A DNA stretch of 37,548 nt, taken from the NCBI GenBank assembly GCA_021777755.1, contig JAJYDE010000039.1:1-37548 (forward strand), given 5' to 3'. Under the pieces are notes generated by a model. That model saw only the letters and a list, made by a program, of their open reading frames with translations, was not told where the DNA came from and did no database searches. This DNA is from Deltaproteobacteria bacterium. Its GTDB lineage: Bacteria; Desulfobacterota; Syntrophobacteria; Syntrophobacterales; Syntrophobacteraceae. The translations under genes were made by a program, and so were the position numbers. Shown here in pieces: positions 1-37,548 of this stretch (positions are counted from its first letter, which is position 1; every line of letters begins with the position of its first letter).

Positions 1-2
1 GG

Positions 3-107
3 GTGCCGAGCGTTGCACAAAAAATGCGCCAACTCACACGCAATGGCCGCCTGGTTTTCGACTACTTGCGGATGACGAAAAATTCGTGCGGTGTTCTCAG
101 TCTGTGA
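3..107 (+). CDS. C-terminal end of an upstream gene, unknown product (partial)
   Basis: The third frame is open from the window edge to a TGA at 105-107 and reads like protein: a C-terminus containing QLTRNGRLVFDYLRM followed by TKNSCGVLSL. The first two frames are less convincing over the same stretch. Only about 34 residues are visible, so no family can be named. Its stop overlaps a GTG (104-106, GTGA) that could start the next gene, an arrangement typical of translational coupling inside an operon. It may therefore encode a further component of the helicase/SIR2 cassette. Coding status rests on codon appearance and the GTGA junction only. Confidence 0.45.
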   Translation: MPSVAQKMRQLTRNGRLVFDYLRMTKNSCGVLSL

Positions 108-239
108 AGGAGAACAAATCAACCCTGCACCCCCTCTCTTTCCTGGCTGGGAGAACCGCTGAAAGGACTTAGAGGAACCGAGCTGTATCCGTCAAAAGGG
201 CTCAAGCTGGGGGCCGCCTTCCCCAGAGAGTGGCTGGAG

Positions 240-2402
240 ATGAAAGGGACGGACTACGAGATAGTTTTTAAACCAGGATGTCTTGGGGACTACGAAACGA
301 TGCCCCTCAGGGTGGATGAGAACGGCAAGTCCTTTGTGGACCTCGAAATTTTGGGGAAACGGTGGAAACCCGGAGTCGCGCGAATTCTGGCGGAACTTAG
401 AAGGCGGGGAAGTGTGAGGGCCATTGCGCGGAGTTCGATTGTGTTCTGGAACGGTCTCGACCATCTCACCGACAGCAGATTTCATTGCACAGATTTCCCT
501 GTAAATCTTTCCGAGTTGCTTTCCGAAAACCTTCGAAAAAGTCCCGAACAGGGACTGATCGCATATCTTGATGACACTCACCGGTTTTTCAGGATGGTTT
601 TCGAGGACTGTGCGAGGCGGCACTCATTCACCTGGTCAGTGCCGGGAATATTTCTGAGTGTAGAGGAGCGTGGGGAAGATTTCACGGAAAATGTCATAAA
701 AATCGGCTCTACACTTCCGGTAAGTCCTTCCAGTCGAAGCGTGCTGAAAATCTACTGCACCAGGCCGGCGGTTCTAGAGCTGGCAACATTCAAAACCAGG
801 GTGGATTTCTCAAGCGTTGGATGCAAGAGATTGCCCCTCTCATCCCTGCTTGAATATGCCGGACCCGGTGGCCGTACTCTCAATCTAAGATACGAGGGGG
901 AAATTGAGCCGATTCCGCTGGTCGAACTTGTTGCTCCTCACACCGTGTTCGGATTCAGGGAATCATCACATGGAAATGACTACGAAATCCACCTGAGGCT
1001 CAAAGGTCCTGCCGGGGCGCTCAACATCTCCATAGAGGATATACTGACAGGACGGAAATCCTGTATGGAGCTTCGTCTGGAGAAAGGCGAGGCACGAATG
1101 TCAGGAACATTTGCCCTCGGCGGTCGTATTACCGTTATCTCAAGCGGCGAGGCCGCCTACGGGGTCTACTGCCATCTGAACGAATTGCCCCCGGGCTTCT
1201 GGCTGTTTGAAATCGCCGCCCGGATTGCCGGCCGCTGGGGGGCGCTTGCCGACAGTGACGGGAACAGCTATGCAGGCTACGTCCTGCTATCCGGGTTGGG
1301 AAGAACGGGTGCATTTGCCGATATCTGCCTGCTTGCCGAAGAACTCCAACTTCCTGCGGCGGAAGCTCTGCTGGCAGGAATACATAAGCGTTTGCTCAAT
1401 CGCTACTCATCCGAATGCTCGAATCTAGTCATTTTTCTTTTTCGCCTGTGGAACATAATGTTCAATAAACTCCGGAACATCAGTTCTGTTGAATACTTCC
1501 TTTCACTTCTTGGAGAACGCTCGTCTCAGCTTGCAACTTCGTCATGGATACCCGGTCACAGTTTGGGGGCCACCTTCCCGGAACTCTTTTGTTATCCGGG
1601 ACCCAAGTACTACCGCGTCCGCAAACGATCTGATAGCCTTATCGTTGAGTGTTTGCGGCATTGCGGTAAGTTTAACGACCCGGTCCGTGTTTTCTCGGCG
1701 GGAATAGTCGATGATGCCGTTCTGGGAGGTTTCGCCAATCCTGCTGGAATTATCGGAGGAGAATCGCCAAGAGGCTTTGACTTTACAAGGTACCTTGAGG
1801 CCATGAGAATGAGGGACCTTCCCGAAAGGTGGTCCGCTCTGAATGACGATAACTGGCAGCCAGGGTTGGGAGACTATCTTGGCCCCATGCATTACAGATA
1901 TTGCATTACCAGGTTGAAATTCACTTATACCCGTACGTTTGGCGAAAACCTGGGCAGACATGGGAAGGCTTTGACCCTTTTGAGGAAAGTAAAGACGTTC
2001 TCTTTCGCCGGATTATCCCGGCGGCACGTTCCGGAAAATGGCTGTACGGTAACCGACCTCGGACTCTTTGAAACAGAAAACGGACTCGGTCGCCTGCTTT
2101 CGGAATCCGACCAACAGCAAGCGGAAGACCTCCAGGCAATCGTGAGGTTCTTAGCGCTTTTCGCCGGGGTATGCCGCTTTGAGGCGCGCCATCCAGGTAT
2201 TCTGAAACGATTTCTCTATGAAATAAGAGAAAAAATGGAGTTTTCCGAACCTGCCGACAGAGAAAGAGATCTGAGAGGCATCCTCTCCTACCTGCTCTAT
2301 GTCGGAGAAGAGTTGTTTGCTTTCTACCTCATGCTTTCAGAATTGATTTTTGTCACCGATGAAAAAGAAGAGGGGAAGAAGTGTCCGAGAGTAATCCCAT
2401 AA
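240..2402 (+). CDS. Uncharacterised 720-aa protein, first full member of helicase/SIR2 cassette
   Basis: I do not recognise a family. Residues ~130-330 alternate hydrophobic and polar residues like stacked beta-sheet (Ig-like) domains; from ~340 onward it appears mainly helical. There is no signal peptide or membrane segment, so it is probably cytoplasmic. The 3' end overlaps the helicase start by 22 nt, implying co-translation and joint function. By position it corresponds to the large accessory proteins encoded next to DruE in Druantia systems (e.g. DruH), but I see no sequence basis for equating them. The start is doubtful: the ATG at 240 has no proper Shine-Dalgarno, the same frame is open and protein-like back to 108 with no start codon, and a GTG at 104 in another frame overlaps the upstream stop. 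A one-base frameshift near 165-172 would join GTG 104 to this frame, adding about 45 residues. Confidence 0.75.
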   Translation: MKGTDYEIVFKPGCLGDYETMPLRVDENGKSFVDLEILGKRWKPGVARILAELRRRGSVRAIARSSIVFWNGLDHLTDSRFHCTDFPVNLSELLSENLRKSPEQGLIAYLDDTHRFFRMVFEDCARRHSFTWSVPGIFLSVEERGEDFTENVIKIGSTLPVSPSSRSVLKIYCTRPAVLELATFKTRVDFSSVGCKRLPLSSLLEYAGPGGRTLNLRYEGEIEPIPLVELVAPHTVFGFRESSHGNDYEIHLRLKGPAGALNISIEDILTGRKSCMELRLEKGEARMSGTFALGGRITVISSGEAAYGVYCHLNELPPGFWLFEIAARIAGRWGALADSDGNSYAGYVLLSGLGRTGAFADICLLAEELQLPAAEALLAGIHKRLLNRYSSECSNLVIFLFRLWNIMFNKLRNISSVEYFLSLLGERSSQLATSSWIPGHSLGATFPELFCYPGPKYYRVRKRSDSLIVECLRHCGKFNDPVRVFSAGIVDDAVLGGFANPAGIIGGESPRGFDFTRYLEAMRMRDLPERWSALNDDNWQPGLGDYLGPMHYRYCITRLKFTYTRTFGENLGRHGKALTLLRKVKTFSFAGLSRRHVPENGCTVTDLGLFETENGLGRLLSESDQQQAEDLQAIVRFLALFAGVCRFEARHPGILKRFLYEIREKMEFSEPADRERDLRGILSYLLYVGEELFAFYLMLSELIFVTDEKEEGKKCPRVIP

Positions 2403-5400
2403 AACTGGCCAAAAATCTCGAAAACACACTTCGGCGCTACATACCGACCACTTTGCCGGTAAGCCGCCGCTATCCACTCCTGAGGGAGCGCTTTCTGGAA
2501 ATAGTGAAAGAGCAAAAGCTCGTAATCGGCCCCTACGTGGAAGGTCTGCCCGATTTTGAAAAAGGCGCGAGGCTAAGAGACCTCATTGAGAAACAAGGGG
2601 TCTTGCACAAGGGCCTTCTCTCGCTTCCGGAACATATTCTCGACCGTCCCCTGCATCTGCATCAACAGAAGGCGTTGGTCTCAGCATGCAGGGATGACAA
2701 AAGCCTTATTGTGGCCACAGGAACCGGCAGCGGCAAGACAGAAACGTTTCTTCTCCCCATTGCGCATCATCTGCTTGCCGATCCCAACCCCAAGGCACCG
2801 GGGGTCAGGGCCCTTCTCATCTATCCCATGAACGCTCTCGCAAATGACCAGCTCTTCTATAGAATCGCCCCGCTTTTCGGACGACAGCTGGCCGGTTACG
2901 GGATTACCTTCGGACGCTTCACATCGCAGATAAGGGCAAAAACCCCGAGAGAGGAAGAAGAGCAAAGGCTCAAGGATAATCCGAAATTGATGGAGATAAT
3001 GGGGGACGCCATTCCGGCCAACTGGCTGCTCACGCGCGAACATATGCTTGAAAACCCTCCCAAAATACTGATCACCAACTACGCGATGCTGGAGCACCTC
3101 CTGCTCCTGCCCCGAAACGAGCCTCTTTTCAGACACGATGCCCTCCGCTTCATCGTGCTTGACGAAATACACACCTACGCGGGCGCCCAGGCCACCGAGG
3201 TCGCTTTTTTGATTCGAAAGCTCAAAAACAGACTGCGGCTCGATAGAAAACTGCAGGTTTTCGGAACTAGCGCCAGCTTGGCGGCTGATCCTGGATCGGA
3301 CGAGCAGTTGCTGAAGTTTGGAACCGAACTTTTCGGAGAAGAAGTCCATGAGGTGATAAGGGGGAATCGGGAGCCTCATCACCGGCTCCGAAAAGAAACA
3401 AATCAGGGTTTTAGCCTTAACCCCGAGCAATGGGTTGAAGCGGGGAAAATTCTGGACGATTTGAGTAAACTCGAAGCCCCCGGGGCCGCGGACTGGAATG
3501 AGAGGCTCACCGATTCGCAGATGGCCTTCGCCCTTCCCGTGCTGGACGAAGGGCTGAGTTTGCCCAGGGCTTTTGAAGAAGCTTTCCACACGAATCTTGA
3601 AGTTCGCAAAACAGCCGAGGCGCTGGATAACGGCAACATTCTCGATTTCAGCCATCTCGCCCGGGTCGTGTTCGCCGGCTTCCCCGGTGAAGATTCCGCC
3701 GCCCCGGACGCTCTCGCCGCCTTGATGCACCTGGGCATGTGGGCCAGAATCTCCGAGGAGTCTTTCCCCCTTCTTCCGACCCGCCACCACATAGCGGTAA
3801 ACGGAATTGAGGGAGTCTGCGTCAGCCTGGACGCCACAAACTCTGAAGGATGGAAGGGCATACAGGCCTCGAAGAGCCATGCCAGCCCCGAGGACGGCTT
3901 ATATTACCCGCTCCTTGTGTGCAGGAGATGCGGGCAACCTTACATTGAAGGCTATTCGGACGGCGTGAAATTGCACAATTCCTTGAAGCTGATCGGTGAA
4001 ACCGGCCCGGGGGAGCGAATCACCCGCCGGGTATACTTTTTGGGAAAACCACCTAAATTCGAAATCAGAGACGAACAGGATGAGTTGGAGGATAAGGAAG
4101 CCCGGAAAGCGGTATGCGATTATGTTGACACCGCCACAGGGCAGATTTCGGGCTCCCGGTTGGAGAACAGTGTATGTCTCCACCAGGTGGAAACCAAACA
4201 GGACGAAATTGAAAGAAATGCCTACGTCCCCAAATGCAATGCCTGCGGGACCCGGGCCACCGGCGCTCAGCCCGAGGTGGTCACCAGAATGCATCCCGGT
4301 GACGAGGCGCTCGGGGCCGTGGTTGTCCAAAAGGTGCTGGAAGCTCTGCCCGGTCATGAAGACCACTATGAGCTTCGTCCTATGCAGGGGCGAAGCCTTC
4401 TGAGCTTTGCCGACAGTCGTCAGGACGCCGCTTTCTTCGCTCCCTATTTCGAACGTACCAGCGGTGATCTGGCCCTTCGGACCGCCATCTATCAGGTGAT
4501 CAAAGCTCATAAGGAGCCCCTAACCCTGGAAGACCTGACTCACATCGCTTTCAAATACATGGCCAGACTGGGAGCCCCGGTGGTCCTGGATTCCAGGGGA
4601 GAGATGATTAACAGCACTGCTCGGAAACGTGACCAGATCCTGGGAATGATCACCGCCGAATTTTGCACCCCGGGTGGCCGTCGCAATTCCCTTGAGGCCC
4701 TCGGGCTGGTCAGAGTCTTCTGCGATCACGGAAAGACCAAAAATCTGATCGGCAAATTGAGGGAAATTCTCCCCGGTGAATATCACGGCCGGGAAGAGGC
4801 CTTTATGAACATACTTCTTGAAACAGTAAGAAGGGAAAAGGCCATCTCCAAACCCGGCGATATAGACATGAACGACCCGTTTATCTGGGGGGAGACGTAT
4901 GGGAAGCACCGGGCATTTGAAAAATACCGGCTAAACGACAAGGTCAGCCATGCCTGGCTTCCTCCCGAGGGGCGCAATCAGCATAACAGAAGGACATCTT
5001 ACCTGGTCGGTCAGCTCGGATGGAGCTGGGAGCAAGCCAGAGAATTTCTCTCCAGGGTTTGGGATATAATGAGGGACTGCAAAATTCTTGTCCATCTGAG
5101 TCCGGGTTTCGGCCTGGATTCAAGTCTACTGCGGTTTGGTCCGGGGGCGGATTATAAACTTTCGGCATGTGAGACCTGCGGTCTTCTTCAGTTTGATACG
5201 ATCAACAATTTGTGCACCGCCTTTGGATGTGGAGGAAAAGTCAAACTTCTGGGGGAAAAGGAGAGAGAATCGTTCCATCAACTGAATCACTATATCTACA
5301 GCTTTACGGAAGGCAAGGCGTCCACAACCCGTGCAAAGGAGCACACCGCGGCCCTGTCCGCGGAACTCAGGCAAAATATCGAACAGGAGTTCGGTGAAAA

Positions 5401-8278
5401 GAAAATCAATCTTCTTAGCTGCACAACGACGATGGAGCTGGGGGTGGACCTGGGGGAACTGGAGGCTGTTTGCTGTTTGAACATCCCTCCCGGGATCAGC
5501 AATTATCAACAAAGGACAGGACGGGCGGGCCGAAGGGCTCAAGCCGCCCCATTTTGCGTCACAATCGCCCGCAACACCCAGTATGACCAATCCGTATTCC
5601 GGGACTTCAAAACATACCTGGGGCAGCCTGCCCCGGTCCCGAGAATCTATCTGGCGAATGTGCAGCTTTTCCAAAGGCACCAGAATTCGATTCTCCTGTC
5701 TCATTTCATGCGTGGCCGGATTACGGATTTGTCAATCAATGCGCCCGGTATCGAGGACTTGTTCGGTAAGGAGTTTGACCGGGATGCTCATGAAAAGTTC
5801 AGTGAGGGGGTGTACTCCTGGTTTGAAAGTCCCGACGGGCAGGAAGCGTTGCTCGAAGCCGAGCGGTTTGCAGACTTTCTTCCACATGATCTGAAAGAGG
5901 CGATCGCTTTGAGCGGCCCCGGTCTGAAGTCGTATTTCATCGAAAATCTGGACAGGTTTTCCGGAGAGGTTCACGAAAGATGGCAGACCTATACAACCAA
6001 AAAAGAACAGTTCAAGGCGGCCGATGAACTCACCAAAGCGGTCCACTGGGAAAACCTGCGCACCAAATACATGCGGCAATTCCTGGTTAATCAGTTTTCA
6101 GTCCTGGGGATGATTCCGACGTACAGTTTCCCCGTTCATTCGCTGAGTTTGGAGGTGACTCGCGAAATGAAAGGATGGGCCGGCTTTGGTGGAAATGAGG
6201 TCGCTTTGACCAGGGACGCCACCCTGGGACTTGGAGAGTATGCCCCGGGATGCCAGGTGGTTGCCAACGGCAGGATTTGGACCAGCGAAGGTCTCGCCTA
6301 TTACCCGCGTGATTTCATGCCCGAACAATACTACATCGCCTGCCCCGAATGTCATCACGTCGACGCGGGCCATGACAAGGAAGACCTCCCCTGGATGTGT
6401 TCCTACTGCGGAAGCACGGCGGGAAGGGGCTTGAAAAGATCATTTATCGAACCGAAGGGGTTTGTCACCTCCTACAAGAAAAGAACCGGCGACGACCCAT
6501 CCAGGACCAGGGTCAGGAGACAGTACGCTGATGAGGCCAGGCTCATTTCGCTTGCCAATAACGATCAGTTCCGGGTTTCCGATAATCCGTTTTTGAGTAA
6601 AGCCATGCTGAGGGCCCACTCTTCGGATGGAAACGGGGCACCGGGGGAAATCTTCATTGTGAACCGGGGGCCGCACGGAATGGGGTATCATCGTTGCAGA
6701 TTATGCAATTACATGACGCCGGCAAAATCAATCAAATCAATAAAGATCGACCAGCCGCACGATGAGCTTCAGGGCGACAGGAGATGCGCCAACCGCGAAC
6801 TCGCCTGGCCTATCGATCTTGCCCATGTGTTTCGCACCGATGTCTGCATCCTGAGATTCAACCGCCCGCTACCGCCGCCTGAAGGCGACCCGGGCTCGGC
6901 GGGGCTGAAAAAATACCAGGAGTCCTTTTCACGCACTCTCAGTGAGGCATTGAGATTTGCGGCATCCGAGGCTCTGGAAATTCAGGCGTCCGAGATACGG
7001 TCCACGTTCAAGTTGAATTCAAATTATATTGACGTGATCATTTATGACGCGATCTCAGGGGGCGCGGGGTACGCCTTGCGCCTTTTCGAGGCGATCACCG
7101 CCCGAAAGATTTTCGAATATGCGATTGCTCGTCTTGAATGTCCAAATGGTTGCTCGGGAGGTTGCCGCGCCTGTCTTTGCGATTATTCCAACCAGCGGGC
7201 CTGGGACATTTTCAATCGCAAGCCCGTCCTCGCCTGGCTCGAAAAGCTCGACAGGGAAAAGGCCGATCACCCGTTGGTGGCAATGGGGGCGAAACTGTGG
7301 GAAACGCCCAGTTATCAGAAGCTTGGGGAAAAGGTCGATGAGACCGGCCAGGTGCATATAGTCGCGCAGAGCCTTGTTGGTGGAACTCCGGAGGAGGGGG
7401 AGCGGACCAGGGCATGGCTGGTGGACCGGCTCAATAAGGGGTGCAAAGTAAATGTTTACCTCAAAACGCCGTTGAAAATGGATGCCAAAAAATTGCCTCC
7501 CTTTCAGCGAAGAGCGCTCGGCTACTTACGCTCTTACGTTGAGGATGGCAATTTGATAATCAGGGAGTTGTCTAACTTTACAGAAGCAGAGAAAGATCGC
7601 TCCGGGTTTCTTCGGCTTTTCGGCGCCCCGGTTGAAGGCACCGCCATCTGGCTTTCCGACTACAATGCCTCTCCTCTGCTGGAACAGATACTTCCCAACC
7701 CCGTCTACGGGATGATCGCAGACAAACAATGGGCTGGCGTCCTTTCCCGGCTTGTCGCTTCCTCCAACGAGTGTTCGACGGAAGTCTTCAAGGAAAGCGC
7801 GGAGATCAAGCGATGGGAACTCAAGTCAGGAGAAAAACGCGATTTGAAGAAATACTTTGAGCCGGTGGCCGGCGCCCATGTTGAAGAACTGCTGATTAGA
7901 GACCCCTATTGCGCCGCTGGCGAAGAAAACAGGGTTCAACTGTTCAAATTCCTAAAGTCAATACTTCAACTTGTGGATATGGTGAAGATAACCAGAATAA
8001 TATGCAAAGAGTTGCACTTCAAAGACTATAAATATGAGAGTATGGCGGACGTAAAAAAGAAACTGAATGAGGGAGCCAAGGGGGTGAACCTCGGAAAGTT
8101 CGACCCCATCGTCTATCCGTTCAAGACCCTTAAAAAAATGCACGACCGCTACGTGAACTTAAAAATTGTTGATTCGGAAGGAAGGTCCTCAAGGCATATT
8201 TTCGACCTTACCGGAGGCATTGATTTATTGATGGACGAAAAGGCGGAAACGAGAATTTATTACTTTCTCGACAAATAG
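2381..8278 (+). CDS. Giant DEAD/DEAH-type helicase with DUF1998-type Cys cluster and PLD/MIT_C-like C-terminus (DruE/DISARM-like)
   Basis: A 1965-aa SF2 helicase, probable motor of an anti-phage system. Visible motifs: Q-like region LHQQKALVSA then Walker A GTGSGKT (114-120), DEIH box (261-264), GTSASLA motif III, TTMELGVDLGELE motif V and QRTGRAGR motif VI (1044-1051). Cysteine pairs at 514/517, 619/622, 930/933 and 1321/1324 with 1340/1343 suggest several zinc knuckles. A SGGAGYALRLFEA segment followed by C1587, C1591, C1595, C1598 and C1600 is typical of DUF1998 domains, found in Druantia DruE and DISARM DrmB. The C-terminal ~120 residues carry IRDPY (1839-1843) and HDR (1921-1923) ahead of a TGGID motif, resembling MIT_C/phospholipase-D-like domains; this part is inference. 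The GTG start at 2381 has a GAAGAGGGGA ribosome site and overlaps the upstream gene. Length matches DruE-type proteins (~1800-2100 aa), but no other standard Druantia gene is recognised. Confidence 0.9.
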   Translation: MSESNPIKLAKNLENTLRRYIPTTLPVSRRYPLLRERFLEIVKEQKLVIGPYVEGLPDFEKGARLRDLIEKQGVLHKGLLSLPEHILDRPLHLHQQKALVSACRDDKSLIVATGTGSGKTETFLLPIAHHLLADPNPKAPGVRALLIYPMNALANDQLFYRIAPLFGRQLAGYGITFGRFTSQIRAKTPREEEEQRLKDNPKLMEIMGDAIPANWLLTREHMLENPPKILITNYAMLEHLLLLPRNEPLFRHDALRFIVLDEIHTYAGAQATEVAFLIRKLKNRLRLDRKLQVFGTSASLAADPGSDEQLLKFGTELFGEEVHEVIRGNREPHHRLRKETNQGFSLNPEQWVEAGKILDDLSKLEAPGAADWNERLTDSQMAFALPVLDEGLSLPRAFEEAFHTNLEVRKTAEALDNGNILDFSHLARVVFAGFPGEDSAAPDALAALMHLGMWARISEESFPLLPTRHHIAVNGIEGVCVSLDATNSEGWKGIQASKSHASPEDGLYYPLLVCRRCGQPYIEGYSDGVKLHNSLKLIGETGPGERITRRVYFLGKPPKFEIRDEQDELEDKEARKAVCDYVDTATGQISGSRLENSVCLHQVETKQDEIERNAYVPKCNACGTRATGAQPEVVTRMHPGDEALGAVVVQKVLEALPGHEDHYELRPMQGRSLLSFADSRQDAAFFAPYFERTSGDLALRTAIYQVIKAHKEPLTLEDLTHIAFKYMARLGAPVVLDSRGEMINSTARKRDQILGMITAEFCTPGGRRNSLEALGLVRVFCDHGKTKNLIGKLREILPGEYHGREEAFMNILLETVRREKAISKPGDIDMNDPFIWGETYGKHRAFEKYRLNDKVSHAWLPPEGRNQHNRRTSYLVGQLGWSWEQAREFLSRVWDIMRDCKILVHLSPGFGLDSSLLRFGPGADYKLSACETCGLLQFDTINNLCTAFGCGGKVKLLGEKERESFHQLNHYIYSFTEGKASTTRAKEHTAALSAELRQNIEQEFGEKKINLLSCTTTMELGVDLGELEAVCCLNIPPGISNYQQRTGRAGRRAQAAPFCVTIARNTQYDQSVFRDFKTYLGQPAPVPRIYLANVQLFQRHQNSILLSHFMRGRITDLSINAPGIEDLFGKEFDRDAHEKFSEGVYSWFESPDGQEALLEAERFADFLPHDLKEAIALSGPGLKSYFIENLDRFSGEVHERWQTYTTKKEQFKAADELTKAVHWENLRTKYMRQFLVNQFSVLGMIPTYSFPVHSLSLEVTREMKGWAGFGGNEVALTRDATLGLGEYAPGCQVVANGRIWTSEGLAYYPRDFMPEQYYIACPECHHVDAGHDKEDLPWMCSYCGSTAGRGLKRSFIEPKGFVTSYKKRTGDDPSRTRVRRQYADEARLISLANNDQFRVSDNPFLSKAMLRAHSSDGNGAPGEIFIVNRGPHGMGYHRCRLCNYMTPAKSIKSIKIDQPHDELQGDRRCANRELAWPIDLAHVFRTDVCILRFNRPLPPPEGDPGSAGLKKYQESFSRTLSEALRFAASEALEIQASEIRSTFKLNSNYIDVIIYDAISGGAGYALRLFEAITARKIFEYAIARLECPNGCSGGCRACLCDYSNQRAWDIFNRKPVLAWLEKLDREKADHPLVAMGAKLWETPSYQKLGEKVDETGQVHIVAQSLVGGTPEEGERTRAWLVDRLNKGCKVNVYLKTPLKMDAKKLPPFQRRALGYLRSYVEDGNLIIRELSNFTEAEKDRSGFLRLFGAPVEGTAIWLSDYNASPLLEQILPNPVYGMIADKQWAGVLSRLVASSNECSTEVFKESAEIKRWELKSGEKRDLKKYFEPVAGAHVEELLIRDPYCAAGEENRVQLFKFLKSILQLVDMVKITRIICKELHFKDYKYESMADVKKKLNEGAKGVNLGKFDPIVYPFKTLKKMHDRYVNLKIVDSEGRSSRHIFDLTGGIDLLMDEKAETRIYYFLDK

Positions 8279-8302
8279 ATCCTGCAAACAAAGGAAGAGT
8301 TG

Positions 8303-9886
8303 ATGGGGGGACATGTATTCATCATCAGGGGAGATTTGACCAGGCTCTATTGCGATGCCTGGTTACTGCCAACTGACTATAGTTTCGAAATAATGGAGCA
8401 TTGGCGCAAGGTCCCGGGTCTGGAAAAGGGGTGGACCGGCCCTGCCTCCGAGGCATGGGAGAACGGCACGTCCAGAGTGCTGAGGATTGAGGACTGGGAC
8501 CGGAACAAACCAAGACCGTGGCTTGTCCATACGGGTGGAGGGCCATTTGCGACGCCCCAGTGGCATGCCGAAGGCGTCAGGGAATTTGTTCGAACAGCCG
8601 CCCGCGATCTCAGGAATCGACAAGACGGGATCACAAAGAGGGCAAAGCCGCTCCTGGCTCTTCCTTTCCCCGGAACCGGGGCGGGCGGCGCCAGGGATCG
8701 AGCTGGCGATCTGCTCCCAATCCTGGTGAAAACGCTCCATGAGGAAAGCCTCCAAGAGGATGTGGATATCGCGTTTACCACCAATAAGGGCGGCGATTAT
8801 GCAGCTGCCATGCACGCCCGCAAATGCCTGGAAGGCTCAGGGACCTTTGCCTGGCCATCCGATCTGAGTGCGGAGTTGAAGGGGGTTGGAAAAAGTCTTG
8901 CCGACTCCATAAAAGAGGGCGGGCTTGTGCTCTTCTTAGGTTCGGGGGTGAGCGCGGGGGCAGGTTTGCCAACATGGGACGGTCTGCTCGAAAAGCTGGC
9001 GATAAAGGCCGGTGTTTTCAATTGCGAAGGAGCGGACAGCGAGAGGACTCGCCAAGATTTCAAACGGCTCAATTACCTCGACCAGGCACACCTGATCTCC
9101 GACCTTTTTGTGGAAATGAAACAGGATATAGGGCAAGAAATTGCGAAGCAATTCAGCGCTCACACCCATTACGCTCTGGCCCACGCTATTTTGGCGGCCA
9201 TGCAGGTCAACGAGATAATCACCACCAACTACGACACGCTTTTTGAAGAAGCCTCCGCTGTGGCGGGGATGACCCCGCCCCGTGTTCTTCCCTACAACCC
9301 GACACTGGCCGGCAACCGTTGGCTGCTCAAACTGCACGGATGCGTCACGCGCCCCAAAGACATCGTGCTTACGCGCTCCGATTATCTGCGCTATGATGAC
9401 AAACGGGCGGCGCTCAAGGGCATAGTGCAAGCCATGCTGATGACCAGGCACATGCTCTTCGTCGGTTTTTCCCTCAGGGACGAAAACTTCGAAAAAATCA
9501 TTGATGACGTCCGCAAAGCAATAAGAGGCGATCTCACAGAAAATCCTCAAGATGAAGAAGTGCCCTTTACGACAACCCTCATGCCGTCCACCAACTCCTT
9601 TCTCCAGAAACTCTGGCGCAAGGATGTCAACTGGGTGAACTTCGAGCGCTCGGGGGGGTTGTCTGAATCCGCACGGCTGCAGGAGATTTTCCTGGACTAT
9701 CTGGCGTCCATTTCGACATCCTACACGGCCCACCTGATAGACCCACGCTACGATGGGGTGCTGTCGGAAGGCGAAAAGGCGCTTCGAGAAGCGCTCTTGG
9801 AACTGGTAGACAATGTGGGGGAAGAAGTAAAAAACACGCCCGCCTGGGGAGAGGTCGAAGCCCTGTTCAGGCGACTCGGGGGCTGA
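8303..9886 (+). CDS. Macro-like domain fused to SIR2 NAD+-consuming domain
   Basis: A 527-aa soluble protein. Residues ~1-180 look like a divergent macro domain: GDLTRLYCDAWLLPTD near the N-terminus, then LPFPGTGAGG, as in ADP-ribose-binding folds. Residues ~200-450 are a SIR2_2-type domain: glycine loop GSGVSAG (213-219), TTNYD with N309 and D311, LKLHG with the probable catalytic H345, and VGFSLRDENF. SIR2 domains of this type deplete NAD+ in many anti-phage systems, and a macro partner could bind or sense ADP-ribose products. That functional link is inference. ATG 8303 is preferred over TTG 8300 because AAGGAAGAG lies 5-6 nt upstream of it. The gene follows the helicase stop by 24 nt and ends the cassette, so it is the likely toxic effector triggered by the helicase complex. 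Confidence 0.88.
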   Translation: MGGHVFIIRGDLTRLYCDAWLLPTDYSFEIMEHWRKVPGLEKGWTGPASEAWENGTSRVLRIEDWDRNKPRPWLVHTGGGPFATPQWHAEGVREFVRTAARDLRNRQDGITKRAKPLLALPFPGTGAGGARDRAGDLLPILVKTLHEESLQEDVDIAFTTNKGGDYAAAMHARKCLEGSGTFAWPSDLSAELKGVGKSLADSIKEGGLVLFLGSGVSAGAGLPTWDGLLEKLAIKAGVFNCEGADSERTRQDFKRLNYLDQAHLISDLFVEMKQDIGQEIAKQFSAHTHYALAHAILAAMQVNEIITTNYDTLFEEASAVAGMTPPRVLPYNPTLAGNRWLLKLHGCVTRPKDIVLTRSDYLRYDDKRAALKGIVQAMLMTRHMLFVGFSLRDENFEKIIDDVRKAIRGDLTENPQDEEVPFTTTLMPSTNSFLQKLWRKDVNWVNFERSGGLSESARLQEIFLDYLASISTSYTAHLIDPRYDGVLSEGEKALREALLELVDNVGEEVKNTPAWGEVEALFRRLGG

Positions 9887-9960
9887 CGGGGCATTTTTTG
9901 CCTCAAGCCCGTATAGCTCCAGCCAGGAGCGCGCCTCCACGGGTATTTTTCAACCCCGGT

Positions 9961-10133
9961 CTACTCGTTCCCGCTGATGCGCCGGAGTTCTCCCCAAACA
10001 TCGTGGTAGATGTCGGCCCGCTTTACGCCCTGTTCATCGACTACTGAATTCTTGAAATTGGAGTAGTCGATGTGCAGATGGACTCGGGCCCCGAAAAAGC
10101 TTTGAAGTTGCTTATCTCATATCGTGTTATCAT
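9961..10133 (-). pseudogene. Degraded gene remnant, possibly from an AAA/SMC-like ATPase
   Basis: On the minus strand an ATG at 10133 opens MITRYEISNFKAF, which resembles the first beta-strand of RecF/OLD/AAA_15-type ATPases. The frame is then lost at a run of five T (10094-10098). The neighbouring frame continues convincingly with HIDYSNFKNSVVDEQGVKRA and WGELRRISGNE to a TAG at 9961-9963. That second segment has no ATG, GTG or TTG of its own. The remnant is ~57 aa, far too short for an ATPase and without a Walker A, so a frameshift plus internal deletion is the simplest reading. It sits in the 319-nt gap after the SIR2 gene, which otherwise contains nothing recognisable. Family assignment is tentative. 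Confidence 0.4.
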
Positions 10134-10205
10134 CCAGGGCTCCATTTGTTATTTTGAGTGCGGCATGCCTGTAACCGGATTGTCTATGAGGCAATCTACG
10201 TGCCA

Positions 10206-11711
10206 TCAGATATTCACGCCATATTTCGAGAGCCAATTCGTTAGGGTCTGATAACTTGGAAGCCCAACGAGTTCCGCCGCCCGGGTCTTGTTGCCGTGAG
10301 CCTCCTTCATGGCGCGGATCAGGTAATGCCTGGCGACATCCGAAATGACCTGTTGCAGGTCCAGGCCGTTTCCCAGGGGTTTGTCCAGAATATCTGAATC
10401 GCACTCGAAAGCAACCGGAAGCAGCGCGTCTCGAATATCGTCTCCGTCAATGATCTCATCTTTGGCCCAAATAGCGGCGCGCCGCAAGGTATTGAGCAGT
10501 TCGCGCACATTGCCCGGCCAAGGGTGCGAAAGCAGGAGGTTCCTTGCCGAAATAGAAAGTTGTTTATGTATATAGCCGGGTTCCGTTTCGCTCTCCCGGT
10601 TCACCTGGCCGAGGAGGGAGTCGACCAGCAGCCCGAGGTCCCCGGACCGCTCCCGTAGCGGCGGGATCTGCAGGATGGCGACCGCAAGCCTGTAGAACAA
10701 ATCAGACCTGAACCGGCCGGAGGCCGCTTCCTGGAGCAGGTTGCGATTCGTTGCTGCGATGATCCGTGCTTCCGTCCTGATCGGCTTTGTAGAACCAACC
10801 CGGGTAATTTCGTTTTCCTGTAGGGCCCGAAGCAGCTTGACCTGTGCGTGGAGCGGCAGCTCCCCGATTTCGTCCAGGAATAGAGTCCCTTTCCCGGCTG
10901 CTTCGAAATAGCCGGCCCGCGATTTTTCCGCCCCCGTAAACGCCCCCTTCTCATGGCCGAAGAGTTCCGATTCCACCAGTTCGGTCGAGATCGCCCCGCA
11001 GTTTACCGCAATGAAGGGTTCGTCCTTCCTCGTGCTCGACCTGTGAATTGCGCGGGCGAGCAACTCCTTGCCGGTTCCCGATTCCCCTTCGATGAGGACC
11101 GGAACCGAGCGGGGCGCCACCCGACGGGCTTTTTCGAGAAGCCGAGTCATAACATCGCTTCGGCAGATAATATCCGAGAACTCCGGGGCTTCCGGAGGGG
11201 CTGCAAGACTGTATCTGAGCAGTTCGCGGTCGGGTTTCGCCAAAAGGTCGGGGATGAACTCGGCGGAAATATCGAATGGGACGGAAGCCACCTTCACCCC
11301 ATACTGGAGAGAAGATTCGATCAGCGTCGCCGGGAACCGCGTCTTTGCCAAAATGACCCAGACCGCAGCCATGGCAGGGGTGCCGGGGCTGAGGTGGAAA
11401 TAAAGCTCTATCGCCTCGCCGTTTCGGCCCATGACGTCGAGGACGGCTCTTACCGCCGCCGGGTAGATCTCACCGAACTGAGTCGGCCCGGAGAGCTTTT
11501 CTGGGTAGACTAAAATTTTTGCCCGGGTTCGTGCCCGAAGCCAGACCAGATAATGTCCAGTCGCATCTTCCGGGTAGTTGGTGAGAAGGGCTATTTCATC
11601 GTATTCGGTGTGTGTTGCGGCCTGGCCAATCGGCCCCAGACCGACCTTCTCTTCTTCGGTCGGGGCTTTTAAGTCCGTATTCCCAATCCAGCAGACGAGC
11701 ACCTTTTTCAA
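10206..11711 (-). CDS. Sigma-54-dependent activator with CARF/RtcR-like sensor domain
   Basis: A 501-aa bacterial enhancer-binding protein. Residues ~1-150 resemble the CARF-type N-terminus of RtcR: a [11 protein letters not shown] first strand and an HLSPGTPAM loop after a helical stretch. CARF domains bind cyclic oligonucleotides or cyclic-phosphate RNA ends. The AAA+ domain follows with Walker A GESGTGK (209-215), the sigma-54 contact loop GAFTGA, Walker [12 protein letters not shown] and an arginine-finger region, then a Fis-type helix-turn-helix at the C-terminus ([11 protein letters not shown]). The long open frame starts at GTG 11855, but its first ~48 residues are atypical. TTG 11711 is chosen because AAGGA lies 8 nt upstream and it begins right at the CARF strand; GTG 11702 is an alternative. 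No rtcA or rtcB is present; the divergent ARPP-1/DUF2130 genes behind a sigma-54 promoter are the likely target. Confidence 0.85.
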
Positions 11712-11856
11712 TGCACCAGTCCTTAACAAAAAGGTTTCTGTTTTTGGAAAGGATCTTATGGCGGCGAGTGTACTCCAAAGCGTCGTTAAGCCGCAATAGT
11801 TTAGTGAACAGCAGCAAAGATCATTAATAACAGATAGATACATGTGCGCTGCCACT

Positions 11857-11873
11857 TTGGCACGGGACTTGAT
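11857..11873 (+). promoter_or_regulatory. Sigma-54 (-24/-12) promoter for the ARPP-1 gene
   Basis: The stretch TTGGCACGGGACTTGAT matches the sigma-54 consensus TTGGCACG-N4-TTGCW except that the -12 GC is GA. It lies about 80 nt before the ATG of the ARPP-1-like gene and points toward it. The adjacent divergent gene encodes a sigma-54 activator, which makes this the expected target. The -12 mismatch may lower basal binding or be real variation. Confidence 0.65.
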
Positions 11874-11953
11874 ATTTGCCGCTCCCGTACGGCAAACCAG
11901 CCATGCTGGAAAATTGAACCAGGACTCATCGCCAGCTTGATTAAGGAGGGAAA

Positions 11954-12955
11954 ATGAAAATCAAAAATCTTCTGCCGGAGGGAATGACCCTTGGTGACAC
12001 GACAGCTGTTCACGGACTCGGCATTGTCGAGTTGATCTCTCCGGACCGGACGGAATTGCCCGCGATCAGCATGCTCGATGAAGCGATGGAAAAAGGAGAA
12101 GTCCGCGTCGGCGAAGTTTCCGAGGGAGGCCAGGTCCCATACCTTGCGGTCGAAAATACCGGCGGAAATCCTGTCCTAATACTCGAGGGCGAGGAGCTTG
12201 TAGGCGGCAAACAGAACCGGATAGTAAATGCGACCATCCTCGTCCTTGCTGGCAGCATCATCAAAATACCCGTTTCGTGTGTGGAATCGGGAAGGTGGGA
12301 CAACCGCCGGTATGATTTCGACTCAGGGAAAGCGATCTTCCGCGCCCGTTCGAGGGCCGTTCAGAAAGAGAGTGTCACTTTGAGTCTCCGTGAGCGCGGG
12401 ACCTTCCAAAGCGACCAGGGTGCAGTCTGGAACGAAGTTGGTGAATCGCTGAGCGATCTCGGCATTAACTCTGAGACCTCCGATTTCCGGGCCGGACGGG
12501 AAAGGGTTGCACACAGGATAGAGGAATTCGTTTCCGCCCTCCGACCTTCAGAGAGGCAGGTCGGGGCGGTCTTCCTTTCACGGGATGGTATCCTCGGGTG
12601 CGAGCTTCTTTCCACACCGGAGCTTTTTGGTCGTTGCATTGAAAAAATCGTAAGGAGTTTCGCCTTCGAGGTGCTCACAATGCCCGACTACGTTCAGCCA
12701 GTTGGAGATGGCGCCGCAAAGTGGTGGGAAGCTGTCCTTGATTCCGAAGTCACAACTCACAGTTCTCCAGGCGCCGGTCAGGATGTTCGCCTCCAAAATC
12801 CTGAACTTGTCGGCTCGGGATTGCAGTTGGACAATTCATTGATCCACCTGTCCTGCTTTCCGGCCATGGGGGGCAGGAAAAACGGACGTCGTTCGCCCGG
12901 TCGCCGTGCAACGGTTAGTGAGCGCCGCAGGAGGATGAGCAACAATACGGAGTAA
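11954..12955 (+). CDS. ARPP-1 (DUF6569)-type domain protein
   Basis: A 333-aa cytoplasmic protein. Its N-terminal two-thirds match my recollection of the ARPP-1/DUF6569 family (ARG/rhodanese/phosphatase-associated): the segment ILEGEELVGGKQNRIVNATI and the following VSCVESGRW are characteristic. The biochemical function is not established; the family has been linked by genome context to phosphate or ADP-ribose chemistry and to conflict systems. The C-terminal ~20 residues are Arg-rich (RKNGRRSPGRR) and may bind nucleic acid. AAGGAGG four to five bases before the ATG is a strong ribosome site. It is first in a probable two-gene unit with the DUF2130 gene and is divergent from the CARF-sigma54 activator, with a sigma-54 promoter upstream. 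Confidence 0.75.
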   Translation: MKIKNLLPEGMTLGDTTAVHGLGIVELISPDRTELPAISMLDEAMEKGEVRVGEVSEGGQVPYLAVENTGGNPVLILEGEELVGGKQNRIVNATILVLAGSIIKIPVSCVESGRWDNRRYDFDSGKAIFRARSRAVQKESVTLSLRERGTFQSDQGAVWNEVGESLSDLGINSETSDFRAGRERVAHRIEEFVSALRPSERQVGAVFLSRDGILGCELLSTPELFGRCIEKIVRSFAFEVLTMPDYVQPVGDGAAKWWEAVLDSEVTTHSSPGAGQDVRLQNPELVGSGLQLDNSLIHLSCFPAMGGRKNGRRSPGRRATVSERRRRMSNNTE

Positions 12956-13067
12956 CCCGCAGGAACAATCCTGGTTGACCGAGTGGCCGTTTAAGATGCC
13001 GCCCGGTCGCCGACAACCACGGACTGCCGTAGCAAATAGAACTTTACTCTTTATCGGGAGGTCCCGC

Positions 13068-14384
13068 ATGCCACAAAAAATTATCCTGTCATCGGAAGAA
13101 AAAATCGTATGCCCGAACTGCCAGCACAAATTCGCACTGGAAGACGGGATTACCCGGCAAACAATCGAACGGTATGAACAGGAGTTCGAGACGGCTCTGC
13201 AAGAGCGCTCGGATAGACTTCGCCAGGAACTCGAGAAGGAGGCGGAGCGAAAGCTCACCAAAACTTTTACGTCGCAAATCGATGTCCTCAAGGAACAGCT
13301 GAGTGGTAGCCGGGAATCTTTGGCCGCAATGAAGTCCCGTTTCGAAACGGTCCAACAGGAAGTGAAAGCCAATGCCCTTGCCGATTTTGAGTTGGAGAAA
13401 AAATTACTGAAAGCGCAACTTACCGAAAAGGACACCAAGCTACAAGAGTTCCGCGAGCAGGAACTGCTTCTCCGCCAGGAGAAAGCAAGACTCGAAGAAA
13501 TTCGCAGCGGAATGGAATTGGAATTGCGGCGCAAGGTCGATGAGGCGAGCAAGAATATCGAAGAGCAAATCCGCGCCAGCGAAGGAGTCCGGTTTAGACT
13601 CAAAGAGGCCGAGTATCAGAAAAAAATTGAGGATGCTCAAAAGGCCAACGAAGATTTACGGCGCAAGTTGGAACAGGGGTCTCAGCAACTCCAGGGCGAG
13701 GTGCTGGAACTGGAACTCGAAACCAATCTGAAAGCCGCTTTCCCCCTCGACGAGGTCGAAGCGGTCCGCAAGGGGGCAAGAGGCGCAGATGTTATGCAGA
13801 CGGTCATGACCCGGACCGGACAGGTTTGTGGCAAGATCGTCTGGGAAGCTAAAAGGGCCGAGAACTGGTCGAACGCATGGGTGCAAAAACTCAAGGACGA
13901 TCAGCAGGAAGCCGGGGCGGAACTGGCTGTTCTGGTTACCACGGTCATGCCCAGGCAGACGACCGAACCCTTCTGCATGATCGATGACATCTGGGTGGTC
14001 AACACCTGCGCCGCCCGGCCGATGGCAGAAACGCTGCGCATCATACTCCTTGAGGCCAACAAAAATAAATTGATGAGCCTCAACAAGAGCGAAAAGATGG
14101 AGGCGCTGTACCACTACCTGTGCAGCCCCCAGTTTGCTCAGAAGGTGCGAGTCGTAGTTGAAGCGTTTGCGGGGATGAAGCGTGACCTCGATTCCGAAAA
14201 GGCCGGCATGGCTCGCCTTTGGAAAAAACGAGAGCAGCAGATCCAGCGAGTCACTCTCAACATGATGGGAATGTGCGGCGAGCTGCAGGCCATAGCGGAA
14301 GAGTCGTTACCCGAGCTCGACTCCATCGCACCCTTACCTGGACAGGATAGTGAGGCCGGAACTGAAGCCGTCGCGGATTTTTAA
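13068..14384 (+). CDS. DUF2130 coiled-coil protein, possible PD-(D/E)xK-type nuclease
   Basis: A 438-aa protein. The N-terminus has a single CPNCQHKF half zinc knuckle (C15, C18), followed by a long charged coiled coil (~30-210) and a globular C-terminal DUF2130 domain (~215-420). In that domain D241 precedes a strand containing E260-x-K262 (IVWEAKRAENW), the pattern of restriction-endonuclease-like active sites; nuclease activity is inference. Architecture resembles RmuC-like or SMC-nuclease proteins. GGGAGG 8 nt upstream supports ATG 13068 over the longer frame from 12975, whose extra 31 residues look non-coding. It follows the ARPP-1 gene by 112 nt with no obvious terminator between, so co-expression under the sigma-54 promoter is likely. 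Confidence 0.8.
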   Translation: MPQKIILSSEEKIVCPNCQHKFALEDGITRQTIERYEQEFETALQERSDRLRQELEKEAERKLTKTFTSQIDVLKEQLSGSRESLAAMKSRFETVQQEVKANALADFELEKKLLKAQLTEKDTKLQEFREQELLLRQEKARLEEIRSGMELELRRKVDEASKNIEEQIRASEGVRFRLKEAEYQKKIEDAQKANEDLRRKLEQGSQQLQGEVLELELETNLKAAFPLDEVEAVRKGARGADVMQTVMTRTGQVCGKIVWEAKRAENWSNAWVQKLKDDQQEAGAELAVLVTTVMPRQTTEPFCMIDDIWVVNTCAARPMAETLRIILLEANKNKLMSLNKSEKMEALYHYLCSPQFAQKVRVVVEAFAGMKRDLDSEKAGMARLWKKREQQIQRVTLNMMGMCGELQAIAEESLPELDSIAPLPGQDSEAGTEAVADF

Positions 14385-14559
14385 TTTATAAGTTCAATGA
14401 GGCCCTAACTGAGCTGCCCAGCGTTCTCTTGCTGGTATGGTATCCTACTGAAGAAGACATCCTATAAATAGCAAGCACAGGGTAGCGTTTTCAGCGCCAA
14501 GTGACACATGGAGCCCTTGTGAAATACGATATGAAAGAGCCGTGTGTCAGAAAATTTTT

Positions 14560-14588
14560 GTTGTGTTTAATTATTAATTTGACACAAC
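14560..14588. promoter_or_regulatory. Inverted repeat over the -35 region of the TPR gene (operator-like)
   Basis: GTTGTGT (14560-14566) and ACACAAC (14582-14588) form perfect 7-bp arms around an AT-rich 15-nt centre. The right arm overlaps a perfect -35 hexamer, TTGACA, at 14579-14584. This geometry suits a dimeric repressor. No regulator gene of its own is adjacent. Confidence 0.45.
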
Positions 14589-14608
14589 ACATCTCGGTGC
14601 GCTATCAG
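14579..14608 (+). promoter_or_regulatory. Sigma-70-type promoter of the TPR gene
   Basis: TTGACA (14579-14584) is separated by 18 nt from TATCAG (14603-14608), four of six matches to the -10 consensus. It lies 62 nt before the ATG of the TPR gene. The rest of the 285-nt gap 14385-14669 shows no coding remnant. Confidence 0.45.
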
Positions 14609-14669
14609 ATCCCCAAAATGGCGGAAATTCCAAGTTGGATTGAGCTTCATCGACTGGAAGGGGGAATAA

Positions 14670-16058
14670 ATGGCATACGTAAGAAAACGGGGCAGGCAAC
14701 TTTTGATCGTCCAGGGAACTCGGGACTCGCAGACAGGCAAGGTGGGCCAGGAAATTCTTTTTACGATTTACTCAAAAGCCGAGGCCATCCAGATTTTGGG
14801 ACAAAATAGCGGCGGCGCCGGGCTGGATTTCCGCAGCTTACTTGAGCACCAATTTCCTGACATCAAATTCGGGTGGCCCAAAATAATGGAAGGTATCAAA
14901 GCCGATCTCCATGTGCTGCCCGATCTCTACGAGTACAAAGAGGCCCGGCTTCAATCGGGATTCCGCAAGGACCTCTGCTCGTTTGCAAAGCAGCTCATGC
15001 TTGCCGACCCGCAGGATTTAATTTCTTCCGCCGGCCTGATCCAGGACCACTCGGTGGAACTCGACTACATCGCCGATCTGATCCGCTGGCGCCTGAAGCT
15101 TTGCAAGCAAGAGCGAAACGAGTGGAATACCGATAATCCTTTCTATTGGCGTTTCGCCACTCAAACAAGTCAGGTGCCGCCGGATACAGAAGAGCACGTA
15201 GCGAGCTTTTATGAAAAGGGCGAGTACGAACGGGCAGCCGTTCTCTTTCGATTCCTGATCGACTGTTTTGACGATTACGCTGAAGGGTATGACTACCTGG
15301 GGCTGATTTCGCTTGAAACCGGGAAATTAGATGAGGCAATCGAAAACTTCAGGCAAACAATGGAAGTGGGCCGTAAATATTTTCCCAAGAGGATGGCAAA
15401 AAGCAGGTATTGGACCGATCTTGCAACTCGCTCCTACATGCGGGGTATGAGGAATTTGGCTTTTGCACTGAATAGGGCGGGCCATTTCGACGAGGCCCTG
15501 GATTATTGCGAACAGCTTGAGAAGGAATGCGGGGATGAATTTGCCCCGGCCTCTCGGCGGGTTGCAATCTATCTCAACACCAACCGGTGGAGGAAAGCGG
15601 CCGATTATGCGGTCAGACTTCAAAACATCAATGCCTCTGAGAGTCTTTTGGCCGGGTTTGCACTTTACGAGCTTGGGAGCCTGCAGGATGCCACGGTCTG
15701 CTTTCTTCACGGGGCGCTCAACTTTCCACGGGCGGCCAAAATCCTGACGGGGATTAGGACAAATCGACCAGGAAACCATGAGGAAGCTCGTGATAACAAC
15801 GCAGGGCTTGATATCCGGGCGGACATTCACAAATACCTGTCCGGCCCTGGTCGAAGAGCGGTTCGTTTCTTTAAGAGCTTTCTTGAAAGACCCGAGGCAG
15901 ACGGACTGATCAGCAAGATTGAAGATGTCAGAAAGAGATGGGCTGAGGAACGCCGCACTGACAACCGGGAAGCGAGCGATCTGATGAGGCAAATGAGGAC
16001 TCTTGAGTTCGCTCGGCAGGAGGCCGAAAAGCTGCCGGAATCGGCCGCTGTCCGGTGA
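14670..16058 (+). CDS. Tetratricopeptide-repeat protein, function unknown
   Basis: A 462-aa soluble protein with no signal peptide. Helical repeats are clear in the middle, e.g. FDDYAEGYDYLGLISLETGK followed by LDEAIENFRQTME (~212-245), and a second unit with RNLAFALNRAGHFDEALDYC (~270-300). TPRs mediate protein-protein contacts. The N-terminal ~150 residues are mixed and unfamiliar; the C-terminus is charged and helical. The start has GAAGGGGGAA 5-6 nt upstream. It has its own promoter and an overlapping inverted repeat, so it is probably transcribed separately from the DUF2130 gene. Nothing in it names a pathway. Confidence 0.8.
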   Translation: MAYVRKRGRQLLIVQGTRDSQTGKVGQEILFTIYSKAEAIQILGQNSGGAGLDFRSLLEHQFPDIKFGWPKIMEGIKADLHVLPDLYEYKEARLQSGFRKDLCSFAKQLMLADPQDLISSAGLIQDHSVELDYIADLIRWRLKLCKQERNEWNTDNPFYWRFATQTSQVPPDTEEHVASFYEKGEYERAAVLFRFLIDCFDDYAEGYDYLGLISLETGKLDEAIENFRQTMEVGRKYFPKRMAKSRYWTDLATRSYMRGMRNLAFALNRAGHFDEALDYCEQLEKECGDEFAPASRRVAIYLNTNRWRKAADYAVRLQNINASESLLAGFALYELGSLQDATVCFLHGALNFPRAAKILTGIRTNRPGNHEEARDNNAGLDIRADIHKYLSGPGRRAVRFFKSFLERPEADGLISKIEDVRKRWAEERRTDNREASDLMRQMRTLEFARQEAEKLPESAAVR

Positions 16059-16157
16059 GGTTCTCTCGAACAGAGCGGTGTGAATATCGTCCGCCGGTGA
16101 CTGTCATGGCAGATCGGTATCCCACTGATCCGGTTAGGCCGGTCAGGTAACGAGGAT

Positions 16158-16774
16158 GACGCAAATGGAAAGAGAATCAAGAAGCCGAGAAAATCTGCAT
16201 CTGCCCCGAAAAAGAAGAAAAAAAGGGAAAATGTGAAGTCTGCGGAGAACTAGTCCCAGGTTACGACATAATCAATTTAGGAAGTGAAGGGATATACCGG
16301 AGGCACTGTACCCGTTGCTACAACCAAGTGACTTCCGAAATGTACAAACTCGATTTCCAGCACCCGAATTTTCAGCCAATTATCTTGAAAGACTCTGATG
16401 GCGATTCCCATGAGTTCATTTTCAGGACAAGGGTTATCGGGACAGGAATTTCGCTTGAGGCCCTTAAAATCAAAAATGGTGACCCTTCGGGTTATGAATT
16501 TCAAATTATAGGGGATTTGTAAGGCGATCCGCTGGAGCTGTTCAGTCAACTTTTTGAACGGGTTCGAAGGGCTTTGTCGATAAAACACATCCGGGCGGGA
16601 GAGTACGGCCTCGAAATTTGCGATGAAGGCGTTGTTCGAGGGAAAATTAACTGCGATATTGACAGCGACGAAAGGGTGCCTCTGCTGGTCATCGACGGCC
16701 AATCGGTCACCTGGGAGCAATTCGAGAATGTTGATAATGTACGAGGGCTGGAATTTCAAGATGGAAATTTTTGA
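16158..16774 (+). pseudogene. Broken zinc-ribbon protein gene (frameshift plus in-frame TAA)
   Basis: One reading frame continues across a TAA at 16520-16522. Before the stop it encodes CEVCGELVPGYD (from 16232), a second pair HCTRCYNQ, and an alpha/beta-looking domain ending FQIIGDL. After the stop the same frame runs on as GDPLELFSQLFERVRRALSI through LLVIDGQSVTWEQFENVDNV to 16774. Both halves look coding and like one protein. Upstream of the first Cys pair the frame has no start codon. A different frame gives a Lys-rich lead (KRIKKPRKSASAP) that would join at a run of seven A (16218-16224), suggesting a one-base slip. The intact protein would be ~200 aa with a CxxC...CxxC zinc knuckle. The family is not identified. 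Confidence 0.65.
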
Positions 16775-17056
16775 CCGGTCCCAGATGAGGTAGCGGGGTT
16801 TAAAAAATATTGCCTGCGTATCCCCCTTTTCCACACGACTACGTTGAAGACGATCCGACTCGGAGGGATTCAATTTGCCAAAATGGCGATTTGAAAACTC
16901 GAAATTTCTCTCTGGATTGTTATCCTGAGGGCATCTACGAACCTCAAACGCTATGCGCAGCAGACCTTGATGCCGCGTCATGAAACAATTGGAAGGGGAA
17001 TGAGGTCGGAACGTCTCATAAACACCACTTTCGAGGTTCACCAGATGACGCACCCT
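16775..17056. other. Non-coding stretch, nothing recognised
   Basis: Between the zinc-ribbon pseudogene and the antiporter remnant I see no convincing coding frame. A long minus-strand open frame crosses this stretch, but it also runs antisense through the better-supported pseudogene and has no recognisable motif. No terminator or promoter is clear. It is best read as decayed DNA. Confidence 0.4.
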
Positions 17057-17200
17057 TTAGGCGCTCTCTTTGCTGCCAACGATTGCAGCGACAAAAACGG
17101 GGCCGCTTGATGCAAGAACGGCACCGATCATGAGCGATTCCCTCCAGGGAAGCCCTCCAAAAGCATGCGCGAGAATGGCCGTTCCCAACCCGTCACTGCT
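17057..17200 (-). pseudogene. Remnant of a CPA-family Na+/H+ antiporter
   Basis: A 47-codon minus-strand frame bounded by stops reads GTAILAHAFGGLPWRESLM followed by IGAVLASSGPVFVAAIVGS. This closely resembles the conserved transmembrane region of NhaP-type cation:proton antiporters, whose usual pattern is G-L-x-W-x-E-A-L-L-L-G-A-[VI]-L-[AS]-[SP]-T-D-P. The usual T-D of the ion-binding motif is replaced by S-G here. Full antiporters exceed 380 aa, so this is a fragment. It lies in the same decayed region as the zinc-ribbon pseudogene. Confidence 0.55.
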
Positions 17201-17261
17201 TCAAGCGAGCAGATAGCCGCTCGGTTCTTGACCCGGGCCGACGCGCCGGTTATGGTAAATC

Positions 17262-17498
17262 ATGGGACATCAGGCAAAAAAAGCATTTGCGGCTGTTGAT
17301 TATGCAAAGTGCGATCCGGCAGGCTGCAATCCCGCAAGAGGGGTCTGCCCTTCGGCGCTCGCATGCAAACGGAAAGTGATGAAGCAGATCGACGGCCGAT
17401 TCGAACAGCCGATCATATTTCAGGATATGTGCATGGGGTGCTGGGACTGCATCAGCGTTTGTCCTTTAGGTGCGGTTCAGGCGGTCCGGCTCGCCTAG
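17262..17498 (+). CDS. Small 2[4Fe-4S] ferredoxin-like protein
   Basis: A 78-aa protein with eight cysteines in two groups: C17, C22, C29 and C35 (CDPAGCNPARGVCPSALAC) and C57, C60, C63 and C67 (CMGCWDCISVCP). The second is a classical [4Fe-4S] motif. The first has atypical spacing, loosely like the N-terminal Fe-S domain of ABCE1/RLI proteins. It should carry two clusters and act in electron transfer. The ATG has no clear Shine-Dalgarno. It converges on porB with only 6 nt between stop codons, so it is not in the Por operon. A role as redox partner is suggested by proximity only. Confidence 0.8.
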   Translation: MGHQAKKAFAAVDYAKCDPAGCNPARGVCPSALACKRKVMKQIDGRFEQPIIFQDMCMGCWDCISVCPLGAVQAVRLA

Positions 17499-17504
17499 GG
17501 CCTC

Positions 17505-18383
17505 TCAACTCATTCCGGCCTTGTGCCGCAGCAGTTTCCAGTCTTCCTCCACCATCGTCTGTATCTGGTCGAGATCTTGCTCCGAGAGATGTTTGAAGCG
17601 CCCCTGGAGCCTGAAATACTCTTTTACTAGATATCCTTTCGGGAAAAAATTGATTGTGTATCTCAGGCCGTCTTCGACTTCGTAGAGCGGGAAGATATTT
17701 GTTTGAACGGCCATGCGGGCGATTTTGACCGAGATTTCCGAAGGGATGCGCCATCCGGTCGGGCAACTTGCGAAGATATGGAGGAAACGGGCCCCCTTTA
17801 TCGCCTTGGCCTTGGCGACCTTTCGAAAAAGGTCCTCGGGATAGGCGATGCTGGCTGTGGCCGCGTAGGGAATGCGGTGAGCGACCAGGGCCTCGACGAT
17901 GTTTTTTTTGCGCATCTTCTTCCAGTCACGGCCCGGGGTGGTCGTTGTCCAGGCGCCGTAGGGGGTCGAGGAACTGCGCTGAATGCCCGTGTTCATGTAG
18001 GCTTCGTTATCATAGCAGACGTAGATGAAATCTTCGTTTCGCTCGACGGCTCCGCTCAAGGCCTGGAATCCGATATCGAATGTGCCCCCGTCCCCGGCCC
18101 AGGCGACCACGGTGGTTTGGGTATCGCCCCGCATGTCCAGGGCCGCGCGCACCCCGCTCGCCACCGCGCCCCCGGTCTCGAAGGCGGTATGGAGGACGGG
18201 AATCTTAAGAGTCGACTGCGGGTAGGCGCCGGCGATAATGGACCAGCAGCAGGCGGGAATCACCATAACGGTTTTTTCTCCTAGCGCTTTCAGAAGAAAG
18301 CGCATGGCAACGGCCGCGCCGCAGCCGGGGCAAGCCACGTGTCCCGGGAACATGTAGTCTCGATCAGGCAGTTCCAGTTGCAT
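17505..18383 (-). CDS. porB: 2-oxoacid:ferredoxin oxidoreductase, beta subunit (PorB-like)
   Basis: A 292-aa thiamine-pyrophosphate subunit of pyruvate (or other 2-oxoacid):ferredoxin oxidoreductase, which interconverts 2-oxoacid plus CoA and acyl-CoA plus CO2. The N-terminal CPGCGAA (C18, C21) helps ligate the proximal [4Fe-4S] cluster. GDGG (97-100) with N126 forms the GDG-x(~26)-N TPP/Mg2+ motif, followed by NTGIQRSSSTPYGAWTTTTP typical of PorB. Substrate cannot be fixed from sequence. It is last in the minus-strand operon, 3 nt after porA, with AGGTGA before its ATG. Confidence 0.92.
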   Translation of the reverse strand: MQLELPDRDYMFPGHVACPGCGAAVAMRFLLKALGEKTVMVIPACCWSIIAGAYPQSTLKIPVLHTAFETGGAVASGVRAALDMRGDTQTTVVAWAGDGGTFDIGFQALSGAVERNEDFIYVCYDNEAYMNTGIQRSSSTPYGAWTTTTPGRDWKKMRKKNIVEALVAHRIPYAATASIAYPEDLFRKVAKAKAIKGARFLHIFASCPTGWRIPSEISVKIARMAVQTNIFPLYEVEDGLRYTINFFPKGYLVKEYFRLQGRFKHLSEQDLDQIQTMVEEDWKLLRHKAGMS

Positions 18384-18386
18384 TGG

Positions 18387-19565
18387 TCACCTATTTAGCT
18401 CCGGGGCAGGCACCGGATGAAGTCCCGCCCAGATGCTCTCCCGCTGCGGGACTTCCTGATTTCTGACCTGCGTGTAAATGTTTTCCAGGTCGGCCACCGT
18501 CACATCGCGTCCGCCCAGCCCGGCTATGAAGCTGAAAACGACCGGACGCTCCGCAAGGTCGCACAGAGCGGCCTTGACCTCCTGGGCGAATATGCCACCC
18601 GCTCCAAAGGAGCAATTGCGGTCGATTATCGCCACTTTTCGCGCTTTTTTAAGACACTGCCGAATAATTTCGGCCGGAAAAGGTCTGAAGAGTTTGATTT
18701 TCAGAATCCCCACCCTTTCGCCCCGGCTCCGCAGCTCCTTTACAAGCTGGCGGCTTGTGCTGGTAATCGTGCCGGAAGTCACCAGGATGATTTCCGCGTC
18801 CTCGCACTCGACGGGCTCGACAGCGCCATACCTTCGCCCGAAAATTCCGCTGAATTCCTCCTCCATTTGCGAAAAACCGGCCAGGGCTTCCTCCATTGCG
18901 TCCTGAATACTGCGGCGCATCTCCATATAGACATCGGGCGGGGCCAGTTGGTTGAAGGCGCACGGTGTTTCGGTATTGAGGCGGAACCTTGGGTTGAAGG
19001 CGGGCAAAAACCGGTCCACCTCCCGCTGCCCCGGGACGTCCACCGGCTCATAGGTGTGGGATAGAAAGAAGGCATCGAGCACCACCATGGCGGGCAGGCT
19101 CACATGTTCGGCCAGCCGGAAAGCCTGGAGGGTGGTATCGAGCACTTCCTGGCCCGTTTCGCAGTAGAGCTGAATCCAACCGGTGTCACGCTGGGAGAGG
19201 CTGTCGGTTTGGTCGGCCCAGATATTCCAGCCCGGGGCAAGCGCCCGGTTGACCTCGGCCAGCACTATGGGCAGCCGGGCGCCCGAGGCCCAGTGGAGCA
19301 ACTCGTGCATGAGTGCCAGCCCCTGGGAGGAGGTGGCCGTAAAGGAGCGAGCGCCAGCGCTCGAAGCGCCTATCAGGGCGGCCAGGGCGGAATGCTCGCT
19401 TTCCACGCGCAAATAGCGGGCACTAAGCGAACCGTCCGCGCAAAAATCGGAAAGCCGCTCCACGATATGGGTCTGCGGAGTGATGGGATAAGCGGAGATC
19501 ACTTCCACTTTGGCCAGCCGCACCGCCTCGGCGACCGAATGGCTTCCTTCGAGAACCCTTTTCAT
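18387..19565 (-). CDS. porA: 2-oxoacid:ferredoxin oxidoreductase, alpha subunit (PorA-like)
   Basis: A 392-aa alpha subunit carrying the pyrimidine-binding and transketolase C-like domains. Diagnostic are the N-terminal VISAYPITPQTHIVE, the following ESEHSALAALIGASSAGARS segment and the C-terminal FRPFPAEIIRQCLKKARKVA region. With PorB it forms the catalytic TPP site. It lies 27 nt downstream of the flavoprotein/PorD fusion gene and 3 nt before porB, consistent with one transcript. No truncation is seen; the length is usual for four-subunit-type enzymes. Confidence 0.92.
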   Translation of the reverse strand: MKRVLEGSHSVAEAVRLAKVEVISAYPITPQTHIVERLSDFCADGSLSARYLRVESEHSALAALIGASSAGARSFTATSSQGLALMHELLHWASGARLPIVLAEVNRALAPGWNIWADQTDSLSQRDTGWIQLYCETGQEVLDTTLQAFRLAEHVSLPAMVVLDAFFLSHTYEPVDVPGQREVDRFLPAFNPRFRLNTETPCAFNQLAPPDVYMEMRRSIQDAMEEALAGFSQMEEEFSGIFGRRYGAVEPVECEDAEIILVTSGTITSTSRQLVKELRSRGERVGILKIKLFRPFPAEIIRQCLKKARKVAIIDRNCSFGAGGIFAQEVKAALCDLAERPVVFSFIAGLGGRDVTVADLENIYTQVRNQEVPQRESIWAGLHPVPAPELNR

Positions 19566-19592
19566 CGCTCCCCCAATCAGGAAAACAAAATT

Positions 19593-21347
19593 TCAGCGCT
19601 GTGCGCGGGGTGCGGATTCCTTCTCCAGGCTCATGGCGTTGCGGGGACACTCCACCACGCAGATGCCGCACCCTTTGCAATAATCGTAGTCGATGCTCCT
19701 TGCACTGGAGTCGGTTTGGCGAACCACCGCGAGGTCGGGGCAATAGAGCCGGCAATTGTCGCACTGGTTGCAAAGACCGCAGTTAAAGCACCGCTCAGCT
19801 TCTTTCATGGCGAGGCCGGCCGAGATCCTGAGGTCGATTTCCGCGAATCCGCGGCTCCTTTCCTCCGCCAAGAGTCGAGGCTGCACAAGCCTGGCGGCGA
19901 ACTGGAAATGATCCCTGTTGATTTCGTCAAAAACAACAACATGCGGGTTTCTGGCACACCTGGGCCCGCGCATGTACATTTCCAGGGAAAGCGCGGGGCC
20001 GTTTCCCACCCGGCAGGACTCCAGACCGGGCAAGACCTCGTCGGGGCCCTTTTGAAAAAGTATATCCAGGGCGATTGCGGCTTCCTTACCCGAGGCCACC
20101 GCGTGGGAGACGCTCCTGATCCGGGAAGCGAGATCTCCGCCGTGGATGACGATGGAGGGCGACCGGACCAGGACCGAATCGGACAGCCGAAGGATTTTTT
20201 CCGAGTTCTCGGGAGGGTTTTGCCACTCTTCGGCCGCCTCCAACCCCACAGCCTTGAGAATATGAATAACGGAGAGTTCCATGGTGGATCGGGGCTCCGC
20301 GGGCTCAACGCGAGATTTTTGCCCCGGGGCGGTATCGAAGGCCCGCATCTGCTGCAGTGTTAGCAGGTAGCGACCCTCTTTTCGCTCCATCCGGAGGGGA
20401 GTCCAAAGCTCGAGCAATCGCACCCCTTCTTCGAGAGCCATGGAGATTTCCTCTTCAAAGGCCGGCATGTCCTCGCGACGCCGCCTGTAAATCAGAACCG
20501 GCTTCCCCCCCAGGCGCAAAACCGTGCGCGCGGCATCCACGGCGGTATTGCCTCCCCCGATGATCGCCACTTGAGCGTTTGAAAAGGCGGGGGATTCGCC
20601 GCGATTTATCCTTCGCAGAAACTCAAAGCCGTCCTCCACCTCACCGGGTTCTTCACCTTCAATGAGAAGCCCTACGCTCCTGGACCTGCCGCAGCCAAGA
20701 AAAACCGCATCGTAATCGTTTCCAATTTGCTCGAAGAGGGCCTTTGTGACCGGTTTTTCGCAGTAAAGACGAAAGCCGGAGCCTGCGACCTGTTCGATCT
20801 CGGCCGCGAGGATCGCGGCGGGCAATCGATAGGAGGGGATTCCATATCGCAGGACTCCGCCCGGTTCGGGAGCCGACTCGAAGAGATCACACCCGTAACC
20901 CAGGCGGGAGAGAAAAAAGGCCGCGGCCAAGCCGGAGGGGCCGGCTCCCACGACGGCTATTCTTTGCTTTCGGGAGGCAAAACGCTCAAGGGATGGTTTG
21001 AGCTCGTCCCGGGAGGCGGTGTCGGCCAGAAATCTTTCAATGGCTCGGATCGCTATTGCCTCGTCGAACTCCCGCCGGTTGCATCTCGACTCGCAAGGGC
21101 GCAAACAGACCCGTCCGCATACCGCCGGCAGGGGGTTTTCCATAAGAATCGTCTCCCAGGCTTCTTTGAAAAGGCCCTGGGAGGTAAGCATTTCAATGCG
21201 TGCGATGTCTTCACCGGCGGGGCAGGCCGCGGCGCAAGGAGCGGTCTTTTCGTCGTAGCGGGGACGCAGGAATCGCCATGAGCCGGTTTTGTTGCCCTCG
21301 GTGGTGCGGAAGGAATGCGCAACGAAGGGGGGAGTGGAATTTTTCAT
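19593..21347 (-). CDS. GltD-like FAD/NAD(P) flavoprotein fused to a PorD-type 2[4Fe-4S] domain
   Basis: A 584-aa fusion. The N-terminus has the GltD-type Fe-S region (C38, C42, C77, C81, C85, C89). It is followed by an FAD Rossmann motif GAGPSG (134-139) and a second dinucleotide motif GGGNTAVDAA (264-273) for NAD(P)H. The C-terminal 70 residues hold two ferredoxin-like cysteine groups (C520-C536 and CKGCGICVVEC, C557-C567) as in PorD, the delta subunit otherwise missing from this operon. It probably passes electrons between the PorABC core and NAD(P)H or ferredoxin. Its ATG overlaps the porC stop (ATGA), giving tight coupling. GltD-like subunits also occur in NfnB and glutamate synthase, but the Por context argues against those. 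Confidence 0.88.
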   Translation of the reverse strand: MKNSTPPFVAHSFRTTEGNKTGSWRFLRPRYDEKTAPCAAACPAGEDIARIEMLTSQGLFKEAWETILMENPLPAVCGRVCLRPCESRCNRREFDEAIAIRAIERFLADTASRDELKPSLERFASRKQRIAVVGAGPSGLAAAFFLSRLGYGCDLFESAPEPGGVLRYGIPSYRLPAAILAAEIEQVAGSGFRLYCEKPVTKALFEQIGNDYDAVFLGCGRSRSVGLLIEGEEPGEVEDGFEFLRRINRGESPAFSNAQVAIIGGGNTAVDAARTVLRLGGKPVLIYRRRREDMPAFEEEISMALEEGVRLLELWTPLRMERKEGRYLLTLQQMRAFDTAPGQKSRVEPAEPRSTMELSVIHILKAVGLEAAEEWQNPPENSEKILRLSDSVLVRSPSIVIHGGDLASRIRSVSHAVASGKEAAIALDILFQKGPDEVLPGLESCRVGNGPALSLEMYMRGPRCARNPHVVVFDEINRDHFQFAARLVQPRLLAEERSRGFAEIDLRISAGLAMKEAERCFNCGLCNQCDNCRLYCPDLAVVRQTDSSARSIDYDYCKGCGICVVECPRNAMSLEKESAPRAQR

Positions 21348-21901
21348 GACCTTACCCCCTCCACACGATCAAAAGCCTCACGAGCGGCCCGGATATTGGC
21401 TTCGATATTTTCGGGTATCTCTTCCTCTATGGCCCCCGCAACGGCCTCAATCGGAGGCGCGCCCAGAATTCGAGCGAATGCGCCCGATATGGCGGTGTTC
21501 ACGATTGGGTGGGTGCGGGTCCCCAGTTGGTGTTTCAGAGCAATTTCGGTGGCGTCCACCCAAGCGAGCCGAAAGTTTGAAAACCGGGCACCGTCGGCTG
21601 GGGGCGCCTGGGAATTGAGTAGAATCCAGCCCATGGGTTTAAGCCCCCGGGTGATGTCTATTGCTTCAAGCAGCGTCGAATCCAGGACCACCACATGGTC
21701 GGGCGTATAGGAGTTGGTTCGGATAAGGATCTGTTCCCGGTCAAGCCGCAGGTAGGCTTCGACCGGCGCGCCCCGCCGCTCCACCCCGAAAAGAGGAAAG
21801 CTCTGGACATGGTAGCCGGCGCGAAAGAAGGCCTTGGCAAGCAAAATGGTGGCCACCACCGCACCCTGTCCCCCGCGCCCGTGAAATCGTATCTCCAACA
21901 T
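21344..21901 (-). CDS. porC: 2-oxoacid:ferredoxin oxidoreductase, gamma subunit (PorC/PorG-like)
   Basis: A 185-aa gamma subunit (POR family, catalytic domain III). Signatures are the N-terminal EIRFHGRGGQGAVVATILLA and FPLFGVERRGAPVEAYLR, which line the CoA/TPP interface. The start at 21901 is chosen because GAGGAAGG lies 4-5 nt upstream and the family begins at this strand; the longer frame adds 22 unsupported residues. It lies 11 nt after the regulator gene and overlaps the flavoprotein gene by 4 nt. Confidence 0.92.
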   Translation of the reverse strand: MLEIRFHGRGGQGAVVATILLAKAFFRAGYHVQSFPLFGVERRGAPVEAYLRLDREQILIRTNSYTPDHVVVLDSTLLEAIDITRGLKPMGWILLNSQAPPADGARFSNFRLAWVDATEIALKHQLGTRTHPIVNTAISGAFARILGAPPIEAVAGAIEEEIPENIEANIRAAREAFDRVEGVRS

Positions 21902-21912
21902 GAGCCCTTCCT

Positions 21913-22515
21913 CTAAGCCTTGCTCCAGACAACCACGATCGCCCGTGCGCTTTTGTCCCCAAGACATCGAAAGCTATGGCTGATACTGGACAGAAAGTAG
22001 ATGCTGTCGCCCGGATCGAGCACTTCCACACGGTTTGGCGAACGGAACTCGAGGCGACCCTCCAGAAGAGTCAGGAACTCCTCGCCGTCGTGACTGGCGA
22101 AAACCATTTCGCTTGTATCCAGCGGTGGAAATTCCACCAGGAATGGCTCCATGTGCTTATCGCTCTTCCTGGTTTCCAGGGCTTCATAGATGTAGTCCAC
22201 CTCGCCTTTTCGGTGATGGGGACGCCTGGAGACTTTGACCCTTTCGGAAAGGCGTGTGACGGAGATTTCCGCGCTCTCCGTTTTTTCCTGGAAAAACCAA
22301 CTCATGCCCACATCCAGTGCCTTGGCGATCTTCAGAAGACTCGAAACGGGCGGATTGGTCTCGCAAGACTCTATCTGTGACAGCTCCTGCTTGCTCAAGC
22401 CGGTCTTGGCGGCCATGTCATGCAGGGTAAAATTGTGTTTTTCGCGAAGCTCCCTCACCCTGGCGCCTATCCTCAAAATCTCGGTAAGTGCCCGATCACT
22501 CTCCACTTGCGCCAT
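21913..22515 (-). CDS. XRE-family regulator with cupin sensor domain
   Basis: A 200-aa transcription factor. Residues ~15-75 form a Cro/CI-type helix-turn-helix (LREKHNFTLHDMAAKTGLSK, then QELSQIESCETNPPVSSLLK). Residues ~115-198 form a cupin_2 barrel (EEFLTLLEGRLEF, LDPGDSIYFLSSISHSFRCL), which binds a small ligand. ATG 22515 is preferred over GTG 22521 because AGGAGG sits 5 nt before it. As the first gene of the Por operon it probably autoregulates and controls 2-oxoacid metabolism in response to a metabolite; the ligand is unknown. Confidence 0.88.
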   Translation of the reverse strand: MAQVESDRALTEILRIGARVRELREKHNFTLHDMAAKTGLSKQELSQIESCETNPPVSSLLKIAKALDVGMSWFFQEKTESAEISVTRLSERVKVSRRPHHRKGEVDYIYEALETRKSDKHMEPFLVEFPPLDTSEMVFASHDGEEFLTLLEGRLEFRSPNRVEVLDPGDSIYFLSSISHSFRCLGDKSARAIVVVWSKA

Positions 22516-22576
22516 AAACACCTCCTGCGGACTCGCGCTCCCCTGGCGCGATTAAAGGGCCGAACAATCCACGTCC

Positions 22577-22582
22577 ATTATA
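22577..22582 (-). promoter_or_regulatory. Candidate -10 box of the XRE-por operon
   Basis: A perfect TATAAT on the minus strand lies 61 nt before the regulator ATG. At 17 nt spacing the -35 position reads GGGGCG, a poor match, so the promoter may depend on an activator or the call may be fortuitous. Confidence 0.3.
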
Positions 22583-22666
22583 GAATCATTCGGCAATCAC
22601 GCCCCGAAACCTAAGCATTTATTCAATACCTTCAGCGGTCTTTCCCCCGGGTTTGTTGTTCCCCGT

Positions 22667-24739
22667 TCATTTCCCTGCCGGCTCCCTATTCAATGGCTTG
22701 GAGGAAGTGGTCGGGGTTTGGCCCGAATCGGGGTTGAGCTGAAGGGAACTGACATTAACGGGCTCGAACTGGCTCAAGGTGAAGTTTGTCAGACACGCGA
22801 GATCGGAGTTGTCCCATCTCGAATCCGGAGTTCCGATGAGCCCGCCCGTAAGACCGTTATCGGCAAGAATAATACCGTATTTTTTCATTGCCTTGAGGAC
22901 CGCGGTTGCCTGGGGGCTATTGGAGCATATGGAAATATCGACGTCGGCTTTCAATCGATAGATTTCCCCGGCGGGGCCGGTCATGTTGCATGATACAGGG
23001 GGCGTCGCCTGACTTATCAGGGTATCGTAGGAGGTCGATCCGTTGGACTCGGTGCACTTCCCGACTCCGGCGCCGTGTCTTGCCGGCCATACATAGTTCG
23101 ACAGCATGTGGTTTACAGTGAATCGGATGGGGTGATCGATGGTCCCGTTTGCCACCTCGTCGTAGTTGACTGTCAAGGGCATTATGGGAAGGCCCGCGGC
23201 ATCTCCGGAGGTCCAGGTGAGAGGGCGAAGATTGTTGCTCGAAAGGTCCCAGTAGGCCCCGTTTGCCGCCGTCCAGGTTCCATCTCCGTTGGCGACCGCC
23301 TCCCAGGTTTCGTACAATTTACAGGGTTGACCGTTTCCCGCCTCCTGCAAAACCAGGACATGCCTGTCCCCCGTACTGTTCGCGGTGCCTTCCACGGGCG
23401 CATTGGCCGGAATTGGGTAAGGACCGGGATCCGATTCGCTCGGGTATTGATTGAAAGTCACATTTACCAGTGGTTGGTTAAAGAGCACCCTAATGAACGG
23501 AATCCCGTCGGGGCCGGCGTCATTTCCGAAAAACACCCTCAGATGAGACGATTGGTAGCCGCTGTAGATGGGCGCGGCCGGAGAACTATCCACCGGCAGC
23601 CCGTCAACAGGATGGTGGAAAATGGAGTCCGCGGGAAAAATAGCACATCCACCGTAACTGCTGTCACCGGCGACATTTATCTGAAAACCCGCGGTTGCCG
23701 CCGCACCGGTTGCGTCCACAACCTGGACCTGGAAATAATATCCCCCCTGCCCCCCGACGGAGGCCGAAGAGATCACTCCGGTAGCGGGATCGAGGCTCAT
23801 GCCTTCCGGCAGTGTATCGTCCGAACCGGTTACGCTCCAGGTATAGGGAGGGGTCCCGCCAGTAGCGCTAAGGGCCGGGGCACTGTATGGCTGAAGCTGC
23901 GTGGCGTCGGGGAAAGTGGCGGCGGCAATCTGAAGTGAACTCGTGATAGTCGAATAGTTCGCGGTAACCGTTGCATTTGCCGGGAGCATGGTCAGTGTGG
24001 TCGAAGCTTGTGCGGGGTCGGCCACAGCGGCCCCGGTCCACCTTAAAAACCTTTTCCCGGCCGCCGGAGCATCGGCTGAAATGGCAACCGTGACGCCCGA
24101 GGCGTAGAAACCGCTCCCGCTCCCGTGAACCACCTTCAGCGCGAAGGCTACCGGGACCGTTATGGAGTTGCTCATCACAGACCCGCGGTTTTGCACCGAA
24201 AATGATGCGGAACTCGCAGGCGCTTGACTGCCGCGCGCCACGACGGTTCCCGCTTTCACCGACACGGTGGCCAAATTGACATGACGGCCCGCGCAGGTAT
24301 CGATTACCACGGCATGATTCTCGAAGCCCGAACCGGCAATGGTAATTGTGAATTTTCCCACCGGAAGGGGATCGGGGGAAACCGAATCAATCGTCGGTGC
24401 GTGTGTTAGAAGGTAGACCGAAGCGGATGCCGATTTTTTAGGGGTGCCGGTACTCGCTACCGTAATCTTCACCGGATTATTCTGCGCAAGAGCGACGGGA
24501 GCGGTATAAAGTCCGGTCGCGCTGATCGTGCCCACCGTGGAGTTGCCTCCGTTCATGCCCGCCACCGACCAGGCGAGGTCACCGTCAGCAGGGCTTGCGG
24601 AAAACTGAACCGTTTTGCCAAGCTCAATCGAAGCTTTTTTGGGGCTGATAACAAGGCCCCCGGCATGCACGAGGCTGACAGGAACCAGCCAGGCAAGAAT
24701 CAAAAAGCCGAAACCTCTCATCCTTGCAGCCATTCGCAT
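22667..24739 (-). CDS. Secreted multidomain Ig-like protein with an uncharacterised C-terminal domain
   Basis: A 690-aa exported protein. The N-terminus is a signal peptide (MRMAARMRGFGFLILAWLVP, cleavage near VHAGG). Then follow a Big_2-like Ig domain (~28-110), an IPT/TIG-like domain (~112-200, TITIAGSGFEN), an InlB-B-like repeat (~200-265, GKRFLRWTG, TVTANY) and a He_PIG-type putative Ig domain (~275-360, LPEGMSLDPATGVIS). The last ~320 residues form a separate domain starting CAIFPADSIFHHPVDGLPVD with several Cys (CKLYETWEA, CNMTGPAG, ICSNS) that I cannot assign; an enzyme or carbohydrate-binding role is possible. AGGA 5 nt before the ATG supports the start. There is no anchor or autotransporter domain, so it is probably periplasmic or secreted. 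Confidence 0.82.
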   Translation of the reverse strand: MRMAARMRGFGFLILAWLVPVSLVHAGGLVISPKKASIELGKTVQFSASPADGDLAWSVAGMNGGNSTVGTISATGLYTAPVALAQNNPVKITVASTGTPKKSASASVYLLTHAPTIDSVSPDPLPVGKFTITIAGSGFENHAVVIDTCAGRHVNLATVSVKAGTVVARGSQAPASSASFSVQNRGSVMSNSITVPVAFALKVVHGSGSGFYASGVTVAISADAPAAGKRFLRWTGAAVADPAQASTTLTMLPANATVTANYSTITSSLQIAAATFPDATQLQPYSAPALSATGGTPPYTWSVTGSDDTLPEGMSLDPATGVISSASVGGQGGYYFQVQVVDATGAAATAGFQINVAGDSSYGGCAIFPADSIFHHPVDGLPVDSSPAAPIYSGYQSSHLRVFFGNDAGPDGIPFIRVLFNQPLVNVTFNQYPSESDPGPYPIPANAPVEGTANSTGDRHVLVLQEAGNGQPCKLYETWEAVANGDGTWTAANGAYWDLSSNNLRPLTWTSGDAAGLPIMPLTVNYDEVANGTIDHPIRFTVNHMLSNYVWPARHGAGVGKCTESNGSTSYDTLISQATPPVSCNMTGPAGEIYRLKADVDISICSNSPQATAVLKAMKKYGIILADNGLTGGLIGTPDSRWDNSDLACLTNFTLSQFEPVNVSSLQLNPDSGQTPTTSSKPLNREPAGK

Positions 24740-25145
24740 AATGATCCTTTCGTCATTTCAAGTAATTGCCCGCCTTGCCGAAACTGTGGCCAGCCAATGG
24801 TGCGCGGCGCCCGGCATTTCGGAGCAATATTAATGCCAATCAGTTTGACGGCCCCACACGGGGACGATTCGGCTCTTAAAAATATCAGTTCGATATTTGC
24901 CGCAAAATGTCATCCCCAGAGCAATTGCTCCCCTGGAAAGTTCTAAAGACATGGCTGCGCGAACCGGCCGCGAAATTGAATTCGCACGGGATCACGCTCC
25001 ACAAAATTATTGAACCCCCCAAAAGTCATGTTATAAAAATTTATGCCGATTTAAAGAATAATAGCCCCGCTGGTTTTCGATTCCGGGGATTTGATTTGTG
25101 CTGTTTTCCCGGAATTAATGTTCTCGACCATCACAAGGGTTGATA
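24740..25145. other. Divergent intergenic region with one promoter and a short palindrome
   Basis: This 406-nt gap separates the secreted Ig protein (minus) from the hybrid kinase (plus). It contains a 12-bp perfect palindrome GAGCAATTGCTC (24919-24930) and the kinase promoter at 25010-25037. An open frame across 24907-25143 has no recognisable protein features and spans the promoter, so it is not called as a gene. Confidence 0.5.
25010..25037 (+). promoter_or_regulatory. Sigma-70-type promoter of the hybrid kinase gene
   Basis: TTGAAC (25010-25015), 16-nt spacer, TATAAA (25032-25037): four and five matches to the -35 and -10 consensus. It is located about 110 nt before the kinase start in an AT-rich patch. 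Confidence 0.5.
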
Positions 25146-28100
25146 ATGAAGGATGAAAACAAGACAAAAGAGCAGCTCATAGCGGAACTGCGGGACTCGC
25201 GCAGCAGGATTGCCATCCTTCAGAAGGCTGAAAGCGAACCGGACGGTGAAAACCAGGATGGCTCTCGGTTCAGGCTTCTCTACGAGCAAGCTCCTCTTCC
25301 CTACCAGTCACTGGATGAAAACGGCGATTTCATCGATGTGAACAAGGCCTGGCTGGATGCGCTCGGCTACGGAGTGGAGGAAGTCATCGGGAGAAATTTC
25401 GCCGAGTTCCTCCATCCGGACTCGGTCGGGCATTTCAAGGAAAACTTCCCGCGCTTCAAGGCCTTGGGAGAGGTCTTGGGCGTTGAGTTCCATATGCTCA
25501 AAAAGGACGGGACCTCCATTCTTGTGTCTTTTCATGGGAAAATCGGGCGCAATGCTCAGGGTGAGTTCCAACAAACCCACTGTATTTTCCAGGATATCAC
25601 GCAACGGCGCCTGGCGCAAAATGCGCTGGAGACGGCATACTCCCGCCATCGCTCAATTATTCAAACGGCCATAGACGGATTCTATCGGACAGATTTGGAC
25701 GGAAACCTGCTCGAGGTCAACGACACCTATTGCCGCATGAGTGGATATAGCGAACAAGAATTGCTCTCCATGCGACTCAACGACCTGGAAGCTATGGAAA
25801 CCGGGGAAGAAACCACGGCCCACATACGCAAGCTCATCGCCTTTGGTGAGGACAGGTTCCAAAGCCGCCACAAACGAAAAAGCGGGCAGGTTTATGATGT
25901 GGAGGCAAACGTTCAATACAGGCCGGAGGACGGCGGTCAATTGATATGCTTCATTCGGGATGTCACCGAGCGCAAGCGGGCCATGAACGATATCATCGCC
26001 CAGCGCAAAATCCTGAAAAAAATCTTTGAAAGCGCTCCCTATATCATGATGCTCATCGATAAGGACTATCGTGTGAGGGAAATTAATCAGAAGGGAGCGG
26101 CCTTTGCAGGCAAACCCGGGGACGATATCCAGGGGGCTCTTTGTGGAGAGGTTTTGGGCTGTTCCAATTCTATCGGTGACAAAGGCTGTGGGGAAACGAG
26201 CGAATGTGGCGCCTGCCCGGTTCGAATCTTGGTGGCGGCCACCTTCGATACGGCCCGGGGCCTTCAAGACGTCGAATGCCGCCTGATGGTTCGCACAGAC
26301 TCAAAAGACAACAGATTGGACGTTTTGATGAGCACTGCGCTTGTCGGAGAAAGCGGGGTGGACAATGTGCTCCTTACGATCAACGATATCACCGAGCGCA
26401 AGCGGGTTGAAGCCGGTTTGGCCGAAAGCGAAATTCGTCTGCGATCGCTTCTGGACGGGGCCGCCGACGGTTTTTTCCTCCTCGATGAACGCCGGCGTTT
26501 CGTGGATGTCAACCAGGAGGCATGCAGAAGCCTAGGATACAGCCGGCAGGAACTCTTGGGGATGACCCTCGAGGAGGTGGCCCCAAACGTTCAAACCGAT
26601 GAATTTGAGACAAAGGTCTGGGAGGAACTTGAACGGGGCCGAAAACTCACGATCGAAAGTGTTCATCGCCGCAAGGACGGCTCCATGTTCCCGGTCGAGG
26701 TGAGCACCATCATGCTGGAAGCGGGCGGCAAAAAGCTGATACAAGGTTTTGCGCGCGACATTACGGAGCGCAAACGAATCGAGAATGCCCTGCGGGAAAG
26801 CGAGTCCAGCTTCCGCAGCATATACGACACCATTGACGTGGGCGTAGCGCGCGTATCCCTGGACTTCCATATCGAACGTTTCAATCCGGCCTTTTGCCGG
26901 ATGCTGGGCTACAGAGAGGAAGAACTTATCGGGAGGCGGTTTACCGAGATAACGCATCCTGAAATCCTCGCGGAAAACCTGGAAAAGCAAGCCGCCCTGG
27001 TCCGTGGCGAAAACGACCATTACGAAATGGAAAAGCGCTACATCCACAAGGACGGCAGCACCGTATTCGCCATTATGAAGGCGAGCCTTGTCAGGGATTC
27101 GGCGGGCGCGCCCGCCTATACCGTGGGCTCGGCACTCGATATTACCGAGCGCAAGCAGGCCGAGGAGGCCCTGCGAAGGTCGGAGTGGGAAAAGACGCTG
27201 CTCAATCGAATTTCCAATGTCTTTTTGACCGCTTCCGACCGAAGGCTGTATGAACAGGTGCTCGATGTGGTTCTCGATGTTTTCCATTGCGAATACGGAC
27301 TCTTCGGTTACATCGGGGAAGAAGAGGACCTGACCATTCCGACTTTTAGCAAGGGGATATGGGATAAGTGCCGGATTGAGGAAAAATCCCTTATTTTTCC
27401 TCGACATACCTGGGAGAAAAGCATCTGGGGCAAGTCACTCGCGGAGAAAAGAAGCTTTCTATCCGATGGGCCGTTCAAAACACCGAAAGGCCATGTCTCA
27501 ATTCGCAACTTCATGGCCGTACCGGTCATTTTTAATCAAAACGCCATCGGGGTTTTTTCACTGGCCAACAAAGACGGCGGTTTCAGCCTGGAAGACCAGG
27601 GGGTACTGGAGCAAATCGCCGCGGGCATCTCCCCGATTCTTCACGTCAGGCTACAGCGAGACAGGCAGGAACTGGAGCGTCGGCGGGTGGAAAAGAAGCT
27701 GCGCGAAAGCGAGGAGCGATACAGGAATATTTCCGATTCGACCTCGGATTTTGTCTTTGCCTGCATAAAGACTCCCGGCGGCGACTACGAACTTGATTAT
27801 CTGGCGGGAGGCGTCGAGAGGATAACGGGTTATTCGATTCAGGAGGTCTTGAACGGCAGATGCTGGAAATTTTTGGTGCACAGTGAAGACATTGCAATTT
27901 TCGAGAAGAGCGTAACGGGCCTTGAGCCGGGCAGTTCAGCAGAATGTGAGCTGCGCATCGTAGATAAATCCGGCGCCGTCAAATGGGTCAGGACCGCATC
28001 GAGAGTGACTCCAGGCAACGTCTCGACAGAGTCTCACCGCCTCTTTGGCAGTTGCAAGGACATCACCGAGAGCAAACAGGCAGAAGAAGCCTTGCAGGAA

Positions 28101-30020
28101 AGCGAGCGCAGGTATCGGATCGTGGCCGATTATACCCACGACTGGGAGTATTGGGTCCAACCCGACGGCTCGATGGCTTACGTCTCTCCATCCTGCAAAC
28201 GCATCACGGGATACTCGGCTGAAGAATTCATCCTGGATCCGTTTTTACTTGCATCCATTGCTCATCCCGATGACCGCCATTGGGTCAGCGCCCACATGCG
28301 CGAATATCCCTCCTCCAGTTCCGAATTACAGATCAAAGACTTTCGCATATTCACCAGGGATGGAGAAGAGCGCTGGATAAACCATTGCTGCACACAGATA
28401 TTATCCGAAAGTGGACGATACCTCGGCCGGCGCGCCAGCAATCGTGACGTCACAGACAGTAAAAAAGCGATGGAAAATCTGCGGCTTAGCGAAGAAAAGT
28501 ACAGGCTTGCCATGAACGCCCTGTCCGACGGCTTGTGGGACTATGATTGCCGGACGGGCGAGGTTTATTACAGCCCTGGTTGGTGCCGAATGCTGGGAGA
28601 GGAATCCGTGCCGCCTGTTTTGGATTCCTGGATAAACCGAATCCACGAAGAGGACAAAGCCGAGGTTCATCGGAGCATACAAGAGCACCTCGAGGGCAAG
28701 ACCCGCTTCTGGAGGCATGAACATCGAATCCTGACACACTCGGGGGCCTATAAATGGGTCCTGGGCCGTGGAGGCGTGGTCTGTCGGGACGCCGAGGGTT
28801 TGCCGCTCCGCATGGTGGGCACGCTGGTCGATATTCAGAATGAAAAGGACTTCGAACTCGAACGAACAAGGCTTCAAAACCAATTGGCGCAGGCGCAGAA
28901 GATAGAGTCCGTAGGAAGGCTCGCGGGCGGCGTGGCCCACGACTTCAACAACATGCTGAGCGTCATTCTGGGCCATACCGAATTGGCCATGGACCAACTC
29001 GATCAAACCCAGCCGCTCTTTGAGGACCTTAGGGAAATCAAAAAAGCCGCCGATCGCTCCGCGGACCTTACCAAACAGCTATTAGCTTTCGCCCGCAGGC
29101 AAACCATTTCTCCGAAGGTCCTCGAGCTCAACGAAACCGTGGCGGGGATGCTCAAAATGCTGCGAAGGCTTATCGGGGAGGATATCGAACTGGTTTGGCT
29201 TCCCGCCGAGAATCTTTGGCCGGTCCGAGTGGACCCCGGGCAAATCGATCAGGTTCTTGCCAACCTTTGCGTCAACGCTCGCGATGCCCTCTCGGCAACG
29301 GGCACCATCACCATCGAAACGGGGATGACATTTTTCCACAAGGACTACTGCTCGCAGAACGCATGGAGTATGCCGGGCGAATTCGTAATGCTTGCCGTAA
29401 GCGATAACGGCTGCGGAATGGACGAAGAGACCATGAGCAAGATCTTCGAGCCCTTCTACACAACCAAAGGAGTGGGTGAAGGAACCGGCCTGGGCTTGGC
29501 GACCGTATACGGCATAGTAAGGCAAAACAACGGCTTTATCAATGTCTACAGCGAACCGGGTGAGGGAACAACCTTCAAAATCTATTTCCCCCGGGTCGAG
29601 GAGCAACAGGAGGTAAAGCCGCATACGCATTCGAACAAAAATCGGCGAGGCAAGGAAACCGTGCTTCTGGTCGAGGACGAAGAGTCGATACTGGAGCTTG
29701 GCAAGACCATCTTGCAGCGGCACGGCTACAAGGTGCTCGCAACCGGCGATCCGGTTGAAGCCCTGCGGATGGCTCGGAACCGCCAAGGCCCGATCCATCT
29801 GCTCATTACCGATGTGGTGATGCCGCACATGAACGGAAAGGATCTCAGAGACAAACTCAGTCAACTAAGGCCCGACCTGAAAACCATTTTCATGTCGGGC
29901 TACACCGCCAATGTGATCGCCCATCACGGGGTTCTTGAGGAAAACATCAATTTCCTGCAAAAACCCTTTTCCATTCAGACCCTGCTTCAGAAGGTCCAGG
30001 AGGTGCTCGACGGCCTGTAA
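25146..30020 (+). CDS. Hybrid sensor histidine kinase with eight PAS domains, one GAF and a receiver
   Basis: A 1624-aa cytoplasmic kinase with no transmembrane segment. Approximate order: PAS1 (40-160), PAS2 (168-280), PAS3 (288-415), PAS4 (429-545), PAS5 (555-675), GAF (682-835), PAS6 (858-975), PAS7 (989-1105), PAS8 (1118-1240), HisKA, HATPase (1360-1480), REC (1505-1624). PAS C-terminal DITERK linkers recur. The HisKA box GGVAHDFNN gives phosphoacceptor H1265. The ATPase shows DNGCGM and GTGLGLATVYGIV. The receiver has acidic EDEE, phospho-Asp D1556 in TDVVMP and a conserved Lys near QKPF. PAS3 contains a cysteine-rich insert (CGEVLGC...CGETSECGACPVR) seen in some anaerobe PAS proteins and possibly metal- or redox-sensing. 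ATG 25146, six nt after AAGGG, is preferred to TTG 25140. No partner regulator is adjacent. The 3' end overlaps the convergent secreted-protein gene by 34 nt. Confidence 0.93.
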   Translation: MKDENKTKEQLIAELRDSRSRIAILQKAESEPDGENQDGSRFRLLYEQAPLPYQSLDENGDFIDVNKAWLDALGYGVEEVIGRNFAEFLHPDSVGHFKENFPRFKALGEVLGVEFHMLKKDGTSILVSFHGKIGRNAQGEFQQTHCIFQDITQRRLAQNALETAYSRHRSIIQTAIDGFYRTDLDGNLLEVNDTYCRMSGYSEQELLSMRLNDLEAMETGEETTAHIRKLIAFGEDRFQSRHKRKSGQVYDVEANVQYRPEDGGQLICFIRDVTERKRAMNDIIAQRKILKKIFESAPYIMMLIDKDYRVREINQKGAAFAGKPGDDIQGALCGEVLGCSNSIGDKGCGETSECGACPVRILVAATFDTARGLQDVECRLMVRTDSKDNRLDVLMSTALVGESGVDNVLLTINDITERKRVEAGLAESEIRLRSLLDGAADGFFLLDERRRFVDVNQEACRSLGYSRQELLGMTLEEVAPNVQTDEFETKVWEELERGRKLTIESVHRRKDGSMFPVEVSTIMLEAGGKKLIQGFARDITERKRIENALRESESSFRSIYDTIDVGVARVSLDFHIERFNPAFCRMLGYREEELIGRRFTEITHPEILAENLEKQAALVRGENDHYEMEKRYIHKDGSTVFAIMKASLVRDSAGAPAYTVGSALDITERKQAEEALRRSEWEKTLLNRISNVFLTASDRRLYEQVLDVVLDVFHCEYGLFGYIGEEEDLTIPTFSKGIWDKCRIEEKSLIFPRHTWEKSIWGKSLAEKRSFLSDGPFKTPKGHVSIRNFMAVPVIFNQNAIGVFSLANKDGGFSLEDQGVLEQIAAGISPILHVRLQRDRQELERRRVEKKLRESEERYRNISDSTSDFVFACIKTPGGDYELDYLAGGVERITGYSIQEVLNGRCWKFLVHSEDIAIFEKSVTGLEPGSSAECELRIVDKSGAVKWVRTASRVTPGNVSTESHRLFGSCKDITESKQAEEALQESERRYRIVADYTHDWEYWVQPDGSMAYVSPSCKRITGYSAEEFILDPFLLASIAHPDDRHWVSAHMREYPSSSSELQIKDFRIFTRDGEERWINHCCTQILSESGRYLGRRASNRDVTDSKKAMENLRLSEEKYRLAMNALSDGLWDYDCRTGEVYYSPGWCRMLGEESVPPVLDSWINRIHEEDKAEVHRSIQEHLEGKTRFWRHEHRILTHSGAYKWVLGRGGVVCRDAEGLPLRMVGTLVDIQNEKDFELERTRLQNQLAQAQKIESVGRLAGGVAHDFNNMLSVILGHTELAMDQLDQTQPLFEDLREIKKAADRSADLTKQLLAFARRQTISPKVLELNETVAGMLKMLRRLIGEDIELVWLPAENLWPVRVDPGQIDQVLANLCVNARDALSATGTITIETGMTFFHKDYCSQNAWSMPGEFVMLAVSDNGCGMDEETMSKIFEPFYTTKGVGEGTGLGLATVYGIVRQNNGFINVYSEPGEGTTFKIYFPRVEEQQEVKPHTHSNKNRRGKETVLLVEDEESILELGKTILQRHGYKVLATGDPVEALRMARNRQGPIHLLITDVVMPHMNGKDLRDKLSQLRPDLKTIFMSGYTANVIAHHGVLEENINFLQKPFSIQTLLQKVQEVLDGL

Positions 30021-33000
30021 AGCCGCAAGCGGGGAGCAACAACGTTAACACCCGCGGATGTCCCGGTTATCGACGGATTCTGATTATCGGTCGCGGTGAC
30101 TGTTTGGGCCCCTGCGGTATCGAAGATCACAAAGAACCTGCCAAGGCCGTTTTTGAACTGCACCTGCGCCGACACAGCCGGATCCGTCGTGCTTGCAACG
30201 GTAGCCGACCCGGAATAGACGGGCACACGCCTATTATTTTCATCGACAGCGGTCATCTGAAATAGCACGCTCCTGCCAACCATCGCACTTTTCGGCCCGT
30301 GAAGCAGATATTTAACCGCCGGCAAGTAGACCGCAACCGGGTTTGAGCGTCCCTTCAGCCTCGCATTCGACGCGTCCGTAGCGGTAACCATCCACCTTCC
30401 CGGCGTTGCGAAAGTCTCGGTGAAACTTGCCTGGCCATTCACAATCGTCACGGCCCCACCTGAAAACCCCGGTTCGTTGCTCGCGATATTTACCGTGCCG
30501 TTGTAAGCGCTCGACAGACGGTTGTATGCACCAACCGCTGTCAGCGTATACTGGACCTGCCCGCCGATGTAGACCCACGACTGTTGAGCCTTGAGGTTGA
30601 AGCGCAGGGGCGGCGGGACAACATTTTGCGTCAGTGCCCCGGAAATTGAAGCACTGTCGTTGCCGTCTCCCGAGTAGGAGGCCTTAATGGTGTGGTTGCC
30701 GATCTTGAGAGTGGAAGTGCTCAAGGAGGCAATGCCGTTTGAAACAGTTGCCGATCCGAGAGTGGTTCTACCGTCGAGAAAGCTGACCGTACCGGTGGCC
30801 CCGCTCGGATTTACCGTTGCGGTGAAGGTGACCGATTGCCTGAAAAACGACGGATTCGGGTTTGAAGAGAGGGTCGTGGTCGATACGGCGGTGTTCACCG
30901 TCTGGGTGAGGGAGGTTGAGGTGGAAGCCGCATAGTTGCCACCTCCCGAGTAGGAGGCGCTGATGCTGTGGCTGCCGGCGCTCAAGGCCGATGTGGTCAT
31001 TGAGACGCTGCCGTTTGAAAGCGTTGCGGATCCTATGGAGGTGGTCCCGTCGAGAAAGCTGACCGTACCCGTGGCCCCGCTCGGATTCACCGTTGCAGTG
31101 AAGGTGACCGATTGGCCGTAGGTCGACGGATTCGTGTTTGAGGCCAGGGTCGTAGTCGATGAGGCCGCACCGACCGTCTGGGTGATGGGCGTTGAAGTGG
31201 AAGCCGCATAGGTTGCGTCTCCCGAGTAGGAGGCGCTGATGCTGTGGCTGCCGGCGCTCAAGGCCGATGTGGTCATTGAGACGCTACCGTTTGAAAGCGT
31301 TGCGGATCCTATGGAGGTGGTCCCGTCGAGAAAGCTGACCGTACCCGTGGCCCCGCTCGGGGAGACCGTCGCGGTGAAGGTGACCGATTGGCCAAAGGTC
31401 GAGGGGTTGTTACCCGAGTTCACGGTTGTCGTGGTCGAAGTGGAGCCTCCGGCAAGAGCCACGCTCCAGGCGCCGCGGCCATGAGTGACCGCATAGAGGG
31501 TGGTGCCTGCAAGATAGAGGTCTTGCACCTGTACGTTGGGCAGGCCACTGCCCAGAGGGAGCCATGCCGTACTGGCGCCGTTGGGCGAGTCGGTGGCGTA
31601 GACGCCCGCGTCGGTTGCGGCTATCAGCACTCCGTTGTCGTAAACGACACGGCTTACAGCGGCCGGCAGGCCGCTGCCGGTTATTGTCGTCCAGGTCCCC
31701 GAGCCGGGAGCCGAACTGTAGACATATTGTTCGACGTGCGGATAACCGGTCTTATAACGAGTATCGTTGTAGCTGAAACTGGCGGTGACCTCCTGAGGGT
31801 TTGACGGATTGACCGAGAGCCCCGTGACGAATTGTTGAGGCCTGGAGGGCTCCGCGGCCACCGCGGTGAAGCTTTGGCCGCCGTCGGTGGAAACCTCGAT
31901 CGTGCCGTCCACGAAGCCTACCCAGATAACCTGCGAATTGGTCGGCGAGGCGGCAATGGCGGAGACATATGAACCATCGGAGGTAACCTGCGCCCAGACC
32001 GGCGCGGGGTCGGTCGGGTCGGTGGTCCTGTACAGGTCGGGACCGCCGTAGAATACGGTCGGATTGGCCGGATTGGCCGAATTGGCTACAACGATCATCG
32101 GCGGGGTAAACAGGCCGACCTGCGACGGGGTGATACCGTTAAAGGTGGTCTGAAATCCGTCGGTCGTAACATACAGGGACTGGTTGCCCTCGATGAACTG
32201 AACCGAGGCGTCGTTTGGTGTGGTGGCGCTCGGCCCGCCGTCCCCACCATTGATACCCGTCCAGGCCCCTTGCGTCGAGGTTGTTGTCTCCACGCTGGAG
32301 TTGTCCTGCGAGCCGGCCAACAGGGTATTGCCCACGACATTGAAACCGAAGTAAAGCTGTGTGATGTTGAGGTTGCCGTTTGAGTTGGCGACCGCGCCGG
32401 TTGAAGGCAAATAATGGAAAACACCGCCGTCATCGCCTATCCAGACACTGCCGTCGGAGGCAAAAGCAAGGGCGTGCTGGTCCGGGTGGAGCTGGTTGGC
32501 GCCGCTGCCGAAGAAAGCTTGACCGTTAACGTTGGTCCAGGTCGCTCCGCCGTCGGAGCTCTCCACCAAGGCGATCCCTCCGGCGATGAGGTGATTGGCA
32601 TTGGCGGGGTCGACCGCCAGGACGTTATCATACCAGCCCTGCTCGACGGTGCCGCCACTCAAGCCGTATGCATACGAATCGCCGGTGTAGTCGGGCGCGG
32701 CGGACAGTGTGGACCAGGTTCCACCCCCGTTCGTCGTCTGGTAAAGCACCACCGGGTTACTGCTGCCCACGGAAGCATATAATATCGAAGGATTCGAGGC
32801 GGCGATCGCCAGGGCGATCAGCCGAGACGGTCCGGGTGTGGCTATCCCGCTGTTGGCGGCTGCCCAGGTCTGGCCGCCGTCGGTAGACTTTGACACAATG
32901 TTTGTCCCTCCGGCGATGTAGACGATCGAGGCGTTTGCGGGGTCGATCACCACCGCGGATACCGGGCCGCCGACCGCGGAGGTCCAAGTTGTGCCGCCAT

Positions 33001-33682
33001 CGGTGGTGACGTAGAGTCCGATGTCCGCGGCGGCGAACTGGTGATTCGAGTTTGTCGGGTCGATCGCCACCTGCTCGATGTGGCTGCCGGTGAAGACGCC
33101 GCCCGGATTTTGCATCGTCCAGGTCGTGCCGCCGTCGGTGGAAAACAATATGCCTGCTCCAGGGTAGCCGTCACCGTTTTGGTTGCCCTCGCCGGTGCCC
33201 GCGATGAGGTGATTGGCGTTGGAAGGATCGACGGCGACCGAACCGATGGCGAGGTCGGCGGCCGTATCGCTGCGCGCCGCCCAGGTCGAACCGCTGTCGT
33301 CGGAGGTCCAGAGGCCTCCGCCGGCGGTTGCGACAACGATACGGCCCTGGTGCGCACCGGAGGGGATGACTACAAGGCCGGTGATCCGACCTGAGTTGGC
33401 CCCGCCATAGCCGCCTCCGGAGCCGAGATAAGGAGGGCCGATCGGCGCAGGGCCGAGAGGCTGCCAGATCCCGGAGGGAATCGAGGCCACAGATGCCTTG
33501 GCACGAAAGGTCGAGAACGCATCCGCGCGGTCGGCGCAAGCGCGGTCCAACCCCCTTATTGGAGCAGGCCTGATCGGAGAAGGTGCCATGCCCGCGTATG
33601 CTCTCAAACACAAGCACAGGGAAAACAGCGCGAAAGAAACAATAATCCCCATCCACTGAAAGTGTCCTGTTCGCCTTCTCAT
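29987..33682 (-). CDS. Secreted Asp-box beta-propeller protein with three tandem Ig-like repeats
   Basis: A 1231-aa exported protein. The signal peptide is MRRRTGHFQWMGIIVSFALF with cleavage near AYAG. Residues ~50-745 carry repeated BNR/Asp-box motifs (SDDSGSTW, STDGGTTW, TTDGGTTW, STDGGQTW, TTNGGGTW, SSDGGATW), as in sialidase, VPS10 or Ycf48-type propellers. Residues ~747-1025 are three bacterial Ig_3-like repeats (SVTFTATV.PSGATGTVSFLD). Two further Ig-like domains follow (~1045-1231). The Asp-boxes are structural, so no enzymatic activity can be inferred. AAGGA 7-8 nt before the ATG supports the start. It probably has an extracellular or cell-surface adhesive role. Its stop lies inside the convergent kinase gene. 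Confidence 0.85.
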   Translation of the reverse strand: MRRRTGHFQWMGIIVSFALFSLCLCLRAYAGMAPSPIRPAPIRGLDRACADRADAFSTFRAKASVASIPSGIWQPLGPAPIGPPYLGSGGGYGGANSGRITGLVVIPSGAHQGRIVVATAGGGLWTSDDSGSTWAARSDTAADLAIGSVAVDPSNANHLIAGTGEGNQNGDGYPGAGILFSTDGGTTWTMQNPGGVFTGSHIEQVAIDPTNSNHQFAAADIGLYVTTDGGTTWTSAVGGPVSAVVIDPANASIVYIAGGTNIVSKSTDGGQTWAAANSGIATPGPSRLIALAIAASNPSILYASVGSSNPVVLYQTTNGGGTWSTLSAAPDYTGDSYAYGLSGGTVEQGWYDNVLAVDPANANHLIAGGIALVESSDGGATWTNVNGQAFFGSGANQLHPDQHALAFASDGSVWIGDDGGVFHYLPSTGAVANSNGNLNITQLYFGFNVVGNTLLAGSQDNSSVETTTSTQGAWTGINGGDGGPSATTPNDASVQFIEGNQSLYVTTDGFQTTFNGITPSQVGLFTPPMIVVANSANPANPTVFYGGPDLYRTTDPTDPAPVWAQVTSDGSYVSAIAASPTNSQVIWVGFVDGTIEVSTDGGQSFTAVAAEPSRPQQFVTGLSVNPSNPQEVTASFSYNDTRYKTGYPHVEQYVYSSAPGSGTWTTITGSGLPAAVSRVVYDNGVLIAATDAGVYATDSPNGASTAWLPLGSGLPNVQVQDLYLAGTTLYAVTHGRGAWSVALAGGSTSTTTTVNSGNNPSTFGQSVTFTATVSPSGATGTVSFLDGTTSIGSATLSNGSVSMTTSALSAGSHSISASYSGDATYAASTSTPITQTVGAASSTTTLASNTNPSTYGQSVTFTATVNPSGATGTVSFLDGTTSIGSATLSNGSVSMTTSALSAGSHSISASYSGGGNYAASTSTSLTQTVNTAVSTTTLSSNPNPSFFRQSVTFTATVNPSGATGTVSFLDGRTTLGSATVSNGIASLSTSTLKIGNHTIKASYSGDGNDSASISGALTQNVVPPPLRFNLKAQQSWVYIGGQVQYTLTAVGAYNRLSSAYNGTVNIASNEPGFSGGAVTIVNGQASFTETFATPGRWMVTATDASNARLKGRSNPVAVYLPAVKYLLHGPKSAMVGRSVLFQMTAVDENNRRVPVYSGSATVASTTDPAVSAQVQFKNGLGRFFVIFDTAGAQTVTATDNQNPSITGTSAGVNVVAPRLRLYRPSSTSWTF
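30613..31440 (-). repeat. Three tandem 276-bp repeats within the propeller/Ig gene
   Basis: The landmark CTCCCGAGTAGGAGG recurs at 30667, 30943 and 31219, exactly 276 bp (92 codons) apart. The units around 30943 and 31219 are nearly identical for over 130 nt (from the landmark through the FLDGTTSIGS coding stretch). The 30667 copy has diverged. This indicates recent in-frame duplication of an Ig domain. Confidence 0.85.
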
Positions 33683-33906
33683 TGTTTTTGTCCTTAATTA
33701 ATTGTGCTTGTATTTTTGCTCCAATACGCCCGTTTGGAGAATATCAGAAACTTGCGATTGAATCAGCATAAATTATTAGAGTCGAAATGTTATTATCCTT
33801 CACTCCTGGCCGGGACTTCTTACAAAAGGCATAGGACAAACAGTGACAAGCAGGACGAATAACACGCAGGCAGGCGCCTCAAACCCGGCCGCTTCAGTAT
33901 TGGCCG

Positions 33907-35373
33907 ATGTACATCGAGGCGTCCTCCAGGGCACCGCATGCCCCTTTTGCCTCCCTCTTGCGATTGCCTTCAAGCGAGCCTAGATTCGGAAGTATGGATG
34001 CGCTCGACTCCTTTATTCTTAAAATGCGGCGGGACGGACTGCCGGAAGTGGCGATCGAGATGTTTTGCCGATTTTATGGGCAACTCGCGGAGGGCAAAGG
34101 ACGCAGCATCCCTGAATCCGATCTCGTACCGGTTGAGGAAGCGCAGATAGAGCGGCTGGAGGATCTCGGGGGCTACAGGACAAAGGGGATTCGGGCGCTT
34201 GGACGCACGATTGTCCTGAAGCTTAACGGCGGACTGGGCACGACGTTGGGCCTTAGCGGTCCCAAGTCGCTTTGCGAAGCCAAAGGAGGCCTTTCGTTTC
34301 TGGATGTCACCATCGCTCAAATGCGCGCCCTCGGGATGAAAGTGCCCCTTGTGCTCATGAACAGCTTTTTTACGGAAGCCGCGACCATGGAGGCCCTGGG
34401 GGGCATGCAAAACGGACTTGTCCGCAGTTTTACGCAGCACCGATACCCCAAGGTGGTTGCGGCCACTCTGGAGCCGGCCAGTTCCCCGCAGGACCCACGA
34501 CTCGAATGGAATCCCGCGGGTCACGGGGACCTGCTTGCGGCCATCGAGACCTCAGGCCTGCTGGAGGATTTGCTCGAAGCCGGCTACCGCTATCTTTTCG
34601 TCTCCAATATCGACAACTTGAGCGCCGGACTGGATACCGCCATTCTGGGCTACTTTGCAAGCGAAGGGCTCGAGTTTCTCATGGAGGTAACGCAGCGCAC
34701 CACTTCGGACCGCAAGGGCGGACACCTGGCAAGGTCAAAAGGGGGAAGATTAATGCTGCGCGAGGCGAGCCAATGCGGCCACGACGATTTGCCCTGGTGC
34801 TCGGACATTTTTCGCCATCGTTTCTTTAACACCAACAATCTGTGGATAAACCTGGAATCGCTGAAACGGGCGCTTGCGGAAAGCAGGCCGGCCCGATTGC
34901 CTTTCATAGCCAATCCGAAGAGACTCAATCCCCTCGATCCGGCTTCGCCGCGGGTCTATCACCTCGAGTCGGCGCTGGGTTCGGCCATAGAGTTGTTTGA
35001 CAAAAGCGGGGCGGTAAGAGTGCCACGATCCAGATTTTCGCCCGTGAAAAGCTGTGAAGACGTCCTGCTGTTGTGGTCGGACTATTATGCAATCGAAGAG
35101 GATTTCCGGGTGGGAATAAACCGGGACCGAAATTTGCCCCACATCGAGATTTCACTCGATCCCGAGTTCTACGGGGGCCTTGATTGCCTGCGCTCGCGTT
35201 TTCCCCACGGTCCGCCCTCCCTTGTGGATTGCAGCTCTTTATTTCTGAAGGGGGACGTGCTGTTCGGCCCCAATGTGGCCTTGCACGGAGCGGTTTCGAT
35301 CACCAACCACAGGCCGCATCAGGTAAGCATCGAAGATGGACGCCATATCGACCGCGATCTGGTTTTCGATTGA
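33907..35373 (+). CDS. UTP-glucose-1-phosphate uridylyltransferase, eukaryotic-type (UDPGP family)
   Basis: An enzyme forming UDP-glucose from UTP and glucose 1-phosphate. The nucleotide-binding motif KLNGGLGTTLGLSGPK (105-120) is diagnostic of the UDPGP family rather than bacterial GalU. Other family motifs are NIDNLSAGLD (sugar-nucleotide site), KGGHLARSKGGRLMLRE and FNTNNLWINL. The C-terminal part looks like the usual left-handed beta-helix. The ATG at 33907 has no ribosome site; the ATG at 33994 (residue 30) has GGAAG but too close. The true start is uncertain, and the first ~29 residues are poorly supported. It lies 65 nt upstream of opgG: UDP-glucose is the precursor of osmoregulated periplasmic glucans, so joint expression makes sense. 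Confidence 0.9.
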   Translation: MYIEASSRAPHAPFASLLRLPSSEPRFGSMDALDSFILKMRRDGLPEVAIEMFCRFYGQLAEGKGRSIPESDLVPVEEAQIERLEDLGGYRTKGIRALGRTIVLKLNGGLGTTLGLSGPKSLCEAKGGLSFLDVTIAQMRALGMKVPLVLMNSFFTEAATMEALGGMQNGLVRSFTQHRYPKVVAATLEPASSPQDPRLEWNPAGHGDLLAAIETSGLLEDLLEAGYRYLFVSNIDNLSAGLDTAILGYFASEGLEFLMEVTQRTTSDRKGGHLARSKGGRLMLREASQCGHDDLPWCSDIFRHRFFNTNNLWINLESLKRALAESRPARLPFIANPKRLNPLDPASPRVYHLESALGSAIELFDKSGAVRVPRSRFSPVKSCEDVLLLWSDYYAIEEDFRVGINRDRNLPHIEISLDPEFYGGLDCLRSRFPHGPPSLVDCSSLFLKGDVLFGPNVALHGAVSITNHRPHQVSIEDGRHIDRDLVFD

Positions 35374-35438
35374 ACCAGCCCTGTTTCCAAATCCAATCCC
35401 GGGCAATGTTTCGGTCGAAGCGGGAAAGGAAGTTTACA

Positions 35439-36979
35439 ATGCGCAAACCGGTCAAGTTGCTTGTAAGCTTATGGCTTTTCATAATGGTTTCGATCTTGCC
35501 GAACGCGGCTCACCCCAAGGGAGCCTTCGGATACGAAGATGCCGTCAAAAAAGCTGAGCGCCTTGCGCGAAAACCATTCCAGGAGCCTCCCGCCCTTCCG
35601 GATGCTTTGACAAGACTCGACTACGATCAATGGAAAGACATACGTTTCAAGCCCGAACAGGCCCTGTGGCGCGAGCGCAAACTTCCTTTCCAGGTGCGGT
35701 TCTTCTTGCCCGGCTGGCTCTTCAATAGCCAGGTGAAATTCAATGTAATTGAATCTGGCGGGATCGTGCCTTTCAAATATTGCCCGGAACTGTTCAGCTA
35801 CGGGATGAACAAATTCGATTACGCCCAGCTGAAAGGTCCGGGGTTTTCCGGTTTTCGGTTGCACTATCGTCTCAATAGCCCCAGCTATTATGACGAATTC
35901 GCCGTTTTTCTCGGGGCGAGCTATTTCCGCGCCATTGGACGGGGTGAGAATTATGGCCTGTCGGCCAGGGCGGTGGCCCTCGATACGGCGCTTCCCTCGG
36001 GGGAGGAATTCCCCTGTTTCAAGGAGTTCTGGCTGGTTCGCCCCCGGCCCGGCGCCACGACGATCACGCTGTTCGCCTTGCTCGACAGCCCCTCTTTGAG
36101 CGGGGCTTACAGGTTCATCATAGGGCCGGGGAAGGCGACGAAGATGAAGGTCGCCCTCACGCTTTTTTTTCGAAAACAGGTTCAAAAACCGGGTGTTGCG
36201 CCACTTACCGGGATGTTTTTCTATGGCGAAAACACCAACAAACGCCCTGGCGACAATTTTCGCCCCCGGGTGCGCGACTGTGATGGCCTGCAAATCGTGA
36301 CCGGGGCCGGCGAATGGATATGGCGGCCTCTTTTGAACCCGCGAAGGCTTCTCGCAACCTCTTTTGCGCTGACCGATCCCAAGGGATTCGGCCTCTTTCA
36401 GCGAGATACCGATTTTAACGACTACCAGGACCTCGAGGCCAATTACCAGACCAGGCCGAGCGCCTGGATCATTCCGCAAAAAGCCTGGGGAAAGGGGAGT
36501 GTGGAGCTTGTCGAGATCCCCTCCCCCGGCGAAAAAAACGACAACATCGTTTGCTACTGGCATCCCTCGCTGACTCCCGAGCCTGGAAAACCGGTCTCGT
36601 TTTCCTACATTATAAAGTGGGGCCCCCCTTCGATCGCATCTCCGCCCGACTGCAGGGTGGTGGCCACCCGGACGTCGGCCACGGAAAATCCCGCGGTAAA
36701 ACTCTACCTGATCGATTTTACTGGAGGGAAACCGGGCAAACTTCGGCGCACACGAAGCTTGAGGCCGATATCAGCGTGAACGGCGGCAAAGTTATCCAGC
36801 GGGATATCGTGAGGAACCCGTCCATAGGCTGCTGGCGCCTGGCCTTCCGGGTCCAAAGGGACCAGGGGACGCTCGAAAAGATGAAGGCGACTGGCGGCCA
36901 ACCCGTCCAACCGCGAGCCTTTATGAGACAACGGGATGATGTGCTTACCGAAACATGGAGTTATATGGACCCTTTTTGA
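35439..36979 (+). pseudogene. opgG: Periplasmic glucan biosynthesis protein OpgG (MdoG), frameshifted near its 3' end
   Basis: OpgG/MdoG acts in the periplasm on osmoregulated periplasmic glucans. The N-terminus is a signal peptide (MRKPVKLLVSLWLFIMVSIL, cleavage near AHPKG), then the MdoG domain from YEDAVKKAERLARKPF through WDYDQ-like and FNVIESGGIVPF segments to GEWIWRPL and PSAWIIPQKAWGKGSVELVE. The first frame ends at 36779 with an un-OpgG-like tail. The expected C-terminal domain continues in another frame (KLEADISVNGGKV, GCWRLAFRV, PRAFMRQRDDVLTETWSY) to 36979. The frame change is consistent with one missing base near 36742. Whether this is mutation or sequencing error cannot be told here. 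The start at 35439 has AAGGAAG 6 nt upstream. No opgH glucosyltransferase is in the window. Confidence 0.82.
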
Positions 36980-37038
36980 TGCCTTGAGGAGTTTGTTGCA
37001 ATGAAGCCGACGGGGTTTGCAACAAGAACAGTCGAGGA

Positions 37039-37275
37039 GTGAAATTCTGGTCCGAGGGAAGACGTTTTAATTTTTTCTTTGAACAGAGCTTGTCAGACAG
37101 CGGGTCAAAACTTGAAACGGAGTTATATTATGATATATATTCAGGTCCTCTAAGAATGATAGGGTTTGCCGGGATTTTGGCGTCGGGAATTTCACAAGTT
37201 ATTGCCGAACGGCTGTTGGCGAGCGTGAACCAAAAAACCAATTTTATGGAAAAGCTTAGGGAGAAAATAAGCTGA
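37039..37275 (+). CDS. Small uncharacterised protein, possibly a C-terminal fragment
   Basis: A 78-codon frame with a GTG start lacking a properly spaced ribosome site. The sequence (FNFFFEQSLSDSGSKLETEL, YYDIYSGPLRMIGFAGILAS) loosely resembles the last strand and helix of SRPBCC/START-like lipid-binding proteins, ending in a charged helix. The frame is open back to a stop at 36985 without another start. It could be a genuine small protein or the tail of a lost gene. Functional assignment is weak. Confidence 0.4.
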   Translation: MKFWSEGRRFNFFFEQSLSDSGSKLETELYYDIYSGPLRMIGFAGILASGISQVIAERLLASVNQKTNFMEKLREKIS

Positions 37276-37372
37276 AGAACGGAACATTCGTTCCGCAAAG
37301 GAGAGAAGGTGGGGAACGCTCCGCCGGGTTTACTGTTTTTGAGCGAACAAGCTGAAGTTGAACCAAACCCTG

Positions 37373-37548
37373 CTACGGTGCCTCTTCCAGGAGCCTTGCA
37401 ACTTCCCTGGGATGCGAGCGCTCGACGACGTGGTCGCCTGTCATGATAATCGCGTTCCAGCCACGAGCTTTCGCCCGCTCATAAAAACGATAGAAGTCGT
37501 CGTCCTTCGGCAATTGGCCTCGTTTAACCGTAAGTATATAGGTTGTCG
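37373..37548 (-). CDS. C-terminal end of a probable alpha/beta hydrolase (partial)
   Basis: A minus-strand frame entering from the window edge and ending with TAG at 37373-37375. It encodes ~57 residues: TTYILTVKRGQLP, then FYRFYERAKARGWNAIIMTG and DHVVERSHPREVARLLEEAP. The order strand, helix with A-R-x-R-G-W, strand, then TG-D-H followed by P-x-x-[VL]-A-x-L-L-E matches the C-terminus of alpha/beta-hydrolase-fold enzymes, where that His is catalytic. Nucleophile and acid lie outside the window. Confidence 0.6.
   Translation of the reverse strand, partial: TTYILTVKRGQLPKDDDFYRFYERAKARGWNAIIMTGDHVVERSHPREVARLLEEAP

Follow-up and report, generated by a model that had tools for sequence, protein, structure and literature searches.

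DUF2130 (PF09903) proteins as predicted PD-(D/E)xK nucleases of defence-type loci, in one deltaproteobacterium beside a CARF sigma-54 activator

McrC, a member of the McrBC restriction system, is a PD-(D/E)xK protein of solved structure (PDB 6hz4). Can1 and Can2 carry a CARF domain fused to the nuclease, as described in the available text of PMC11090510. ShdA of the Shield system is presented, in the available part of PMC10270631, as a membrane-bound RmuC-type PD-(D/E)xK protein that breaks down DNA and protects against phages. CoCoNuT systems are built on a McrB-type GTPase and a McrC homologue, and the accessible text of PMC11090510 places coiled coils, nucleases, RtcR homologues and Druantia in their neighbourhoods. 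The CARF domain of RtcR itself has been discussed as a sensor of RNA ends (PMC11090510, PMC7790460 and PMC9650030, in the parts available).

The DUF2130 protein considered here is encoded in a stretch of 37,548 nucleotides from a deltaproteobacterium (contig JAJYDE010000039.1; the window; Table 1). McrC is the best structural match of its core; unlike McrBC, neither the protein nor its four scanned neighbours contains a McrB-like GTPase by Pfam or PADLOC, and unlike McrC it bears its own CPxC motif and coil. The core also superposes on Can2, Card1 and Cdn1, with which the locus shares a link to CARF sensing. Whereas in Can1 and Can2 CARF and nuclease are one polypeptide, here the CARF domain lies on a separate sigma-54 activator, which is proposed to control transcription. 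With RmuC and ShdA the protein shares the predicted PD-(D/E)xK fold but no RmuC sequence match, and instead of being membrane-bound like ShdA it begins with CPxC. A DruE-like gene stands in the window, as Druantia does near CoCoNuTs, but coil and nuclease are here joined in one protein without a GTPase. Membership of the CoCoNuTs was rejected, as no tandem of McrB-type GTPase and McrC homologue was found in DUF2130 and its four neighbours by Pfam and PADLOC.

Table 1. Features of the DUF2130 locus, in window coordinates
Feature	Coordinates	Strand	Basis
RtcR_PspF2-type CARF-AAA-HTH sigma-54 activator	10206..11711	-	PADLOC PDLC01995, E 1.5e-195
Second sigma-54-like site, immediately after activator gene	10190..10205	-	1 mismatch
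Sigma-54-like site TGGCAC-N5-TTGAT, 5' of ARPP-1	11858..11873	+	1 mismatch
ARPP-1 (PF20208) gene	11954..12955	+	Pfam, E 6e-79
DUF2130 (PF09903) gene, 438 aa, predicted PD-(D/E)xK nuclease	13068..14384	+	Pfam, fold, conservation
CPNC, residues 15-18, CPxC half zinc knuckle	13110..13121	+	C15 in 98/100 domains, C18 in 99/100
Long helix, predicted coiled coil, residues 29-200	13152..13667	+	AlphaFold2 model, one unbroken helix
Predicted PD-(D/E)xK core, residues 212-312, alpha-beta-beta-beta-alpha-beta plus hairpin	13701..14003	+	Model and VIA-align
E214, acidic, first core helix	13707..13709	+	Kept in 100/100 domains
D241, candidate catalytic Asp	13788..13790	+	Kept in 100/100 domains
E260-A-K262, ExK motif, end of third core strand (253-262)	13845..13853	+	E and K each in 100/100 domains
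C-terminal long-helix pair, residues 313-413, with invariant R324, F356, E377, W385 and R388	14004..14306	+	Model and alignment

The DUF2130 gene starts at an ATG preceded by the ribosome-binding site GGGAGG, and the residue numbering of the original prediction agrees with this start. PF09903, described in Pfam merely as uncharacterized, spans residues 178-411 (E 1.1e-62; 212 bits against a curated cut-off of 26.7), and PHROGs and NCBIfam gave no meaningful match. A search of titles and abstracts for DUF2130, COG4487 and PF09903 found none on function, and an earlier assignment in other papers or databases is possible. The long coil and the zinc half-knuckle that had been read from the sequence are both real: the coil appears as a single helix in the AlphaFold2 model, and both cysteines are nearly invariant.

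The original prediction had singled out D241 followed by E260-x-K262 as a restriction-like active site, and conservation in a DUF2130 alignment bears directly on it. The alignment held 105 rows (104 loci and the window), reduced to 100 distinct domains by removing five rows with identical domains; 80 of the loci, going by record titles, span Deltaproteobacteria, Nitrospirae, Phycisphaerae, Chloroflexi, Bacteroidetes, Bradyrhizobium, Patescibacteria and others. All three residues proved invariant in it, and they are identical in the 25 proteins of the phylum set. So too are E214, D228, G210, G236, G255, R324, F356, E377, W385 and R388 across the 100 domains; E214 is a fourth invariant residue, acidic, which had been overlooked. 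An independent second set from another phylum keeps E...D...[E/D]xK in 28 of 30 loci, the exceptions being L261, which a contig end truncates, and L264, which is degenerate in the motif region. Here the motif was re-checked by pattern, because MAFFT had shifted the aspartate by one column in many rows (a one-residue gap). The set contains a distant subfamily with Pfam matches of about 300 bits and the motif GDY...FEMKN. In two of the 30 loci (L260 and L263) the aligned motif is DxK, the variation behind the superfamily's name; L262 was scored DxK by pattern, yet reads ESK in the alignment.

One objection is that, in a charged protein, a D...ExK pattern could have arisen by coincidence. [D/E]xK does occur six times in this one (positions 10, 60, 98, 110, 122 and 260), and the motif alone is therefore weak. 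Only position 260 follows a hydrophobic run, however; the codons of E260 (13845-13847) and K262 (13851-13853) both fall within hydrophobic KIVWEAKR. Exactly these residues are invariant, which is more than chance would give, and together with the strand setting and the predicted fold this already refutes a coincidence, which is next to impossible.

The core (residues 204-345) was modelled with AlphaFold2 from 85 aligned sequences, with a pLDDT of 92 and a pTM of 0.86. Its elements (helix 212-224, strands 229-232, 242-247 and 253-262, helix 270-282 and strand 286-291) follow the order alpha-beta-beta-beta-alpha-beta, with D241 just ahead of the second strand and E260-x-K262 closing the third, the standard PD-(D/E)xK placement. 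VIA-align was run on the Foldseek candidates. Among its best matches are McrC (Z 10.2, rmsd 3.1, 112 aligned residues, 8% identity), Can2 (Z 9.2, rmsd 3.2, 115 aligned) and Cdn1 (Z 9.0, rmsd 3.2, 117 aligned), the Can2 and Cdn1 entries together covering Z 7.8-9.2. BsaWI (8.7), Hjc (8.5), FokI (7.6), EndoMS (7.5) and Card1 (6.7) also match, where a Z under 8 may reflect only a common arrangement. Tk-TIP26 (Z 10.1) and VC1899 (9.8) likewise score high, which counts against the assignment. Most of the top VIA-align matches are PD-(D/E)xK nucleases. Foldseek itself returned no match at E <= 0.001, the best being a SPARDA chain (E 3.5e-3); its list includes SPARDA subunits, MspJI, Bax1, Hjc ST1444 and DdmD, with Rep15 and other non-nucleases among the top rows.

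The case for a nuclease fold rests on the top VIA-align rows, their shared PD-(D/E)xK identity and the conserved residues, and DUF2130 very probably has that fold. The arrangement called canonical in the original prediction is borne out by invariance, strand placement and superposition on known nucleases; in the predicted structure the residues stand at the expected PD-(D/E)xK positions, as judged by secondary-structure placement. The restriction-like D...ExK pattern was correctly seen and, if anything, undersold, and its reading as a nuclease is largely upheld. What results is the assignment of a further family to a known superfamily, new at the family level, and not a new kind of enzyme.

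RmuC and Mrr, the folds named at the outset, were compared by sequence. Membership of RmuC by sequence was rejected: Pfam gives no RmuC (PF02646) match up to E 1, and the hhalign alignment with a profile built from 17 of 18 listed RmuC loci is meaningless. The source genome encodes a separate RmuC elsewhere. For Mrr, hhalign pairs D241 and the ExK with the D and QxK of that family, at a score of 18.6 against 20.75 for the best of 40 column shuffles, and Pfam finds no Mrr_cat (PF04471) match. The pairing of residues is attractive, and kinship to Mrr by sequence is possible; since the score is no better than that of some shuffles, the link is taken to be structural. Among solved structures, sequence searches returned only chance coiled-coil rows for the whole protein and none for the core profile. 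A search of 99 genomes for Card1_endonuc (PF09002) gave three matches, none in the source genome.

The family's genomic neighbours were compared in 80 DUF2130 loci, adjacent genes being set against genes at least five places off (125 genes drawn at random from 148 adjacent ones, and 148 from 440 distant ones). AAA_21 occurs in 13/125 adjacent genes against at most 1/148 distant ones (Fisher p 2e-4, taken against 1, with related loci counted as independent). AAA_21 leads the adjacent Pfam families with AAA_15 (11) and SMC_N (9), the AAA_13 kind occurring too. No such ATPase family reaches 2/148 among distant genes, where families beyond the 25 listed have at most one member. PADLOC models of Old, GajA and AriA match 8-9 adjacent genes, and no PADLOC model matches more than two distant genes, although the distant set also holds some defence genes (Cas9, Csx1 and a type III restriction enzyme).

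An SNF2 helicase and an N6/N4 methylase accompany DUF2130 in seven loci (L058, L059, L065, L069, L073, L078 and L092), several of which also have an ATPase. A recurrent operon reads SNF2 helicase - (Schlafen AlbA_2) - DUF2130 - (AAA/OLD ATPase) - N6/N4 methylase; the SNF2-DUF2130-methylase operon is possibly an undescribed restriction-like system. The gene-class map of the loci was built with seed proteins drawn from these very loci and serves only as a description. In the close relative L032, DUF2130 is flanked by a ResIII helicase with a methylase and by an AAA_13-type ATPase; on a Chryseobacterium plasmid it adjoins type I M and S genes and a WYL gene, and on a Bradyrhizobium plasmid it lies near AbiE, AAA and helicase genes. 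Four close relatives (L028, L031, L035 and L036) have ordinary metabolic or transport neighbours, with no defence gene among the genes seen, and a Mesorhizobium plasmid copy has no defence neighbour among those seen either. Overall, DUF2130 tends to sit among bacterial anti-virus genes.

DUF2130 is patchily distributed, being found in 26/297 genomes of the phylum sample and 33/398 of another phylum (about 8-9%). Copies lie on 43 plasmid records, conjugative plasmids included, and in seven Helicobacter heilmannii prophage records. In one of these prophages the homologue (L231, 6016-7284) adjoins ParA and lies near Mu-like genes.

In the window, a gap of 112 bp separates ARPP-1 from the DUF2130 gene that follows it on the plus strand, and the two genes are probably co-transcribed. 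The activator is divergent from ARPP-1, its start codon uncertain (TTG near 11711). As in RtcR-type CARF-sigma-54 regulons, a CARF-AAA-HTH activator thus stands beside a sigma-54-like site. The site 5' of ARPP-1 is without the -12 GC (it reads GA), and when the 245-bp region was shuffled 2000 times, 9 shuffles contained one equally good. Sigma-54 and RtcB are both encoded in the source genome.

In a wider search of 297 genomes, every genome matches RtcR_PspF2 through the sigma-54 ATPase domain; for this reason only matches above 600 bits, found at 12 places in 11 genomes, were counted as true activators. With the window included, the 7,200 bp flanking these activators contain 11 sigma-54-like sites of no more than one mismatch, against four in the other 149,630 bp, and at least one lies within 300 bp at 7 of the 11 other activator places. 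The RtcR_PspF2 activators of the phylum (L158-L168) often have a sigma-54-like site 5-22 bp past their own reading frame, and the genes downstream of these sites vary. Such a site is a handy anchor for locating CARF-controlled operons. In the window, the stretch 9886-10205 (minus strand) holds the corresponding site and, after it, a short ATPase-like N-terminus (MITRYEISNFKAF) that is soon interrupted by stops, whereas the ATPase-like reading frame of L158, with MITAIEIENFKAIG, is full-length. The N-terminus in the window seems to be what is left of an effector gene that was lost.

Other loci hold parts of the arrangement. In two other genomes (L166 and L167), ARPP-1 and an RtcR_PspF2 activator diverge from an intergenic region with a near-perfect sigma-54 site, and no DUF2130 gene lies alongside. 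Among the 80 context loci, one other DUF2130 gene adjoins a CARF activator (L068) and one adjoins ARPP-1 (L053, as divergent neighbours). At L068 the same activator type (PADLOC E 5.4e-159) is divergent to the DUF2130 gene itself. A sigma-54-like site with two mismatches lies 45 bp before the DUF2130 start there, and it is weak, with 284 of 2000 shuffles equally good, or 48 of 2000 when GG and GC are required. Co-occurrence of DUF2130 and ARPP-1 is not beyond chance (5/297 genomes observed, about 4.3 expected). In the nearest relative in the phylum (L024/L027, genome G272), the stretch read contains neither ARPP-1 nor the activator, so the three genes do not always stand together.

Beyond the activator stands a Druantia DruE-like helicase (PADLOC E 1.4e-174), followed by a SIR2-domain gene with ThsA-like matches (8300-9886, plus strand); the two occupy 2363-9886 on the plus strand, and with them the window looks like a defence region. 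A 764-residue reading frame before the helicase (108-2399) has no Pfam or PADLOC match. Downstream of DUF2130 lies a TPR-repeat gene (14670-16058, plus strand), whose homologue was found beside no other DUF2130 gene except as a weak match in L044. An Rfam scan of the window gave no match.

The reading preferred here, with a probability of roughly two in three, is that DUF2130 is a metal-dependent PD-(D/E)xK nuclease of anti-phage or anti-plasmid loci, in this genome under CARF/sigma-54 control. It is the best explanation of the computed fold, conservation and gene context, from which we infer activity, substrate, dimer, signal and co-transcription. Two or more subunits would be joined through the CPxC half-knuckle and the coiled coil of about 170 residues, a zinc site possibly forming from two CPxC motifs. 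The metals would be bound by E214, D241, E260 and K262, which would carry out the cleavage of nucleic acid, with double-stranded DNA as the most likely substrate. DUF2130 would act as the cutting component, its frequent partner being an SMC/OLD-like ATPase or else a helicase together with a DNA methylase. The CARF domain of the activator may sense a signal of nucleic-acid damage, which by analogy with RtcR would be RNA ends bearing a 2',3'-cyclic phosphate, and the activator may then drive the sigma-54 promoter ahead of ARPP-1 and DUF2130. The gene pair is thus probably switched on by a stress-sensing regulator. The nuclease would be made on demand and would cut invading DNA or, in the extreme case, host DNA.

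That DUF2130 is an active nuclease at all is quite likely, and a scaffold is the alternative. Such a nuclease-fold protein would bridge or bind DNA, holding an ATPase, without cutting; it would suit the very long coil, a CPxC motif conserved nearly as strongly as the core and the SMC-like ATPases with which DUF2130 is often paired. Proteins of nuclease folds that do not cut have usually lost their catalytic residues, however, and the invariance of all four catalytic-type residues in 100/100 domains makes a scaffold quite improbable. Between the two effector roles originally put forward, DNA-bridging and DNA-degrading, the intact catalytic set favours degrading. The main substrate of DUF2130 is likely to be DNA. 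A nuclease that cuts or processes RNA, in concert with the RNA-damage sensor and RtcB, would agree with the adjoining RtcR-like activator, with the RtcB gene of the genome and with Can2, a close structural match reported in the available text of PMC11090510 to cut both DNA and RNA. It is nevertheless unlikely: the structural matches are mostly DNA enzymes, many relatives adjoin DNA methylases, SNF2 or ResIII helicases or OLD-like ATPases, and most DUF2130 loci are without an RtcR-type neighbour.

DUF2130 might also, like RmuC, have a housekeeping role in recombination or repair, its defence setting incidental. RmuC contains a coil, and some close DUF2130 relatives have metabolic neighbours. 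Coil and PD-(D/E)xK domain are thus combined in RmuC too (for the fold, the available text of PMC10270631). Against this stand the patchy spread in both phyla, the copies on plasmids and prophages, the genome's own RmuC and the lack of a Pfam or profile match to that family, which leave an RmuC-like role very improbable.

Within the preferred reading of a defence nuclease, the coupling of CARF sensing to nuclease transcription is possible; it is the more novel part, with few cases behind it. In its fullest form, which we regard as tentative and rather doubtful, the locus would be a split CARF-nuclease, with the CARF domain on the sigma-54 activator and a Can2/McrC-like nuclease on a separate, zinc-clasped coiled-coil protein, so that RNA damage would lead to transcription of a DNA-cutting effector and not to allostery. 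If so, DUF2130 would be a widespread and unrecognised exchangeable effector, shared with helicase-methylase and OLD/SMC-ATPase operons. The predicted PD-(D/E)xK placement, the four named residues and the defence context give an uncharacterised family a testable function, and a possible route from the sensing of RNA damage to the cutting of DNA is suggested.
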